Part shown: piece by piece, positions 1 through 64,000 of the stretch | Layout: every line of letters begins with the position of its first letter | How positions within the stretch are numbered: the stretch's first letter is position 1 | DNA from: Psychroflexus salis | Lineage (GTDB): Bacteria; Bacteroidota; Bacteroidia; Flavobacteriales; Flavobacteriaceae | Length of the DNA stretch: 64,000 nucleotides | Assembly: GCF_014640175.1 (NCBI RefSeq) | Contig: NZ_BMGL01000006.1 | Span: 124,001 to 188,000, forward strand | Direction: 5' to 3' | Program-made: the position numbers and the translations under genes | The notes under the pieces: generated by a model | What the model saw: only the letters and a program-made list of their open reading frames with translations | What the model was told of the DNA's origin: nothing | The model's database searches: none

Positions 1-270
1 AAAGCCAAATTCTTCACCTGTTTGTGAATAATATTGATAACCTGTATTCCACATTCCAAAAATAAGTGCAGGAACTAAAGCCAAAACAACTGTAATCATT
101 GTTCTTTTTAAATCTACCGCATCACGTATATGCGCTCCCTTTTTGGTAGTATGATTAGGTACAAATAAAAATGTATCTAGAGCATTTACAGCTGGAGCAA
201 ATTTTTCAAATTTATTACCTGGCTGAAAAGGTTCTTTAATTTCATCAAGTCTTTTTCTAATCCAATTCAT
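1..270 (-). CDS. nqrB: Na+-translocating NADH:quinone reductase subunit B (partial, N-terminus)
   Basis: The reverse strand encodes the first 90 residues of an open frame that runs off the window edge. It starts MNWIRKRLDEIKEPF and contains a first hydrophobic segment at about residues 56-70. NqrB is a membrane subunit of the sodium-pumping NADH:quinone oxidoreductase and carries covalent FMN and riboflavin. The FMN-binding threonine region lies outside the window. The start lies 18 nt after the nqrA stop on the same strand, the nqrA-nqrB order usual for this operon, so both are probably on one transcript with nqrC-F beyond the window. Identification depends on the nqrA neighbour plus the characteristic N-terminus. 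Confidence 0.9.
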   Translation of the reverse strand, partial: MNWIRKRLDEIKEPFQPGNKFEKFAPAVNALDTFLFVPNHTTKKGAHIRDAVDLKRTMITVVLALVPALIFGMWNTGYQYYSQTGEEFGF

Positions 271-288
271 AGTCTTTCTTTTCTTTTT

Positions 289-1632
289 TTAACCAACTTC
301 TGTTATCATTAAATCTAAACCTTGTCTAATAATATCCTGTGCTTCAATTTTAGACGTATTTGTATAATCTATCAACGCAAAATCTTCAGGAATAACTTCA
401 TATATACCAAGGCTTTCCATTTTTTCAATATCGCCAGCCATACAAGCTTTTAATAATTGCATAGGATAAATATCCATTGGCATTACTTCTTCCATTTCTC
501 CTGTAACAACTAGCGCTCTTTCTTCTCCGTTAAGGTTGGTATTTACATCGTACTTTCTTTTTGAAAACAACCAAGAAAGTGATGTTTTAGACATAGAATG
601 GATATGATTATCTTTAAAAGGCAACCATCCAAACATTCTATATGAATTCCCTTCTGGTATTAAAGTCAATTCATTTGGAAGAAAATTAATATACCCGTTA
701 TAGTCTATTTTTTGGCCGGTTAAAACATTACCAGAAATAATTCTTGTGTTTTCTGGCTCTTCTGCTAAAATTGATTTTACTTCTGCACCAATTTTAGTTT
801 TAAAGTATTTGGTTTCTTTAGCAGCATTTCCAACAACAGCAATAATACGTTCTGCATTAAACTTTCCGGTTTCGAAAAGCTCGCCTATTATGGTCACGTC
901 TTCTGGACGCACTGTCCAAACACGCTCACCTAGATTTATAGGGTTTATTTTTTGCACAATAACCCCAACATTTCCAGCTGGATGCGGACCTTGAACATTT
1001 ACAACTTCAACATTTTCTACATGGCGTATTTCTCCTGTCGATTCTTTATCAACCCCTAAATACACCTTTCCTGATGTTAATTTAGTAAGTACATTTAAAC
1101 CTGTTTGAAAGAAATTTATTTTGTTTTTCAAAATAAATTCCTGTGAAGCAGACAGGGGCGCCGTATCTACAGCAGAAACAAAAATAGCTTTCGGCGTATC
1201 TTCTGCGTTAGCTATTACATCGTATGGACGCTGCATAATAAAAGCTCCAAGACCTGATGAAAAAACTTGCTCTTTTACTTTTTCTGCATCAGCTTGTAAA
1301 GGATCCATTTTTTCGAATTCTTTGAACTCTTGTTTTTCATCTGGGGAAATAACCAATTGCAATATTCTTCTTTTATCTCCACGAACAATCTCTTTAAGTG
1401 TTCCACTTACAGGAGAAACAAATCTGGTTTTTTCTGAATATTTAGAAAAAAACAATTCGTCTCCAGCTTTCAGTTTAGCACCTTCTTTTACTACCATCTT
1501 TGGTACAATTGAATGAAAGTTGGGAGGTTGGACGGCAATGGTTTTCGATACTGGCGCGTCTACTAATATTTTTTCAGCTTCTCCTTTAAGATTAAGCTTT
1601 AATCCGCGTTTAACTTTAACGTCTATAGACAT
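289..1632 (-). CDS. nqrA: Na+-translocating NADH:quinone reductase subunit A
   Basis: This is a complete 447-residue soluble subunit of the Na+-NQR complex, which couples NADH oxidation and quinone reduction to sodium export at the cytoplasmic membrane. The length matches the family. The N-terminal region (about residues 25-90) has the lipoyl/barrel-sandwich-like fold typical of NqrA and RnfC proteins, with the pattern HSIVPKMVVKEGAKLKAGD. No transmembrane segment is seen, as expected. The ATG start fits the family beginning (MSIDVKVKRGL). The gene is first in its operon, followed after 18 nt by nqrB, and a good flavobacterial promoter lies just upstream. This suggests sodium-based bioenergetics, common in marine flavobacteria. 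Confidence 0.96.
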   Translation of the reverse strand: MSIDVKVKRGLKLNLKGEAEKILVDAPVSKTIAVQPPNFHSIVPKMVVKEGAKLKAGDELFFSKYSEKTRFVSPVSGTLKEIVRGDKRRILQLVISPDEKQEFKEFEKMDPLQADAEKVKEQVFSSGLGAFIMQRPYDVIANAEDTPKAIFVSAVDTAPLSASQEFILKNKINFFQTGLNVLTKLTSGKVYLGVDKESTGEIRHVENVEVVNVQGPHPAGNVGVIVQKINPINLGERVWTVRPEDVTIIGELFETGKFNAERIIAVVGNAAKETKYFKTKIGAEVKSILAEEPENTRIISGNVLTGQKIDYNGYINFLPNELTLIPEGNSYRMFGWLPFKDNHIHSMSKTSLSWLFSKRKYDVNTNLNGEERALVVTGEMEEVMPMDIYPMQLLKACMAGDIEKMESLGIYEVIPEDFALIDYTNTSKIEAQDIIRQGLDLMITEVG

Positions 1633-1658
1633 TTATTATCACTTTTTGTTAAGCGTTG

Positions 1659-1688
1659 CAAAAATAACAATTTAATATTCATTTTCAA
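1659..1688 (-). promoter_or_regulatory. Promoter of nqrAB
   Basis: On the reverse strand a TTG (1688-1686) is followed after 19 nt by TATTTTTG (1666-1659), matching the Bacteroidota -33 TTG / -7 TAnnTTTG pattern. Transcription would begin near 1652, giving a leader of about 20 nt before the nqrA ATG. Confidence 0.7.
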
Positions 1689-1775
1689 CTTAAACAAATA
1701 TTTAAGTCTTGCTATTTTTAATGATTCTAAATAATACTAATTTAATTTTTTTACATTTACAGAAATTACTTTCAC

Positions 1776-3029
1776 ATGGTTAAATCAAGCATTTTTCTTA
1801 TACTTTTTGCATGTTCATTTTGTTTGTTCGGACAAAATTTTGAAGTTATCCCACCACATTATATAAAGACTATTCAGCTATTAAGTAGTGAAAATGAATT
1901 TAATGGCACACCCATTATTAAACTTGGTTCAGGTTTTACCTTAAGTTTTGACGATATTCGGGCTGCCGAAGAAGATTATTATTATATAATCGAGCATTTT
2001 AATTACGACTGGACACCTTCGAAATTATCTAAAAATGAATATTTAGAAGGCTTTGATAATCAGCGCATTTTTGATTACACGAACTCATTTAACACCTTAC
2101 AATCCTATTCTCATTACGAATTACAAATTCCTAATGAGAATATTCGTGCTATAAAAGAAAGCGGAAACTATATGTTGAAGATTTTAAATTATAATGGTGA
2201 TGTTATTTTCTCCCGAAAATTTATTGTTTATGAAAATTTAGCCAAAGTACCTACAGAAATAAGACGATCTAGAGATTTAGAGTTTGTTCGAGAAAAACAA
2301 GTGGTTTACTTTATTGTTGAAAGCGAAAATTTAATTTTTAGAAATCCCAATCAAACCATTAATGCTACAATTATTCAAAATAACGATTTAAATGAAGCTA
2401 TTTATGGATTAAAACCACAGTACACTTCTGGTAATAATTTAATTTACCGCTACGATCAAGAAGCTTCATTTTGGGGAGGAAATGAATACCGATTTTTTGA
2501 TAATTCTGATATCCGATTAGCATCACAAGGAATTGATCGAATTGAACTTGGCAATAAGCTATATAACACCTATCTGAGACCACATCAGCCTAGAGATCAA
2601 CAAAAATATAGATTTAACCCAGATATAAATGGTGGATTTAAAATAAACACCCAACAAGGTGCTGACCCAAGAAGAGAAGCAGAATATGCTTGGATTCACT
2701 TTCGTTTGAATGATACAAAACGAACACAAGGTGGTGAATTTCATCTGTATGGAAGATTTAATAATTATATTTTAGATGATAATACGCATCTTGTATTTAA
2801 TGAAGCTTCAGGGTTATACGAAACCAAACTTTTGCTAAAACAAGGCTTTTATAACTTTAAGTATGTGTATTTAAGTCCAGATGGAGAATTTGACACTGGA
2901 TATGTAAGCGGAAATCACGATATAACAGAAAATGAATACACCATACTTATTTATTATAGAGATATTGGAGCTCGTTTTGACCGATTAATTGGTGTTGGTA
3001 GCGCTAATTCAAGAAATATAATCAATTAA
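1776..3029 (+). CDS. Type IX secretion system plug protein (DUF5103 family)
   Basis: This 417-residue exported protein has an N-terminal signal peptide (hydrophobic residues 5-18, ending FGQ). The sequence matches the DUF5103 family: an N-terminal region with HYIKTIQL and FDDIRAAEEDYYY, and a later Ig-like part containing AEYAWIHFRLN and FYNFKYVYL. A member of this family was shown structurally to be the periplasmic plug of the giant SprA translocon of type IX secretion, which closes the channel when it is idle. The gene stands alone here, with convergent or unrelated neighbours, as is usual because T9SS genes are scattered in flavobacteria. A TACATTTA sequence about 25 nt upstream resembles a weak -7 box. 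The family call is firm; the plug role is by homology. Confidence 0.88.
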   Translation: MVKSSIFLILFACSFCLFGQNFEVIPPHYIKTIQLLSSENEFNGTPIIKLGSGFTLSFDDIRAAEEDYYYIIEHFNYDWTPSKLSKNEYLEGFDNQRIFDYTNSFNTLQSYSHYELQIPNENIRAIKESGNYMLKILNYNGDVIFSRKFIVYENLAKVPTEIRRSRDLEFVREKQVVYFIVESENLIFRNPNQTINATIIQNNDLNEAIYGLKPQYTSGNNLIYRYDQEASFWGGNEYRFFDNSDIRLASQGIDRIELGNKLYNTYLRPHQPRDQQKYRFNPDINGGFKINTQQGADPRREAEYAWIHFRLNDTKRTQGGEFHLYGRFNNYILDDNTHLVFNEASGLYETKLLLKQGFYNFKYVYLSPDGEFDTGYVSGNHDITENEYTILIYYRDIGARFDRLIGVGSANSRNIIN

Positions 3030-3106
3030 ATATAAATGTTTTCAAAAGCTTAACACTCCTTAAATAAACCTTATCATACTAAGCTTTATAATCTTGTTAA
3101 ATTATT

Positions 3107-3114
3107 TATATTTG
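3107..3114 (+). promoter_or_regulatory. -7 box upstream of pruA
   Basis: TATATTTG matches the Bacteroidota -7 consensus TAnnTTTG and lies 28 nt before the pruA ATG. A TTG occurs only about 10 nt upstream, so the -33 element is not convincing. Confidence 0.5.
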
Positions 3115-3142
3115 AAGTGAATTCAAAAAAACAGTATAAAAT

Positions 3143-4771
3143 ATGGGAAAAGGATTTTTTCACGTACCGCCAGCAGTTAACGAACCCGTTAAATCATATG
3201 CACCAGGAACTACAGAACGCGACGCAGTTTTAAACACTTACCGCGAAATGTGGGAACAGCAAATTGAAATACCATTATATATTAATGGTAAAGAAATAAA
3301 ATCTGGGAATACAAAAGAGATTCGCCCACCACACGACCATCATCATGTGGTTGGAAAATACCATACTGCAGAAAAAAAACATGTAGATGAAGCAATTGAA
3401 ACTGCATTAGCAGCAAGAAAAGCTTGGGCAGATTTACCTTGGGAGCAACGTGCTGCTGTATTTCTGAAAGCAGCCGAATTAGTTGCTGGGCCTTATCGCT
3501 ACAAACTAAATGCAGCGACCATGATAGGGCAATCTAAAAATATTTATCAAGCTGAAATTGACGCAGCTTGTGAGTTAGCAGACTTCTTACGTTTCAACGT
3601 AGAATATATGTCTCAAATTTACGACGACCAACCCGAATCTGATGCTAGCGCTTGGAATAGAGTTGAACATCGACCACTTGAAGGATTCATTTATGCCATT
3701 ACTCCATTTAATTTTACTGCCATAGCTGGAAATTTACCAACAAGTGCTGCTATGATGGGTAATGTTGCGGTTTGGAAACCAAGTGACAGCCAAATGTATT
3801 CTGCGCAAGTAGTTATGGATGTATTTAAAGAAGCTGGTGTACCCGATGGCGTTATTAACATGATTGTAGGTGACCCAGAAATGATTACCGATACTATTTT
3901 AGCTCATCCAGATTTTGCAGGTGTTCACTATACTGGTAGTACTTCTGTATTTAAGGGAATTTGGTCTAAAATTGGAAAAAACATTAATAATTACAAGACT
4001 TACCCGCGTATTGTTGGAGAAACAGGCGGTAAAGATTTTATAGTTGCTCACGAATCTGCTGATCCTAAAATGGTAGCTACTGCCCTAGGACGCGGTGCTT
4101 TCGAATTTCAAGGACAAAAATGTTCTGCTGCTTCACGGTCGTATATTCCAAAAAGTTTATGGCCTAAAGTAAAAGATTTTTTAATTAAAGATGTACAATC
4201 TTTCAAAATGGGATCGCCTGAAGATATGCGTAATTTTATTACTGCCGTTATTCACGAAGGATCCTTTAATAAACTAGCTAAATACATCGACCAGGCTAAA
4301 GCTGCAGATGATGCTGAAATTATTGTAGGTGGTAACTACGATAAATCTAAAGGATGGTTTGTTGAACCAACGGTTATTGTAACCACCAATCCAAAATACG
4401 AAACCATGGAAACTGAATTATTCGGTCCTGTGTTGACGATTTACGTATATGAAGACGAAAAGTACGAAGAAACCTTGCATTTAGTAGATGAAACAAGTGA
4501 ATATGCCTTAACGGGTTCTATTATTTCTACAGATCGTTATGCTGCAACGCTAGCTACTAAAATTTTAGAAAATGCAGCAGGTAACTTCTACATTAACGAT
4601 AAATGTACAGGTGCAGTTGTAGGTAGACAACCTTTCGGTGGCGCTAGAAATAGTGGTACAAACGATAAAGCTGGATCGAAGTTGAATTTATTACGTTGGG
4701 TTTCTCAACGCTTAATTAAAGAAACTTTTGTCCCTGCAACCGATTATCGATACCCGTTTATGGGAGAGTAG
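3143..4771 (+). CDS. pruA: L-glutamate gamma-semialdehyde dehydrogenase (P5C dehydrogenase)
   Basis: This 542-residue enzyme oxidises glutamate gamma-semialdehyde (from pyrroline-5-carboxylate) to glutamate with NAD+, the last step of proline breakdown. It is a stand-alone enzyme with no fused proline dehydrogenase domain. The aldehyde dehydrogenase signatures are visible: the general base Glu293 in VGETGGKD and the catalytic Cys327 in FQGQKCSAASRS. The C-terminal half has the usual PFGGARNSGTNDK motif. The length matches single-domain group P5CDHs of Bacteroidota and eukaryotes. No putA/prodh gene is adjacent. A strong terminator follows at 4794. Confidence 0.96.
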   Translation: MGKGFFHVPPAVNEPVKSYAPGTTERDAVLNTYREMWEQQIEIPLYINGKEIKSGNTKEIRPPHDHHHVVGKYHTAEKKHVDEAIETALAARKAWADLPWEQRAAVFLKAAELVAGPYRYKLNAATMIGQSKNIYQAEIDAACELADFLRFNVEYMSQIYDDQPESDASAWNRVEHRPLEGFIYAITPFNFTAIAGNLPTSAAMMGNVAVWKPSDSQMYSAQVVMDVFKEAGVPDGVINMIVGDPEMITDTILAHPDFAGVHYTGSTSVFKGIWSKIGKNINNYKTYPRIVGETGGKDFIVAHESADPKMVATALGRGAFEFQGQKCSAASRSYIPKSLWPKVKDFLIKDVQSFKMGSPEDMRNFITAVIHEGSFNKLAKYIDQAKAADDAEIIVGGNYDKSKGWFVEPTVIVTTNPKYETMETELFGPVLTIYVYEDEKYEETLHLVDETSEYALTGSIISTDRYAATLATKILENAAGNFYINDKCTGAVVGRQPFGGARNSGTNDKAGSKLNLLRWVSQRLIKETFVPATDYRYPFMGE

Positions 4772-4793
4772 TCTAATCTCAAAATAAATCTTA

Positions 4794-4831
4794 AAAAGCC
4801 TAACTAGATTAAATTTTAGTCAGGCTTTTTT
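4794..4831 (+). terminator. Terminator of pruA
   Basis: AAAAGCCTaACT pairs with AGTcAGGCTTTT (one mismatch) around a 12-nt loop, followed by a T-run, 22 nt after the pruA stop. Confidence 0.8.
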
Positions 4832-4982
4832 ATTGTTAATATTCAAAAACTCTATTAGTCTTAAAAACCCATATAAAACTTAATAGTATTCTTCATTTAG
4901 ATAAAAAAGAATCATTTGTAAAGGTCTAATAAGTTATGTAATATATAAAATATGTTTTTTTATGGTGTTTTTAGTTTAAATA

Positions 4983-5017
4983 AAAAAAGCTACCCCTTTA
5001 AACTGAAGTAGCTTTTT
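4983..5017 (-). terminator. Terminator of the T9SS cargo gene
   Basis: AAAAAGCTAC and GTAGCTTTTT form a 10-bp stem. It lies downstream of the reverse-strand gene ending at 5040 and is followed by T residues on that strand. Confidence 0.75.
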
Positions 5018-5039
5018 AATTTATTGAAAACTGGTTTTT

Positions 5040-5924
5040 TTAATCAATAATAATTTTTTGAGTTCTCAAACCACCTGTTGTTTCAATTTTCAACAAGTAA
5101 ATACCACTATTTAAAGATGTTACATTAATTTTACCATCGATAAAATTAGCATCTGTTTTTCTTCCTAATAAATCAAATAAACCAACGCTTTTTAATTCAA
5201 GAGACAAAGGCAAATCAATGTTTAATGATTCTTTCACCGGATTAGGGTAAACAGAAATTTGTGAAAGTGCAAAATTATCTGTATTAAGTGTTGTCTCTCC
5301 AATTAAATTAAGAATCAAGTGGTTGTCTGGAAAGTTTATTGCAGCAAAAGTACCAGGGCTTGTTAAACCACAAGCTGTAGAAGTTAAATAACTTGGCGAA
5401 TCTTGCCCTGCATCGTTAGCCCCAATTCTAAAATCGTAATTGTTTGGAGGTCCTGGGTTAGCAACAATATCAACTGCTACAATTAATTCGGTTGAAGCAT
5501 CAACTACAACAGGCGAATCAAACATTACTTCAAACAATACACCATCATCAGCAGCAGATACATCAAAGGTTTTTGATGCAACTTCAGTTAATGTTCCAGC
5601 TGGAAAAGCTTGATCAGATGTAAATAATCTTACGGTATTGGTAACAGTAGGGTTAGATCCAGCAACATCAGTAAATTCAGCAACAAATGCGATTCCCATT
5701 GCATCAAAATCTCCACTAAATCCAAAATCTGAAGGTGTGTAAGTTCGATAAAAAACATTATCCGATATACCTTCGTCTCCTGTGTTAGGCTGTTGATCAG
5801 GGTTAGATGCACAAGCAACCGTACCAGTATCAGAATCTTGACTCACAGAGTGAGACAAAGTTTGTTGTGCATACATACCCATTGTAAATAGGAATGAAGC
5901 AATTAAAAAAGTAGTTTTTTTCAT
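5040..5924 (-). CDS. Secreted protein with type IX secretion C-terminal sorting domain
   Basis: This 294-residue protein has a signal peptide (residues 1-19, ending MYAQ), a beta-rich middle part with no enzyme motif that I recognise, and a C-terminal type A T9SS sorting domain. The sorting tail covers about the last 75 residues, starting ISVYPNPVKESLNI and including FDLLGRK and GIYLLKIET. It should therefore cross the outer membrane by type IX secretion and be attached or released at the surface. The middle region (residues 35-200) resembles the beta-sandwich domains found in adhesins or carbohydrate-binding proteins, but the function is unknown. A TATTTTTG box lies 22 nt upstream and a terminator follows. 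Confidence 0.85.
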   Translation of the reverse strand: MKKTTFLIASFLFTMGMYAQQTLSHSVSQDSDTGTVACASNPDQQPNTGDEGISDNVFYRTYTPSDFGFSGDFDAMGIAFVAEFTDVAGSNPTVTNTVRLFTSDQAFPAGTLTEVASKTFDVSAADDGVLFEVMFDSPVVVDASTELIVAVDIVANPGPPNNYDFRIGANDAGQDSPSYLTSTACGLTSPGTFAAINFPDNHLILNLIGETTLNTDNFALSQISVYPNPVKESLNIDLPLSLELKSVGLFDLLGRKTDANFIDGKINVTSLNSGIYLLKIETTGGLRTQKIIID

Positions 5925-5946
5925 GGTAAATTATTTAAGTTCGATT

Positions 5947-5954
5947 CAAAAATA
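5947..5954 (-). promoter_or_regulatory. -7 box of the T9SS cargo gene
   Basis: Reverse-strand TATTTTTG matches TAnnTTTG, 22 nt before the ATG at 5924. No clear -33 TTG was seen at 17-20 nt upstream. The rest of the 5925-6147 gap is AT-rich and shows nothing else. Confidence 0.5.
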
Positions 5955-6147
5955 AACATATTTTTAAATTAAACGCACTTATTATAGATATTTGTAATAT
6001 TTATGTTAATAAGATACACTATTCAGCATTAAATAAAGATGTTTTAAATTTAAACTCAAACCTTAAGATTTTAATAGCACACAATCTTTTGTTAACTTTC
6101 AACAGATCATAAATATTAATCTTCTTAGATTTTAATTTACAACATTC

Positions 6148-6183
6148 AAAACCCTGCAAGGATAAAAATCCTTGCAGGGTTTT
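6148..6183 (-). terminator. Perfect 16-bp hairpin terminator of rimO
   Basis: AAAACCCTGCAAGGAT, a four-base AAAA loop and an exactly complementary 16-nt arm form a perfect hairpin 32 nt after the rimO stop. It may also act in the opposite direction. Confidence 0.85.
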
Positions 6184-6214
6184 CATGAATTTATAACTGG
6201 AATTATTGCAACTA

Positions 6215-7519
6215 CTAAACTACTGGCTCCGCGTACAAATCAAAATCGGCTGCATCGGTTATTCTTACTTTGGTAAAATCACCAGTTTTAATGTAGTGTT
6301 GGGTAGCATCAACTAAAACTTCATTATCTACATCGGGAGAGTCAAATTCGGTTCTTCCTACAAAATAGTTACCTTCTTTTCTATCGAACACACAGGTAAA
6401 CTCCTTCCCTATTTTTTCTTGATTTTGTTCCCATGAAATCTGCGATTGAATTTCCATAATTTCGTTGGCGCGTTGCATTTTTACATCTTCAGGCACATCG
6501 TCTTCTAAGTTGTATGCATGTGTATTTTCTTCATGCGAATAGGTAAAACAACCCAAACGCTCAAATCGCATTTCTTGCACCCAAGCTTTTAATTCCTGAA
6601 AATCTTCTTCTGTTTCCCCAGGATAACCAACAATTAAAGTAGTTCTAATGGCCATTCCAGGAACTTTCTCTCTAAATTTATAAAGTAAATCGGTTGTTTT
6701 TTTGTGGTTGGTTCCCCGTCGCATCGATTTCAATAACTTATCCGAAATATGCTGTAACGGGATGTCGATATAATTACAGACTTTAGGTTCTTCGCGAATT
6801 ACATCTAACACATCTTCTGGAAAACCAGTTGGAAAAGCATAATGCAATCTAATCCATTCAATACCTTCTACTTTTACCAAGTTTTGAAGCAACTCAGCTA
6901 GATTTCTTTTTTTGTATAAATCGAGACCATAGTAGGTTAAATCTTGCGCAATTAAGATGAGTTCTTTTACACCATTAGCAGCTAATTTTTTAGTCTCTTC
7001 TACTAATTCTTCAATGGGTTTAGACTTATGTCCGCCGCGCATTAAGGGAATTGCACAAAACGAACATGGACGGTCGCAACCCTCTGCAATTTTTAAGTAC
7101 GCATAATTTTTAGGTGTGGTAGTTAAACGTTCGCCAATCAATTCATGTTTGTAATCGGCTCCCAAAGCTTTCAATAAAGCAGGTAATTCGGTAGTGCCAA
7201 AATATTGGTCTACCGTAGGAATTTCTTTTTGTAAGTCTGGCTTGTAGCGTTCAGACAAACAACCTGTTACAAAAACTTTATCGACCAAGCCATCTTCTTT
7301 TTGTTGTACAAAATCTAAAATGGTATTTACAGATTCTTCCTTTGCATTATCAATAAAACCGCAGGTATTCACCACCACAATATTACCTTCTTGCTCGTGT
7401 ACAACTTCTTTGTTGTTAGCTTTCAGTTGACCCATCAAGACTTCAGAGTCGTAAATGTTTTTACTGCAACCTAAAGTTACTACATTAATTTTATTTTTCT
7501 TTAAAGACTTTGTACGCAT
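6215..7519 (-). CDS. rimO: Ribosomal protein S12 methylthiotransferase RimO
   Basis: RimO is a radical-SAM enzyme that adds a methylthio group to the conserved aspartate of ribosomal protein S12. The 434-residue sequence shows all expected parts. The N-terminal MTTase domain has Cys18, Cys53 and Cys87, which bind the auxiliary 4Fe-4S cluster. The radical-SAM motif is Cys148-x3-Cys152-x2-Cys155 in CDRPCSFCAIP. A C-terminal TRAM domain covers about the last 70 residues. Length and the motif LGCSKNIYDSE distinguish it from MiaB. It is monocistronic, with a TATCTTTG box 18 nt before the ATG and a strong terminator behind it. Confidence 0.96.
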   Translation of the reverse strand: MRTKSLKKNKINVVTLGCSKNIYDSEVLMGQLKANNKEVVHEQEGNIVVVNTCGFIDNAKEESVNTILDFVQQKEDGLVDKVFVTGCLSERYKPDLQKEIPTVDQYFGTTELPALLKALGADYKHELIGERLTTTPKNYAYLKIAEGCDRPCSFCAIPLMRGGHKSKPIEELVEETKKLAANGVKELILIAQDLTYYGLDLYKKRNLAELLQNLVKVEGIEWIRLHYAFPTGFPEDVLDVIREEPKVCNYIDIPLQHISDKLLKSMRRGTNHKKTTDLLYKFREKVPGMAIRTTLIVGYPGETEEDFQELKAWVQEMRFERLGCFTYSHEENTHAYNLEDDVPEDVKMQRANEIMEIQSQISWEQNQEKIGKEFTCVFDRKEGNYFVGRTEFDSPDVDNEVLVDATQHYIKTGDFTKVRITDAADFDLYAEPVV

Positions 7520-7536
7520 AGCAAAATTTTGGTTGG

Positions 7537-7544
7537 CAAAGATA
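7537..7544 (-). promoter_or_regulatory. -7 box of rimO
   Basis: Reverse-strand TATCTTTG matches TAnnTTTG and lies 17 nt before the rimO ATG. A TTG is present upstream but at a short spacing of about 12 nt. Confidence 0.5.
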
Positions 7545-7588
7545 CAATCTAAACTTCAATTAAATTCTTAATTAATACTTGATTATTA

Positions 7589-7750
7589 GGGCGTTCCCTT
7601 ACATCAAAAAAGTAAGGTCAGGCTATCTCTTCAAGTACGCAGTAAAAGGCAAGTTTTATGGTATAAATATAGCTTCGTGAAGTCGCTATTTTTATACACA
7701 ACAACTAAATCCTTTTACTTTGCGGGCTTTCTGTTCTATCCTTAACGCAG
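7589..7750. repeat. REP-like intergenic element with nested inverted repeats
   Basis: This non-coding segment begins GGGCGTTCCC and ends CCTTAACGCAG, end sequences I recall from dispersed intergenic elements of flavobacterial genomes. Inside are nested inverted repeats: AGTAAAAGG (7641-7649) with CCTTTTACT (7711-7719), and a 13-nt arm at 7661-7673 with 7685-7697 (one mismatch). A smaller hairpin, CCTTAC/GTAAGG, lies at about 7597-7618. It sits between the 5' end of rimO and the 3' end of the DUF6122 gene. Only one copy was noticed in this window, so its dispersed nature is from memory, not shown here. Confidence 0.55.
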
Positions 7751-7757
7751 ATTTCAA

Positions 7758-8084
7758 CTACCCATAAGCTGTTAGTAAGCAATCCACCCCATCGGTAAAC
7801 ATATGAAAAAGTAAACCGATAAAAATCAAACGCAGAATTTTCTGCTTAACAAATACAGCTCCCAAAAGATAAACCACAATTGCTGGATAAGAATGAAAAG
7901 TATGGAAACCAATACTGCATCGGTCAGGATCAAAAATAGGATTTGCCCAGAGATGATCTACATCTACCAACATCGTGGCCAATAAAATTAAATAAGCTTT
8001 TTTCCAATTTGATGGCCAGTATAAATAGGCAATTATAGCAATAGCAGCAAAATGTAAAAAGTAATGTATTATTGGTTGAAACAT
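7758..8084 (-). CDS. DUF6122 family small membrane protein
   Basis: This 108-residue protein has three or four hydrophobic segments (about residues 5-22, 28-42, 65-80 and 84-100). Conserved acidic/His features include MLVDVDHLW, DPDRCSIGFHTFHSYP and HMFTDGVDC. The pattern matches DUF6122, a flavobacterial family related in appearance to the small metal-dependent hydrolase-like membrane proteins of the YdjM/DUF457 type. No biochemical function is known to me. The His and Asp residues could bind a metal; this is inference. It stands alone upstream of the REP-like element. Confidence 0.75.
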   Translation of the reverse strand: MFQPIIHYFLHFAAIAIIAYLYWPSNWKKAYLILLATMLVDVDHLWANPIFDPDRCSIGFHTFHSYPAIVVYLLGAVFVKQKILRLIFIGLLFHMFTDGVDCLLTAYG

Positions 8085-8446
8085 GTTAAATTCTAAAAAA
8101 AATGTAATAAAAATTGATCATGTACTTCTACATTTTAAAAACTGCTTTCATATTTAATTAATGTAAAAATCATCTTACTAAAAATAGATGTCAGAGTAGA
8201 AATTTTATGAAAGGCAACTCCCGTTTCAATTAAATAATTAATAATAGTTAAAGTAAAAATAAACATAAATACAAATTAGGTAAGCCTTGTATGCAAACTT
8301 TTTTAAAACTTAAAGTAAAAATATACCGAATAGTTGATGTAGTTTTGCAGATTATAAAATTAACTGAAAATGAAAGTTTCATGTTAAATTATTTTACACA
8401 GAAAAGAGCCTGTTATAACTCTTAAAAAAACAAATAAAAAATAAAA
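8085..8446. other. Intergenic region, AT-rich, with one candidate -7 box
   Basis: This 362-nt gap lies between two divergent genes and holds no open frame that I would trust. TAGTTTTG at 8340-8347 matches TAnnTTTG and may drive the gene at 8447, leaving a leader of about 95 nt. No riboswitch-like structure was recognised. Confidence 0.4.
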
Positions 8447-9184
8447 ATGAAGAATTTTAAAAAATTAGTATTGATCTTTATTGTTTTGGCTTCTTTTCAA
8501 TTTCAAGCACAAGACAAAAAGGTAGCAGTTGTTTCCTTTTCAACGAATAAAGTAATTGGAGTTTCTGATTTGGAACTTAACGACCTTAAGATTTTGGCAG
8601 ATAAAATATTCGATTTACAAAACGACCCAAATTTCAACCTAAGCCCTGTTTTAGAAAAATATCATACAGCATTTTTCGATAAATATTCCAAAAACTTCCC
8701 ATTCCAGTTATTAGCTGAAGAAAATGTAATAAACAATCAAGCTTATATAGATTTTCAGCCTAAGTTCCCTGACACAGATACTAGCGTTAATGGAATTATT
8801 AATTACGATGGATATAAATACATTTACGAAGGAATTATTGGAAAATATAATGAAGAAGGAATGGCTAAACTATTTAGTAATGAAGCAGATGGAGTGCTTT
8901 TTACAAATATTTATTTTGGTTTAGTAAAAGGTTTCGGTATCGGATCAAATGCCACTGTAAAAATGAGAGCTTTTGTGCGTATAGCACTTTACGATAAAAC
9001 AGGGAAAAAAGTATGGGTAATTAATGAAGCTGAAAATTCAAAGAAAACAACTGTAATGGTAAAGGGTATTCCAGTACTAGATCCTAAAAAAATAACTCCT
9101 ATGTGTGAGAGCGCACTAGATGAATTAATGAAAGACTTAGACAAACGTTTAAAAAAAATAACCAAAAAATCAAAATCACTTTAA
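8447..9184 (+). CDS. Exported protein of unknown function
   Basis: This 245-residue protein has a clear signal peptide (residues 1-22, ending FQAQ). The mature part begins DKKVAVVSF. It has a mixed alpha/beta character, with a central segment GIINYDGYKYIYEGIIGKYN and a strongly basic C-terminus (LDKRLKKITKKSKSL). I recognise no named domain. The repeated glycines around VKGFGIGSNATVKMRAFVRIAL and the KKVWVINE strand could suggest a lipocalin-like or GNA1162/CsgG-type periplasmic fold, but this is a guess. It is monocistronic and ends at a bidirectional terminator. Confidence 0.7.
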   Translation: MKNFKKLVLIFIVLASFQFQAQDKKVAVVSFSTNKVIGVSDLELNDLKILADKIFDLQNDPNFNLSPVLEKYHTAFFDKYSKNFPFQLLAEENVINNQAYIDFQPKFPDTDTSVNGIINYDGYKYIYEGIIGKYNEEGMAKLFSNEADGVLFTNIYFGLVKGFGIGSNATVKMRAFVRIALYDKTGKKVWVINEAENSKKTTVMVKGIPVLDPKKITPMCESALDELMKDLDKRLKKITKKSKSL

Positions 9185-9215
9185 TGTATTTTGAATTCAA
9201 TAATTAAATGCAAAC

Positions 9216-9243
9216 AAAAAAACGCCATCTACGGGCGTTTTTT
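9216..9243. terminator. Bidirectional terminator
   Basis: AAAAAACGCC and its complement GGCGTTTTTT enclose an 8-nt loop between convergent genes ending at 9184 and 9265, with A- and T-runs on both flanks. Confidence 0.85.
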
Positions 9244-9264
9244 TTAGTTTATTTAATTTATTGG

Positions 9265-10593
9265 CTAATCTAAATCAAATCGTATTCCAAATTGAATGTT
9301 GTGGGCATCCACTAGGTTGTCGGTAAACATGGGGTTTAAATTATATTGTGCATAAAAAGAAAAGTCGTTCCAGCCAACATAAGCGCTTAAACCATATAAT
9401 AAATTAGTAGTATTAAAATCGTCTCTAATACGTTCTTTTACGCGCTGACCCGAGTCGTTAGTGTACTTAAGTTTATTGGTGTTTAATAAGTTAATACCTA
9501 AAAAACCACCCAAACCTACTTTAAAATCGTGGTCTGCATAAAATCGATTTCCCTTGCTATTGGTTTTTATGCCATTGCTACCTATTTGCAAATGCAATGG
9601 AAAAATTAAATTATCCATTCTAAACTTGTTTTTTCGTAAATTAAAATCGAATTCTTCAATAGTGGTTTGGTCACCATCTATAGCAAAAACATTGTTCCCT
9701 TCGGGTTTTAAACCATTAAATTGAAAAGAAAATCCATATTTAACACTTAAGGCACCTACATTTTTAAAAATACGAGTTTCACGGGCATAACCAATTTCAA
9801 AAGTTCTGCTGCCACCAAAACGGATTCCAGAATTGCTTAAAGAATTTCCGTCAGAAATGCTGTTATTGAAACCAACCGCTAAAACTAAAGCATCTGAGCT
9901 ACGCGAACCTTTTATTTTCTTCACATTATTTGTTGCTAAGTTTTCAGGTTGCGTTGGAGCATCTGGTGTTGCTGGCAAAGGCGGAGATGGTGGAGTTGGC
10001 GCATTAACAATTTCTTCTTTTCGATCTTCAAATTGCTGTTGGCGGATGGCTTTCAATTCTTCTCGAGCTTTTAATAACTCTTCTCTTTTGGTTATTACTT
10101 CGTTTCGCTTCGCTTTTAAAGTTGCATACTCTTCGTGGTCACTGAGTTGAAAATCTTCAAACACATTGCCTAAAACTTCTAAAACATTAAACAAACTTTC
10201 AAGATCCTGCGTAGGCAAGTCTATTTCTAGTTCTTCAAAATCAATCTCCGAAAAATCTAAAGGATAATTGTTTCGCTTCATGTAAAGCGTGTACGAATCT
10301 ACAATTTTATTTAAATCGTTTATGTTTTTTGCAGCCAGTTCAGAAGCTTCTAACTTTAATACTTTTGCTTCTTCTTTTGTTAATTCGTTAGCTTCAAGTT
10401 GTTCATTTACTTGTTTAATTTTTTGTTTCAAGGCTTCTTTTTCATAATCTTCAATGCGTTGTAATAGCGCTTCGTAATCTGCTTTCTCCGTTTCATTAAA
10501 CTGTATATTTTCTGTTAATTGCGCATAAGCTGTTGCGCATTTCAATGAAAAAAGTATCATAAAAAAGGAGACAATAAGTAATTTGGTTTTCAT
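9265..10593 (-). CDS. Coiled-coil plus outer-membrane beta-barrel protein of sigma-factor operon
   Basis: The start is taken at the ATG giving MKTKLLIVSFFMILF, 8 codons inside the longest frame, because a signal peptide follows directly (ending YAQ). The 442-residue product has three parts. Residues about 25-195 are charged and helical, almost certainly a coiled coil. Residues about 200-220 are a proline-rich linker (TPPSPPLPATPDAP). The C-terminal 200 residues have alternating beta strands of a PorT-like outer-membrane barrel, ending in an aromatic-poor IRFDLD. The gene is third in an apparent operon with an ECF sigma factor and an anti-sigma-like membrane protein, so it may be a sensor or target of that circuit. 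Function unknown. Confidence 0.75.
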   Translation of the reverse strand: MKTKLLIVSFFMILFSLKCATAYAQLTENIQFNETEKADYEALLQRIEDYEKEALKQKIKQVNEQLEANELTKEEAKVLKLEASELAAKNINDLNKIVDSYTLYMKRNNYPLDFSEIDFEELEIDLPTQDLESLFNVLEVLGNVFEDFQLSDHEEYATLKAKRNEVITKREELLKAREELKAIRQQQFEDRKEEIVNAPTPPSPPLPATPDAPTQPENLATNNVKKIKGSRSSDALVLAVGFNNSISDGNSLSNSGIRFGGSRTFEIGYARETRIFKNVGALSVKYGFSFQFNGLKPEGNNVFAIDGDQTTIEEFDFNLRKNKFRMDNLIFPLHLQIGSNGIKTNSKGNRFYADHDFKVGLGGFLGINLLNTNKLKYTNDSGQRVKERIRDDFNTTNLLYGLSAYVGWNDFSFYAQYNLNPMFTDNLVDAHNIQFGIRFDLD

Positions 10594-10671
10594 CTTGTTA
10601 GTTTTAAAATTAGACATCGTTTAGTTTGTAGATGCTTGCATCTATTATTTAGGTGAAATAATTATTGAAAT

Positions 10672-11406
10672 TTATTTTAAGCTTGCTAAGGCAGATTCTA
10701 AATTTTGTACATTATTTTTCACAAATTGCCACACTTTGTTTTGAAGCTTTTGTTCTGAAATATCATGCTCTACATCTGCCAATAAATCGCTGGCTTTAGC
10801 AAATTGATACAGCTCGTTATAAGTTGTATTTTTAATAAGTAATTGGGCTTCTGCTAGTAAAACTTCTGCTTCTTCTGCAGGCCTAAGTTTTTTGTTTGTA
10901 TTGGAAGTGGAATCTAACTCTGCTTCTACTTCTGCTAATAGTTGATGCGCCTTATCTTGAATGAAAGCATCTTCATTTTTGTTTATTAAGCCAATTTTTT
11001 CAGCTGAAGCTATGGGCTTTTGTATTGCAAAATTTGTTTTATGAACTGATTTTTCTACTGCAAGGATGTTATTTTTTTGTTTAGATTCTTCATTTTTCAA
11101 TGAAACTTGACTTTCAATAATTACGGGTTGAATAGTAAATTCACTTGGATAAATCACATCTTGTTTATCTAGTTTATTTTCTTCAACTAAGTTCGACTCC
11201 ACCTCAGATGGTGTTGAAAAATCTGGAAAACTAATAAAAACAACAAATCCTATTAAACTCGCGGCAACTAAACTAATAATGAACTTCTTTTTAAGTTGAA
11301 ATTGACTCTTTTTTTCTAAACCAGCTTCAACTGCTAACCAAGCTTCGTCAGAAGGTTGTATGCTGCTATTTCGCAGTTGACTTTTCCAATTATCTTGCTT
11401 TTTCAT
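10672..11406 (-). CDS. Anti-sigma-factor-like single-pass membrane protein
   Basis: This 244-residue protein has a short N-terminal cytoplasmic part (residues 1-42), one transmembrane helix (about 43-62, IISLVAASLIGFVVFISF) and a long periplasmic part that is Glu/Lys-rich and probably helical. The order sigma factor, then this gene, with a 17-nt overlap, is the usual arrangement for a sigma/anti-sigma pair. The cytoplasmic segment (WLAVEAGLEKK) resembles the short N-terminus of Bacteroidota anti-sigma-like proteins. No zinc-binding HxxxCxxC motif is present. The role is inferred from context. Confidence 0.68.
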   Translation of the reverse strand: MKKQDNWKSQLRNSSIQPSDEAWLAVEAGLEKKSQFQLKKKFIISLVAASLIGFVVFISFPDFSTPSEVESNLVEENKLDKQDVIYPSEFTIQPVIIESQVSLKNEESKQKNNILAVEKSVHKTNFAIQKPIASAEKIGLINKNEDAFIQDKAHQLLAEVEAELDSTSNTNKKLRPAEEAEVLLAEAQLLIKNTTYNELYQFAKASDLLADVEHDISEQKLQNKVWQFVKNNVQNLESALASLK

Positions 11407-11959
11407 TTTGTTTTAATTTTGTAGTTACTGCATTTGCCACCCATTTTCTAGCTTTAAACAATTGCGATTTAGAAGTGTTTTCAGAAATAGATAAAAGCTG
11501 AGCAATCTCTTTATGTTTGTAGCTTTCAATTTCGTATAGCACAAAAATGAGTTTATAACCCGAAGGTAATTCGTCTATAATTTCTTGTGCTTTTTCAATT
11601 TTGTCTAAATTCATTTCAACTTCTGGCTGATTTAAAGCTTCGTGCAATCTAAAATCGTCTATCGGGAATTCTACTTTTTTCTGGCTGCGTAAAAAATCAA
11701 TGCTTTCCCTTAGCATTATTTTTCGTAGCCAACCTTCAAAACTTCCTTCAAATTTGAATTTATTTAATTGTGCAAATGCTTTTAAAAAGCCTTTAGACAT
11801 TACATCTTCTGCAAAATGCAAATCTTTAACGTACATGCGGCATAGTCCTAACATTTTTGGTGAAAAGCATTTATATAATTGAAATTGTGCTCGCCTATCG
11901 TTTTTTAAGCAAGCTTCAATTAAGCTTTTCTGTTGCTGATGTAAGTCTATTATTTTCAT
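11390..11959 (-). CDS. RNA polymerase ECF-type sigma-70 factor
   Basis: This 189-residue protein has the two conserved parts of group 4 sigma factors. Region 2 (about residues 25-95) carries MYVKDLHFAEDVMSKGFLKAF and FEGWLRKIMLRESIDFLR. Region 4 (about 125-180) carries the helix-turn-helix HKEIAQLLSISENTSKSQLFKARKWV. It would direct RNA polymerase to a small set of promoters, probably including its own. The 3' end overlaps the anti-sigma-like gene by 17 nt. Its own upstream region lacks a TAnnTTTG box, which agrees with self-directed transcription. The signal is unknown; a barrel protein encoded in the same operon suggests the envelope. Confidence 0.9.
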   Translation of the reverse strand: MKIIDLHQQQKSLIEACLKNDRRAQFQLYKCFSPKMLGLCRMYVKDLHFAEDVMSKGFLKAFAQLNKFKFEGSFEGWLRKIMLRESIDFLRSQKKVEFPIDDFRLHEALNQPEVEMNLDKIEKAQEIIDELPSGYKLIFVLYEIESYKHKEIAQLLSISENTSKSQLFKARKWVANAVTTKLKQNEKAR

Positions 11960-12033
11960 TTTTTCTGATAGGCTTCTATTACATAGACGGAAAAGTTTTT
12001 AAAATGGTTGCCTGGATTGTATGTTTTTCATAA

Positions 12034-12063
12034 AAAAACCTGACCAAAGATCGTCAGGTTTTT
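12034..12063 (-). terminator. Terminator of the alpha/beta hydrolase gene
   Basis: AAAAACCTGAC pairs perfectly with GTCAGGTTTTT around an 8-nt loop, 25 nt past the reverse-strand stop at 12088. Confidence 0.85.
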
Positions 12064-12087
12064 GTATAATTAATTGATTTACAATAT

Positions 12088-12924
12088 TTAATTCTGAATA
12101 AAGTCGATTAAAATTTTATTCAATTCTTTATAATGCGTAAAGGTTAAGCCGTGTGGAGCATCCTTAATAATTTCAAATTTTGCATCTTTAATAATTCCAG
12201 CAGCTTTTTTTCCAGATACATCAATAGGTACAATTTCATCATCATCGCCATGCACTACTAAGGTAGGAATGTCAAATTTCTCACAATCTGCTCTAAAATC
12301 AGTTTTCCCAAAAGCATCAACACAATCTAAAGTAGCTTTTTTTGAAGCCGAACAAGCCACATACCAATTGTAGTTTACTTGGGCTTGACTTACCCTTTCT
12401 TCATTTTTAGTTAAATTGACAAAGTTTTTACCAAATTCTTCAAAAAATCCTGCTCGGTCTTTAGAAATACCTTCTTTCATACCATCAAAAACAGAAGCAT
12501 CAAACGCATCTGGATTATCTTCAGTCTTCATCATAAATGGAACTACAGAAGAAATTAAAATGGCTTTTGAAAGGCGTTTAGTACCATATTTTCCAATATA
12601 GCGAGCAACTTCTCCACCACCCATAGAGAAACCAGCAAGAATAATATTATTCAATTCTAAGCCTTCAATTAAATCGTTTAAATCTATTGCTAAATCGTTA
12701 TAAGTATAACCATTCCATGGCTTAGAACTCTCACCAAAACCACGTCTATCGTAAGTAATAGCGCGAAAACCAGCATCTACAAGATGAGCAATTTGTTGTT
12801 CCCACATGGCAAAATTAAGCGGCCAACCATGAATTAAAATAATGGGTTGTCCATTGCCATAATCATTATAAGCCAATTGAACTGATGAGCCTTTTTCAAT
12901 GCTTGTCGTTTTTAAATAATTCAT
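12088..12924 (-). CDS. Alpha/beta-fold hydrolase (haloperoxidase/esterase-like)
   Basis: This 278-residue cytoplasmic protein has the alpha/beta hydrolase core. HGWPLN forms the oxyanion part and the nucleophile Ser100 sits in GFSMGGG. An acidic residue lies in HGDDDEIVP, and the catalytic His is in DAPHGLTFTH near the C-terminus. The closest pattern is the cofactor-free chloroperoxidase/arylesterase group (similar to non-haem bromoperoxidases), where YDRRGFGESSKPW and MKTEDNPDAFD-like segments are typical. The natural substrate cannot be stated. It is followed by its own terminator; the upstream thioesterase gene is on the same strand after a 59-nt gap. Confidence 0.88.
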   Translation of the reverse strand: MNYLKTTSIEKGSSVQLAYNDYGNGQPIILIHGWPLNFAMWEQQIAHLVDAGFRAITYDRRGFGESSKPWNGYTYNDLAIDLNDLIEGLELNNIILAGFSMGGGEVARYIGKYGTKRLSKAILISSVVPFMMKTEDNPDAFDASVFDGMKEGISKDRAGFFEEFGKNFVNLTKNEERVSQAQVNYNWYVACSASKKATLDCVDAFGKTDFRADCEKFDIPTLVVHGDDDEIVPIDVSGKKAAGIIKDAKFEIIKDAPHGLTFTHYKELNKILIDFIQN

Positions 12925-12983
12925 ATAAAAGCTAATTTTTAATTCTGTTTAAAAATAAAAAATAATCGTGGCATAGGATATAA

Positions 12984-13388
12984 TTAATACCCAAATTTTG
13001 AAAGTAAAAAAGAAGGACAACGCATAGGCTTTCTTGTTTTACTATCAACAAAAACCAAGGTTGTTGTTGCTTCTACTAATAACTGTTTAGTTTCTAAATT
13101 GTAAATTTTATAGGTAAAAATAATTCGCACATTCGGTTTTTCTTTCAACAGTGTTTCAACTTTTAGTGTATCGCCAAATTTAGCAGATGCCAAATAAGAG
13201 ATTTGTAAGTTATAAACTGGAAGCATAACACCTTGTTCTTCCATTTTTTGGTAGTGTAAACCAAACTGATTGAGCCAATCTAACCTACCAAGTTCTAAAT
13301 ATTGAGGATAAATGCCATGATGAACCACTCCCATTTGGTCGGTTTCTGCATAGCGGACTTCTATTTTAGTTTTAGTTAATTTCGTCAT
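12984..13388 (-). CDS. Acyl-CoA thioesterase, hotdog fold (YbgC/FadM-like)
   Basis: The start is placed at MTKLTKTKIEVRYAETD, 16 codons inside the longest frame, because 4HBT thioesterases begin directly with this strand; the upstream residues look non-native. The 134-residue product has the hotdog signature RYAETDQMGVVHHGIYPQYLELGR, where the Asp and the following residues form the active site. Such enzymes hydrolyse acyl-CoA thioesters. The exact chain length is unknown. It lies divergent from dnaA with a 164-nt shared upstream region. Confidence 0.88.
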   Translation of the reverse strand: MTKLTKTKIEVRYAETDQMGVVHHGIYPQYLELGRLDWLNQFGLHYQKMEEQGVMLPVYNLQISYLASAKFGDTLKVETLLKEKPNVRIIFTYKIYNLETKQLLVEATTTLVFVDSKTRKPMRCPSFLLSKFGY

Positions 13389-13552
13389 TTTTAAAATGTT
13401 AAATTGATGTAAACAATTTTTTTGTAGTATGCACAAAAAAAACTAGAAATTCAATAGCAAATAAATTTTTTATTACACAATTTGTTCACATATTTGTCAT
13501 CGCAAAAAAAGCAACTTGCTTTCTGTAATTAATTATAATAGTACTTAAATTT

Positions 13553-14983
13553 ATGTCTAAAACTGCGGAAACGGTATGGAACAATTGTCTCAAATTCATT
13601 GAAGACAACATTTCTCCGCAAGCCTATAAAACTTGGTTCGAGCCAGTAATAGCCGTAAAATTACAAGAAAATTCTTTAAGTATTCAAGTGCCTTCTAAAT
13701 TCTTTTACGAATGGTTAGAAGAGCATTATTTTAATTTATTAAAAGTTGCTTTAACCAAAGAAATTGGTAAGGGCGCTAAATTATTGTACATCATAAAGAT
13801 GGAAAATAAAGCGGGTAGCTCACAATCTTTTACAGAAAAAATACCAAGTTCACATCGCGGCAGAGTTTCCTCACAAGATGTTAACGTAAAGTTATCTTCT
13901 AAGAATCCGGAATTAAAAAATCCTTTTGTAATCCCTGGAATTAAAAACTTAAAAATCGATTCGCAGCTTAATGCTAATTACAACTTCGATAATTTCTTAG
14001 AAGGTGAATCGAATAGATTAGCGCGTTCGGCTGGAAAAGCTATTGCTAATAAACCAGGTGGTACATCCTTTAACCCATTACTCGTTTTTGGTGGAAGTGG
14101 TTTAGGAAAAACACACTTAGCCCACGCTATAGGAGTCGATATTAAAGAAAAATATCCCGATAAAACAGTATTGTATATTTCAGCAGAAAAGTTCACCCAA
14201 CAATATATTGATTCGGCTATAAAGCGAAAAAATTTAAACGACTTTATTCATTTTTATCAGCTAATTGATGTGTTAATTGTAGATGATATTCAACTTTTGT
14301 CAGGAAAAATGAAAACACAAGAAGCATTTTTTCATATTTTCAATCATTTACACCAAAATGGTAAGCAAGTTATTTTAACTAGCGACAAGGCACCAGTTGA
14401 TATGCAAGAAATTGAACAACGCTTGTTATCTCGTTTTAAATGGGGGCTTTCTGCTGAATTGCAAGTTCCTGATTATTATACACGTAGAAAAATAATTGAA
14501 AGCAAGCTCTACAGAGATGGTGTAGAAATGCCCGAAGAAATTATCGATTTTGTGGCACGAAGCATAAAAACAAATATACGTGAATTAGAGGGTGCAATTA
14601 TTTCATTAATCGCTCATTCTTCTTTTAGTAAAACTGAAGTTGACCTTAACCTAGCTCAACGTATAGTTTCCAATTTTGTGCGCAAAACCAAAAAAGATGT
14701 TTCTATAGATCAAATTCAGAAAGTAGTGAGCAGTTATTTTAATATGGATATTGAAACTCTTCAATCTAAAACTCGCAAGCGCCATATTGTACAAGCTCGA
14801 CAAATCGCCATGTATTTTGCTAAAAAAATGACTAAATCTTCTTTAGCCAGCATAGGTAAACAAATTGGTAGTAGAGATCATGCTACAGTCTTACATGCTT
14901 GCAAAACCGTAGACAATTTACAAAGTACAGACAAAGAATTCAAAAAATACGTAGAAGATTTGAGTTCTAAGTTGAAATACTAA
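13553..14983 (+). CDS. dnaA: Chromosomal replication initiator protein DnaA
   Basis: This 476-residue protein binds DnaA boxes at oriC, opens the duplex and loads the helicase. Domain I covers about residues 1-80 (TVWNNCLKFI, SPQAYKTWFEPV). A variable linker follows (about 85-140). The AAA+ domain begins near 145, with Walker A GGSGLGKT at 180-187 and Walker B VDD at 243-245. The C-terminal DNA-binding domain IV carries the signature GSRDHATVLHACKTV. Length is normal. No dnaN or rpmH follows, as is usual in Bacteroidota. The upstream 164 nt do not hold a convincing cluster of DnaA boxes. Confidence 0.98.
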   Translation: MSKTAETVWNNCLKFIEDNISPQAYKTWFEPVIAVKLQENSLSIQVPSKFFYEWLEEHYFNLLKVALTKEIGKGAKLLYIIKMENKAGSSQSFTEKIPSSHRGRVSSQDVNVKLSSKNPELKNPFVIPGIKNLKIDSQLNANYNFDNFLEGESNRLARSAGKAIANKPGGTSFNPLLVFGGSGLGKTHLAHAIGVDIKEKYPDKTVLYISAEKFTQQYIDSAIKRKNLNDFIHFYQLIDVLIVDDIQLLSGKMKTQEAFFHIFNHLHQNGKQVILTSDKAPVDMQEIEQRLLSRFKWGLSAELQVPDYYTRRKIIESKLYRDGVEMPEEIIDFVARSIKTNIRELEGAIISLIAHSSFSKTEVDLNLAQRIVSNFVRKTKKDVSIDQIQKVVSSYFNMDIETLQSKTRKRHIVQARQIAMYFAKKMTKSSLASIGKQIGSRDHATVLHACKTVDNLQSTDKEFKKYVEDLSSKLKY

Positions 14984-14988
14984 ATTCA

Positions 14989-15462
14989 ATGAATCAGACA
15001 AAAGTATTGATGGTTTGCTTAGGAAATATTTGCCGCTCACCTTTAGCGGAAGGAATTTTAAAAAGTAAATTGAATACAGATAATTTCGAAGTAGATTCAG
15101 CTGGAACTTCTGCTACTCATGCAGGTGAATTACCCGACTCACGCTCTATAAAAGTTGCACAACAAAATCAAATAGATATTAGTAATCAGCGTTCAAGACC
15201 TTTTAATAAAAATGATTTTGATGAATTTGATTTAATTTATGTTATGGATCAACAAAATTACAGCAATGTAGTTTCGCTTGCTAAAACCGAAGAACATCGA
15301 AAAAAAGTAAGCTTAATTTTGAATACAATCCACCCTAAAACAGATGCAGAAGTACCTGATCCTTATTATGGTGGCCAAAATGGATTTAAAAATGTTTTTT
15401 CTATGTTAAACGAAGCTTGCAAAGAAATAGCTAACCAACTTCAAAACAATGGCGACGCATAA
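14989..15462 (+). CDS. Low-molecular-weight protein-tyrosine phosphatase
   Basis: This 157-residue protein has the phosphatase loop CX5R at Cys10-LGNIC-Arg16, followed by SPLAEGIL, and the general-acid Asp in a PDPYYGG motif near the C-terminus. These features identify it as an active LMW tyrosine phosphatase, in contrast to the arsenate reductase paralogue at 35.1 kb, which carries extra redox cysteines. It starts 5 nt after the dnaA stop and its 3' end overlaps the next gene by 14 nt, so dnaA, this gene and the methylase are probably cotranscribed. Targets are unknown. Confidence 0.92.
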   Translation: MNQTKVLMVCLGNICRSPLAEGILKSKLNTDNFEVDSAGTSATHAGELPDSRSIKVAQQNQIDISNQRSRPFNKNDFDEFDLIYVMDQQNYSNVVSLAKTEEHRKKVSLILNTIHPKTDAEVPDPYYGGQNGFKNVFSMLNEACKEIANQLQNNGDA

Positions 15463-16177
15463 TCAAGAATTTCAAAAAGGTAGATTATTTTTAATTCCAT
15501 CGCTTTTAGGTGAGCAACCACCATTAGAAGTTTTACCCCTATCTATTCGAAAAAAAATAAATGACATTAACATTTTTATAGCTGAAAATGAAAAAGTTAC
15601 CAGAGCCTTTATCAAAAAAATTGTGCCTGGTAAGTCTCAATCAGATTTGCATTTTTTTTCGCTGAATAAATTTACTCAACCCTTAGAAATTCCGAGTTTT
15701 TTAGAGCCTTGTAAAGAAGGAAAAGACATTGGTTTGGTTTCCGATGCTGGTTGCCCTGGTGTGGCAGACCCCGGTTCTCAAATTGTTAAATTGGCTCATG
15801 AAAACTTAATAAAAGTTATTCCTTTAGTTGGGCCATCTTCTATACTATTAGCCCTGATGGCAAGTGGAATGAATGGACAAAATTTTGCGTTTAATGGCTA
15901 TTTACCAATCGACAAATCCGAATGTAAAAGCAAAATTAAACAACTCGAAAAACGCTCTATAAAGGAACAACAAGCTCAAATTTTTATTGAAACTCCATAC
16001 AGAAATGAACAGCTTTTAGAGCTTCTATTAAAAACATTATATCCAGAAACCAATTTATGCATTGCTTGCGAACTTACTCTTGCTAGCGAATACATTCAAA
16101 CCAAAAAAAGTGCAGATTGGAAAAAAACTAAGTTAGACCTTCACAAAAAACCTTGTATCTTTATTATACAACAATAA
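15449..16177 (+). CDS. RsmI-like SAM-dependent methyltransferase (tetrapyrrole methylase fold)
   Basis: This 242-residue protein belongs to the TP-methylase family (PF00590). Visible motifs are LIPSLLGE at the N-terminus, LVSDAGCPGVADPGSQIV and the SAM-contact region VGPSSILLALMASGMNGQNFAFNGYLP. These match RsmI, which 2'-O-methylates C1402 of 16S rRNA. It is shorter than typical RsmI (about 285 residues) and lacks the C-terminal extension; such short homologues are common in flavobacteria alongside a true rsmI. Whether it modifies rRNA is therefore uncertain. It overlaps the phosphatase gene by 14 nt. Confidence 0.85.
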   Translation: MATHNQEFQKGRLFLIPSLLGEQPPLEVLPLSIRKKINDINIFIAENEKVTRAFIKKIVPGKSQSDLHFFSLNKFTQPLEIPSFLEPCKEGKDIGLVSDAGCPGVADPGSQIVKLAHENLIKVIPLVGPSSILLALMASGMNGQNFAFNGYLPIDKSECKSKIKQLEKRSIKEQQAQIFIETPYRNEQLLELLLKTLYPETNLCIACELTLASEYIQTKKSADWKKTKLDLHKKPCIFIIQQ

Positions 16178-16226
16178 TTTAGCATTAAATTAGTTTTTAA
16201 ACTTATCGCATTGTAATAGACTAATT

Positions 16227-16245
16227 TATATTTGCGCAAAAATTG
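16227..16245 (+). promoter_or_regulatory. -7 box next to TTG start of a TonB receptor gene
   Basis: TATATTTG at 16227-16234 matches TAnnTTTG. The TTG start codon begins at 16243, only 8 nt further, so transcription probably begins at or just before the start codon. A TTG at 16211-16213 is the nearest -33 candidate, at a short 13-nt spacing. Confidence 0.55.
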
Positions 16246-18618
16246 AATATCAAGAAATTTAGTTACGTATTGCTTATTTTTTGGTTATCCTTCGGTTTTG
16301 TTAATGCACAAGATTTTTCCTTAACGGGAAAAGTTTTTAATAACGAAAACAAAGAGCCAATCTTAGGAGCAAACCTTATTGTTAAAAACACCAAATTTGC
16401 TGGCGTTACTAATTTTAATGGTAAATTCGAAATTCAACTTCCTAAAGGAGTTTACGAAATTGAATTTTCTTATTTGGGTTTCGAAAACCAAATAAAAACA
16501 CTTGAAATCTCTAAAGACACCAATTTTGATATTTATTTAGTTCCAAGCGAAGAACAACTAGATGAAGTTTTGGTACAAGAAAATATTGAAAAAACAGAAA
16601 TTCGAAGTGCAAGCATGAGCGTTAGCAAACTCACCAGCAAAACCATTAAACAAATTCCGGTTGTGCTAGGTGAAGCAGACGTTATTCGTTCTTTAATACA
16701 ATTACCTGGCATATCGAATACTGGCGAAGGCGCTTCAGGCTTTAACGTTCGTGGTGGAAGCGCAGGACAAAATTTAGTTCTAGTAGACGAAGCTACCATT
16801 TTCAATTCTTCGCATTTATTTGGTTTATTTTCAGTTTTTAATCCAGATGCTATTAAAAATGTAAGCTTATTCAAAGGTGGTATCCCTGCAAATTTTGGTG
16901 GAAGAGTTGCATCTGTTCTTGATATTGAACAACGCCGTGGTAATACTCAAAAGTTTAAAGGAGAAGCCAATATAGGTGTAGTATCGAGTAAATTACTGCT
17001 GGAAGGTCCGATACAAAAAGATAAAAGTAGTTTTTTAATAAGCGGTAGAAGCTCTTACGCCCACTTGTTTCTTAAGTTAGCAGACAATCCCAATTCAGCT
17101 TATTTTTACGATGTAAATGCTAAATTTAATTTCAAGTTGAACAAAAATAATATCATTTCTACTTCTGCTTACTACGGTAGAGATGTTTTCGATATCAGCG
17201 ATAACTTTATTAACACCTATGGAAGTAGTTTTATTTCCACTCGATGGAATCATGTATTTAACGAAAGTACTTTTAGTAACTTACATTTTATAGTAAACGA
17301 TTATATCTACGATTTAGAAATTAATACAGCTGAATTTGTTTTTGAAACAGGTTTGAATAATTTCAATTTAAAATACGATGTAAATCAGCAAATCAACAAC
17401 CAATTTACCTTAAAATATGGAATCGATTCATTTTATCATGAATTTAATCCGGGGGTAATAAAACCTAATAATCCTAATTCTGGTGTAAATTTACGTGTAT
17501 TAGACAAAAAATTTGCAATCGAAAATGCTTTTTATCTTGGAGCAGAACACAATTTAACAAAAGATATTCAGTTAGAATATGGGCTTCGATTAAGTAGTTT
17601 TTATCGACTTGGTCAAAAAGGTTTTGCTTCTTACGAAAATAACGAACCCGTGTTTTATAACACCTCTATTGGTATTTATGAAGAAGCCCCAATTACTGCT
17701 CGAGAAAACATTTCTAAAAGTAATAGCATAAAAAGTTATCATAATTTAGAACCGCGCTTTTCGGTAGCTTACAGTTTAAACAACAATCAATCTTTTAAAT
17801 TAGGATACCATAGAATGGTTCAAAACCTGCATTTAATATCCAACACTTCTGCCCCAACACCCTTCGACATTTGGGCACCAAGTGGTCCATATTTGCAGCC
17901 ACAGAAAGCAGACCAATTAGCCATTGGGTATTTTCAAAATTTTAAAGAAGAAGCGTACTCGCTCGAAACAGAAGTTTACTATAAAAAAGTCCAAAACAGT
18001 TTCGATTTTATAAATGGCGCCAATTTAATTGCCAATAATAATATTGAGCGGGTTTTACTTAATGGTGAAGGTAGAGCTTATGGATGGGAATTTTTATTGA
18101 AAAAGAATACGGGTAAATTAACAGGCTGGATTGCTTACACCCTATCCAGAACCGAACAACGCACACCCGGAAGAACTCCAAGTGAACCAGGAATTAACAA
18201 TGGCGAGTGGTATTTAAATAATTTCGATAAAACACACGATTTAAGTATAGTTGCCAATTATCAATTCAATAAAAAATGGTCCTTTAACGCAAGTTTTGTC
18301 GTACAAACCGGATTACCTGTTAATTTTCCAGTGGGTCAATACCAATTCCAAGATTTAACAATTCCCGTATATGAAGGAAGGAATTTAAACAGATTGCCTA
18401 CTTTTCATAGATTAGATATTTCAGCTACCTTAATTCCATCTAAAAATGAAAATCGAGATTGGAAAACTTCTTGGTCTTTTGGTATTTACAATGTGTATAA
18501 TCGAATGAATGCTGCAGCAATTAACTTTAGGCAAAATCAAGAAACAGGAGCAAACGAAGCTGTTCGACTTTCAATTTTTGGGGCAGTACCATCAGTTTCT
18601 TATAATATAAAATTTTAA
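16243..18618 (+). CDS. TonB-dependent outer-membrane receptor with carboxypeptidase-regulatory domain
   Basis: The start is the TTG at 16243, since it alone includes the signal peptide (NIKKFSYVLLIFWLSFGF, ending VNAQ) and no ATG occurs early enough. The 791-residue protein has a CarboxypepD_reg-like domain (about 25-110, LTGKVFNNENKEPILGANL), a plug (about 125-235, with GFNVRGGSAGQNLVLVDEATIF) and a beta barrel ending in Phe (SVSYNIKF). It takes up an unknown ligand with TonB energy. The following DUF4249 gene, 1 nt away, is its usual partner in Bacteroidota. Ligand type is unknown; no polysaccharide-utilisation enzymes are adjacent. Confidence 0.92.
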   Translation: MNIKKFSYVLLIFWLSFGFVNAQDFSLTGKVFNNENKEPILGANLIVKNTKFAGVTNFNGKFEIQLPKGVYEIEFSYLGFENQIKTLEISKDTNFDIYLVPSEEQLDEVLVQENIEKTEIRSASMSVSKLTSKTIKQIPVVLGEADVIRSLIQLPGISNTGEGASGFNVRGGSAGQNLVLVDEATIFNSSHLFGLFSVFNPDAIKNVSLFKGGIPANFGGRVASVLDIEQRRGNTQKFKGEANIGVVSSKLLLEGPIQKDKSSFLISGRSSYAHLFLKLADNPNSAYFYDVNAKFNFKLNKNNIISTSAYYGRDVFDISDNFINTYGSSFISTRWNHVFNESTFSNLHFIVNDYIYDLEINTAEFVFETGLNNFNLKYDVNQQINNQFTLKYGIDSFYHEFNPGVIKPNNPNSGVNLRVLDKKFAIENAFYLGAEHNLTKDIQLEYGLRLSSFYRLGQKGFASYENNEPVFYNTSIGIYEEAPITARENISKSNSIKSYHNLEPRFSVAYSLNNNQSFKLGYHRMVQNLHLISNTSAPTPFDIWAPSGPYLQPQKADQLAIGYFQNFKEEAYSLETEVYYKKVQNSFDFINGANLIANNNIERVLLNGEGRAYGWEFLLKKNTGKLTGWIAYTLSRTEQRTPGRTPSEPGINNGEWYLNNFDKTHDLSIVANYQFNKKWSFNASFVVQTGLPVNFPVGQYQFQDLTIPVYEGRNLNRLPTFHRLDISATLIPSKNENRDWKTSWSFGIYNVYNRMNAAAINFRQNQETGANEAVRLSIFGAVPSVSYNIKF

Positions 18619-18619
18619 G

Positions 18620-19435
18620 ATGAAAGCAATTCAATTAGTTAGTCTTTTCTTAGTTTTCAGCCTTTGTACTTCATGCTTAGATGTAGTTGAAGTAGATTTA
18701 GAAGAAGCTACTCCAAGAACGGTAATCGATGCAACAATAAAATGGGAATACCCCAACGAAAGTAACAAACAGCTTATTCAAATAAGTGAAACGCGTAACT
18801 TTTTTGAAGATGAAATTACTTGGATTAGTAATGCAAATGTTGAAATTACGAATGCAAATAGCCAAACTTTTATTTTCGAAGAAATTGAACCTGGACAGTA
18901 CATCACCAACAATTTTATACCCGAATTAAATGCAGATTACCAATTGCAAATACAAGCTAATGGAATTCAATATGAAGCCACAGAGCGATTTGTGAACCCA
19001 TCGGTAATCGACTCTATTGTACAAGACGATGATGGAGGTTTTACAGGTGGCGAAAAAGAAGTTATTATTTATTTTCTAGATAATCCGGAGGAAGAAAATT
19101 ATTATCTAGCGCGTTTTAATACCGAATTTTTAGCTTTTCCAGAAGTAGATATACAGTCTGATGAATTTAATAATGGCAATCGTATGTCGTTTAGCTTTGC
19201 TGACGAAGATTTAAAAACTGGAGATAAAGTAGAAATAGAATTTTACTCGATTAGTAAAGCTTATTACAATTTTTTATTTCGTTTGTTATTACAATCTGGT
19301 TCGGCAGGTGGCCCATTTCAAGCGCAACCTGCAACTGTTCGCGGAAACATAATCAATTCAGATAATTTTGATGATTTTCCATTTGGTTATTTTAGTTTGT
19401 CTACATTTGAAAAAGTTAGCGTTACAATAGAATAA
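18620..19435 (+). CDS. DUF4249 family lipoprotein, partner of the TonB receptor
   Basis: This 271-residue protein has a lipoprotein signal peptide with the lipid-bearing Cys19 in LCTSC, followed by acidic residues (LDVVEVDLEEA) that favour surface export in Bacteroidota. DUF4249 proteins are encoded directly behind TonB receptors of the preceding type, and probably act as a surface lid or ligand-capture partner in the manner of SusD. No homology to SusD itself is seen. The stop codon overlaps the start of murQ (TAATG), implying translational coupling. Confidence 0.85.
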   Translation: MKAIQLVSLFLVFSLCTSCLDVVEVDLEEATPRTVIDATIKWEYPNESNKQLIQISETRNFFEDEITWISNANVEITNANSQTFIFEEIEPGQYITNNFIPELNADYQLQIQANGIQYEATERFVNPSVIDSIVQDDDGGFTGGEKEVIIYFLDNPEEENYYLARFNTEFLAFPEVDIQSDEFNNGNRMSFSFADEDLKTGDKVEIEFYSISKAYYNFLFRLLLQSGSAGGPFQAQPATVRGNIINSDNFDDFPFGYFSLSTFEKVSVTIE

Positions 19436-20244
19436 TGGGAGACTTCGAAAAAATAACCGAGCAAGATTCACTTTACAGCAATTTAGAACATATGCCAATA
19501 GGCGAATGTATTTCTGCTATAAATACAGAAGATCAAAAAGTTGCCTTAGCTGTAAAAAAAGCACTTCCACAAATTGAAAAATTAATTGAAGTAGTGGTCC
19601 ATCAATTAAAAAAAGGTGGAAGATTATTTTATATTGGTGCTGGTACAAGTGGAAGGTTAGGAATTTTAGATGCAAGTGAATGCCCTCCTACTTTTGGTGT
19701 TTCGTCAGAACTTATTCAAGGAATAATAGCAGGTGGAAACAAAGCCATTCGTAAAGCCGTTGAAAACGCAGAAGATAACACAAACCAAGCTTGGAAAGAT
19801 TTACAAAAACATCAAATTAGCTCAAAAGATGTTGTCATTGGCATTGCAGCTTCAGGAACAACTCCTTACGTAATTGGTGGCATTCAACAAGCTAGAGCTA
19901 ATCAACTTAAAACGGGCTGCATTACGTGTAATCCTAAAAGTCCTTTAGTAGTATCTACAGAATTCCCTATTGAAGTAAAGGTAGGACCTGAGTTTGTAAC
20001 GGGTAGTTCAAGAATGAAAGCTGGCACGGCACAGAAAATGATTCTTAATATGATAAGCACTACAGCTATGATTCAATTAGGAAGAGTTAAAGGCAACAAA
20101 ATGGTAGATATGCAATTGAGCAACTACAAGCTTAACCAACGTGCAATCGAAATGTTAATGGGAATTAAAAATATTAGTTCTACAGAAGCTGAATTGCTTC
20201 TAAAAAGGCATGGTAGTGTAAGAAAAGCTTTAGAAAATGAATAA
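19435..20244 (+). CDS. murQ: N-acetylmuramic acid 6-phosphate etherase
   Basis: MurQ removes lactate from N-acetylmuramic acid 6-phosphate to give GlcNAc 6-phosphate, the key step of muropeptide sugar recycling. The 269-residue sequence shows the SIS-domain signature GAGTSGRLGILDASECPPTFG and the second motif GIAASGTTPYVIGG, with a C-terminal UBA-like helical part. It is about 30 residues shorter than the E. coli enzyme, but the family cores are intact. The start overlaps the DUF4249 stop and the end overlaps the DUF6095 gene by 8 nt. No murP or anmK is visible, so the substrate source is not shown here. Confidence 0.95.
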   Translation: MGDFEKITEQDSLYSNLEHMPIGECISAINTEDQKVALAVKKALPQIEKLIEVVVHQLKKGGRLFYIGAGTSGRLGILDASECPPTFGVSSELIQGIIAGGNKAIRKAVENAEDNTNQAWKDLQKHQISSKDVVIGIAASGTTPYVIGGIQQARANQLKTGCITCNPKSPLVVSTEFPIEVKVGPEFVTGSSRMKAGTAQKMILNMISTTAMIQLGRVKGNKMVDMQLSNYKLNQRAIEMLMGIKNISSTEAELLLKRHGSVRKALENE

Positions 20245-20458
20245 AAAAAAAGAAGTTTTAGGGAAAGGCGTTCGTTATTTAGCCATTTCGCTTCCGCTAT
20301 GTTTTATTGGTCCTTCTGTAGTATTTAGTGCATTTAATAACCAAGACAAGTTTTTATTTATCCCTGTGTTAATTATTGGAATAGCTGTTTTAATTGGAGC
20401 CGGTTATTGCATTTTCAAAGGAATAAAAACTGTAATGCAAGCCCTTTTCGATAACTAG
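20237..20458 (+). CDS. DUF6095 family small membrane protein
   Basis: This 73-residue protein has two transmembrane helices (about 14-30 and 38-58) with a basic N-terminus (MNKKKEVLGKGVRY). The sequence fits the flavobacterial DUF6095 family, which is commonly found directly after murQ. It overlaps murQ by 8 nt, so it is translated from the same mRNA. No function is known; a link to cell-wall recycling or to the membrane is only suggested by position. Confidence 0.8.
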   Translation: MNKKKEVLGKGVRYLAISLPLCFIGPSVVFSAFNNQDKFLFIPVLIIGIAVLIGAGYCIFKGIKTVMQALFDN

Positions 20459-20495
20459 AGTTGCAAAATTTTAGTGAAATGTTTTTTGAGAAGTA

Positions 20496-21068
20496 TTAAT
20501 CTTCACCAGAACCATCTCCGTTACCATCACCATCACCCGGTAGCTCATCATCACCTGGAACTTCTATTTCTATAACTTCAATAAATCGAACATCTTCAAA
20601 AATACCTTCAGTCATTTGAATATCTTCTCCCAAACCAACAAATTCGGATAAAGTTCCTGAAAATGTACCTGAGATTATTCCAATTTCTTCATTATAACTA
20701 GAAATGGTCAACTCTCCAGATGTTGCTATATAAAAAGTCTGTGCACTGGTGTTATTGGGCACATAAGTAAGAATTAATTCTTCACTAGTGTTAGAAAGTG
20801 TATAAGTTCCAACAGTTGGATTGCTTATGTTAATGCTCAATTCTGCATTCCCTTTTTTACCAGACAATTCAAGTGCTTCTTCTTGTATTGCTGTTATTTC
20901 TTCAGCTACATAAAGTGTTTCATTTAAACGAACTTGAAAAGTTGCATCTCCATTAGGATCAAAAACATCGTTGATATCTTCGCCAAAACCACCATCTAGT
21001 GGCTCGTTATCGCAACTGATAAAAAATAAGGTAGAAACAAATAAGAATGAAAAAATATATTTAGGCAT
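20496..21068 (-). CDS. Lipoprotein of unknown function (DUF6252-like)
   Basis: This 190-residue protein has a lipoprotein signal (Cys19 in FFISC) and a beta-rich body with repeated strands (ATFQVRLNETLYVA, ISGTFSGTLS) typical of DUF6252-type domains. The C-terminus is an Asp/Gly repeat (PGDDELPGDGDGNGDGSGED), very acidic and probably disordered or calcium-binding. It stands 41 nt downstream of the MFS gene start and on the same strand. No specific role can be given. Confidence 0.7.
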   Translation of the reverse strand: MPKYIFSFLFVSTLFFISCDNEPLDGGFGEDINDVFDPNGDATFQVRLNETLYVAEEITAIQEEALELSGKKGNAELSINISNPTVGTYTLSNTSEELILTYVPNNTSAQTFYIATSGELTISSYNEEIGIISGTFSGTLSEFVGLGEDIQMTEGIFEDVRFIEVIEIEVPGDDELPGDGDGNGDGSGED

Positions 21069-21109
21069 AAGTATAACGATTTAATGGGCGTAAACTTAAT
21101 TAATTTAAT

Positions 21110-22444
21110 TTAAATACGAGTACGCTTAGGAATACGGATTAATAAAAAAATTCCTACAATAAAAAAAACAACTAAAAATATAACTGAATTACGCATACTA
21201 TCAGTTAGTTGGCTAATTAATCCAAAAATAGACATCCCTACAACAATTCCAATTTTTTCGGTTACATCGTAAAAACTAAAAAATGATGTAGTGTCTTTTG
21301 TATTAGGTAATAATTTGGCATATGTAGAGCGCGAAAGCGATTGAATGGCTCCCATAACTAATCCCACAAAAAAAGCAGCTAAATAAAAATCGGTTGGCGA
21401 TTTCATAAAAAAAGCGTAAATACAAATACAGGCCCAAATACAGTTAATTACAATTAAAGTGAAAATATTACCGAATTTTCTTGCCAATTTCGCTGCTAAA
21501 TAAGCCCCACCAATAGCAACTATTTGAATAAGAAGTATACTAATTATAAGTCCACTAGTTTCATCCTGACCAGACCAGTTAATTTCTTCCATTCCAAAAT
21601 AGGTAGCAATTAACATAATGGTTTGTACAGCCATACTATATACAAAAAAAGCTCCTAAAAACTGTTGCAATGTCGGAATGCTTTTAATGTTGACAAAAAC
21701 TTGTTTTATTTCCTTAAAACCATTCAGGAAAATTTCTTTAGAATAGGCATTCTTTTTAAAACTTTTAGGTAAATAGGCATACGTGTATTGACTAAAACCT
21801 ATCCACCAAATACCAGTTAGCACAAACGAAATTCGTGTTGGTTGAGCATTGCTATCGAAACCAAAGTAATCGTATCCCATAATCATGCTTAAACAAATTA
21901 AAAGCAAAATAACGCTTCCAATATACCCTAAGCTAAATCCAAAAGCACTAGCTTGATCTTGTTGATCTTTAAAAGCTATATCTGGCAAATACGAATTGTA
22001 AAACACAATACTTCCCCAAAAGCCAATTAAACCAAAGAAATAGAACAACAAACCGATTTCAATATGTTCTAGGGTAAACCAATATAAACCGATACATGAA
22101 ATTGCGCCTAAGTAATTGAAGAATTTCATGTAAATACGTTTGTTCCCAATATAATCTGCTATTCCAGAAAGCAGCGGACTTAAAATAGAAATACAAACAA
22201 AAGCAAAAGCCGTAATATAACTAATGAGTGAATCGTTATTTATATTAAAACCCAGAAAATCAACTTGATCGTTAATTACTTCTCCGGCTTCATTTTTTAC
22301 CAAAGTAAGGGCTCCGTAAAATATAGGAAAAATAGCAGATGAAATAACTAAACTGTATACTGAATTTGCCCAATCGTAAAAAGCCCAAGCTTTAATTAGC
22401 TTGGGATGACCTTTAGGCAAGACAGTTTCTTTTTTATTAATCAC
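21110..22444 (-). CDS. MFS transporter of the UMF1 family
   Basis: This 444-residue protein has about 11-12 transmembrane helices and the family signature KAWAFYDWANSVYSLVISSAIFPIFY at the N-terminus, which is distinctive of bacterial UMF1 / ATG22-like permeases. Members of this family are thought to export small molecules such as amino acids, but the substrate here is not known. It overlaps the upstream M48 peptidase gene by 8 nt (stop-start overlap), so the pair is cotranscribed. The linkage to a peptidase lipoprotein could reflect envelope peptide turnover, which is an inference. Confidence 0.88.
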   Translation of the reverse strand: MINKKETVLPKGHPKLIKAWAFYDWANSVYSLVISSAIFPIFYGALTLVKNEAGEVINDQVDFLGFNINNDSLISYITAFAFVCISILSPLLSGIADYIGNKRIYMKFFNYLGAISCIGLYWFTLEHIEIGLLFYFFGLIGFWGSIVFYNSYLPDIAFKDQQDQASAFGFSLGYIGSVILLLICLSMIMGYDYFGFDSNAQPTRISFVLTGIWWIGFSQYTYAYLPKSFKKNAYSKEIFLNGFKEIKQVFVNIKSIPTLQQFLGAFFVYSMAVQTIMLIATYFGMEEINWSGQDETSGLIISILLIQIVAIGGAYLAAKLARKFGNIFTLIVINCIWACICIYAFFMKSPTDFYLAAFFVGLVMGAIQSLSRSTYAKLLPNTKDTTSFFSFYDVTEKIGIVVGMSIFGLISQLTDSMRNSVIFLVVFFIVGIFLLIRIPKRTRI

Positions 22445-23285
22445 TAATCGGAGTATTTGGTTTAAATTTAGTTACTCCAAACTTCTTAGCTTCTTCTTTT
22501 GCTAGGCTAGACATGCGGTTTAAATTTTCAATTCTATTTTCAGTTGAAGGATGTGTACTTAAAAACTCAGGTGGTTTATTACCGCCGCTAGCTTGATCCA
22601 TTCGTTTCCACAATTCTGAGCCTTCATCAGGATCATAACCCGCAATGGCCATTAATTTAAGGCCAATCTCATCGGCTTCTGTTTCATGTTTTCTACTAAA
22701 AGGAAGCATCCCTAAATATTGAGAACCAAGACCATAGGCCAAATTGAAATACTCTTGCTGTTGTTGATCTTCAGAAAAAATAGCTCCACCAACCACACCT
22801 AAACTTTGTTGTAATGTACTAGCGCTCATTCGCTGTTGTCCATGATTAGCAAGCGCATGCGCAACTTCGTGTCCCATAATGGTTGCTATTCCATTTTCGT
22901 TAGCTGCAACTGGTAAAATACCTGTATAAAAAGCTACTTTTCCACCTGGCATAGCCCAGGCATTAACAGTATTTTCATCGATTAGTACAAATTCCCATTT
23001 GTAGTTATCAGTATAATTCTTGTATCCATTCGCATCAAGCCATTGTTCTGCTGCTTGTGCAATTTCGTTACCAATTCGTTTAATCATTTCTGCTCTAGGT
23101 GTTTCTGTAATAATTGTACTTTGTTCTTTTACTTGTTCATACTGCTGAAAAGACATAGGTAATATTTGATTATTTGGCACGATGGCCATTGTTTTATTAC
23201 CTGTAAAAGGATTAGTAGCACAATTGGAAACAAAAATGAAAACGAAAACACTAAGAATTATTTTGGCTTGAGATGTTTTAAACAT
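22437..23285 (-). CDS. M48 family zinc metallopeptidase, lipoprotein
   Basis: The start is set at MFKTSQAKIILSVF, 15 codons inside the longest frame, because this begins a lipoprotein signal peptide ending SNC with Cys22. The 282-residue mature-type protein carries the zinc motif HEVAHALANHG (His139, Glu140, His143) and a third ligand in ETEADEIGLKLM. It resembles the catalytic domain of BepA/LoiP outer-membrane quality-control proteases without TPR repeats. It probably degrades misfolded envelope proteins. A TAAATTTG box at 23301-23308 is 15 nt upstream on this strand. The gene overlaps the MFS gene that follows. Confidence 0.92.
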   Translation of the reverse strand: MFKTSQAKIILSVFVFIFVSNCATNPFTGNKTMAIVPNNQILPMSFQQYEQVKEQSTIITETPRAEMIKRIGNEIAQAAEQWLDANGYKNYTDNYKWEFVLIDENTVNAWAMPGGKVAFYTGILPVAANENGIATIMGHEVAHALANHGQQRMSASTLQQSLGVVGGAIFSEDQQQQEYFNLAYGLGSQYLGMLPFSRKHETEADEIGLKLMAIAGYDPDEGSELWKRMDQASGGNKPPEFLSTHPSTENRIENLNRMSSLAKEEAKKFGVTKFKPNTPISD

Positions 23286-23467
23286 AAAATTAATTTTAAA
23301 CAAATTTACATGTTTCTTTGTTGTATGCATTAACTCGTCTAAGATAATTTTTATCTGTAGAAGTCTTTACAAAAACCAAACAGATAATTTAAACTTCTTT
23401 TTAGAATTGAGTCGGACTTTAATCTATACATTTACAAAAAAGGCACACTTTTTGAAAAATATTATTT

Positions 23468-23959
23468 ATGAAAAAATTAATTGTACTTTTTACCTTATTT
23501 AGCTTGGCTTGTAATACTACTGCACAGCAAGAAAAACAAACCCAAACAGAGAAAAAATTTGAAGTTGAAAAATCTGAACAAGAATGGAAATCCGAGCTCA
23601 GCGAAATGGAGTTTCAGGTTTTAAGAAAAGCGGCAACCGAACGAGCGTTTAGCAGTTCATTAAACAATATAAAAAAGGCAGGAACCTTTGTCTGTGCAGC
23701 TTGTGAAAATCCGTTGTATAAAACAAAAGACAAGTTTAATAGCGGTACAGGATGGCCTAGTTTTGATCGAGCCATCGAAGGTAGCCTTGCTTATTCTTCA
23801 GACCGAAAACTCGGTTACAAACGCGATGAAGCTTTGTGTGGTAAATGTGGTGGACATTTAGGCCATATTTTTGAAGATGGCCCAAGAGAAACCACAGGAA
23901 TGCGACACTGCATTAACGGTGTAGCCTTGAAATTTGTTCCAGATGAAAAAGAAAAATAA
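23468..23959 (+). CDS. msrB: Methionine-R-sulfoxide reductase B, lipoprotein form
   Basis: This 163-residue protein has a lipoprotein signal (Cys15 in FSLAC) and a full MsrB domain. Zinc cysteines occur in CAACENPLY and CGKCGGHLGH, and the catalytic Cys148 sits in GMRHCINGVAL. It would repair oxidised methionines in periplasmic or outer-membrane proteins. The second msrB gene follows after 3 nt and is cytoplasmic by its lack of a signal. The proteins share the motif order W.SEL.E..F.VLRKA.TERAF, indicating duplication and divergent targeting. Confidence 0.92.
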   Translation: MKKLIVLFTLFSLACNTTAQQEKQTQTEKKFEVEKSEQEWKSELSEMEFQVLRKAATERAFSSSLNNIKKAGTFVCAACENPLYKTKDKFNSGTGWPSFDRAIEGSLAYSSDRKLGYKRDEALCGKCGGHLGHIFEDGPRETTGMRHCINGVALKFVPDEKEK

Positions 23960-23962
23960 ACT

Positions 23963-24346
23963 ATGAAATTATCTAATAAAGAATGGAAACAGAAGTTAAG
24001 CGAAGAACAATTTAAAATTCTTCGAGAAGCTTCAACAGAACGGCCTTTTACAGGCAAATACAACATGCACTTTGAAGATGGAACCTACAAATGTGCTGGA
24101 TGCAATACACCTTTATTTGCAAGCGAAACTAAATTTGACAGCAGTTGTGGCTGGCCAAGTTTTGATGAAGCCATTGAAGGAAGTATTGAATACAAACAAG
24201 ATCGAACACTGGGAATGCTCAGAACTGAAATTTTATGTACCAACTGCGGCGGACACTTAGGCCACGTTTTTGATGACGGCCCAACTGCAACTGGCAAACG
24301 ATACTGCGTTAATTCGCTTAGTTTAAATTTTAACTCAAACCCTTAA
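23963..24346 (+). CDS. msrB: Methionine-R-sulfoxide reductase B, cytoplasmic form
   Basis: This 127-residue protein is a minimal MsrB with zinc cysteines (CAGCNTPLF, CTNCGGHLGH) and the catalytic Cys115 in GKRYCVNSLSL. It reduces R-methionine sulfoxide in proteins, with electrons from thioredoxin. No signal peptide is seen. It starts 3 nt after the lipoprotein copy and is 4 nt from the next lipoprotein gene, so all three are on one transcript. The second resolving Cys is not obvious. Confidence 0.95.
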   Translation: MKLSNKEWKQKLSEEQFKILREASTERPFTGKYNMHFEDGTYKCAGCNTPLFASETKFDSSCGWPSFDEAIEGSIEYKQDRTLGMLRTEILCTNCGGHLGHVFDDGPTATGKRYCVNSLSLNFNSNP

Positions 24347-24350
24347 CCTT

Positions 24351-24893
24351 ATGAAAAAAATTGGAACTTTACTTTTATGCTTGTTTTTTATAGCAGCATG
24401 TACAGACGATGTTGGCCCTCCAGGACCACAAGGACCACAAGGACCAGCTGGTATAAATATTTTAGGGAATATTTTTGAAGTTACTGTAAATTTTACATCG
24501 CAAAATAATTATGGTACATTAATTGACTTTCCTCAAGAAATTGAAGTTTTTGAAACCGATGTAGTACTGGTTTATTTATTAGAAGATGTAATTCCCGACT
24601 CAACTGGACCTATTGATGTTTGGTCTTTGTTACCTAGAACTTTTTATCTAGATGATGGAAGTCAAGTTGCGTATAATTTTACCCATACGTTTTTAGATGT
24701 AGAATTGTTTTTAGCGGGAAACACTAATTTTTCAACTTTAGGAAGCGCATTTACACTCGATCAAACTTTTAGAATTGCAGTAGTTCCTGCCGAATTTGCT
24801 GAAAATCCTGATATAAATGTAGCTGACATGCAAGAAGTTGTTCAAGTTTTAGCATCGCAGCAAGATGACTTTAACATTCAAAAACTAGAATAA
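24351..24893 (+). CDS. Lipoprotein with short collagen-like tract
   Basis: This 180-residue protein has a lipoprotein signal (Cys17 in IAAC) followed directly by a short Gly-x-Y tract (residues 22-34, GPPGPQGPQGPAG). The remaining 145 residues are beta-rich, with no known domain. Such G-x-Y lipoproteins are common in Bacteroidota; the tract is too short for a stable triple helix on its own, so it may just be a linker. It is the third gene of the msrB operon, followed by a clear terminator. Confidence 0.78.
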   Translation: MKKIGTLLLCLFFIAACTDDVGPPGPQGPQGPAGINILGNIFEVTVNFTSQNNYGTLIDFPQEIEVFETDVVLVYLLEDVIPDSTGPIDVWSLLPRTFYLDDGSQVAYNFTHTFLDVELFLAGNTNFSTLGSAFTLDQTFRIAVVPAEFAENPDINVADMQEVVQVLASQQDDFNIQKLE

Positions 24894-24920
24894 ACTTGAT
24901 TTATAAAAAAACCATATTTT

Positions 24921-24955
24921 AAGCCATTTCATCTTTAGAAATGGCTTTTTTTTTT
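24921..24955 (+). terminator. Terminator of the msrB operon
   Basis: AAGCCATTTC pairs perfectly with GAAATGGCTT around a 7-nt loop and is followed by a T-run, 28 nt after the last stop. Confidence 0.87.
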
Positions 24956-25013
24956 GCAATTTTGTTAACTCAGTTTACATTAACAATGCTTAATTTCACA
25001 AAAAAAATACCAC

Positions 25014-26126
25014 ATGAAAAATATTATATTTTGCCTACCTATACTATTGTTTACTGTGTTAGCCTGCGCTCAAAAAGATGAAAATATTGTTGAAGTTGAA
25101 CAAGATTACGAATATGAAGTAATTACAGATCAATTAGAAATAACATGGGGAATCGACTTTTTTAATGATGGAAGCTTTTTGGCAACCGAAAAAGAAGGAA
25201 AATTATACCATTACAAAAATGGAAACTTAAATGAAGTAGGTAATGTTCCTGAAATTATGTTGAAAGGACAAGGCGGATTAATGGACGTTAAAATACATCC
25301 TGACTTTAAAAACAATCAATTTATTTATTTGAGTTTTGCAGAACAGGGAAATAAAGATGGTGTAGGCAACACGAAAATTATACGTGCTAAATTTACTGGA
25401 AATCAACTAAACGATATTATCCAAATTTACAAAGCTTCACCAGATTCAAATAAGCCTTACCATTTTGGAAGTAGAGTAGAATTTGATAATGATGGATATT
25501 TATATTTTTCAGTTGGAGACCGAGGTAATCGCGACGAGAATCCACAGGACATAAAACGAGATGGCGGAAAAATTTATCGCTTGAATGATGATGGAAGCAT
25601 TCCTGAAAACAATCCTTTTGTAAATGAAGCCAATGCGAAGAAAGCTGTTTATTCGTATGGACACCGAAATCCACAAGGAATGGAATTAAATCCCTTTACA
25701 GGAAAAATATGGGTGCACGAACACGGCCCAAAAGGCGGTGATGAAATTAACATAATTCATGCTGGAAAAAATTATGGGTGGCCTGTAATTAGTTATGGAA
25801 TAAATTACGACGGCACAAGTTTTACAGATGAAACTTCCAAACCTGGCATGGAGCAACCTATTTACTATTGGGTTCCATCGATTGCTCCAAGTGGAATGAC
25901 CTTTGTAACTTCAGATTTATATCCCGAACTGAAAGGAAATTTACTAGTAGGTTCCCTTAAATTTTTATATTTAGAACATTGTATTCTTGAAAATAACAAG
26001 GTTGTAAAACGAGAACGCTTACTTAAAAATATAGGTAGAGTTCGCAGCATAAAGCAAAGCCCAGATGGTTACTTGTATGCTGGTGTAGAAGGTTTAGGAA
26101 TTGTGAAAATTCTTCCTAAATCTTAA
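25014..26126 (+). CDS. PQQ-dependent sugar (aldose) dehydrogenase, lipoprotein
   Basis: This 370-residue protein has a lipoprotein signal (Cys18 in TVLAC) and the six-bladed propeller of soluble glucose/aldose dehydrogenases (YliI/Asd type). Indicative motifs are ITWGIDFFNDGSFLATEKEG, GQGGLMDVKIHPDF, HFGSRVEFDNDGYLYFSVGDRG, SYGHRNPQGMELNPFTGKIWVHEHGPKGGDEIN and YYWVPSIAPSGMTF. The His in HFGSR and the RNPQG arginine are positions that contact PQQ in the family. It would oxidise aldose sugars in the periplasm. No pqq biosynthesis genes are in the window. A terminator follows. Confidence 0.9.
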   Translation: MKNIIFCLPILLFTVLACAQKDENIVEVEQDYEYEVITDQLEITWGIDFFNDGSFLATEKEGKLYHYKNGNLNEVGNVPEIMLKGQGGLMDVKIHPDFKNNQFIYLSFAEQGNKDGVGNTKIIRAKFTGNQLNDIIQIYKASPDSNKPYHFGSRVEFDNDGYLYFSVGDRGNRDENPQDIKRDGGKIYRLNDDGSIPENNPFVNEANAKKAVYSYGHRNPQGMELNPFTGKIWVHEHGPKGGDEINIIHAGKNYGWPVISYGINYDGTSFTDETSKPGMEQPIYYWVPSIAPSGMTFVTSDLYPELKGNLLVGSLKFLYLEHCILENNKVVKRERLLKNIGRVRSIKQSPDGYLYAGVEGLGIVKILPKS

Positions 26127-26193
26127 AATTCGCAATAAATTCAACCCTAGAATAATTGTAAATTAAAAAAGGATTTTTTTAAGATTCATCAAT

Positions 26194-26227
26194 AAAATGC
26201 ATTTTTATTAATAAAAATGCATTTTTT
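26194..26227 (+). terminator. Near-perfect palindromic terminator
   Basis: A 15-bp stem (AAAATGCATTTTTAT and its complement) with a 2-nt loop is followed by T residues, 68 nt after the sugar dehydrogenase stop. The rest of the 26127-26302 gap shows no other feature except a weak TATTTTCG near 26276. Confidence 0.75.
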
Positions 26228-26302
26228 AGTTTGCAGAGCTTCATTTAGCTATTGATTATGTAAGTTAAATATTGTATTTTCGCAAGACTTAAAAAAGATG
26301 TT

Positions 26303-28714
26303 ATGCCAGATATTTCCCCTAAAAAAGATGAACTTTCGTTTGAAGATTTCAAAAAAGAAGTGCTTCAAGATTATACTATTGCAGTAATCAGTAGAGAATG
26401 TAGTTTGTTAGGAAGACGTGAAGTTTTAACTGGAAAAGCAAAGTTCGGAATTTTTGGTGACGGAAAAGAAGTACCTCAACTTGCTTGGGCTAAGTCTTTT
26501 AAAAATGGAGATTTTAGATCGGGTTATTACCGCGATCAAACCTTTATGATGGCTATTGGCAAATTAAGTATAGAAGAATTTTTTGCTGGATTGTATGCTA
26601 ATACAGACATTCAACAAGAACCAATGTCGGCTGGTAGGCAAATGGGCGGTCATTTTATGACACATTCTTTAAATGAAGATGGCAGTTGGAAAAACCTTAC
26701 AGAACAAAAAAATTCGAGTGCAGATATTTCTCCTACAGCAGGACAAATGCCTAGGCTACTTGGGTTAGCACAAGCATCAAAAGTGTATCGTGCTGAAAAA
26801 AATATAGATAGTACATTATTTTCGAACAACGGAAATGAAATTGCTTGGGGAACAATCGGCAATGCCAGTACTAGTGAAGGTTTATTTTGGGAAACCATCA
26901 ATGCAGCTGGTGTTTTACAAGTCCCGATGGTAATTAACGTTTGGGACGATGATTATGGAATTTCAGTTCATGCCAAACACCAAACTACCAAAGAAAATAT
27001 TTCAGAAATCTTAAAAGGATTTCAACGTGAAGAAGGAACTAATGGTTTCGAAATTTTAAAGGTTAAAGGTTGGGATTATCCAAGTTTGATTGAAGCTTAC
27101 CAAAAAGCAGAAAAATTTGCTAGAGAAGAACATGTTCCTGTTCTAATTCACGTAGTAGAATTAACCCAACCACAAGGACATTCTACCTCAGGTTCACACG
27201 AACGTTACAAAAGCAAAGAACGCTTAGAATGGGAAAAAGAAAACGATTGCAACTTCAAAATGCGCCAGTGGATTTTAGATCACGGCATGGCTACAGAAGA
27301 AGATTTATCGCAACTGGAAAAAGACATTAAAAAACAAGTGCGAGATGGAAAAAAAGCAGCTTGGACGGCCTTCGGAAAACAAGCAAAACAAGAAAACAAA
27401 GAAGCAATTGCTTTGCTTACCGATTTAGCTAATGCAAGCGAAAACAAAGCTTTTATTCAACCACTTGTCAACGAATTAAAAGAAAACACTGAACCACTTA
27501 AATCGGTTGTAATTGCTACAGCTCGTAAAGCATTGCGTTTTGTGCGTAACGAAAATATAGAACCTAAAACTAAATTAATCAATTGGATAACTGATTTTAA
27601 AAATAGAATTCAGCCACAATACAGTAGTAACCTTCAAAGTGAAAGCAAATGGAAGGCTACCAACATTGAAGCTATAGATCCAATTTACGATACCGATGCG
27701 AAAGAAGTAGATGCACGCATGATTTTACGCGACAACTTCGATAAAATATTTGAAAACAAACCTAAAGCTTTGATATTTGGAGAAGATTCTGGTGAAATTG
27801 GTGATGTAAACCAAGGCTTAGAAGGCTTACAAGAAAAATACGGTTCCATACGTGTCGCCGATACTGGAATTAGAGAAGCTACTATTTTAGGTCAAGGAAT
27901 TGGAATGGCATTACGTGGCTTAAGACCCATTGCCGAAATTCAATACTTAGATTATATTTTGTATGCTCTGCAAATTATGAGTGATGATTTAGCAACTACC
28001 GCATACAGAACTGCTGGAAAACAAAAGGCACCTTTAATTGTACGTACGCGAGGACACCGATTAGAAGGAATTTGGCACTCAGGCTCACCCATGGGTGGTG
28101 TGTTGAATTTAATTCGTGGCGTGCATGTCTTAGTTCCAAGAAATATGACCAAAGCAGCTGGTTTTTACAATACTTTATTAGCTAGTGACGAACCAGGCTT
28201 AATCGTTGAATGTTTAAATGGTTATCGTTTAAAAGAGAAAATGCCTTCAAATTTAGGAGAATTTAAAACCGCTATTGGCCAAGTTGAAACCATTCGCGAA
28301 GGAAGCGATATTACTTTAGTTTCCTACGGTTCAACTTTACGAATTGTTTTGCAAGCCGCAAATGAATTACAAGAACTGGGAATTGATGCAGAAGTAATCG
28401 ATGTACAGTCTTTAGTTCCATTCGATTTGAATCACGACATTGTAAAAAGCGTAGCAAAAACCAATCGTTTAATGGTGATTGATGAAGATGTTCCTGGTGG
28501 CGCTTCAGCTTATATTTTACAAAAAATTATAGACGAGCAAAATGCATATATGCATTTAGATAGCAAACCACAATGTTTAACTGCAAAGGCGCATCGACCA
28601 GCTTATGGCACAGATGGAGATTACTTTTCAAAACCTTCATCTGATGATGTTTTTGAACAAGTTTATGCGATTATGCACGAATTTAAACCCAGTCGGTTTC
28701 CTAAGTTAATGTAA
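26303..28714 (+). CDS. Fused E1 alpha/beta component of a 2-oxoacid dehydrogenase
   Basis: This 803-residue protein carries both E1 chains in one polypeptide. The alpha-like half (about residues 1-390) has the thiamine-diphosphate region GTIGNASTSEG...NVWDDDYGISV. The beta-like half (about 430-800) has MILRDNFDKIFENKPKALIFGEDSGEIGDVNQGLEGLQEKYG and GHRLEGIWHSGSPMGG. It decarboxylates a 2-oxoacid, probably branched-chain, and passes the acyl group to a lipoyl E2. The fusion is the normal form in Bacteroidota. The usual metal-binding GDG motif reads GNA here (see findings). The E2 and E3 genes are not nearby. Confidence 0.93.
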   Translation: MPDISPKKDELSFEDFKKEVLQDYTIAVISRECSLLGRREVLTGKAKFGIFGDGKEVPQLAWAKSFKNGDFRSGYYRDQTFMMAIGKLSIEEFFAGLYANTDIQQEPMSAGRQMGGHFMTHSLNEDGSWKNLTEQKNSSADISPTAGQMPRLLGLAQASKVYRAEKNIDSTLFSNNGNEIAWGTIGNASTSEGLFWETINAAGVLQVPMVINVWDDDYGISVHAKHQTTKENISEILKGFQREEGTNGFEILKVKGWDYPSLIEAYQKAEKFAREEHVPVLIHVVELTQPQGHSTSGSHERYKSKERLEWEKENDCNFKMRQWILDHGMATEEDLSQLEKDIKKQVRDGKKAAWTAFGKQAKQENKEAIALLTDLANASENKAFIQPLVNELKENTEPLKSVVIATARKALRFVRNENIEPKTKLINWITDFKNRIQPQYSSNLQSESKWKATNIEAIDPIYDTDAKEVDARMILRDNFDKIFENKPKALIFGEDSGEIGDVNQGLEGLQEKYGSIRVADTGIREATILGQGIGMALRGLRPIAEIQYLDYILYALQIMSDDLATTAYRTAGKQKAPLIVRTRGHRLEGIWHSGSPMGGVLNLIRGVHVLVPRNMTKAAGFYNTLLASDEPGLIVECLNGYRLKEKMPSNLGEFKTAIGQVETIREGSDITLVSYGSTLRIVLQAANELQELGIDAEVIDVQSLVPFDLNHDIVKSVAKTNRLMVIDEDVPGGASAYILQKIIDEQNAYMHLDSKPQCLTAKAHRPAYGTDGDYFSKPSSDDVFEQVYAIMHEFKPSRFPKLM

Positions 28715-28742
28715 TCATTTATTGAAGCATATAAGGCGATGC

Positions 28743-30278
28743 TTATATCCAATCTAAACGAGAAGATTCAATTTTGTAAAGCATAAAATTAAATAACTTT
28801 AAGCTTTCTTGGTATGGTAAATAAGAAATAGAAATATTTCCAGATGCTGTGTATATCAATAGGTCAGAATGATCATTTCTTCGCTGAAAAATACTCCTTT
28901 TTAGTTGAACAGATTGTATTTTGTGCAAAGCTACATATTCAAGTTTTGTATGAATAGATCCCGAGCCTATTTGCAAAACATCATCATTTAAACCAATAAA
29001 ACTCTTTTTAACAATTTTGTAATTTAAGAAAGAAAAGCCTATTAATATTAAAAGTGCAAATGCTATTGCAGCAAATATTGAAAACAATAAATATCCTGCA
29101 ATTCCAAAGCCTAATACCACAGGAAGCTGTCGCCAAAACAAAACAATCATGTAACGAAAACTCGTGTGCACATATACAAAATTCTGCTGCAAATTTAAAT
29201 CGAAAATCGCTTCAAAAAACTCTTTAAATTGTTCTGAAGTTATTCCTACTAAACCAATTTTTTGCTTCTCTGTAATTTCAGATGCAGATGCTTGGCTTAC
29301 AAAAACTTTATTAATTTTAAAAAGACGAAGAATTGGATTGTGTTCAAAACTAACAACTTGTGTCTTATTTTTCTTAATAACTTGATTTACTTTTTTAAAT
29401 AAACCATATTCAACTTCAAAATTGTTTTTTATGCGAACAACCTTTAAATTAAAGTATTTAATTACTTCTAGGGAAACGGTTAACAAAAAAACTAAGGAAA
29501 TTAACACAAATGCTACTAAAGCAATAAAACTTAAAGTTTCGGGCAAACGATTTACCAAATCTTCATTGAAATCAACTTCAATAAACCTACTTAAAATATC
29601 ATTTACAAAGTTGCTTATGCTACCAATAAAAACTGCAAGTAAGCCAAGGCCTTTAAGGTAGTTTGAGCTTAAACCTACCTTTAAAAGTTTACCAAATGAA
29701 AGATGTAATAAGGTTGATGTGGATTGTGACGAAGTTTTACTTTCGATGTCCTTGTGGTGGTGGTGATCTTGATTTTTATCAGCTACAACTTTAGCATCGT
29801 CTAAAACATCTTTAACATCTTCTAACAAAGCATTTTTTAATTGTTTTGCGGTAGTTTGGCTTAAGGCTTTAATTTTAATTTCAGAAGCACTTTCGCCAGC
29901 TGTTTCAATTTGAAACCCTACTACTCCAAATACTTGTTGCAAAATGTTTTGCTGGAGATTAATATTTTGAATTCGGTGAAAAGGAATTTCAACTTTACTG
30001 CGCTTAATTACTCCTTTTTGAACAATAAAGGCTTTTTGTTGAATTTGAAATTGGTATTTTAAATAGGATAAATACGAAAATATAAATTGTAGAATAACCA
30101 ATACAATAATACCAGCCACTAAATAAACAGAATAATTTTCCCTGAAATTTTCACTTAAAAAAGGGGCAAACAGAGCATAAAAAAAACGCTTAAACTGCTT
30201 AGCTACATCTGCAAAAAATATAAGGAAAATCCCATTTACAGATTGCCGTTGAGGTTGAGAAAAATCCTGTTTACTCAT
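28743..30278 (-). CDS. Bacterial PH-domain (bPH2) membrane protein, YdbT-like
   Basis: The start is taken at the ATG giving MSKQDFSQPQRQSVN; it overlaps the upstream stop as ATGAGTAA, so translation is coupled. The longest frame begins 4 codons earlier at GTG. The 511-residue protein has pairs of transmembrane helices at about 15-75, 205-265 and 365-415, each followed by a bPH2-type domain (PF03703) with the motif VIKRSKVEIPFHRIQNINLQQ and later equivalents (VEYGLFKKVNQVIKKNKTQ and LEYVALHKIQSVQLKRS). This matches YdbT. Such proteins are thought to sit in the membrane and take part in envelope stress or lipid sensing; the function is not established. Confidence 0.86.
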   Translation of the reverse strand: MSKQDFSQPQRQSVNGIFLIFFADVAKQFKRFFYALFAPFLSENFRENYSVYLVAGIIVLVILQFIFSYLSYLKYQFQIQQKAFIVQKGVIKRSKVEIPFHRIQNINLQQNILQQVFGVVGFQIETAGESASEIKIKALSQTTAKQLKNALLEDVKDVLDDAKVVADKNQDHHHHKDIESKTSSQSTSTLLHLSFGKLLKVGLSSNYLKGLGLLAVFIGSISNFVNDILSRFIEVDFNEDLVNRLPETLSFIALVAFVLISLVFLLTVSLEVIKYFNLKVVRIKNNFEVEYGLFKKVNQVIKKNKTQVVSFEHNPILRLFKINKVFVSQASASEITEKQKIGLVGITSEQFKEFFEAIFDLNLQQNFVYVHTSFRYMIVLFWRQLPVVLGFGIAGYLLFSIFAAIAFALLILIGFSFLNYKIVKKSFIGLNDDVLQIGSGSIHTKLEYVALHKIQSVQLKRSIFQRRNDHSDLLIYTASGNISISYLPYQESLKLFNFMLYKIESSRLDWI

Positions 30279-30801
30279 CTTTATCTTCACTTACCTGCAA
30301 AACTTTAGCTTTCAATTTTTCAGCGGTTTGCAAGTCCAATCCATTAATTACTAGGTCTCCGCTTGAAGCACCAGCCGTAAATAATTTCAACGAATATAAA
30401 TTTAGCAGACGTAAAATTGGTCCTTGTTTAATTTCTACGTGTTGTATACGCTTAAAAGGAATAACGGTTTCTTTAAAAAAGAAAAAGCCTTTTTGAAAAA
30501 TAATATCCAACTCACGAACACCAAATTTTCGTTTAGGAAATCCTTTGAAAGTTTCAATTGCTGTAAATAATAGGATAACTAAAAATAAAGCAGATGCAAT
30601 TTTTAATATTATCCTCGGAAATTCTTCAATAAAAAAATAAAAACCAGTAATTAATCCTACAAAGAAAAAAACCAATAATAAAAAATTAAACCACAATACA
30701 TACTGGTATTTTTTAGCAATAGGTACTAATTTAGCTTTCGAAAAATCGGGTAATTCTTTAACTGGAACCGATAAATTAGAAAACTCGATTGATGTATTCA
30801 T
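30271..30801 (-). CDS. Bacterial PH-domain (bPH2) membrane protein, YdbS-like
   Basis: This 176-residue protein has two transmembrane helices (about 34-54 and 64-82) and one bPH2 domain containing VIPFKRIQHVEIKQGPILRLLNLYSLKLFTA. It corresponds to YdbS, the usual companion of YdbT. The genes overlap by 8 nt at ATGAGTAA, so both proteins are made together and probably form a complex. Function is unknown. The preceding SPOR-like gene ends 6 nt upstream. Confidence 0.86.
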   Translation of the reverse strand: MNTSIEFSNLSVPVKELPDFSKAKLVPIAKKYQYVLWFNFLLLVFFFVGLITGFYFFIEEFPRIILKIASALFLVILLFTAIETFKGFPKRKFGVRELDIIFQKGFFFFKETVIPFKRIQHVEIKQGPILRLLNLYSLKLFTAGASSGDLVINGLDLQTAEKLKAKVLQVSEDKDE

Positions 30802-30807
30802 ATAATA

Positions 30808-31392
30808 TTAAAATTGAGCATCTACTCGCTCTCCATTTTCATATTTACCTACAAAAGCATCTTTAAAGTTAAGCTGCTTTACTACTTTACGCAATTCTTC
30901 AGCTTCAGCTTCAGTTTCAAAAACACCTAAAGTAAATAAATTAAAATCTTGGTAATTAGCATTGCGAACAATATTGTAACTATCTGAACTTAAGCGTGTG
31001 TTAAACTTTTTAAAAGCACCTAATTGAACCGCGTAAAATGCATTCAAGTCCAAAGGATGACTTGTATGTTGTGCAGCTAAATCTTTTTCTAGTTGTGCAA
31101 TTGAAGCTTTATAATTTTCAATTTCAGATTTTTTTACGACTACTTCATCTGCCGCCAGGCTATTGGTTTCAATACCTAATGTTTCAGGTGAATTAAAAAA
31201 GATAACTAAACTTATAATGAGCAGAACAAGGCAAATTATAAATCCAATTAAAAAGCCTTTCTTTTTGGTTTTAGCATCTTCAACATCTTCTTGAAGTTGC
31301 TTTTGATTAGCTTGTGTAGCTTTCAAGTTTTTCTCAGCTTTTGAAGCTTTGTCTTTTAATTTTTGTAATTCTTCTTCGGTTAAAACAGGCAT
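30808..31392 (-). CDS. SPOR-like membrane protein with N-terminal coiled coil
   Basis: This 194-residue protein has a charged coiled coil (about residues 5-45), one transmembrane helix (about 47-67, GFLIGFIICLVLLIISLVIFF) and a short periplasmic coiled coil. The C-terminal domain (about 118-194) carries FYAVQLGAFKKF and FTLGVFETEAEAEEL, the two-repeat pattern of SPOR domains, which bind denuded peptidoglycan glycans at division sites. The topology with a long cytoplasmic coiled coil is typical of FtsN-like or cell-envelope tethering proteins. The gene leads a small operon with the two bPH2 genes, 6 nt away. Confidence 0.8.
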   Translation of the reverse strand: MPVLTEEELQKLKDKASKAEKNLKATQANQKQLQEDVEDAKTKKKGFLIGFIICLVLLIISLVIFFNSPETLGIETNSLAADEVVVKKSEIENYKASIAQLEKDLAAQHTSHPLDLNAFYAVQLGAFKKFNTRLSSDSYNIVRNANYQDFNLFTLGVFETEAEAEELRKVVKQLNFKDAFVGKYENGERVDAQF

Positions 31393-31537
31393 ATGAACTG
31401 GATTAGGTTAAAAGAGTAAAGTTAAGAAATTATTTAACTATTTGATTAAAATGCAATTACATGTAGATAAAATTTATTAAACTAACTTAAGATAAGATAG
31501 TAAACAGTCTTTTAAACATAAAGCTGATTCCACTCTA

Positions 31538-32371
31538 TTACGGAATCCATTTCACCTTGCTAAAATCGGGTTTACGTTTCTCTAAAAATGCGTTTCTACC
31601 TTCTTTGGCTTCTTCGGTCATATAAGCTAATCGTGTAGCTTCACCAGCAAAAACTTGCTGTCCTACCATTCCATCGTCTGTGGCATTAAAAGCAAACTTC
31701 AACATTTTTATAGATGTTGGCGATTTGGCTAAAATTTCCATTGCCCAATTAAATGCTTCTTCTTCTAGTTTTTCATGTGGAATTACGGCATTCACCATTC
31801 CCATTTCAAAAGCTTCTTGAGCAGAATAGTTTCTGCCTAAAAAGAAAATTTCTCTAGCGCGCTTCTGCCCTACCATTTTAGCCAAATAAGCTGAGCCATA
31901 GCCGCCATCAAAACTAGTTACATCTGCATCAGTTTGCTTAAAGATAGCGTGTTCTTTACTAGCTAAAGTTAAATCGCAAACCGTATGTAGCGAATGTCCG
32001 CCACCAACTGCCCAGCCCGGCACAACAGCAATTACTACTTTTGGCATAAACCGAATTAAGCGTTGCACTTCTAAAATGTTTAATCTCGGCATGCCATCAT
32101 CGTCTACATAGCCTTGAAAGCCACGAGCATTTTGGTCGCCACCACTACAAAAGGAATATATACCATCTTTAGGCGATGGTCCTTCAGCTGAAAGTAATAC
32201 CACGCCAATATTTACATCTTCTCTCGCATCGAGTAAGGCTTCAAAAAGTTCGCCTACCGTTTTTGGGCGAAAGGCGTTTCGCACTTCGGGGCGATTAAAA
32301 GCGATTCGCGCTACACCACCTGATTTTTTATAGGTAATATCTTGGTATTCTTTAACGATTTTCCAGTTCAT
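31538..32371 (-). CDS. menB: 1,4-dihydroxy-2-naphthoyl-CoA synthase
   Basis: This 277-residue crotonase-fold enzyme closes the second ring in menaquinone synthesis. The signatures are FCSGGDQNARG near residue 80, VVPGWAVGGGHSLHTVCDLTLAS and SFDGGYGSAYLAKMVGQKRAREIFFLGRNYSAQEA. The C-terminus ends FSKVKWIP, typical of MenB. Only menB is here; other men genes are not in the window. It begins 18 nt after the cysteine dioxygenase gene on the same strand, so the two may share a transcript even though no functional link is evident. Confidence 0.96.
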   Translation of the reverse strand: MNWKIVKEYQDITYKKSGGVARIAFNRPEVRNAFRPKTVGELFEALLDAREDVNIGVVLLSAEGPSPKDGIYSFCSGGDQNARGFQGYVDDDGMPRLNILEVQRLIRFMPKVVIAVVPGWAVGGGHSLHTVCDLTLASKEHAIFKQTDADVTSFDGGYGSAYLAKMVGQKRAREIFFLGRNYSAQEAFEMGMVNAVIPHEKLEEEAFNWAMEILAKSPTSIKMLKFAFNATDDGMVGQQVFAGEATRLAYMTEEAKEGRNAFLEKRKPDFSKVKWIP

Positions 32372-32389
32372 TTGTAAATTTATTATTTT

Positions 32390-32905
32390 TTATAAAGTAG
32401 AATTTTCTGTATCATAACTTAAAGATTTAACAACGAAATCTTCTTCATCTTCATCGTAAATAGTGCATTCGTCAATAGGCCCAACATACAGATGAAGCGA
32501 CATGCTTCTGCCTTTGGCAATATTATGAAGCGAATGGTAACCTAATTTATCGTTCATATAAGACAAGCCTTCTTTTTCCATGATCAATTCATTTTTAAAT
32601 GAAAGTTCATCGTTGTAATTGAAGCGTTTTTCATGTAATTTTCCCTTCGCCAAATAAACCCAACACTCTTCTCCACCATGGCAGTGTATATCGGTTACTT
32701 GTCCTTCTTCCCAACAAAGCAACAAGAGTTCATAATCATCCGTGCGGTCAATGCAATTTCTGGTATATGAAGTTGAATCCCACGTTGCAAATTCAGCCAA
32801 ATCGGATTCCGAAATTTGCAAATATGAAACAATGCGTTTAAAATCTTTGTTTTTACATTTGGGTAAAATGCTTAATAAGTCAGAGAGTGAATTGATGTTT
32901 TGCAA
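32390..32905 (-). CDS. Cysteine dioxygenase
   Basis: The start is placed at TTG 32905, giving MQNINSLSDLLSILP, which fits the N-terminus of the family. The longest frame would begin at ATG 32998 and overlap the start of the divergent gene by 6 nt, which would leave no room for promoters; the alternative cannot be excluded. The 171-residue cupin has iron ligands His74 and His76 (DIHCHGGEECWV) and His124 (GYHSLHN). The enzyme oxidises cysteine to cysteine sulfinate. The divergent PLP-dependent decarboxylase could carry the product on to hypotaurine. The Cys in EEC is near the position that forms a Cys-Tyr crosslink in animal enzymes. Confidence 0.86.
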   Translation of the reverse strand: MQNINSLSDLLSILPKCKNKDFKRIVSYLQISESDLAEFATWDSTSYTRNCIDRTDDYELLLLCWEEGQVTDIHCHGGEECWVYLAKGKLHEKRFNYNDELSFKNELIMEKEGLSYMNDKLGYHSLHNIAKGRSMSLHLYVGPIDECTIYDEDEEDFVVKSLSYDTENSTL

Positions 32906-32959
32906 AATAAAAGCTTTTAAAATGATCAAAAAATCAGGACTAAAGCCCAATAATTTCAA

Positions 32960-32967
32960 TATTTTCG
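32960..32967 (+). promoter_or_regulatory. Weak -7-like box of the decarboxylase gene
   Basis: TATTTTCG differs from TAnnTTTG by one base and lies 25 nt before the ATG at 32993. It falls in the 87-nt gap left if the dioxygenase starts at 32905, so this gap would be the divergent promoter region. Confidence 0.35.
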
Positions 32968-32992
32968 TAAATATAAATTCATTACCATAGTT

Positions 32993-34342
32993 ATGCAAGA
33001 AGACTTGAGCTTATTTCATGAAATCGCTGAAAAATTATTTACTGAAGAAGAGAAAAATCCCGTTGTTAGACCTATTCCACCTGATGAAGTTTACGATGAA
33101 TTTAATTTGCATTTAGATGAAGATGGAATAACTGAAAATGAATTTGCTGAACTGATTGAAAAAGTGGTTTTAAACACGCCAAGAACTTCTTCTAAATTAT
33201 TTTTTAATCAACTTTTTGGTGGCAGAAATACCAAAGCAACTTTAGGCGAATTATTAGCTGTTTTGTTGAATACGAGCATGTATACTTACAAAGTGGGTGG
33301 ACCACAAGTGGGAATAGAAAAAGCACTTTTAAGTGAAATTTGTAATTTAATTAATTATCCTAAAAACGCAGGTGGCACTTTTGCTCCTGGCGGGTCGATG
33401 AGTAATTTTATGGCCTTATTAATGGCAAGAGATGTTGCCAATCAGCATATTAAAACGGAGGGCGTTCACCAAAAAATGACTTTATATACTTCAGCTGAAT
33501 CGCACTACTCTATTCAAAAAAATGCAAGTTTTGCTGGCGTGGGAACTCAACAAATTAGAAGCATACAAACCGATGAGTTTGGAAAAATGATTCCAGCTGA
33601 ATTTGAAAAACAAGTACAACAAGATATGGCCGATGGATTTTTACCATTCTTTGTTAACATCACCGCTGGAACTACAGTTTTAGGGGCATTTGACGAAATT
33701 GAAAGCTTAGATGCCATCGCTAAAAAATACAAAATTTGGAGTCATGTAGATGGTGCGTATTGTGGTGCTGTTTTGTTTAGTGAAAAATATAAACACTTGA
33801 TAAAAGGAGTTGAAAACGTAGATTCGTTTAGTTTTAATGCGCATAAAATGTTAAACACGCCTTTAAGTAGTTCCATCATTGTTACGAAAAACCGATATAA
33901 TCTACATCATTCTTTTGCCTGCGATGCCAATTATTTATACCAAACAGATGGAGATGATTTTAACTTAGGAAAAACATCGCTACAATGTGGCAGAAGAAAC
34001 GATGCGTTGAAGTATTGGTGCTTATGGAAATCGATAGGTACTAGAGGTTTAGCGAAAATGGTTAATCATCAATTTGCTTTGGCTGAAACCGCTCGAAACT
34101 ATATAAAAGAAAATGATGATTATACTTTGTATAGTTACGACGATTCTATTTCAATTTGCTTTAATTACAAAGATATCGATCCAAAGGTATTGTGCAATTT
34201 ACTATACGAAGAAGCCAAGCTAATGGTAGGTTATGGTCATTTCGATGGAGTTGATTTTATTCGTTTGGTCACTATTAATAGTAATAATACAGATGAAGAA
34301 ATTGAAAACTTTTTTAAAGTTCTAGAGAAATTTGCAAAATAA
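32993..34342 (+). CDS. PLP-dependent decarboxylase, probably cysteine sulfinate decarboxylase
   Basis: This 449-residue enzyme belongs to the group II amino-acid decarboxylases. The PLP lysine is Lys285 in FNAHKMLNTPLSS. Other motifs are GGTFAPGGSMSNFMALLMARD (phosphate region), SHYSIQKNASFAG (ring-stacking His) and HVDGAYCGAVLFS (Asp contact). Family members act on glutamate, aspartate, 2,4-diaminobutyrate or cysteine sulfinate. The divergent cysteine dioxygenase next door argues for cysteine sulfinate, giving hypotaurine, then taurine. The assignment of substrate is therefore from context; the family is certain. Confidence 0.85.
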   Translation: MQEDLSLFHEIAEKLFTEEEKNPVVRPIPPDEVYDEFNLHLDEDGITENEFAELIEKVVLNTPRTSSKLFFNQLFGGRNTKATLGELLAVLLNTSMYTYKVGGPQVGIEKALLSEICNLINYPKNAGGTFAPGGSMSNFMALLMARDVANQHIKTEGVHQKMTLYTSAESHYSIQKNASFAGVGTQQIRSIQTDEFGKMIPAEFEKQVQQDMADGFLPFFVNITAGTTVLGAFDEIESLDAIAKKYKIWSHVDGAYCGAVLFSEKYKHLIKGVENVDSFSFNAHKMLNTPLSSSIIVTKNRYNLHHSFACDANYLYQTDGDDFNLGKTSLQCGRRNDALKYWCLWKSIGTRGLAKMVNHQFALAETARNYIKENDDYTLYSYDDSISICFNYKDIDPKVLCNLLYEEAKLMVGYGHFDGVDFIRLVTINSNNTDEEIENFFKVLEKFAK

Positions 34343-34456
34343 TTAAAAGCTGAGTAAGTTTAGCTTTGATTATGATTTTAAATTTATTCCGCTAATTCCG
34401 AAATCCTTAAATTTCACCTATTAACAAGAAAGCTATCATTAGGCAATTAAGCTAGT

Positions 34457-35014
34457 TTATTCTTTCCATTTAATGTTGCACCCCATACTCGGTTTTTGAT
34501 TTTTTGGTGGTGATTGATTATTTCTAATAGCGTCCAAAGCTTCACGAATATTTCTTCCTGAAATCGGCACACCATTTTTTGGTCTAGAATCGTCTAACTG
34601 TCCACGGTAAAAAAGTTGGTTTTCTTCATCAAAAACATAAAAATCTGGAGTGCAAGCTGCTTTATAAGCTCTTGCTACGCTTTGATCTTCATCGTATAAA
34701 TAAGGAAAAGGATAATTTAATTTTCGAGCATACTCAAACATTTTATCAGGATGATCTTCGGGGTAATTCTCCACATCATTACTAGATATAGCCACAAAAC
34801 CAAAACCCAAAATTCGGTAATCGTTAGCTAAGCGAACAATTTCTTCGTTTACATGCTTAACGTATGGACAATGGTTACAAATAAACATAACCACAGTTCC
34901 TTTTTCTCCACGAATAGCTTTAAAAGTATAAAATTCTCTACTTAATGTATCTTTTAATTGAAAGTCGGGAGCTTCAATACCTAACTCCAACATGTTTGAA
35001 GGTGTAAGTGACAT
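34457..35014 (-). CDS. Thioredoxin-fold redoxin protein with CNHC motif
   Basis: This 185-residue protein has a thioredoxin-like/AhpC-TSA fold with the redox motif Cys46-Asn-His-Cys49 in FICNHCPYVKH, followed by a cis-Pro region. The motif is unlike thioredoxin CGPC. It lacks a signal peptide and is therefore cytoplasmic. It begins 48 nt after arsC on the same strand and could supply electrons to the arsenate reductase, but such genes are also found elsewhere in flavobacterial genomes. Role inferred from position only. Confidence 0.85.
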   Translation of the reverse strand: MSLTPSNMLELGIEAPDFQLKDTLSREFYTFKAIRGEKGTVVMFICNHCPYVKHVNEEIVRLANDYRILGFGFVAISSNDVENYPEDHPDKMFEYARKLNYPFPYLYDEDQSVARAYKAACTPDFYVFDEENQLFYRGQLDDSRPKNGVPISGRNIREALDAIRNNQSPPKNQKPSMGCNIKWKE

Positions 35015-35062
35015 ATTTTTTTGAAGCTAATTTACATTAATATGTAAAATAAGAAGCTGTTT

Positions 35063-35479
35063 TTAAGCAAATTTATCGGCTGCAAAATCCAAGCAATATT
35101 GCTTAATCATTTCACGTACTTTTCTAAATTCTTCCAACACTTCATCTTCACTTCCTTTGGCTTTAGCTGGGTCTGGGAAATTATAGTGCAAGCGCTCTCC
35201 TTTTCCGATAAACAAAGGACATTTTTCTTTGGCATGATCGCAAACCGTGATGATGTAATCAAATTCAATAGCTTTGTATTCATCTAAGTGATTAGAAGTA
35301 TGATTAGACAAATCAATTTCTTCTTCCTTCATTAATTCAATGGCTTTTGGATTTACGCCATGCGTTTCTACACCAGCACTATACACTTCAACTAAATCTG
35401 CTAAATAAGTTTTTAGGAAACCATGTGCTATTTGACTTCTACAGCTGTTTCCTGTACATAAAATTAAGATTTTTTTCAT
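35063..35479 (-). CDS. arsC: Arsenate reductase, low-molecular-weight phosphatase type
   Basis: This 138-residue protein has the CX5R loop Cys8-TGNSC-Arg14 and two further cysteines in ITVCDHAKEKCPLF. This three-cysteine set is typical of thioredoxin-coupled ArsC (S. aureus pI258 type), which reduces arsenate to arsenite. It differs from the phosphatase at 15.0 kb, which lacks the redox pair. It lies 12 nt after the acr3 gene in the arsenic operon and is followed by a thioredoxin-fold gene that may serve as reductant. Confidence 0.9.
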   Translation of the reverse strand: MKKILILCTGNSCRSQIAHGFLKTYLADLVEVYSAGVETHGVNPKAIELMKEEEIDLSNHTSNHLDEYKAIEFDYIITVCDHAKEKCPLFIGKGERLHYNFPDPAKAKGSEDEVLEEFRKVREMIKQYCLDFAADKFA

Positions 35480-35491
35480 TTTGAATATTGT

Positions 35492-36502
35492 TTAATATCG
35501 CCATTTATTGGCAATGGCTACTAGAGATAACATAATAGGTACTTCAATTAAAACACCTACCACAGTAGCTAAAGATGCACCCGAATTTAATCCGAACAAG
35601 GAAATTGCTACGGCAACCGCTAACTCAAAAAAATTACTAGCACCAATCATAGCAGAAGGCGCACAAACCTTATGTTTCAATTTTATATAGCGACCTAAAA
35701 ACCACGTAATAAAAAAGATAAAATAAGTTTGAATGGTGAGTGGTACAGCAATTAGCAAAATATGAAAGGGGTTATTTAAAATTTTATCGCCTTGAAAAGC
35801 GAATAAAAGTACTAAAGTGGTAATTAAAGCAACCATAGAAACGGACTTCAACTTCGCAATAAAAACTTGGGTAAACCATTCTTTACCTTTAGATTTAATA
35901 AATAAATTGCTGGACAAATAACCTGCAACTAAAGGAATAACAACAAAAATCAAAACAGAATACAACAAAGTGTCGTATGGAATTTCAATATTTGTGACGC
36001 CCAACAAAAAACGAACAATGGGAATAAAAAGCACCAATAAAATTAAATCGTTTAACGAAACTTGCACTAAGGTATAATTGGCATCGCCCTTTGTTAAATA
36101 CGACCAAACAAACACCATGGCAGTACAAGGAGCAGCTCCCAAAATAATGGCTCCAGCAATATATTGTTCGGCTTCTTCTGGATGTAGATAAGCTTGAAAA
36201 ACTTGGTCGAAAAACAACCAAGCAAAAAAGGCCATCGTAAAAGGTTTTACTAACCAATTAATAACGATGGTTAATCCTAATCCTTTAGAATTTTGCTTTA
36301 CATTTTTTAAAGAAGAAAAATCAATTTGTACCATCATGGGGTAAATCATCATCCAAACCAAAATGGCTACAGGAATATTGACTTTTGCAATTTCTAATTC
36401 ACTTAAAAATTGAATAGAGTTACCTGCAATGCTTCCTATAGCTATACCAGCTATTATGCCTAAAGCTACCCAAACACTTAAATATTTTTCGAATGTTCCC
36501 AT
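35492..36502 (-). CDS. Arsenite efflux permease, ACR3 family
   Basis: This 336-residue protein has about ten transmembrane helices and the ACR3 motif AAPCTAMVFVWSYL, whose Cys is essential for arsenite transport in characterised members, plus GASNFFELAVAVAISLFG near the C-terminus. It exports As(III) (and perhaps antimonite) from the cytoplasm using the proton-motive force. It begins one nt after the DUF6428 stop and ends 12 nt before arsC, so the operon is tightly packed. Confidence 0.94.
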   Translation of the reverse strand: MGTFEKYLSVWVALGIIAGIAIGSIAGNSIQFLSELEIAKVNIPVAILVWMMIYPMMVQIDFSSLKNVKQNSKGLGLTIVINWLVKPFTMAFFAWLFFDQVFQAYLHPEEAEQYIAGAIILGAAPCTAMVFVWSYLTKGDANYTLVQVSLNDLILLVLFIPIVRFLLGVTNIEIPYDTLLYSVLIFVVIPLVAGYLSSNLFIKSKGKEWFTQVFIAKLKSVSMVALITTLVLLFAFQGDKILNNPFHILLIAVPLTIQTYFIFFITWFLGRYIKLKHKVCAPSAMIGASNFFELAVAVAISLFGLNSGASLATVVGVLIEVPIMLSLVAIANKWRY

Positions 36503-36503
36503 T

Positions 36504-36992
36504 TTAGCAGCAACCAGAATTTGGAGTACAGGCTTGCATTTTAGCTTGTAATTCAGAAAGCTTCATTTTGGGTTTCTTTTTTGGCATTTTATTTTCAGGA
36601 ATACCACAACTATCTTTGGCTAAACAATCGGTTAAAGTAGTTTGTAAAATGAATTTTCCATCGGCAAAATCTAAATGATATTTCCCTATGGTATTGCCTT
36701 GGTATTCTACTTCCACTTCTAAATCTTCACTAATTCCAAGTTTTTCTTCAGAAAGTAAGATGATATTTTTCAACTTTTTAGGCTCCAAACGATGATCTAC
36801 ATCTTCGGCTGTCCACAATTGAAAATTGACTGCTTTTTCATTTCGAATTGTTCCACCACAATCGATAAAATCACGTTGAACCAAACCGACTTCAGTTACA
36901 TGAAAATGATGTGGAACTGTTTCACCATCTGGCAAATTAAAGATAAGTTGATTTACTTTTTCTAGATGTTGTTTTATTTCTTTTAATTTCAT
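36504..36992 (-). CDS. DUF6428 family protein of arsenic operon
   Basis: The start is placed at MKLKEIKQHLEKVNQ, 7 codons inside the longest frame; the longer version would run into arsR. The 162-residue soluble protein has a beta-rich core (VPHHFHVTEVGLVQRDFIDCGGTIR and LEVEVEYQGNTIGKYHLDFADGKFIL) and a Cys-containing C-terminus (DCLAKDSCGIP and the final CTPNSGCC). DUF6428 genes occur regularly between arsR and acr3 in Bacteroidota. The terminal cysteines might bind As(III), but no biochemical data are known to me. Spacing to acr3 is one nt. Confidence 0.85.
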   Translation of the reverse strand: MKLKEIKQHLEKVNQLIFNLPDGETVPHHFHVTEVGLVQRDFIDCGGTIRNEKAVNFQLWTAEDVDHRLEPKKLKNIILLSEEKLGISEDLEVEVEYQGNTIGKYHLDFADGKFILQTTLTDCLAKDSCGIPENKMPKKKPKMKLSELQAKMQACTPNSGCC

Positions 36993-37003
36993 TATTAAAT
37001 ATT

Positions 37004-37336
37004 TTAACAGCACAAAGATTTCAATGCTGCTTCTTGATTTATAAAATTTCCGATACTTTTTCTAAATTCATTCCATTGGTCAACATCTAAACAGTAACAT
37101 GTAGACGGACCTTGAATCGTACCTTGAATTAAACCTGCTTTTTTCAAGGCTAACAAATGCTGACTTACAGTAGATTGCGCCAGTCCTAAATCCTGAACAA
37201 AATCTCCACAAACACAAGTTTCAGTTTGAAGCAAACGATTAATGATGGTTATTCTCGCTGGATGTGCCACGGCTTTTGCCAGGTTGGCAATTGCATTAAC
37301 TTCGTTTGTAAAAAGCTTGGTTTTTGTAGTTCCCAT
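37004..37336 (-). CDS. arsR: ArsR/SmtB family transcriptional repressor
   Basis: This 110-residue protein has a winged helix (DLGLAQSTVSQHLLALKKAGL, recognition helix) preceded by the As(III)-sensing pattern ETCVCGDF (Cys41-Val-Cys43). Extra cysteines occur in STCYCLDV and a C-terminal LCC; these could serve as additional ligands. It would release the operator when arsenite binds, derepressing arsR-DUF6428-acr3-arsC. The start ATG lies about 15 nt after a -7 box and 31 nt from a palindrome, which forms the likely operator. Confidence 0.93.
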   Translation of the reverse strand: MGTTKTKLFTNEVNAIANLAKAVAHPARITIINRLLQTETCVCGDFVQDLGLAQSTVSQHLLALKKAGLIQGTIQGPSTCYCLDVDQWNEFRKSIGNFINQEAALKSLCC

Positions 37337-37351
37337 TTCTATAATTTAATG

Positions 37352-37382
37352 CAAATATAGATATTAATCGTAACATTACGAT
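37352..37382 (-). promoter_or_regulatory. arsR promoter with ArsR-like operator
   Basis: On the reverse strand TATATTTG (37359-37352) is a perfect -7 box. Just upstream the palindrome ATCGTAACATTACGAT (37367-37382) has 7-nt arms around a 2-nt centre and covers the expected -33 zone. An ArsR dimer bound there would block RNA polymerase. Confidence 0.65.
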
Positions 37383-37396
37383 GAATGATGATTAAA

Positions 37397-37426
37397 AAAA
37401 AGCCTAAATATTAATTTAGGCTTTTT
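37397..37426 (-). terminator. Terminator of the porin/lipoprotein operon
   Basis: AAAAAGCCTAAAT pairs with ATTTAGGCTTTTT around a 4-nt loop, with T's on the reverse strand, 40 nt past the stop at 37466. Confidence 0.85.
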
Positions 37427-37465
37427 CTCAAACAATTATAAAAATCAAACAAACAACAATTCAAA

Positions 37466-38971
37466 TTATAAATTAAAGCTTAAACTTAGCATGATATTGT
37501 TTATAGTGTTTTCTACAAAGGCGCGTTCTTGCAATCCAGTTTGTACAAATTCATCATTTCGCTCCAAGTGCGTTCTTCGCCAAGCTAAATCTAGTGAGGT
37601 ATTACCAAAACTATACCCTAAACCTAACGAAAATCCGTTGGTATCGCCAATTATAAATCCTTCTGAATATGGACTTTCTGCGTAATGATAACCACTCCTC
37701 AAACTCCATAGTCCTATTCTATATTCTCCTCCAAGATTAAAATTATTAGTAGCTTGAAATACTTGGTCTATTTGAGCATTTTCAGTTTGGAAACCGCGAG
37801 ATGTAAATCGCTGGTTAGAAAAATCCTGATAGGAATAATCCATACTTATAATTCCATTGTTTCCGAATATATAAGCAAAACTAAATGTACCTTTTCCAGG
37901 CGATCGGAAGTTGTATGATGGAAACAAGACAAGCGTATCAGGAAATGCACTAATAAATTCATTTCTACTTTGCGAAAAAGTCTCTAAGCCTTGCGAAATT
38001 TCATCTTCAATTCTAAACCAAGTTGGCGATTGGTATGCCAACCCAATCCGAACTTGCTCGATGGGTTTGTAAATGGCTCCAAACTGAAATGAAAAACCCG
38101 ACCCACGCGTTCGCAAATCATTTTCATAATAAACTTCTCGAATATCACCGGTTCCATCATTCGTTTCAAGATAGGATGAAAAACGATCATAATTGACAAA
38201 ATGAAAATTAAGATTCATCCCCACGTATAATTTTTTAAAAAGTTGACTTCCTAGATTAAATGAAAGCTGTCCATTTAAACCCGATTCTCGAGTAATCATA
38301 TCGTTAGTAAAAGAAGTCGAATTTATATTGGCTTGATAAGACGAATCATCTAAAGCCGTAGGATCTATTAAAAAAGTTTCGTAGGCTAAATAAGCTTCTT
38401 GCGCTGCAAAACCAAACTGCTGACCAAGGTTTCTATATAAACTTGAAAAATTTTGATTATTGGGTATAAAGTTGTTTACAGGAATTTCTTCAGCACGATT
38501 TACAAAATAATCGCCAATGGTATTAGCCGTTTCCCCAAAAGCAGCAAACCGAGCATCATGATTAAAGGTTCTATCGTAATTAACACCAAAAGATATTTTA
38601 TTAACTGAAGAGTTTTCGTTGTTATTTTTATAGACAAAAACCATTCCTGCCTGAGACAAATCAAAATTTCTTCTTCTTGTCTCATCATTTTGAGAAGACA
38701 AAGTACCAAAACTGGTTTCAACTTTATTAAAATTTTGATCTAAAGTAAAAGCAGCTTTGTTAGTAATGAAAACCGCAGAACCTGCTGGATTGATTTTTAA
38801 TGAAGATAAATCTCCTCCTAAAGCTCCAAATGCACCACTCATTCCAACAAAACGGGCTGTCCCTGTTAATTCTTGTCTCGAAAAACGATAAGCATCATTT
38901 AAATCTTGTGCTGCTGCACCAAGTGATGCAGCACACAAGAAACTTAAAGTACTATTTTTAATCCAATTCAT
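37466..38971 (-). CDS. Outer-membrane transport protein, OmpP1/FadL/TodX-like
   Basis: This 501-residue protein has a signal peptide (ending GAAAQ) and the N-terminal hatch motif of the FadL family (DLNDAYRFSRQELTGTARFVGMSGAFGALGGDLSSLKINPAGSAVF), followed by a beta barrel ending in NIMLSLSFNL. FadL-type channels admit hydrophobic substrates such as fatty acids or aromatic compounds. The substrate is unknown. It starts 20 nt after the Arg/Ser-rich lipoprotein gene, indicating an operon. Confidence 0.9.
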   Translation of the reverse strand: MNWIKNSTLSFLCAASLGAAAQDLNDAYRFSRQELTGTARFVGMSGAFGALGGDLSSLKINPAGSAVFITNKAAFTLDQNFNKVETSFGTLSSQNDETRRRNFDLSQAGMVFVYKNNNENSSVNKISFGVNYDRTFNHDARFAAFGETANTIGDYFVNRAEEIPVNNFIPNNQNFSSLYRNLGQQFGFAAQEAYLAYETFLIDPTALDDSSYQANINSTSFTNDMITRESGLNGQLSFNLGSQLFKKLYVGMNLNFHFVNYDRFSSYLETNDGTGDIREVYYENDLRTRGSGFSFQFGAIYKPIEQVRIGLAYQSPTWFRIEDEISQGLETFSQSRNEFISAFPDTLVLFPSYNFRSPGKGTFSFAYIFGNNGIISMDYSYQDFSNQRFTSRGFQTENAQIDQVFQATNNFNLGGEYRIGLWSLRSGYHYAESPYSEGFIIGDTNGFSLGLGYSFGNTSLDLAWRRTHLERNDEFVQTGLQERAFVENTINNIMLSLSFNL

Positions 38972-38991
38972 AATTTCAAAATTAATTTATA

Positions 38992-40239
38992 TTATCGTCT
39001 GCCACCAGATCTACTGCTACCTCCACTAGAGCGAGTCCCACCGCTACTTCGGCTACTGCTTGAACTTCGAGTTGAAGTTGACCTTGAACTTGAACGTGTA
39101 CTAGACGACCTTGCATTGCTATTTCGGCTAGAGCTTCTATTTACTCTGGAAGTTCCATTTGTAGAACGCAATGCACCATTAGTACGCTGTAAGCTTGATG
39201 ATCTTGAATTTGAATATGCTCTAGCATTTGACCTAGCGTTCACACCGTTAGAATTTCTAACTCGTCTTACATTAGTAGCATTACTTCTGCTTAGTGAACT
39301 TCTTGAACTTCGTACGTTGGCTCTTGTAGATCTAACATTTCGCGATGAAGAATTGCCCCGAACATTAGCACTACTTCTCACACCAGAACTTCTACGATCT
39401 GAACTTCGTACATTTCTGTTACTTCTAACATTATTGCTACCCCTAACACTTGATGAATTTCGATTACTTCTAACACCAGAATTATTGGCATATGCGTTAC
39501 GATTATTTCTAAAACCAGCATTGCGGTAACTTCTATTATAAGCATACGATCCATAAAAACCACCTCCATAACCCCATCCAGGGCCATAAAAGCCACCATA
39601 CCAAGCTGGACCGTACAAACCGCCCCAACCCCATGCTGGACCATAAAAACCACCCCAGCCTAGACCCCATCTTGAGCCATATATTCCGCCCCAGCCCCAT
39701 CTAGGGCCGTAAAAACCACCCCAATTATTAAAAAATGGGTCGTAAAAGCCGCCGCCCCAACCAGCACCTCCGTAAATATTAACATTAACATTTGAAGCAG
39801 TAGTACCCCAACCGCCATTACTCATACCTTGCGATTGACTTGCATATTCGACATAATCTACGTCATCATTATAATAAAAATTAGTATTTTCGGGAAGCGA
39901 ATTAGTTGAAGATGAGTAATTATCTACATCGGTGAATGATTCGGGCGATGTAGTTTGTCTAGCTTTTTCAATTTGCTCTCCTTGTTCTTTAAAATAATTG
40001 GCATAATCAGTATTAGAAGATGCATTAGATTTAGGATTTACATTAGTATTAATTGAAGGCTCAGCTGTTCTTTGGTTAGCTATGCCTACTCGAGATTCGT
40101 TATTAGAATAGTTACTTTCTCCGTAAATACCATCATTTGGTGTACTTACGTTTTGAAAAGAACCGCAAGAAGACATAAAAACCACACCTAGGCTTACACC
40201 TAGTGTTTTTAATTGAAACTTTAAATTTTTGACTTGCAT
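38992..40239 (-). CDS. Lipoprotein with Gly/aromatic repeats and Arg/Ser/Asn-rich tail
   Basis: This 415-residue protein has a lipoprotein signal (Cys25 in FMSSC), a spacer, then a Gly-aromatic repeat part (about residues 150-235) with many copies of GFYGP/WGWGG, and finally a 170-residue tail made almost only of Arg, Ser and Asn (NVRSS-like units, ending SGGSSRSGGRR). The tail is highly basic and must be disordered. A low-complexity, cationic, exported protein could coat the surface or bind polyanions such as LPS or nucleic acids, but no function is known. It heads an operon with the FadL-like porin. A TAAATTTG box at 40270-40277 is 30 nt upstream on this strand. Confidence 0.8.
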   Translation of the reverse strand: MQVKNLKFQLKTLGVSLGVVFMSSCGSFQNVSTPNDGIYGESNYSNNESRVGIANQRTAEPSINTNVNPKSNASSNTDYANYFKEQGEQIEKARQTTSPESFTDVDNYSSSTNSLPENTNFYYNDDVDYVEYASQSQGMSNGGWGTTASNVNVNIYGGAGWGGGFYDPFFNNWGGFYGPRWGWGGIYGSRWGLGWGGFYGPAWGWGGLYGPAWYGGFYGPGWGYGGGFYGSYAYNRSYRNAGFRNNRNAYANNSGVRSNRNSSSVRGSNNVRSNRNVRSSDRRSSGVRSSANVRGNSSSRNVRSTRANVRSSRSSLSRSNATNVRRVRNSNGVNARSNARAYSNSRSSSLQRTNGALRSTNGTSRVNRSSSRNSNARSSSTRSSSRSTSTRSSSSSRSSGGTRSSGGSSRSGGRR

Positions 40240-40351
40240 AACTTGTGGTTTTAAATGTTTAACTTATTACAAATTTACTTAGTTTTGTTGCTCTAAAACT
40301 GAAGTATAAATATAGAAACAATATTTGTGCCAAACACACAAAACACTTGCA

Positions 40352-41830
40352 ATGAGTAAAAGCTTAACAAAACGTTCGGAAGATTATTCGAAATGGTACA
40401 ATGAGCTAGTCGTAAAAGCAGACTTAGCTGAAAATTCGTCCGTACGAGGATCTATGGTTATTAAACCATACGGATATGCCATATGGGAAAAAGTACAAGC
40501 ACAATTAGACAAAAGGTTTAAAGAAACAGGACATCAAAATGCCTATTTCCCATTATTTGTCCCCAAAAGCTTATTTGAAGCTGAAGAAAAAAATGCTGAA
40601 GGCTTTGCTAAAGAATGTGCTGTTGTTACGCACTATCGACTTAAAACCAATCCTGAAGATCCTACTAAATTAATGGTTGATCCTGAAGCGAAGTTGGAAG
40701 AAGAATTAATTGTAAGACCAACTTCTGAAGCCATTATCTGGAACACTTATAAAAACTGGATTCAATCCTACCGCGATTTACCAATTTTAATTAATCAATG
40801 GGCAAATGTTGTGCGCTGGGAAATGCGAACTCGTTTGTTTTTAAGAACTGCTGAGTTTCTTTGGCAAGAAGGACATACGGCCCATGCCACAAGGCAAGAA
40901 GCCATTGAAGAAACAGTACAAATGAATAACATTTATGCTGAATTTGCAGAAGAATTTATGGCCATACCTGTTATTAAAGGCCGAAAATCTGAAAGTGAAA
41001 AATTTGCTGGAGCAGAAGAAACTTACTGCATTGAAGCACTTATGCAAGATGGAAAAGCTTTGCAAGCTGGAACATCACACTTTTTAGGGCAAAATTTTGC
41101 AAAAGCATTTGATGTTAAGTATACAAACCAAGAAGGCAAACAAGAATTAGTTTGGGCTACAAGTTGGGGAGTTTCAACTCGACTTATGGGCGCACTAATT
41201 ATGACACATAGCGATGATAAAGGCTTGGTCTTACCTCCTAAATTAGCTCCACACCAAGTGGTAATTGTCCCTATTTATCGCTCTAACGAACAATACAATT
41301 CTGTTTGTGAAGTAGCTAAACAAATAAAATTAAATCTAGAAAATGCAGGCGTAAGTGTAAAATTTGATGACCGAGACACTCATAAGCCAGGTTGGAAATT
41401 TGCACAGTACGAATTACAAGGCGTTCCACTACGGATTGCTATTGGGCCAAAAGATTTAGAAAAAGGCAGTGTTGAACTTGCAAGAAGAGACACACTTTCT
41501 AAAGAGTTTGTGCAACAATCTGAATTAGTGTCAATTGTAAAAGATTTATTGCTCGATATTCAAGATAGCTTATTCTACAAAGCAAAAGCATTTAGAGATG
41601 CACACATAACCGAAGTAAATACTTTTGATGAATTTAAAAATGTTTTAAAAGAGAAAGGAGGTTTTATTTCTGCACATTGGGATGGCACTGCAGCAACCGA
41701 ACAAAAGATAAAAGAATTGACCAAAGCAACAATTAGATGCATACCATCTCATTTTAAAAATGAAGTTGGAAAGTGTATATATTCAGGTGCTTCATCTAAC
41801 CAACGTGTGTTATTTGCAAAAGCTTATTAA
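40352..41830 (+). CDS. proS: Prolyl-tRNA synthetase
   Basis: The start is placed at ATG 40352 ([20 protein letters not shown]), 9 codons inside the GTG-initiated longest frame, which agrees with the family start. The 492-residue enzyme charges tRNA-Pro. It is the shorter, eukaryote/archaeon-like form common in Bacteroidota, with RPTSEAIIW (motif 2 region), [12 protein letters not shown] and [31 protein letters not shown] (motif 3), and no bacterial editing insert. The C-terminus holds [18 protein letters not shown]. It is followed by the tRNA-Glu/rpsT cluster. Confidence 0.97.
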
Positions 41831-41847
41831 TTTTTTTGAATAAAATC

Positions 41848-41877
41848 TTTGTAGATATGAAATAAAGCTTATTTTTG
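41848..41877 (+). promoter_or_regulatory. Promoter of the tRNA-Glu/rpsT cluster
   Basis: TTTG (41848-41851), an 18-nt spacer and TATTTTTG (41870-41877) match the Bacteroidota consensus almost perfectly. The first tRNA starts 16 nt further. Confidence 0.85.
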
Positions 41878-41892
41878 CATCCGCAAATTAAT

Positions 41893-41964
41893 GGTCCGTT
41901 CGTCTAGTGGTTAGGACGCCAGGTTTTCATCCTGGTAACAGGGGTTCGATTCCCCTACGGACTA
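41893..41964 (+). tRNA. tRNA-Glu (anticodon TTC), copy 1
   Basis: The 72-nt sequence folds into a cloverleaf. The acceptor stem is GGTCCGT with ACGGACT (terminal G-T wobble), the anticodon stem CCAGG/CCTGG encloses the loop TTTTCAT with anticodon TTC, and the T-arm is AGGGGTTCGATTCCCCT. It reads GAA/GAG codons. CCA is not encoded. It is identical to copy 2. Confidence 0.97.
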
Positions 41965-41983
41965 CAATAAATAAACGGTAACT

Positions 41984-42055
41984 GGTCCGTTCGTCTAGTG
42001 GTTAGGACGCCAGGTTTTCATCCTGGTAACAGGGGTTCGATTCCCCTACGGACTA
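41984..42055 (+). tRNA. tRNA-Glu (anticodon TTC), copy 2
   Basis: An identical 72-nt copy of the preceding tRNA, 91 nt further, separated by a 19-nt spacer. Probably one precursor transcript that continues into rpsT, whose ATG is 16 nt behind. Confidence 0.97.
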
Positions 42056-42071
42056 CAATAAATCAAATAAA

Positions 42072-42323
42072 ATGGCAAATCATAAGTCGGCATTAAAAAG
42101 AATAAGAAGTAACGAAGCTAAGCGCTTAAGAAATCGTTATCAGCATAAAACTACTCGTAGTGCTATTAAGAAATTAAAGCAAGCTGAAACTCAAGACGAT
42201 GCTAATAAGCAACTTCCAACAGTTATTTCTATGATTGATAAATTAGCAAAGAAAAATATTATTCATAACAATAAAGCTGCTAATTTAAAATCTCAATTAA
42301 TGAAGCACGTAGCTGCTCTATAA
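42072..42323 (+). CDS. rpsT: 30S ribosomal protein S20
   Basis: This 83-residue, very basic protein has the family start MANHKSALKRIRSNEAKRLRNR and the conserved helical body (TTRSAIKKLKQAE, KNIIHNNKAANLKSQL). S20 binds 16S rRNA in the small subunit. It starts 16 nt after the second tRNA-Glu, and no separate promoter is visible, so it is probably made from the tRNA transcript after processing. A terminator follows. Confidence 0.97.
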   Translation: MANHKSALKRIRSNEAKRLRNRYQHKTTRSAIKKLKQAETQDDANKQLPTVISMIDKLAKKNIIHNNKAANLKSQLMKHVAAL

Positions 42324-42344
42324 TTGATAATCTTATCTACAGCA

Positions 42345-42370
42345 AAAGCTCCAATAATTGGGGCTTTTTT
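42345..42370 (+). terminator. Terminator of rpsT
   Basis: AAAGCTCCAA pairs with TTGGGGCTTT (one G-T pair) around a 3-nt loop, followed by T's, 21 nt after the rpsT stop. The remaining gap to 42630 holds no gene that I can support. Confidence 0.8.
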
Positions 42371-42603
42371 TGTTGATGAAAAGCCATAACATCTTCAACA
42401 AAGACTATTACGTGACTAAATATCCGATTCATTCTCCTTAAATTTGATTTTTAAAAGATAGGGCTTTTAAACAGGCATAGTTTAAAAACTGAATATTAAA
42501 ATCGATATAACTAACAGATTTAAAACTTTATTGAAGGCTAGGATGGTTTTATTTTTAAGGCTTTTTTGCCATTTAGTTAAGCTCAAAAATCCGTTGTTTT
42601 AAG

Positions 42604-42611
42604 TAAGTTTG
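42604..42611 (+). promoter_or_regulatory. -7 box of the MutS2-like gene
   Basis: TAAGTTTG matches TAnnTTTG and lies 19 nt before the ATG at 42631. No -33 TTG at the expected distance was found. Confidence 0.5.
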
Positions 42612-42630
42612 CATCCAACAAAAAAAATGG

Positions 42631-44811
42631 ATGATAGACATTAGTGAAAAAACCTTACAAGATTTAGAGTTTCCTACAATTTGTAAGCAACTAGCTGAAT
42701 TTTGTTTAACTGAAAAAGGAAAAGAAAAAGCGCTGGCTTTGGTGCCTAAAATATCGCATAAACGTTCCTATTTTTCACTTTTACAAACCCAAGAATACAA
42801 ATCTTCTTCCTGGCAAGAAGTTCGTATTCCTAACCATGGATTCGATAAAATTGATAAAGAATTAGATTTATTAGGAATCGAAAATTCGCGTTTAGAACTC
42901 AACAGTTTCAGGAAATTAAAAGAATTATCGATTACAGCTACCACGCTTCAACTTCATTTTGAAAAATATAAAGAAGTTTATCCAATGTTGTATCAAACTT
43001 CTTCGAGTATAGAACACACTTTATTTATTCATCAACGTATTGAAGAAGTTGTGAATCGTTTTGGTGAAATTAAAAATGAAGCATCACCATTACTTCAACA
43101 AATACGTAAAAACTTAAATAGTGTAAAAAGTAAAATCGGAAGCAGTTTTGCTAGTGCTTTAGGCCGCTACAGCAGTTATGGATATTTAGACGATATTCGC
43201 GAAAGCATAGTAGAAAATGTTAGAGTTTTAGCCGTAACTGCCATGCATCGCCGAAAAGTAAAAGGCCGCGTTTTAGGACATTCTAAAACAGGAAGCATTG
43301 TTTACATTCAACCAGAAGAAACACAGCATTATGATACGGAATTCAACAATTTACAATACGAAGAACACGAAGAAATTCAACGTATTTTATTGGCTTTAAC
43401 CGATGCTCTACGTCCTTTTGTAAATGCACTTAACGATTACCAAAAATTTTTAAGTGAGATTGATTTAATTTCTGCTAAAGTAAAATATGCTGAATTATAC
43501 AATGGGATTCTACCTAAGCTAACTAAGGATAAAGAAATTTACTTAAAAGATGCTTTTCACCCATTGTTACTTATCGATAACAACAAAAAAAACACCAAAA
43601 CCTATCCGCAAGATATTCGTTTGGATAAGGACAATCAAATTATTGTAATTTCTGGCCCAAATGCAGGAGGAAAAAGCATCACTTTAAAAACAGTTGGCTT
43701 AGTGCAATTAATGCTGCACACCGGGATGTTAGTTCCGGTACACGAATATTCAAGGCTTACTTTTTTCGATAAAATTTTAACCGATATTGGCGATAATCAA
43801 AGTATTGAAAATCATTTAAGCACCTATAGTTATCGTTTAAAAAACATGCGCAAATTCTTAAAAAAGTGCGATGAAAACACCTTGTTTTTAATCGATGAAT
43901 TCGGCACAGGAACCGACCCTGAATTGGGAGGTGCTTTAGCTGAAACTTTTTTAGAAGTTTTCTACGAAAAACAATCCTTTGGAATTATTACTACTCACTA
44001 CGCTAATTTGAAAATGATGGCGAATGAAAACAAAGAAATCGTAAATGCTAATATGATGTTTGATGCCCATTCGCTAGAACCGATATTTAAATTAAAACTA
44101 GGTGAAGCAGGAAGTTCGTTTACTTTTGAAGTTGCACAAAAAAATGGTATTCCATATAGCCTAATCAACCGTTCCAAAAAGAAAGTGGAACGCGGTAAAA
44201 TTCGATTTGACAAAAGCATTGCTAAATTACAAATGGAACGCTCAAAATTGGCTAAAACCAATAGTGAGCTCCAAAACAAAAAACAAGAAGCTGCAGAAGA
44301 ACAAGAAAAGTTTGACGAAATTAATGCAAGAATTCAAGATAAATTAGAAAAGTATCAAGAATTGTACGATTCCAATCAACGAATGATTAATTTAGGAGAG
44401 AAAATTAATAGCATAGGCGAAAAGTATTTCAACTCTAAAAACAAAAAACAACTCATTAGCGACTTTTTAAAGGTAATTGAAAAGGAAAATTCTAAACGTA
44501 TAAAAGAAACCAAAAAAGAACAACAGCGTAAAAAACGAGAAGAGCATCGTGTAAAACAAGAGCTTTCAAAAAAAGTTGAAAAAATTAGAGAAAAAAAGAA
44601 AGTTGAAAAAGAAAAGAAAGCCGAAAAAGAAAAACTACAAGAACAAAAGCCAAAAGTAAAATTGAAACTAAACGATAGTGTGCGAATGGTAGATGGAAAA
44701 GCTGTAGGCACCATCAATAAATTTGAAAAAAATAAAGTAGTTGTAAATTACGGGGCATTTACAACCAGCGTTTCAGAAGAACAATTAGAGTTGGTAAAAC
44801 GAGCAAAATAA
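42631..44811 (+). CDS. MutS2-like DNA mismatch/recombination ATPase without Smr domain
   Basis: This 726-residue protein has the MutS core (residues about 1-330) and ATPase domain with Walker A GPNAGGKSITLK, Walker B LFLIDEFGTGTDPELGGALAE and TTHYANLK. A long Lys/Glu-rich coiled-coil linker (about 510-665, KKVEKEKKAEKEK) follows, and a small beta domain ends the protein at GAFTTSVSEEQLELVKRAK. MutS2 normally carries a C-terminal Smr endonuclease domain; none is visible, as often in flavobacteria. It may suppress recombination or act on ribosomes; the nuclease role is doubtful. It overlaps the DCC gene by TAATG. Confidence 0.9.
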   Translation: MIDISEKTLQDLEFPTICKQLAEFCLTEKGKEKALALVPKISHKRSYFSLLQTQEYKSSSWQEVRIPNHGFDKIDKELDLLGIENSRLELNSFRKLKELSITATTLQLHFEKYKEVYPMLYQTSSSIEHTLFIHQRIEEVVNRFGEIKNEASPLLQQIRKNLNSVKSKIGSSFASALGRYSSYGYLDDIRESIVENVRVLAVTAMHRRKVKGRVLGHSKTGSIVYIQPEETQHYDTEFNNLQYEEHEEIQRILLALTDALRPFVNALNDYQKFLSEIDLISAKVKYAELYNGILPKLTKDKEIYLKDAFHPLLLIDNNKKNTKTYPQDIRLDKDNQIIVISGPNAGGKSITLKTVGLVQLMLHTGMLVPVHEYSRLTFFDKILTDIGDNQSIENHLSTYSYRLKNMRKFLKKCDENTLFLIDEFGTGTDPELGGALAETFLEVFYEKQSFGIITTHYANLKMMANENKEIVNANMMFDAHSLEPIFKLKLGEAGSSFTFEVAQKNGIPYSLINRSKKKVERGKIRFDKSIAKLQMERSKLAKTNSELQNKKQEAAEEQEKFDEINARIQDKLEKYQELYDSNQRMINLGEKINSIGEKYFNSKNKKQLISDFLKVIEKENSKRIKETKKEQQRKKREEHRVKQELSKKVEKIREKKKVEKEKKAEKEKLQEQKPKVKLKLNDSVRMVDGKAVGTINKFEKNKVVVNYGAFTTSVSEEQLELVKRAK

Positions 44812-45239
44812 TGAACGACGAAAAAAAATTACCTGAAGGAAAAATGCTCATCTTATTTGATGGTGTTTGCCATTTTTGCAACGATTCCATTCGATTTATT
44901 ATGAAAAGAGACCAACATAATTTGTTTTATTTTGCTTCCTTACAAAGCCAATTAGGACAAAAAATGACTAAAGAACGTGGTATAGATACAGAAAAGGTAG
45001 ATTCTATAATTTTAATTGACCCAGGGAATGCCTATTACATCAAATCTACTGCAGCTCTGGAAATTACTAAAAAACTTACAGGCTTATGGCCTATACTAAG
45101 TGTTTTTCTGTATTTACCTGAAGGATTTAGAAATTGGTTTTACGATTTTGTAGCTAAAAACCGCTACGATTGGTTTGGAAAAATGGATGCTTGCCCCATG
45201 CCAAGCCCAGAAGAGCAGGATCGATTTTTAGATACCTAA
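44811..45239 (+). CDS. DCC family thiol-disulfide oxidoreductase-like protein
   Basis: This 142-residue protein has the family signature FDGVCHFCNDSIRFIMKRD, with the DxxCxxC motif (Asp17, Cys20, Cys23). It has a thioredoxin-like fold, and its members are found in diverse bacteria. The substrate is unknown. Its start overlaps the MutS2 stop codon by one base (TAATG), which implies translational coupling. Confidence 0.88.
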   Translation: MNDEKKLPEGKMLILFDGVCHFCNDSIRFIMKRDQHNLFYFASLQSQLGQKMTKERGIDTEKVDSIILIDPGNAYYIKSTAALEITKKLTGLWPILSVFLYLPEGFRNWFYDFVAKNRYDWFGKMDACPMPSPEEQDRFLDT

Positions 45240-45271
45240 GATTTCGCCGCTCTTACAAACTGAAAGAAACC

Positions 45272-45289
45272 TATCTTTGCAAAAAATTG
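45272..45289 (+). promoter_or_regulatory. -7 box next to TTG start of truA
   Basis: TATCTTTG (45272-45279) matches TAnnTTTG. The TTG start (45287) lies 7 nt further, so the mRNA may be leaderless. A second in-frame TTG occurs at 45293. Confidence 0.55.
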
Positions 45290-46048
45290 AATTTGAAATA
45301 TTTTATTCAACTTTCTTATTTTGGTAAAAACTACTGTGGATGGCAAATTCAACCAGACCAAGCTAGCATACAAGAAACATTAAACGAAAAAATTAATGTA
45401 GCGCTTCAAGAAAAAGTTGAATTGGTGGGTTCAGGAAGAACCGATACTGGCGTTCATGCTAAAAATTACATTGCTCATTTTACTTGTACAACATCAATAG
45501 GAAACATGCAGCAATTTATTTTTAAACTCAACACTTTACTCCCAAAAGATATTGCAATTCATAATTGCTGGCCAGTTTCAGAAGATGCCCATGCTCGATT
45601 TTCGGCCATTAGTCGAAGCTATTCATATTGGCTAACTCAAGAAAAAAATCCATTTTTAATCGACCAAGCTTATTACGTAAAACGAAAAGTAGATATAAAA
45701 TTAATGAATCTAGCTGCTAAAGAACTTAAAAATTACCGTAACTTTAAGGCTTTTAGCAAGGTAAAAACACAAGTTTATACCTATAATTGTGAGATTTACT
45801 ACGCAAATTGGAAAGAGCTAGACAATGGGGTTTTAGAATTCAATATTTCTGCAAATCGATTTTTAAGAAATATGGTTCGTGCCATTGTTGGAACTTTAAT
45901 TGATGTGGGGTTAAAAAAAATAAGTATTTCAGATTTTAAAAAAATAATCGAAAGTAAAGAACGTGCTAAGGCTGGAAAATCGGTTCCAGCTAAAGCTCTG
46001 TGCTTAAATTACATACAATATCCAAAAGAATTAATGCCGCATGAGTAA
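45287..46048 (+). CDS. truA: tRNA pseudouridine synthase A
   Basis: TruA makes pseudouridine at positions 38-40 of many tRNAs. The longest frame starts inside the DCC gene at ATG 45170, but those residues are not TruA-like. The family start is reached at TTG 45287 (MNLKYFIQLSYFGKNYCGWQ) or TTG 45293 (MKYFIQLS). The resulting 253-residue enzyme has the catalytic Asp in GSGRTDTGVHA and a C-terminal NRFLRNMVRAIVG motif. The TTG start and the adjoining -7 box fit a nearly leaderless mRNA. It overlaps the ABC gene by 8 nt. Confidence 0.95.
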   Translation: MNLKYFIQLSYFGKNYCGWQIQPDQASIQETLNEKINVALQEKVELVGSGRTDTGVHAKNYIAHFTCTTSIGNMQQFIFKLNTLLPKDIAIHNCWPVSEDAHARFSAISRSYSYWLTQEKNPFLIDQAYYVKRKVDIKLMNLAAKELKNYRNFKAFSKVKTQVYTYNCEIYYANWKELDNGVLEFNISANRFLRNMVRAIVGTLIDVGLKKISISDFKKIIESKERAKAGKSVPAKALCLNYIQYPKELMPHE

Positions 46049-47813
46049 AACAAAAACAGGAAATGCGTTTGACTTTAATTTGTTTAAACGTCTTTTACAT
46101 TCTACAAAACCTTATAAGCTTACCTTTGTTTATGTAGTTTTTGCAGCTATTGCATTAAGCATTGTAGGTTTGGTTCGTCCTTACTTATTAAAACTGATTA
46201 TCGATGATGCCATTACGGCAAAAGATTATGGATTTTTAATAGAATTACTCTCTTGGACTTTAGCTGCTTTAGTCGCTGAAGTTGTATTTCAACTTAGTTT
46301 TATTTACTACGCCAATTGGTTAGGACAAGAAGTAATTCGAGATATTCGGGTACAACTTTTTAAGAAAATTCTCAACTTCAAAAAAAAATATTTCGACACT
46401 TCTTCCATTGGAAGATTGGTAACGCGTGCCGTTGGAGATATTGAGACCATTGCTAGTATTTTTAGCCAAGGCTTATTTATGATTATGAGCGATATTTTAA
46501 AAATGGGTGCTATTCTTGGTTTTCTATTTTATCAGTCTTGGGAATTAACCCTAATTGTATTAGCACTTTTTCCATTAATCATCATTGCAACTCGAATTTT
46601 TCAACGTAAAATGAAAGGCGCTTTCGAGATTGTGCGTAATCAAGTTGCTAATCTCAATTCGTTTGTACAAGAGCGAATAACAGGAATGAAAATCGTTCAG
46701 ATTTTTAACAGAGAAGACAAAGAATTTAAAGATTTTAAACAAATAAACGAAGAGCATAAAAAAGGTTGGATTAAAACCGTTTGGTATAATTCAATTTATT
46801 TTGCTTTTGTAGAAATGGTAACTTCGATAGCTATTGGTTTACTGGTTTGGTATGGCGGAATGCGGATTATTGGCAACGAAGCTTTAAGTATTGGTTTGGT
46901 GGTTATGTTTATAGAATACACACAACAATTGTTTAGACCGCTTCGACAAATTGCCGACAAATTTAATTCATTACAAATGGGAATGGTTGCTGCCAATCGT
47001 GTTTTTGGAATTTTAGATACCGATTCCTTTATTAAAAATGAAGGAAAGTTGATAGCCAACAATGTTAAAGGACAACTCCGTTTTGAAAATGTGGTTTTTG
47101 GTTACAACACTAATGAAGATGTAATTAAAGGAATAAATTTAAAAGTAAATGCAGGCGAAACGATTGCTATTGTTGGCGCAACTGGCGCTGGAAAAAGCAC
47201 TATCATTAATCTACTTTCTCGTTTTTATGAAATAAATTCTGGTAGAATTACACTTGATGGCACTGATATTAAAGATTATGAATTGGCATCTTTACGAAAA
47301 GAAATTTCGGTAGTACTACAAGATGTATTTTTATTTGCAGATAGTATTTTGAATAATATTACGCTTCAAAAAAAAGAAATTACAAGAGAAGAAGTAATGC
47401 TAGCTGCCGAAGAAATTGGGGTGGCCGAATTTATTGAAACCTTACCAGGTGGATTCGATTACAATGTAAAAGAACGCGGTGCTATGCTATCTTCAGGTCA
47501 ACGCCAACTAATTGCTTTTTTAAGAGCTTATGTTAATAAACCCAGTATTTTGGTTTTAGATGAGGCTACATCGTCTATCGATTCGTATTCTGAACAATTA
47601 ATTCAAAATGCAACAGACAAAATTACCAAAGGAAGAACTTCGATTGTTATTGCTCACCGATTAGCAACTATTAAAAATGCCGACAAAATTGTAGTAATGG
47701 ATGCTGGAAAAATTGTTGAATTAGGAACCCATGATGAGTTGCTAAAAAACGTTAACGGAAACTATAAAAATCTTTACGAAGCTCAATTTAAAGATAAGGA
47801 ATTAGCTAATTAG
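46041..47813 (+). CDS. ABC transporter, fused permease and ATPase (MsbA-like)
   Basis: This 590-residue protein has a six-helix transmembrane domain (about residues 20-320) and a nucleotide-binding domain (about 340-580). Walker A is GATGAGKST, the signature LSSGQRQ and Walker B ILVLDEATSSID. It is a type I exporter half-transporter. The best guess is MsbA-like lipid or lipopolysaccharide flipping, but drug or peptide export cannot be excluded. It overlaps truA by 8 nt. Confidence 0.92.
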   Translation: MSKTKTGNAFDFNLFKRLLHSTKPYKLTFVYVVFAAIALSIVGLVRPYLLKLIIDDAITAKDYGFLIELLSWTLAALVAEVVFQLSFIYYANWLGQEVIRDIRVQLFKKILNFKKKYFDTSSIGRLVTRAVGDIETIASIFSQGLFMIMSDILKMGAILGFLFYQSWELTLIVLALFPLIIIATRIFQRKMKGAFEIVRNQVANLNSFVQERITGMKIVQIFNREDKEFKDFKQINEEHKKGWIKTVWYNSIYFAFVEMVTSIAIGLLVWYGGMRIIGNEALSIGLVVMFIEYTQQLFRPLRQIADKFNSLQMGMVAANRVFGILDTDSFIKNEGKLIANNVKGQLRFENVVFGYNTNEDVIKGINLKVNAGETIAIVGATGAGKSTIINLLSRFYEINSGRITLDGTDIKDYELASLRKEISVVLQDVFLFADSILNNITLQKKEITREEVMLAAEEIGVAEFIETLPGGFDYNVKERGAMLSSGQRQLIAFLRAYVNKPSILVLDEATSSIDSYSEQLIQNATDKITKGRTSIVIAHRLATIKNADKIVVMDAGKIVELGTHDELLKNVNGNYKNLYEAQFKDKELAN

Positions 47814-47826
47814 AAAGTATTTTTCT

Positions 47827-47991
47827 TTAGCTTTTTTTTGCGCTTAGTTGTTGTTCAAGCAATTCAATTTTTGTTTCAAGTTGTTTAATTTCTTCTGCTT
47901 GTTTTTCTAATCCTTTTTTAGAATTAAAGAAAATCATTAGCGCTATTAATGCACTAAAAACAAAACCAAATAAGTAGAATTTACATTTCAT
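47827..47991 (-). CDS. Small membrane/coiled-coil protein, translationally coupled
   Basis: This 54-residue reading frame begins at ATG 47991, which overlaps the stop of the upstream MBL gene by one base (TAATG). It encodes a transmembrane helix (about residues 5-22, FYLFGFVFSALIALMIFF) followed by a charged heptad stretch (EKQAEEIKQLETKIELLEQQL). This layout of helix plus coiled coil is plausible for a real protein and would be missed by length cut-offs. No homology is known to me. Confidence 0.6.
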   Translation of the reverse strand: MKCKFYLFGFVFSALIALMIFFNSKKGLEKQAEEIKQLETKIELLEQQLSAKKS

Positions 47992-48752
47992 TATACTTCA
48001 AGACTTAAGTTATCGTAGGCTAAAAAAAAGTTTTCTGGTAGTTCTTTTTGTACTTCATCATGAAAACCCATATGATGACTAATATGTGTAAAATAAGTTT
48101 GCTTAGCTCCTATTTTTTGTGAAACTTCAATAGCTTGGTTTAAATTTAAATGCGAACGATGCTCTTCTTTTCGAAGCGCATTTAATACTAAAATTTTAAC
48201 TCCTTTTAATTTTGCAATTTCTGCTTCAGGAATTATTTTAGCATCAGTTACATAAGCAAAATCACCAAATCGGAATCCGTATACTTGTAATTTAGGATGA
48301 TATACATTTACAGGTACTACCTTTTTATTACCAAGCTTAAACACTTCGTCTGTTAAAATGTTCTCATCTAAAGTTGGTGCTCCTGGATACTTGTTTTCAA
48401 TTTCAAAAATATATTCAAATCGTTTTTTTAATTCCTTTAAAACACGCTTGTGAGCAAAAACCGAAATATCACCTTGCCGAAAATAAAATGGTCTCACATC
48501 GTCTAAACCAACCACGTGGTCGTTATGTTCGTGTGTAAATAAAATACCATCTATCTTTTTTACATTATTGGCAATCATTTGTTGTCTAAAATCGGGACCA
48601 CAATCAATTACATATACAAAATTTTCCCACTCTAGCAATAAAGACACACGTAGCCTTTTGTCCTTAGGATTAGTACTCAAACAAACGGGGTGGTCACTTC
48701 CAATAATGGGAATACCTTGCGATGTTCCAGTACCTAAAAATGTTATTTTCAA
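47991..48752 (-). CDS. MBL-fold metal-dependent hydrolase (PhnP/RNase Z-like)
   Basis: The start is a TTG at 48752 giving MKITFLGTGTSQGIP, the exact family beginning; no ATG fits. The 253-residue protein has the metal motif FTHEHNDHVVGLDD (HxHxDH), a further His in VYHPKLQV and THISHHMGF. The arrangement resembles PhnP-like phosphodiesterases, which cleave cyclic ribose phosphates, and the sequence contains CGPDFRQQM. The substrate is uncertain. A TACTTTTG -7 box (48776-48769, reverse strand) lies 16 nt before the TTG. Confidence 0.9.
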   Translation of the reverse strand: MKITFLGTGTSQGIPIIGSDHPVCLSTNPKDKRLRVSLLLEWENFVYVIDCGPDFRQQMIANNVKKIDGILFTHEHNDHVVGLDDVRPFYFRQGDISVFAHKRVLKELKKRFEYIFEIENKYPGAPTLDENILTDEVFKLGNKKVVPVNVYHPKLQVYGFRFGDFAYVTDAKIIPEAEIAKLKGVKILVLNALRKEEHRSHLNLNQAIEVSQKIGAKQTYFTHISHHMGFHDEVQKELPENFFLAYDNLSLEV

Positions 48753-48768
48753 ATCCTTAGTTTTAACA

Positions 48769-48776
48769 CAAAAGTA
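48769..48776 (-). promoter_or_regulatory. -7 box of the TTG-started MBL gene
   Basis: Reverse-strand TACTTTTG matches TAnnTTTG and ends 16 nt before the TTG start, so the leader is about 10 nt. Confidence 0.45.
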
Positions 48777-48809
48777 GTTAATATAATTTCATTTAAAAAG
48801 CTTATTCCC

Positions 48810-48817
48810 TACCTTTG
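48810..48817 (+). promoter_or_regulatory. -7 box of the conserved orphan gene
   Basis: TACCTTTG matches TAnnTTTG, 46 nt before the ATG at 48864. No clear -33 element. Confidence 0.45.
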
Positions 48818-48863
48818 TAGTAAACACTAGTTAAATAATATTAACTTATAAATACGGAGTTTC

Positions 48864-50333
48864 ATGCCTATAAAAATAATGGGAGATCAGGATTTTGAAA
48901 GAGTACCTTCAATAAAAAACAAATCGCTGCGCATAAACTTAAACAAGAACATTTATGGAACCTTTGCAGAGATTGGTGCAGGCCAGGAAACCGTAAGAAA
49001 TTTCTTTAGAGCTGGTGGTTCTTCTGGAACAATTGCAAAAACCATGAGTGCATACGATAAAGATTTTAGTGATGCAATTTATGGAGTTGAAGACGATAAG
49101 CGGTATGTTACCGAAAGTCGACTTCATAAAATGTTAGATCATGAAACGAACTTAATAGAAGACAGAATTGTACGTGAAAAACATCCCAACAAATTGTTTT
49201 TTACTTACGCCAATACAGTAGCAACTATCGATTTTGCAAAACGCTACAAAGGCCACGGATGGGTTGGCATTAAATATCAATTAAAGCCAGATGCTGAATA
49301 CAACAAAATTGTCCTGCACATTCGTTTTAAAGAAAACGACGCTAGATTACAACAAAATACATTAGGTATTTTAGGTACAAATTTAATTTATGGTGCATTT
49401 TATGCTTATAATGATGCTAAACAAATTTTATTAAATTTATACGACCACATTGATAAAGACCAAATTGAAATTGATACCATTAACTTTTCAGGTCCCGCTT
49501 TTAAAGATGTAGACAATAGGCTTATGAGTTTGCAATTGGTAAAAAATGGCATGACTGATGCCGTTATGTTCGATTCGAATGCAAACAACGTTTTACCTGC
49601 AAAAGTTTTATACAAAAAAAATATTTTAGCATTGCGGGGAAGTTTTAGACCCGTAACTAAGGTAAATGAAGATATTTACGAGAAATCAATTGCTTTATTT
49701 GCTAAAGAACGAAAAGTTAAAAAAGAAAATATTGAAGTTGTTTTTGAAATTACCTTATCTAATCTACGCTCAGAAGGCGAAATTAATGAAGAAGATTTTA
49801 TGGACAGAGCTAAATTACTCTGTTCTTTAGGCCATACGGTAATGATTTCAAATTTTCAAGAATATTACAAATTGGTAGAATATTTTTCAAACTATACCAA
49901 AGAACGAATGGGATTGGCCATGGGCGTTAATAACCTCATCGATATTTTTGATGAGAAATACTACCGACACTTAAGCGGTGGAATTTTAGAAGCTTTTGGT
50001 AAATTGTTTTTCAAAGATTTAAGGGTTTATTTATATCCTTACAAGAGTCCTAGCACTGGAAAAGTTATTACTTCAGATAACTTAAAAGTGCACCCACGTA
50101 TGAAGGAATTGTACAAATTCTTCAAAATTAATGGTCGAGTAGTTGATATTGAAGATTTTGATCCAGATGTGCTTGGTATTTTTTCTAGACAAGTTTTAGC
50201 CATGATAGCTAATGAAGATGAAGGCTGGGAAGAAATGCTTCCAGAAAAAACGGTTGCAATGATTAAGAGTCAAGGTTTATTTAAAAGAGAATACCAACGT
50301 CCAGAAAAAATTGGTTTTCAATTAGACCATTAA
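48864..50333 (+). CDS. Conserved protein of unknown function, 489 residues
   Basis: The sequence starts MPIKIMGDQDFERVPSIKNKSLRINLNKNIYGTF and has a long mixed alpha/beta body without transmembrane helices or signal peptide. It contains GAGQETVRNFFRAGGSSGTIAKTMSAYDKDFSDAIYG, and GRVVDIEDFDPDVLGIFSRQVLAMIANEDEGWEEMLPEK near the C-terminus. I recognise it as a family that is well conserved in flavobacteria, but no assured domain or function can be named; some database labels (adenylyltransferase, TonB-related) appear unsupported by the sequence. It is probably cytosolic and monocistronic, with a terminator behind. Confidence 0.75.
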   Translation: MPIKIMGDQDFERVPSIKNKSLRINLNKNIYGTFAEIGAGQETVRNFFRAGGSSGTIAKTMSAYDKDFSDAIYGVEDDKRYVTESRLHKMLDHETNLIEDRIVREKHPNKLFFTYANTVATIDFAKRYKGHGWVGIKYQLKPDAEYNKIVLHIRFKENDARLQQNTLGILGTNLIYGAFYAYNDAKQILLNLYDHIDKDQIEIDTINFSGPAFKDVDNRLMSLQLVKNGMTDAVMFDSNANNVLPAKVLYKKNILALRGSFRPVTKVNEDIYEKSIALFAKERKVKKENIEVVFEITLSNLRSEGEINEEDFMDRAKLLCSLGHTVMISNFQEYYKLVEYFSNYTKERMGLAMGVNNLIDIFDEKYYRHLSGGILEAFGKLFFKDLRVYLYPYKSPSTGKVITSDNLKVHPRMKELYKFFKINGRVVDIEDFDPDVLGIFSRQVLAMIANEDEGWEEMLPEKTVAMIKSQGLFKREYQRPEKIGFQLDH

Positions 50334-50351
50334 AAATAGAAAAAATTATTA

Positions 50352-50384
50352 AAAAACTCAGGCTTTGAAGCACTGAGTTTTTTT
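50352..50384 (+). terminator. Terminator of the conserved orphan gene
   Basis: AAAACTCAG pairs with CTGAGTTTT around an 11-nt apical region, with a T-run, about 20 nt after the stop at 50333. Confidence 0.8.
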
Positions 50385-50403
50385 GTTATTAAGAACTAAA
50401 TAA

Positions 50404-50640
50404 ATGAAGATTTTTACAAACCTGTGGAGCGCAATCGGCTTTAGATACTTAGTTATCTTAATTTTTGCAGCAATTTTATGGATTGTTTTTCAATTTGTAT
50501 TCGAAGAAATAACCAAAATTCATATGGGAATAGCAGCAATAATAGCAATTATACTATCGCCTAGAATGAAAACCATAAAGTCTCAAAACCAAACTACTTA
50601 CCACATGAAATGGTGGGCATTTAAGTTTATTAAAATTTAA
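50404..50640 (+). CDS. Small membrane protein of unknown function
   Basis: This 78-residue protein has two hydrophobic segments (about residues 13-33 and 40-53) and a basic C-terminus (HMKWWAFKFIKI). It overlaps the 3' end of the convergent TPR gene by 11 nt. The ATG fits a real start, and the protein resembles other tiny flavobacterial inner-membrane proteins, though I know no named family. Confidence 0.6.
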   Translation: MKIFTNLWSAIGFRYLVILIFAAILWIVFQFVFEEITKIHMGIAAIIAIILSPRMKTIKSQNQTTYHMKWWAFKFIKI

Positions 50641-53600
50641 TTACTCGATTAGACTTTGTTTTAGTAGAGTCTGTTTCTTGGGTTGCTTCCACTTCTACCG
50701 AAGAATTTTTTTGAGCAATTTCTTGTTTCATGGTATAAAGTTCAGCCTTAACTTCGGTTAAAATTTCTGGATAAGCTGTGGCGCTTTTTTCTAAGCTTTC
50801 TAATATATAGGTGGCATTAAAAGCATCATCTAAGGCATAATAATTTTTTGCCATAATGATCAAGCCTTTAAAGCCAAATTCTTTAAATCTTGAATAATTT
50901 TTGGTTAGTTTTTTAACTGCTTCAGTTGAAGCTTGAAATTCGCCTTTTCGATGTTTAAAATAGGCATCATAATAAATGGCTTCTGCAGCTAATTTACCTG
51001 TTGCACTTTCTTGTACTATGGCATAAGCTTCCTCGGCTTCATTTTCTCGATCGATTTTCATGTAAGCTCTTGCAGAAAACAAATAAGCATCGTTTACAGC
51101 GCGTTCTTCAACCGATTTTAAATCTTTTACCTTACTGGCATAAGTTATAGTTTCTTCAAAATTTTCGGTATGGTAGTAGGCTTTCATTAAGTTGGATACG
51201 GCAAAAACAACATTTTGTGTAAATTGGGCTTTAGTCTCCAACTGCTTCAGTATAGGAATGGCTTCTGTGTAATTTTCTTCTTCTAAATATACTTGTGCTG
51301 ATCTTGAAAGGGCCGTTTCAGTAAATTCTGATGTTGAAGCTTCAATTACTTCTTTAAAGTAAGCTAAACTTTCTTGTTTATCGCCTTGATTGTATAGCAA
51401 TTGAGCTAAATAAAAATTTGCCTTTAAACTATGTATCCCTTTGGGGAATTGGTTAATATACTTTTTAAATCCTAGTATAGCTTTTTGGTTGTTTCCAGAA
51501 AGAAATGGTTTTTCAGCAGATTCGAATGTTGCATTATCAACATCGGAATCGGCAAGATCTACAAAGTCCAAATTATTTACCCAAGCTGCATAAGTTTCAG
51601 GTTTACCTTGGTCTATATAAATTAATCTAACAGTATTTACGGCTTGTGCTGCTTGTTCTGAATTAGGATAATTGGCCACTAATTGCTTCAAAGTATTTAA
51701 GGCCTTTTCGTTTTGATTAGCATTGTAAAAAATTAACCCTTTTTTTGATAAGGCTCTTGGTTTTAAAACAGAATTAGGATGCTCATCTATAATTTTTTGA
51801 TATGCATTTAAGGCTTGAGGTTGATTGTTTTCTGCACTGTAAGTATTTGCTAATTCGTAAAGTGCATTATCGCGGTATGGTGATGATGTAAACTGTATTA
51901 AAAAATTACTGAGGTCATCTATTTTTCGGTTATTACGGTCTACAAAACCATAACTAATTGCTTTTTGAAAAAATGCATAATCGTTATTAAAACCTTGCAT
52001 AGCCAAAGCTTTATTGTAAGCTTCCATGGCTGGCCAGTAGTTCCCCGATGCAAAATGTACATCGCCTAAACGAACATAAGCATCGTGTTGCAAAGCTTTA
52101 TCTTTAGCAGCAGATGCAAAAAAATTAAAGTAAGTTTGTGCTTGTTCGTAATTTTTATTTTTAAAATAGGCATATCCTAAATTATAATTTACATCTTCAT
52201 ATTCGGCAGTAGATTTGGCTAAAACTGAATTAGAAAATTGCTTAAAACCAACAATAGCATCTGTATAACTTCCTTGCAAATAATCAATTTCGGCTATCCA
52301 AAATTGTGTTTTAGCTAATATTTTCTTATCGTGTGGCTGATTAATTGATTTTTTTAAATACGTTTTAGCTTCACTAAGCTTATTTTCGTTAAATAGTTCG
52401 ATTGCATAGCTGTAGGTTACTTTTTGATATTGTTTTTTATCATCATAATTTTTACTTCCTTCTAAAAGAAGCAAAGCTTTAGGATAGTTTTTTTCGGCCA
52501 GATAGGCTCCAATCAATAAGCTTCCAACTTCGTCAGCTTGATTTGAAGTGGGATACTTTTCTAAAAATTGAGTCAATACTTCGGGAACACTTGTGTAAAC
52601 ATTTCCTAACTCGTAACTCAATTTTGCATAATTTAAAAATGCATCTTCTTGTATTTCTAAATTAAAATCGAGTTCAGAAACATTTTTAAAAGCATTCAAG
52701 GCTTCAGATTTAGCATCGTTTTTTAAATATGATTGTGCTAAATGATAATATGCTTTTTGGGCAACTTCATCTTTACCACCAATTATTTTATTAAATTCTG
52801 AAGCTGCCTTTTGATAATCTTCTTGCATAAAATAAGCATAACCTAGTTGGTAATGGTCTACATTACTCCATTTTCCACGTTCGCCTTCGTAAGCTTCTAA
52901 ATAAGGAACAGCTTCTTGATACTCTTCAAGATTGAAATAACTTTCACCAATAATTTTGTTTAATTGAGATTGCTCTTGGTAATTGGCTTTTTTTAATTTT
53001 TCTTTTGCTGAAGCAATGGCTTCTTCAAAATTTCCAGCTTTAAAGTTCATATCACTTTTAAAATAAGCCATATCTTGTTTAAAGTTCGGGTCTGCTTCTA
53101 CTTCACTAAATAATTCTTTTGCTTTTCGGTAATCGTTTTCTGCGTAGGCAATATAACCGAGATAGTATTTGGCCTGTGAACCAAATTCTGTATCATTTTT
53201 AACCCTATTAAAATAGGTGTTTGCTCTTTTAAAGTCATCGCTTTTAAAAGATGCATAAGCAAATTTAAAATAATATTCAGATTGTAAACCTTTATCTAAG
53301 TTATAAGCGTCAACCTGGTTAAACCATCTTCTAGACTGTGCAAAATTAGCTATATCGAAATAATAATTTCCAACCAAAAAAGCGGCTTCATTGCGTTTAT
53401 TACTATTGGGGTTGTTCCGAATAAAACCTTCCATTGCTATAGCTGCATTGGATTGATTTAATTTAAGTGCTGCACTTATCTCGTAAAATGCTGCATTGGT
53501 TTTTAACTGAGTTTGATTTGTGGTTTCCTTTACATCGCTAAATAATTTTTGTGCAGGTACATACTGCTGTTTTTGGTATAGATCTAAGGCACCTTGAAAA

Positions 53601-53695
53601 GTACTAATAAGGTTAAGATGTGCTTCAGATTGTTGAGCAAAAATAAGATTAAAAGGAATTATTAAAAGAAATAGAAAAACTACAAAATTGCGCAT
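50630..53695 (-). CDS. Large tetratricopeptide-repeat periplasmic protein
   Basis: The start is set at MRNFVVFLFLLIIPFN, 8 codons inside the longest frame, where a signal peptide begins (ending FAQQ). The 1021-residue protein consists almost entirely of TPR-like helical hairpins (e.g. AKYYLGYIAYAENDYRKAKELF, VNYNLGYAYFKNKNYEQAQTYF), about 20-25 repeats, with a disordered C-terminus (VEATQETDSTKTKSNRVIKF). TPR arrays act as protein-protein scaffolds. It probably sits in the periplasm or in the outer-membrane assembly machinery. It overlaps the small ORF in front by 11 nt. Confidence 0.87.
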   Translation of the reverse strand: MRNFVVFLFLLIIPFNLIFAQQSEAHLNLISTFQGALDLYQKQQYVPAQKLFSDVKETTNQTQLKTNAAFYEISAALKLNQSNAAIAMEGFIRNNPNSNKRNEAAFLVGNYYFDIANFAQSRRWFNQVDAYNLDKGLQSEYYFKFAYASFKSDDFKRANTYFNRVKNDTEFGSQAKYYLGYIAYAENDYRKAKELFSEVEADPNFKQDMAYFKSDMNFKAGNFEEAIASAKEKLKKANYQEQSQLNKIIGESYFNLEEYQEAVPYLEAYEGERGKWSNVDHYQLGYAYFMQEDYQKAASEFNKIIGGKDEVAQKAYYHLAQSYLKNDAKSEALNAFKNVSELDFNLEIQEDAFLNYAKLSYELGNVYTSVPEVLTQFLEKYPTSNQADEVGSLLIGAYLAEKNYPKALLLLEGSKNYDDKKQYQKVTYSYAIELFNENKLSEAKTYLKKSINQPHDKKILAKTQFWIAEIDYLQGSYTDAIVGFKQFSNSVLAKSTAEYEDVNYNLGYAYFKNKNYEQAQTYFNFFASAAKDKALQHDAYVRLGDVHFASGNYWPAMEAYNKALAMQGFNNDYAFFQKAISYGFVDRNNRKIDDLSNFLIQFTSSPYRDNALYELANTYSAENNQPQALNAYQKIIDEHPNSVLKPRALSKKGLIFYNANQNEKALNTLKQLVANYPNSEQAAQAVNTVRLIYIDQGKPETYAAWVNNLDFVDLADSDVDNATFESAEKPFLSGNNQKAILGFKKYINQFPKGIHSLKANFYLAQLLYNQGDKQESLAYFKEVIEASTSEFTETALSRSAQVYLEEENYTEAIPILKQLETKAQFTQNVVFAVSNLMKAYYHTENFEETITYASKVKDLKSVEERAVNDAYLFSARAYMKIDRENEAEEAYAIVQESATGKLAAEAIYYDAYFKHRKGEFQASTEAVKKLTKNYSRFKEFGFKGLIIMAKNYYALDDAFNATYILESLEKSATAYPEILTEVKAELYTMKQEIAQKNSSVEVEATQETDSTKTKSNRVIKF

Positions 53696-53781
53696 ATAGG
53701 TTTGTTTTAAACTAGCCAAAGATAGAAATATATCTATAGATGTAAACGTAAAAAAACAGAATAATTGTATGAGTAAATTTA

Positions 53782-54348
53782 CTATTGGTTGTATTTTTTT
53801 TGAAATTTTTGGTATAAATAAAAACCAAAATTACCAAACATAAAACCCATTGTAAAGCCAACTAAAATATCGCCTGGATAATGCACACCTATATAAATAC
53901 GGCTATAAGTTATAACAAAAGACCAAAGTAACAACCAGTATATAATTTTTGGATAAACCGGTTTTAATACACGGCTTATAAAAATTGCTATAGCCATGCT
54001 ACTAGATGCGTGAGCAGAATAAAAACCAAAGTTGCCGCAGCGTTTAGCAGAAAAACGAGCAAATTCCATGAAATCTTCGTTGCAGGGTCTTGGACGTTCG
54101 AAAAAATACTTAAAGAACCCAGCTAATTGATCGTTTAAGGCAACTAAAATTAGTGCAATAAGTAAAGTAATACCAAGACTTTTTAAATTGTATTTTTTAT
54201 AAATTACAAAAAGTAAAAAAAGGTATAAAGGAATTGATGTCCATTTTTCTGTAATGATAATCCAAAACCAATCCCATTCTCTACTGCCTAAATTATTTAG
54301 GTATAAGAATAATTGGGTATCCCATTCTATGAATTGGTCTAACAACAT
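53782..54348 (-). CDS. PAP2 family phosphatase
   Basis: This 188-residue membrane protein has five to six hydrophobic segments and the three PAP2 catalytic motifs: KYFFERPRP (K-x6-RP), YSAHASS (PSGH-like) and SRIYIGVHYPGD (SR-x5-H-x3-D). It probably dephosphorylates a lipid phosphate such as undecaprenyl diphosphate or phosphatidylglycerol phosphate. Its start overlaps the stop of the upstream membrane gene as TAATG. Confidence 0.92.
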   Translation of the reverse strand: MLLDQFIEWDTQLFLYLNNLGSREWDWFWIIITEKWTSIPLYLFLLFVIYKKYNLKSLGITLLIALILVALNDQLAGFFKYFFERPRPCNEDFMEFARFSAKRCGNFGFYSAHASSSMAIAIFISRVLKPVYPKIIYWLLLWSFVITYSRIYIGVHYPGDILVGFTMGFMFGNFGFYLYQKFQKKYNQ

Positions 54349-54956
54349 TAAGATTGTTTAATTGAATTTTGTTTTTTACTAAGGTAATAAAATTCGCCTA
54401 TAGAAATTAGTATTATGCTATAACCTAAAAGCTCTATGCTTTCTTCTGATGCATCTTTAATAGTTCTAAAAAAGCCATCTCCCATTAAATTTTCCCAATT
54501 GGTTCCTTTTCCATAGAGGCGAGAAAAAACATGTAGAGTAAACAAACCTACCGTAAAAACTCCAAATGCAAACTGATGTTGAATTTCTGCAACTTGTTTC
54601 CAAAAAGGTTTTCCGTGTTTTAATAAAATTATAATAGCAATAGCTACAACACTAAACGCAAGAATTTGCCATAAGCCATCGAAGAAACCGTCTAAAATTG
54701 AATCTAATTCTCGAATTAAATGCGTTAAAAAAAACAAGCTTAAAACAGCATTAAAGTAACGAAAAGCTTCGAATTTTATACTTGTAAAAGCTAAAAAAAG
54801 AACACCTATAAGCAAGAATATTTCTTGCGTTCGCTCTGTAAAAGAATCTTCTTTAAACTCACCAGTCATAAAATCTAATTTAATCATGTAAGTCGCAAAA
54901 AATAAAACTAAAGCATAAATAGGAAAACGTAAAAAGGTGGGTAGTAAATTACGCAT
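54348..54956 (-). CDS. Multi-pass membrane protein of unknown function
   Basis: This 202-residue protein has about six hydrophobic segments (about residues 10-27, 43-58, 66-80, 93-110, 128-145, 175-192) and charged loops. It carries HLIRELDSILDGFFDGLW and ETFR-less conserved stretches that I do not recognise. It is translationally coupled (TAATG) to the PAP2 gene and may work with it on a lipid substrate. Confidence 0.65.
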   Translation of the reverse strand: MRNLLPTFLRFPIYALVLFFATYMIKLDFMTGEFKEDSFTERTQEIFLLIGVLFLAFTSIKFEAFRYFNAVLSLFFLTHLIRELDSILDGFFDGLWQILAFSVVAIAIIILLKHGKPFWKQVAEIQHQFAFGVFTVGLFTLHVFSRLYGKGTNWENLMGDGFFRTIKDASEESIELLGYSIILISIGEFYYLSKKQNSIKQS

Positions 54957-55025
54957 ATTGAATTTTGTTGTTAAATATTAGGCAGCAAAGAAACAAAAAA
55001 TATTTGTTGTGTATAATAGCAAATA

Positions 55026-55053
55026 AAAAAGCCCCTATAAATAGAGGCTTTTT
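55026..55053 (-). terminator. Terminator of the Oar-like receptor gene
   Basis: AAAAAGCCcCTAT pairs with ATAGaGGCTTTTT (one mismatch) around a 2-nt loop, 21 nt past the stop at 55074. Confidence 0.8.
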
Positions 55054-55073
55054 AAATACATGAGTAATGAGAA

Positions 55074-58000
55074 TTAATTAAAGGTATAACGAACCCCTAA
55101 CTGTAATCTCCAAGTATCGCCAATACTATTGGTATTTCTAAACGTTTCAGTTGGTAATTCTGATGTTCCAGAAACCGTATTCATTCTATACACTGGTTCA
55201 CCTTGGGCATTTCTTCCACGGAAATTTAACAAATTGGTTTGATTTGCAAATTCTGGTACTCCCCAATCTGAATTCAATAAATTACCAAAATTCAAGAAAT
55301 CTAAAGAAAATTGAATTTTGTTTTTATTATCGTTGGTTAACGCCACGTCTTGAGTTAAACGCAAATCAAAACGATGTAACCAAGGTCTTAATGCAGCATT
55401 TCGCTCTGCAATACTTCCTCTATTTTCGCTTAAATAATCGTCTTGATTAATGTAGTTATCTAAAGCTGCTGCTTGTTCTGAAGCAGAAATAACTCGATCT
55501 CCAGCATTGTAAGCTTCAAAATTTAACTCTGATGCGCTATTAGGAATGTACATTAAACGATTAGACGAGTCTCCAAAATTACCCGAATACGTATAACTAA
55601 ACCTTCCTGCGTTGCTTCCTTGATAAAATACAGAAATTGTTGTGTTTTCGGTTTGATAAGCTACATTACCAATAACACGATGTGGCACATCGAAAGCAGA
55701 GTAGCTTAATTCTGGATTATTTCGATCTTCTTTTACTGTACTTGCCCAAAGCGATTGTGCTTGGCTACCACCAGATGCATCTAAATCGCGAGAGCGAGAA
55801 TGTGTATAAGCCGCAAAAGCAGAAAAACCATTATCGAATTCCTTAGAGAATTGAGCTGTAAGGGAATAGTAGTCTGCTTTTTTATTAGCATTGGTTAACA
55901 AGAAAACATTTCTAAACTGGTCGTCGTTGGAGTAGCTTCCTTCCCAATAAGGACGCTGATCTGGACCACTTAACAGTCCGTCTGGTTCTCTCAAAACTGC
56001 ATTATAAGCTATAGGTGTGGTAACATCTTTCGAATAAATAAATTCTAAGGTACCTACAATTCCGTAAGGTAATTGTTGATCTACAGCTAAGTTAGATCTC
56101 CATACTTGTGGAAGTTTGAAATTTTTATCGGTTAGATTTAACTCATTTGATAAAGTTTGTTCAGGATTTTCAGGATTACCGAAAGTTACGTCAGGATCGA
56201 ATTGCCAGTTTGAATCAAAAATACCTGAATTAGCTACTTCTTCGCCTTCAAAGCCTAAACCTCCACGTACAACACCCGAACCATTTACTTGGTTAGATAA
56301 CCATACAAAAGGCAATCTACCAGAAAAAACACCTGTTCCGCCACGTACTTGAGTTGTTCCATCTCCATTAACATCCCAGTTGAAACCAACTCTTGGAGAC
56401 CACAACGGATTTACATCTGGGAACTGGCTTACATCTGGAGTAAACGTATTACCATCTAAATCTTGAAAGCCCCAATTTTCTGAAATAAATGCTGAATTTC
56501 CTGGTGTTCTTCTTGCTTCAACTAAATTGTTTAACAATTGATTACTTGGAATTGGCGTGTCGTAAAAAGGTAAGTCTACACGTAAACCAGCAGTTAACTT
56601 TAGGTTATCGTTTACTTGCCATTCATCTTGTAAATATAGACCAAGTTGATTAAAAATAGTTTGGTCGGTAGGTGGTGTAGTTGAACCATCTAAGGCATAA
56701 CTTCTTGCAAATGCATCAGGTAAAGCACCTGGAATTCGGTTAATAATAGCATCTTCAAAAGCTTGGTATGTATTGAAACGATAAAAGCCATTAAAAACAG
56801 GATTAAATGCATTATCGAAAGTCATTCGTTCAAAATTTACACCAGCGGTAAATTTATGTTCTTTATAGAAGTACGAAAAATCGTTCGTTATATTAAAAAT
56901 ATCATTTTCTAGTAAATTTCCAACCGAAAATAATTCATTTCCTAAAGAAAAATAATACAATGGGTCACCTGCTGGTCCTGGTTCTAAAACTTCAATAAAT
57001 GGAAAAGCTTGTCCACCCGGAATACCGCGTTTTGGATCTTGAACAGATGTATAACCCACATTTAATTGATTAGACATATTTTTTCCTAAAACCGATGTTA
57101 ATTCACCTACAAAAGAAGTTACTTCCCGATCATTAGTATAGTTGGTATTTCTAAAATTCATGGCTTCAATGCCAGTTCTAGAAGTGTTTCTGTAACGTGT
57201 ATCGATAAACCGAATTGAGTTACCATTAGTTGGTACATCGTTAAAAGCAGTATAACGATTGTAACGTGCCATAAATTTATGATCTTTATTAATGTTCCAA
57301 TCTAGTCTTGCATTAAATCGAGTTTGTTCTGAAGCAAAGCTGTAACCTTCGAAGGCTCCAGTTTGATAACCATATAAATCTAACATATTGTTTCTTACAT
57401 CTTGTAGCAAATCTGCTGGCACACGAGAGACAGAAACGTTATCTGGTGTTTCTCCTGGTCGTAAGGCTCTTTTATTAAAACTTGGCACCAATTCTTCTTC
57501 TTCTTCATAAGAAACAAAAAAGAACAATTTATCTTTAATAATTGGGCCGCCTACTGTAAAACCTTGAATTTCAGTTTTAGCATCGTTTTTATTTAAACGC
57601 AAGTCTCCTACCAAATCGCCCGTCATTTGATCATTACGTAGAAAGTAATAAGCAGAACCTTTAAAATTATTGTTACCCGATTTAGTAACTGCATTAACCG
57701 AAGCTCCTGTAAAGCCAGCTGTTCTTACATCGTAAGGAGCTAAATTTACTTGCACTTCTTCAATTGCATCTAACGAGACTGGGTTACCACCAGCAAATTG
57801 AGAACTTCCTAAACCAAAGTTATTATTGTAAATATTACCATCTATGGTATAGTTATTAAATCTGCTTGAAGTACCAGCAAAAGATGTTCCGTTAGATTGC
57901 GGAGTTAAACGTGTAAAATCGTTAATGCTTCTACTTATAGTTGGTAAAGCATCAATTTTTTTTCGCGATAAGTTTGTAGAAGCTCCCGTTTTAGATGGAT

Positions 58001-58379
58001 CTGAAATTCCACGTTTAGAAGAAACTATCACTTCATCTAATAAACCACCAGTTTTCATGGTTACTTTTAAATTATAACTTTGTCCTAAGCCTAAATTAAT
58101 GTCTGTGTAGCTTTGGTCTTCAAAACCTATATAACTTACAATTACTTGGTAAGGACCACCAACACGTACATTCGGAAAGTAAAATTGACCATCAAAATTA
58201 GTTGTAGTTTGGTAAGTTGTTCCAGATGGTAGGTGTTTGGCCTGCACTTCGGCATCCATAAGAGGTATTCCTGCATCGTCTTTAACAGCTCCTTGCATAC
58301 TCGATGTAGTAACTCCTTGCGCAAATGCTCCAAAAGAGCATAACAGGATAAAAAACAGTAAAATTTGTTTCATTTTCAT
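55074..58379 (-). CDS. Large TonB-dependent receptor, Oar/OmpA-related type
   Basis: The start is placed at MKMKQILLFFILLCSFG, 16 codons inside the longest frame, where the signal peptide begins (ending AFAQ). The 1101-residue protein has a carboxypeptidase-regulatory domain (about 28-115), a plug (about 130-245, RSINDFTRLTPQSNGTSFAGTSSRFNNYTIDGN) and a long barrel ending in RYTFN. This is the Oar-like class of Bacteroidota TonB receptors, some of which are linked to protein or pilus-like surface export. No SusD or DUF4249 partner follows. It is preceded and followed by well-defined control elements (terminator at 55026). Confidence 0.9.
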   Translation of the reverse strand: MKMKQILLFFILLCSFGAFAQGVTTSSMQGAVKDDAGIPLMDAEVQAKHLPSGTTYQTTTNFDGQFYFPNVRVGGPYQVIVSYIGFEDQSYTDINLGLGQSYNLKVTMKTGGLLDEVIVSSKRGISDPSKTGASTNLSRKKIDALPTISRSINDFTRLTPQSNGTSFAGTSSRFNNYTIDGNIYNNNFGLGSSQFAGGNPVSLDAIEEVQVNLAPYDVRTAGFTGASVNAVTKSGNNNFKGSAYYFLRNDQMTGDLVGDLRLNKNDAKTEIQGFTVGGPIIKDKLFFFVSYEEEEELVPSFNKRALRPGETPDNVSVSRVPADLLQDVRNNMLDLYGYQTGAFEGYSFASEQTRFNARLDWNINKDHKFMARYNRYTAFNDVPTNGNSIRFIDTRYRNTSRTGIEAMNFRNTNYTNDREVTSFVGELTSVLGKNMSNQLNVGYTSVQDPKRGIPGGQAFPFIEVLEPGPAGDPLYYFSLGNELFSVGNLLENDIFNITNDFSYFYKEHKFTAGVNFERMTFDNAFNPVFNGFYRFNTYQAFEDAIINRIPGALPDAFARSYALDGSTTPPTDQTIFNQLGLYLQDEWQVNDNLKLTAGLRVDLPFYDTPIPSNQLLNNLVEARRTPGNSAFISENWGFQDLDGNTFTPDVSQFPDVNPLWSPRVGFNWDVNGDGTTQVRGGTGVFSGRLPFVWLSNQVNGSGVVRGGLGFEGEEVANSGIFDSNWQFDPDVTFGNPENPEQTLSNELNLTDKNFKLPQVWRSNLAVDQQLPYGIVGTLEFIYSKDVTTPIAYNAVLREPDGLLSGPDQRPYWEGSYSNDDQFRNVFLLTNANKKADYYSLTAQFSKEFDNGFSAFAAYTHSRSRDLDASGGSQAQSLWASTVKEDRNNPELSYSAFDVPHRVIGNVAYQTENTTISVFYQGSNAGRFSYTYSGNFGDSSNRLMYIPNSASELNFEAYNAGDRVISASEQAAALDNYINQDDYLSENRGSIAERNAALRPWLHRFDLRLTQDVALTNDNKNKIQFSLDFLNFGNLLNSDWGVPEFANQTNLLNFRGRNAQGEPVYRMNTVSGTSELPTETFRNTNSIGDTWRLQLGVRYTFN

Positions 58380-58495
58380 TGTGTTTTTGTTTATATATAT
58401 TTTTATACAAATCAAATGAAAACTCAAGCATCATAGGTCACTTAATAGTCAAGACTGTTTTATTTTAATGTAAATAATTTCAGTTAATATTAGTT

Positions 58496-58960
58496 TTAGG
58501 TTAATAATGAAATACCTGCTTGATTTTTAACTTCATTTATACTAAAAGCACTTTGCGTATTAGCTATATGTGGTATATCGGTTAATTTATTCACCATAAA
58601 ACTTCTATACTCAGTAATATTTTTAACTCTAATTTTCAGTAAGTAATCGTAGGTACCGCTAATGTGAAAGCATTCCAATACTTCATTTAAATCTTTTATT
58701 TTACTTTCAAATTCCAATAAATAAGCTTGACTATGCTTAGTTAATTGTATCATACAAAAGGACAAAAACTCTTTTTCAATTTTTTCTGTATTAAGTTGTA
58801 TAGTATATTGCTGAATAACTTTGTTTCTTTCTAACTGCTTTATGCGTTCATAAACAGCTGTAGCAGATAAATTTACCTGACTAGCTAAAGCTTTTACACT
58901 TTGTTTTGCATCAGATTGAAGCAACTCTAATAGCAATTTATCGGTTGAGTCTAATTTCAT
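58496..58960 (-). CDS. Lrp/AsnC family transcriptional regulator
   Basis: This 154-residue protein has an N-terminal helix-turn-helix (about residues 5-55, LDSTDKLLLELLQSDAKQSVKALASQVNLSATAVYERI) and a C-terminal RAM ligand-binding domain (CFHISGTYDYLLKIRV). It binds amino acids and probably regulates the divergent methionine gamma-lyase-like gene, whose start is 159 nt away. The shared region holds candidate repeats at 59000-59040. Confidence 0.92.
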   Translation of the reverse strand: MKLDSTDKLLLELLQSDAKQSVKALASQVNLSATAVYERIKQLERNKVIQQYTIQLNTEKIEKEFLSFCMIQLTKHSQAYLLEFESKIKDLNEVLECFHISGTYDYLLKIRVKNITEYRSFMVNKLTDIPHIANTQSAFSINEVKNQAGISLLT

Positions 58961-58999
58961 AATTGTAATATTTTCAGATTTAATTGATTTTATTAGATC

Positions 59000-59040
59000 A
59001 ATATAGAATATATATCTATTTTTTTAAACTAATATAGATT
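59000..59040. promoter_or_regulatory. Candidate Lrp-type operator in divergent region
   Basis: AATATAGAAT (59000-59009) and AATATAGATT (59031-59040) are direct repeats 31 nt apart, about three helical turns, and the first forms an inverted repeat with TCTAT at 59015-59019. This layout suits a multimeric Lrp-family protein. The role is inference. Confidence 0.4.
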
Positions 59041-59119
59041 ATTTTACTAATAAAATAACACACAATAGTATTTTAATTTATTTGTAATCATTTTTGATAC
59101 AATAAATAAAAAAATAATC

Positions 59120-60349
59120 ATGAAACACAAGCCTGCAAATCAAATACAAGATCTTCAATTTTTTGGAGAGTTTGGTGGTGTAAACCCATCCATATCAGAT
59201 TCTTCAACGTATACTTTTATGAATGCAAAAGCCATGATGGACACCTTTACAGGTGAACAAGCGGGTTGCTATTTGTATTCTAGACATAGTTCGCCAAGTA
59301 CTCAATATCTATCTGAAGCCTTAGCGAAGTTAGAAAATACCGAAGCTGCACAAGTTTTTGCTTCTGGAATGGGTGCCATTAGTTCTACTTTAATGCAATT
59401 GTGTAAAAAAGAAAACCATATCGTTTCTAGCAGAACTATTTATGGTGGCACTTATGCTTTTATGAAACATTTTTTACCTGAATTTGGAGTAGAAACCAGT
59501 TTTGTAGATATCACGAATATTCAAGCTGTTGAAGCTGCTATTACTTCACAAACAAAAGTTTTGTACTGTGAAACGTTAAGCAACCCCTTATTAGAAGTTG
59601 CAGACATTAAAGCCCTTTCTAAATTAGCTAAACAATACCATTTAAGCTTGGTGGTAGATAATACCTTTACTCCACTTTGCATTTCGCCAACACAACAGGG
59701 TGCGGACATTGTAATTCATAGTTTAACTAAATTTATTAATGGAAGTTCGGATGCAGTTGGCGGAGCAGTTTGTGGTAGTTCAGAATTTATTGAAAGCCTA
59801 AAAGATGTTAACCATGGTGCTGGAATGTTACTGGGGCAAACTATGGATACTCTACGAGCAGCATCAATTTTAAAAAACCTAAGGACTCTACCTATTCGAA
59901 TGCAAAAACATAGTGCCAACGCACTTTATTTAGCTGGATTTTTTGAGAGCTTAGGTTTACAATGTGCTTACCCTGGCTTACAAAGCCACAAAGGAAATCA
60001 AACTTTTCAAAATATTGGAAATGCTGAATTTGGATGCAGTGGACTGCTTACATTGGACTTAGGTTCAATTGAAAAGGCTACTCAGTTTATGGAATTGATG
60101 CAATACGAAAATGTGGGTTATTTAGCTGTTAGCTTAGGTTTTTATAAAACTTTATTTACTGCATCTGGAAGTTCTACTTCTTCAGAAATTCCTGAAGATG
60201 AACAAAAGGAAATGGGATTATCTGAAGGATTGGTTCGTTTTTCAATAGGTTTAGACCACGATATTAAAAGAACAGCAAATAAAATCCAAAAATGCTTAGT
60301 TGCCTGTGGTATATTAAATAATAAAACACAAATTGAAGTTACTGCCTAA
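59120..60349 (+). CDS. Cys/Met-metabolism PLP enzyme, methionine gamma-lyase-like
   Basis: This 409-residue enzyme belongs to the trans-sulfuration family. The PLP lysine is Lys204 in HSLTKFINGSSDAVGG, and the cofactor loops YSRHSSPSTQYLSEALAKLE and ASGMGAISSTLMQ are present. Possible activities are methionine gamma-lyase (methanethiol and 2-oxobutyrate), cystathionine gamma-lyase or O-acetylhomoserine sulfhydrylase. The divergent Lrp regulator, common beside methionine gamma-lyase genes, favours the first. A terminator follows. Substrate is not decided by sequence alone. Confidence 0.85.
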   Translation: MKHKPANQIQDLQFFGEFGGVNPSISDSSTYTFMNAKAMMDTFTGEQAGCYLYSRHSSPSTQYLSEALAKLENTEAAQVFASGMGAISSTLMQLCKKENHIVSSRTIYGGTYAFMKHFLPEFGVETSFVDITNIQAVEAAITSQTKVLYCETLSNPLLEVADIKALSKLAKQYHLSLVVDNTFTPLCISPTQQGADIVIHSLTKFINGSSDAVGGAVCGSSEFIESLKDVNHGAGMLLGQTMDTLRAASILKNLRTLPIRMQKHSANALYLAGFFESLGLQCAYPGLQSHKGNQTFQNIGNAEFGCSGLLTLDLGSIEKATQFMELMQYENVGYLAVSLGFYKTLFTASGSSTSSEIPEDEQKEMGLSEGLVRFSIGLDHDIKRTANKIQKCLVACGILNNKTQIEVTA

Positions 60350-60481
60350 TAACTAAGCATGTTTTAAGCAGTCACTTCAATTTTTCGATATGCTCAAGAG
60401 AATTTGCTTAAAAATAAAATTTTTCTTAAACGCTTCACATAATCATGTAATAAAGAAAATTTCTAGTGTAAATAAAGTTAT

Positions 60482-60510
60482 AAGCGAAGTTTAATTACTT
60501 CGCTTTTTTA
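60482..60510 (+). terminator. Terminator behind the gamma-lyase-like gene
   Basis: AAGCGAAGT pairs perfectly with ACTTCGCTT around a 6-nt loop and is followed by T's, 132 nt after the stop. Nothing else was seen in 60350-60481. Confidence 0.8.
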
Positions 60511-60569
60511 TTGGTATCCTAAAACAAAAGATTATTCAATTTACTTATAAGTTAGATAATAGCAATTGC

Positions 60570-60613
60570 GTAACTTATGTTACAACTACATTTCATTAAA
60601 AAACATATTTTTG
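60570..60613 (+). promoter_or_regulatory. Promoter and palindrome upstream of the HMA-MBL operon
   Basis: TATTTTTG (60606-60613) matches TAnnTTTG, 13 nt before the ATG at 60627. The inverted repeat GTAACTTATGTTAC (60570-60583) lies exactly where a -33 element would be and could be an operator for a repressor not encoded here. Confidence 0.5.
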
Positions 60614-60626
60614 TAAAAAATTATAT

Positions 60627-60896
60627 ATGGAACTCAATTTTAAAGTTCAAAACTTAAAATGTGGTGGATGTGCAAATAGCATTACTAAAAAGCTTTTAAG
60701 TTTAAATGAAGTAAATGCTGTAAATGTAAATTCAGAAACTGCTGAAGTTACAGTTAGCACTACCAATGCTTCATCTGAAGCGATTTTAAGAGAAACTTTA
60801 CTTAGCTTAGGATATCCCGTTGAAGGTGATAAAAATGCAATAACAAGTAAAGCAAAATCTTTTATTAGTTGTGCAACAGGAAGAATGTCGAATTAA
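60627..60896 (+). CDS. Heavy-metal-associated (HMA) domain protein
   Basis: This 89-residue protein is an HMA fold (about residues 1-70) with the metal or thiol motif LKCGGCANSI (Cys12, Cys15) and a C-terminal tail with a third cysteine (SFISCATGRMSN). It is usually a copper chaperone, but the direct neighbour is an MBL-rhodanese protein (11 nt downstream), so a persulfide or sulfane-sulfur carrier role is possible. The spacing shows cotranscription. Confidence 0.88.
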   Translation: MELNFKVQNLKCGGCANSITKKLLSLNEVNAVNVNSETAEVTVSTTNASSEAILRETLLSLGYPVEGDKNAITSKAKSFISCATGRMSN

Positions 60897-60907
60897 AAAA
60901 TTAAACT

Positions 60908-62257
60908 ATGAAAATTAAACAATTTGAAGATGCGCCACTTGCGCATTATTCTTACGCCATAATAAGTAATGAAAAAATGGTAGTAGTAGACCCAGCTAGA
61001 AACCCACTACCCTACTATCAATTTGCAGAAGAAAACAATGCCGAAATTGTAGGTGTTCTAGAAACACATCCACATGCCGATTTTGTAAGTAGCCATTTGC
61101 AAATTCATAAAGAAACAGATGCTACTATTTACGTTAGTAAAATGGTAGGTGCAGAATATCCACACCAAGCTTTTGATGATGGAGATGAGTTTATGTTTGG
61201 AAATGCAACTGTAAAAGCCATTCATACACCAGGCCATTCACCAGACGGAATTACTTTTTATATAACCAATTCTGAAAATGACACAAAAGCTTTATTTACT
61301 GGAGACACTTTATTTATTGGAGATGTCGGCCGACCAGACTTACGTGAAAAAGCAGGAAACATGAAAGCTAAACGTCAAGAATTAGCAGAAGCCATGTACC
61401 AAACCATACAGACTAAGTTTACAAATTTAAGCGATGATGTGTTGGTGTATCCTGCACATGGTGCTGGAAGTTTATGTGGAAAAAACATGAGTGATGCCGC
61501 CAGCTCTACACTAGGAAACGAGCGTGTTGGAAACTGGGCATTCAAAAAGCAAACACAAGAAGAGTTTGTAAATGAAATTTTAAAAGACCAACCCTTTATA
61601 CCAAGTTATTTTGGTTTTAATGTTGATATTAATAAAAAGGGAGCCACTAACTTTAAAAGTAGCATTTCTGATCTTGTAGTGAAGCTAAATATAAATACAA
61701 TTGAAAAAAATAGCCTTATTGTAGATGTTAGAGATCAAGCTGAATTCAAAAAAGCTCATTTTAAGGGAAGTTATAACATCATGGCAAGAGACAGCAAAGA
61801 TAAAATTGAAACTTGGCTAGGTTCCATTATTCAACCAGAAGAAGCGTTTTATCTTGTGGTTAATTCAATATCTGAAATTGAAGAAATCATTAGTCGTATT
61901 GCCAAAATTGGTTACGAAAAACAAATTAAAGCGGTTGTAAGTATAGGTAAAAATGCTAATGTAGTATCAACTGAACCTTTAGATTTAAAGCATTTTAAAT
62001 CTAATTTAAACGATTATAAAATTATCGATATTCGTAATGAAAGTGAGCATAAAAATGAAGTTAAGTTCGAAGCATCTTTAAATCATCCATTAAATCACTT
62101 GCGTACTTCTGCAAAAGAAATAGCTAAAGACAAGCCGATAGTAGTTCACTGTGCTGGTGGATACCGTAGTGCGGCTGGAGCAAGTATACTTGAAGCTAAA
62201 TTAGAAAATGCAAAAGTGTTCGATTTAAGTACAGCTATTGAAGATTTTAATTCATAA
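60908..62257 (+). CDS. MBL-rhodanese fusion (persulfide dioxygenase-like)
   Basis: This 449-residue protein has an N-terminal MBL domain (about 1-240) with THPHADFVSSH (HxHxDxxxxH), HTPGHSPD and FTGDTLFIGDVGRPD, as in ETHE1-type persulfide dioxygenases, followed by two rhodanese domains. The first (about 265-350, IVDVRDQAEFKKAHF) lacks an active-site Cys (VVNSIS). The second (about 365-449, IIDIRNESEHKNE) keeps it in VVHCAGGYRS. Together they would oxidise glutathione-like persulfide and transfer sulfane sulfur. The gene forms an operon with an HMA protein. Confidence 0.9.
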   Translation: MKIKQFEDAPLAHYSYAIISNEKMVVVDPARNPLPYYQFAEENNAEIVGVLETHPHADFVSSHLQIHKETDATIYVSKMVGAEYPHQAFDDGDEFMFGNATVKAIHTPGHSPDGITFYITNSENDTKALFTGDTLFIGDVGRPDLREKAGNMKAKRQELAEAMYQTIQTKFTNLSDDVLVYPAHGAGSLCGKNMSDAASSTLGNERVGNWAFKKQTQEEFVNEILKDQPFIPSYFGFNVDINKKGATNFKSSISDLVVKLNINTIEKNSLIVDVRDQAEFKKAHFKGSYNIMARDSKDKIETWLGSIIQPEEAFYLVVNSISEIEEIISRIAKIGYEKQIKAVVSIGKNANVVSTEPLDLKHFKSNLNDYKIIDIRNESEHKNEVKFEASLNHPLNHLRTSAKEIAKDKPIVVHCAGGYRSAAGASILEAKLENAKVFDLSTAIEDFNS

Positions 62258-62288
62258 TTATTAATTCATAATTAAATCTCTTTGCAAA

Positions 62289-62316
62289 AAAAAAGGCGCT
62301 GATTAGCGCCTTTTTT
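62289..62316. terminator. Bidirectional terminator between the MBL gene and fumC
   Basis: AAAAAAGGCGCT and its complement enclose a 4-nt GATT loop between the convergent stops at 62257 and 62330. Confidence 0.9.
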
Positions 62317-62329
62317 ATGTAATAGTATT

Positions 62330-63730
62330 TTATATTAATTTTCTTCCCGTCATTTCTTCAGGTTTTACCCACTCGTCAAATTCTTTTTCGGTGGTGTGAC
62401 CTAAACGTACTGCTTCTTCTTTTAAAGTTGTTCCGTTTTGATGGGCTGCGTTGGCAATTTCAGCTGCTTTATAATAGCCTATTTTAGTATTTAAGGCAGT
62501 AACCAACATCAATGAATTTCTCAACAACTCATCAATTCGTTCTTGGTTGGGCTCTATTCCTTTTGCACAGTTTACATCGAATGAAACACAAGCATCACCT
62601 AATAATTGAGCTGAAGCCAGCAAATTAGAAGCCATTACTGGTTTAAAAACATTCAATTCAAATTGACCTTGCATTCCACCAACGCTAATAGCCACATCAT
62701 TACCCATTACTTGCGCGCAAACCATGGTTAAAGCTTCACACTGCGTTGGGTTTACTTTACCTGGCATAATGGATGAGCCTGGTTCGTTAGCAGGTATGAT
62801 TAACTCTCCGATACCACTTCTTGGGCCTGAAGAAAGCATGCGTATATCATTAGCAATTTTATTCAAAGAAACTGCTAATTGTTTAAGAGCTCCGTGTGTT
62901 TCAACAAATGCATCATGTGCTGCTAAGGCTTCAAACTTATTTTCAGCAGAAACAAATGGTAATCCTGTAAATTTAGCAATATATTCAGCTACTTTCTGGG
63001 CATAATTATCGGGTGTGTTTAAACCTGTACCAACTGCAGTACCGCCTAAAGCTAATTCTTGTAAATGGGGTAATGTGTTTTTTAAGGCTTTTAAACCATG
63101 ATCCAATTGCGAAACATAGCCACTAAATTCTTGGCCTATGGTTAAAGGGGTAGCATCCATAAAATGTGTTCTACCAATTTTAACAACATCTTTAAAGGCT
63201 TCTGCTTTTTTATGTAATGTATCTCTTAACTGTTGAATACCAGGAATAGTTACTTCAACAATTTTTTTATAGGCTGCAATATGCATTCCAGTTGGAAAAG
63301 TATCGTTAGAAGATTGCGATTTGTTTACATCATCGTTTGGCGAAACACTGCGTGTTCCTTCTCCTAATTTATTTCCTTGAATTTGATGGGCTCGGTTAGC
63401 TACTACTTCGTTCACATTCATATTACTTTGCGTGCCCGATCCTGTTTGCCAAATTACTAACGGAAATTGATCGTTGTGTTTTCCTTCTAAAATTTCATCG
63501 CAAACTTGTGCGATTAAATCTCTTTTTTCTTTAGCTAAAACACCTAGCTCTGCATTGGTAAACGCAGCAGCTTTTTTTAAGTACGCAAAACCTTCAATAA
63601 TTTCGAAAGGCATGGACGCGGCTGGACCGATTTTAAAATTATTTCTAGAGCGTTCGGTTTGTGCTCCCCAAAGTTTTTCTGCTGGAACTTTAACTTCTCC
63701 TATAGTATCTTTTTCTATTCTATATTCCAT
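62330..63730 (-). CDS. fumC: Fumarate hydratase, class II
   Basis: This 466-residue enzyme interconverts fumarate and malate in the citrate cycle. It carries the family signature [35 protein letters not shown], and [18 protein letters not shown]. Length and motifs match the iron-independent class II enzyme. It starts at [22 protein letters not shown]. It is monocistronic, with its terminator shared with the MBL gene. Confidence 0.98.
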
Positions 63731-63852
63731 GTAATTTGATTTTATAACTTCAACAAATTTAAGAAAATATGTTACTGTTTAATAGTGTTTAGTGCATTAA
63801 AAAAAGTTGATAATTTCTATTTGAAAATGCATGTGATTTTTAGTTGATGTAC

Positions 63853-63860
63853 TATATTTG
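63853..63860 (+). promoter_or_regulatory. -7 box of the partial membrane gene
   Basis: TATATTTG matches TAnnTTTG, 19 nt before the ATG at 63880. No -33 element is clear. Confidence 0.5.
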
Positions 63861-63879
63861 CAATATAAATTAAAGCATT

Positions 63880-64000
63880 ATGTTCGATATTAATCAATAT
63901 TTAGGTTTTCTTGCATTTTTAACCATATTAACCATAGGTTTTTGGTTGTTAATATTTTTAACTGCTATTATTCCATATTGGATTGGTGGTGCTTTAATAG
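63880..64000 (+). CDS. Membrane protein of unknown function (partial, N-terminus)
   Basis: An open frame starts at ATG 63880 (MFDINQYLGFLAFLTILTIG) and runs off the window after 40 codons. The visible part is hydrophobic (one or two helices), with a -7 box upstream. It may be a short membrane protein; no family can be given. Confidence 0.5.
   Translation, partial: MFDINQYLGFLAFLTILTIGFWLLIFLTAIIPYWIGGALI

Follow-up and report, generated by a model that had tools for sequence, protein, structure and literature searches.

A cysteine dioxygenase and a decarboxylase with cysteine sulfinate-type residues are encoded side by side in Psychroflexus salis and across Bacteroidota: a probable bacterial hypotaurine/taurine module

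Within a 64,000-nucleotide stretch of the 2.87 Mb genome of Psychroflexus salis (hereafter the window), a cysteine dioxygenase (CDO) gene and a group II PLP decarboxylase gene lie back to back. The catalytic residues of both proteins are intact, the decarboxylase aligns with a pocket of the cysteine sulfinate decarboxylase (CSAD) type, and the two genes adjoin each other across Bacteroidota; from these observations we infer the substrates, the products, the step from hypotaurine to taurine and the physiological use. On sequence grounds, the pair very likely constitutes a bacterial hypotaurine/taurine module leading from cysteine through cysteine sulfinate to hypotaurine. In such a module, the iron cupin CDO would convert cysteine and O2 to cysteine sulfinate, and the PLP decarboxylase would take the alpha-carboxyl off cysteine sulfinate to yield hypotaurine, as well as giving taurine from any cysteate; the hypotaurine or taurine would probably be kept as a solute or antioxidant. 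A joint route of this kind had been proposed in a preliminary description of this DNA, and the adjacency, the CSAD-type residues and the presence of PanD lend it support.

Results

The gene pair and its surroundings

The features that concern us are as follows.
32390..32905, minus strand: CDO of the CDO_I family, 171 amino acids (Pfam PF05995, residues and AlphaFold model).
32906..32992, no strand: divergent intergenic region, 87 bp (DNA alignment).
32993..34342, plus strand: group II PLP decarboxylase, probable cysteine sulfinate decarboxylase, 449 amino acids (Pfam, PDB ranking and motif).
34457-37336, minus strand: arsenic-type cluster downstream (Pfam).

Both open reading frames are intact at these coordinates, and the back-to-back arrangement was thus correctly described at the outset. 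In the region between them, TATTTTCGTAAATATAAATT sits upstream of the decarboxylase start, and GTAAAnATAAATT was kept in 11 of 11 Psychroflexus rows of the DNA alignment; this conserved 87-bp block may hold both promoters. A sigma-70-type scan returned 8 promoter-like sites versus 10.1 in shuffled sequences, i.e., no excess, and no terminator-like site was found in the promoter/terminator scan. On the far side of CDO and in the same orientation, an enoyl-CoA hydratase-family gene (31538-32371, minus strand) begins only about 19 bp past the stop of CDO, and it could therefore share a transcript with CDO. The downstream cluster comprises, by Pfam, AhpC/TSA-like, low-molecular-weight (LMW) phosphatase-type (ArsC-like), SBF-family (ACR3-like) transporter, DUF6428 and ArsR-family regulator genes, and presumably has a role related to arsenic.

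Cysteine dioxygenase

The minus-strand protein belongs to CDO_I (PF05995; 1.6e-23, 83.5 bits against a Pfam cut-off of 23). In an alignment of 30 CDOs, the Fe ligands His74, His76 and His124, which the original assignment as a cupin CDO had named, were invariant, as were Arg49, Cys81, His138 and Tyr140 (numbering counted from the TTG at 32905). The alignment equates Arg49 with mammalian Arg60, Cys81 with Cys93, and the Ser136-His138-Tyr140 triad with Ser153/His155/Tyr157, so that the three-histidine iron site, Arg60 and the Ser-His-Tyr triad are all matched. An alternative frame of 202 amino acids in the list of open reading frames starts further upstream; nonetheless, the TTG at 32905 appears the likely start, because the alignment of most relatives in the genus begins near residue 30 of that frame, and because the relative G011, whose decarboxylase is 88% identical to that of the window, has a stop codon inside the upstream part of this frame. 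By sequence, the best PDB match was mammalian CDO1 (78 bits), bacterial entries reaching 38 bits. The AlphaFold model (pLDDT 94.6) likewise compared with mammalian CDO at Z 24-25 and with bacterial thiol dioxygenases at Z 19-21.

Decarboxylase and its selectivity residues

The plus-strand protein matched Pyridoxal_deC (PF00282) at 8.8e-76, and its PLP lysine, Lys285, which is preceded by His284, was invariant in 16 and in 31 aligned decarboxylases, in full agreement with the group II assignment made earlier. The nearest named record among the matches listed was Psychroflexus planctonicus, with a decarboxylase 88% identical. A second decarboxylase copy, 63% identical to the window protein, was noticed in one relative (G016, C104:4335-5678) that already has a paired copy; this genome has two decarboxylase copies and only one CDO match.

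Ranking by sequence against the PDB placed GADL1 first (3.2e-76), followed by human CSAD (2.6e-75), mouse CSAD (4.5e-73) and GAD67 (3e-69). In the pairwise alignments with these PDB chains, the window protein reads Phe75/Ser95/Tyr97 at three selectivity positions, where CSAD has Phe/Ser/Tyr, GADL1 Tyr/Ser/Tyr and GAD67 Ser/Asn/Phe. We take these positions to be the motif of Agnello 2013; the residue identities themselves were seen as differences between CSAD and GAD in the alignments. By alignment, then, the selectivity residues of the decarboxylase are of the CSAD type, F/S/Y, and beside the motif GGPQVGIEKALL stands in place of APVFVLMEEEVL of CSAD. Three active-site positions are given in the available text of PMC8153620 as setting the selectivity between GAD and CSAD; the same text describes a bacterial CSAD purified from Synechococcus PCC 7335. 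According to the available part of PMC7367687, a pocket position that is Ser in GAD, Tyr in GADL1 and Phe in CSAD is a determinant of specificity; at the position aligned with it, the window protein has Phe.

Structure does not decide the substrate, because pLDDT falls below 50 across residues 67-101, the part with the selectivity motif, and because the model is tied by Z among GAD67, GAD65, GADL1 and CSAD (40-41 for all alike; 40.3 to 2jis over 344 residues). Several curated families were tried and rejected, namely L-2,4-diaminobutyrate decarboxylase (NF052646; 176.2 bits against a curated cut-off of 900), PanP-type aspartate 1-decarboxylase (TIGR03799; 127.1 against 606.1 bits) and the archaeal tyrosine decarboxylase family, for which the protein is far below the curated cut-off. 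Preference for aspartate, glutamate or diaminobutyrate had been named in the preliminary description as the finding that would overturn it; as judged from sequence, F75/S95/Y97, the ranking of GADL1 and CSAD above GAD67, and the 176 versus 900 bits speak mostly against such a preference.

Aspartate deserves separate mention, since an enzyme acting mainly as an aspartate 1-decarboxylase for beta-alanine, in the manner of GADL1 or insect ADC, with CDO serving the breakdown of cysteine to sulfite, is the alternative that survives best, although we regard it as unlikely. It draws on GADL1 being the top PDB match and close to CSAD, and on the stronger preference of GADL1 than of CSAD for aspartate, as stated in the available text of PMC5947694; however, the pocket residue is the Phe of CSAD and not the Tyr of GADL1, and the adjacency to CDO would be left unexplained.

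Conservation of the pairing

The preliminary description had made its reading depend on whether the two genes stay together in relatives, and the pairing is indeed strongly conserved and not a matter of chance. An orthologue of the decarboxylase occurs in 19 of the 27 genomes searched in the genus, and every one of these 19 has a CDO within about 100 bp in divergent orientation. The remaining eight, two of which are incomplete (52% and 86%), have neither an orthologue nor a CDO match except one weak hit (6e-4) in G009. Over all 60 relatives, orthologues of at least 55% identity were found in 23, with CDO adjoining in 21; the two others, G046 and G058, are members of a different family (f11). 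Across a phylum sample of 395 genomes, CDO_I exceeded the cut-off in eight and a closely homologous decarboxylase (more than 680 bits) was present in eight, both occurring side by side in six; these six are not independent, since three are from the genus of the window and three from one other genus.

Among the best 80 named loci of 517 candidates, CDO was adjacent in 54 (46 divergent and 8 same-strand) and not adjacent in 26, one of the latter (L077) sitting at a contig edge. Psychroflexus accounts for sixteen of these loci, in overlap with the 27 genus genomes counted above; outside Psychroflexus, CDO was adjacent in 39 of 64. The named loci were found by patterns that include the F/S/Y motif, and the set is therefore biased towards it. 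The pairing has outlasted changes of layout, from divergent to same-strand or the reverse, which speaks for the two genes being functionally linked.

When CDO adjacency was mapped on a FastTree of 91 decarboxylases (61 labelled as having adjacent CDO, 29 as not, and 1 not counted), no fewer than 7 changes were needed, compared with 24.9 on average after shuffling; the adjacency has therefore been gained or lost several times. The flanking genes of a Psychroserpens locus with CDO (L118) and of two Winogradskyella loci without it (L108, L110) are alike by eye, which suggests that CDO was lost or gained in place in these lineages. F/S/Y was considered as a predictor of CDO linkage and rejected, as 60 of the 91 loci have F/S/Y with adjacent CDO, 25 have it without, and 1 lies at a contig edge; L090, which has no CDO, also reads F/S/Y and was missed by the motif pattern.

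Plasmid records gave no CDO match and 115 decarboxylase matches, all below 60% identity (25-31% in the 15 matches listed). One record titled as a Verrucomicrobia metagenome-assembled genome (MAG; L092) carries a Bacteroidota-like CDO/decarboxylase pair that the tree places among rows of Bacteroidota, and is mis-binned or transferred.

Decarboxylases without a dioxygenase, and PanD

PanD was found in 51 of 60 genomes, that of the window included, and beta-alanine and pantothenate therefore do not depend on the window decarboxylase. Of the 19 paired genus genomes, 18 have PanD, that of the window among them, the exception (G006) being 80% complete; this further counts against an aspartate enzyme. 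On the other side of the balance, the PanD hit is missing in 6 of 28 searched genomes with adjacent CDO (L092, L095, L100, L131, L136 and L137), all of them MAGs that may be incomplete, and in which a dual role with aspartate is possible. The two f11 genomes (loci L022 and L023) also have a decarboxylase orthologue without a CDO or PanD match, as an aspartate enzyme would allow, but they differ from the paired enzymes at the motif, Tyr97 being replaced by Ala. A switch to aspartate through this replacement may be entertained as a lead only, coming from two genomes of one family; as they match neither CDO nor PanD, they constitute a natural experiment on substrate choice.

Twenty-eight decarboxylase genomes without adjacent CDO were also searched; CDO_I turned up away from the decarboxylase or on a different contig in 8 of them, and no match was obtained in the other 20. 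PanD is present in 18 of these 20, and their decarboxylases keep F/S/Y (Y/S/Y in G174); Ulvibacter antarcticus and Winogradskyella flava are examples of named isolates among the carriers lacking a CDO_I match. The substrate is therefore not strictly tied to CDO, and the retention of F/S/Y implies that these genomes obtain sulfinate or cysteate in some other way or that the enzyme has a different role. At four loci with CSAD-type residues and no adjacent CDO (L072, L074, L108 and L110), the neighbours are presumably nqr-type, ApaG-like and aldehyde-dehydrogenase-like; no CDO_I match was found in the genomes of L072, L074 and L108.

It could be argued from these 18 genomes that the decarboxylase mainly uses cysteate from another source, giving taurine directly, with CDO as a helper in some lineages only. 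Human CSAD does act on cysteate, according to the available text of PMC8153620, and the genomes in question gave no match to a PCO/ADO thiol dioxygenase either, in a search of 21 genomes including that of the window in which the control genomes were equally silent. Against this stands the matched presence of the two genes in the genus (19 with both, 8 with neither), an indication that in this genus CDO is the supplier, and we consider the cysteate reading improbable. Least credible of all is a chance association of unrelated neighbours, or one maintained by a promoter region common to both: most pairs are divergent over a short common intergenic region, but both layouts occur among the 54 pairs, and CDO_I, rare though it is (above the cut-off in 8 of 395 genomes), adjoins this decarboxylase in 6 of the 8, albeit from only two genera.

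The Cys/Tyr pair in the CDO active site

In addition to the hypotaurine/taurine module itself, the CDO merits attention because Cys81 and Tyr140 place a Cys and a Tyr at both cofactor positions (Cys93/Tyr157) in the alignment. When 79 distinct bacterial CDO rows were mapped on human CDO1, position 93 was Cys in 70 and Tyr157 was present in 77, the other two being gaps. Decarboxylase-bearing genomes account for 72 of the 79 rows, of which 70 have Cys, one (L097) is cut off by a contig end, and one (L184, a second copy) has Ser; every first CDO copy that covers the site in these genomes thus has Cys and Tyr. The seven rows from genomes without the orthologue (L052-L055 and L173-L175) have Gly in 4 and Trp in 3. 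These seven are more distant, with scores of 32 to 132 bits when compared with a model built on the CDOs of Psychroflexus and at least L175 below the Pfam cut-off, and the contrast of Cys with Gly/Trp is therefore partly one between subfamilies.

The available text of PMC8050391 describes a C93-Y157 crosslink in eukaryotic CDOs and an unmodified Tyr in bacterial forms, and that of PMC4019311 states that 'many' bacterial CDOs are without the cysteine, wording from which it follows that some Cys-bearing ones may be known. No natural bacterial CDO with the Cys-Tyr pair was described in the literature found, subscription papers being mostly outside the search. The residues suggest that the thioether crosslink may form in the window CDO. 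We tentatively propose, with somewhat less than even confidence, that the CDOs of taurine modules are a class of cysteine dioxygenases in which bacteria naturally carry the Cys-Tyr cofactor. If so, this self-made thioether cofactor, described as eukaryotic, would be natural in bacteria too and would go together with committed hypotaurine synthesis, and the Cys/Tyr pair would allow the crosslink of CDO to be studied in a small bacterial model.

Recent transfer from animals was considered and rejected, as far as a tree with a single eukaryote can tell. The distinct CDOs, except L097, were placed on a midpoint-rooted FastTree together with human CDO1 as the one eukaryotic row; human CDO1 groups there with six divergent Gly/Trp proteins (support 0.974), outside the clade of the bacterial Cys rows; the latter clade has a support of 0.515 and also includes the non-Cys rows L052 and L184.

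Discussion

The fate of the product was approached through the genome itself, where the best FMO-like match is marginal (23.5 bits against a cut-off of 22) and the best Xsc match is far under its cut-off (25.9 against 676 bits). Both values fit, and do not show, hypotaurine or taurine as the end product; the osmolyte and antioxidant roles are guesses. Taurine is an abundant organic sulfur compound of the sea, usually credited to animals and algae, and heterotrophic Bacteroidota with this gene pair would be additional producers.

In one respect the preliminary description was out of date. It held that there was little evidence for the route in flavobacteria, while the available text of PMC12585060 (2025) places taurine synthesis via cysteine in marine cyanobacteria and marine flavobacteria on the basis of earlier work, the group of papers cited including Agnello 2013. 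Bacterial and microalgal taurine synthesis is described as demonstrated but sporadic in the available part of PMC10356861. Neither the pattern of residues in CDO nor the contrast at Tyr97 was found in print in the literature searched, from which subscription papers were mostly absent.

Comparison with known systems

Animal CDO1 shares with the window CDO the three-histidine iron site, Arg60, the Ser-His-Tyr triad and the Cys93/Tyr157 pair, at the structural similarity given above; it differs in sequence (32% identity, 47 of 146 aligned residues over the human stretch), and the thioether itself is presumed here. Bacterial thiol dioxygenases such as B. subtilis YubC and the P. aeruginosa enzyme have the cupin fold and the same Pfam family or fold, but scored lower than mammalian CDO in both bits and Z; among them, the title of PDB entry 4wvz denotes an artificial crosslinked G95C variant. 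The animal CSAD and GADL1 have the same group II PLP decarboxylase fold, the F/S/Y residues of the window being those of CSAD, while their PDB chains are longer (515-530 amino acids versus 449).

The closest precedent is the prokaryotic pathway of Agnello et al. 2013 (ACS Chem Biol), who reportedly described taurine synthesis in prokaryotes, with a CSA motif in marine bacteria, activity of the enzyme from Synechococcus, taurine inside the cells and CDO often in the same operon. The CDO and CSAD of that pathway, from Synechococcus sp. PCC 7335, are of the same two enzyme families as the window pair, and are said to combine CSA-type pocket residues with CDO and CSAD genes lying together, as in the window. 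The Synechococcus system is from another phylum, and the Bacteroidota pairs are usually divergent rather than in one operon. The window pair thus adds a further, well-supported example to a pathway that is already known.
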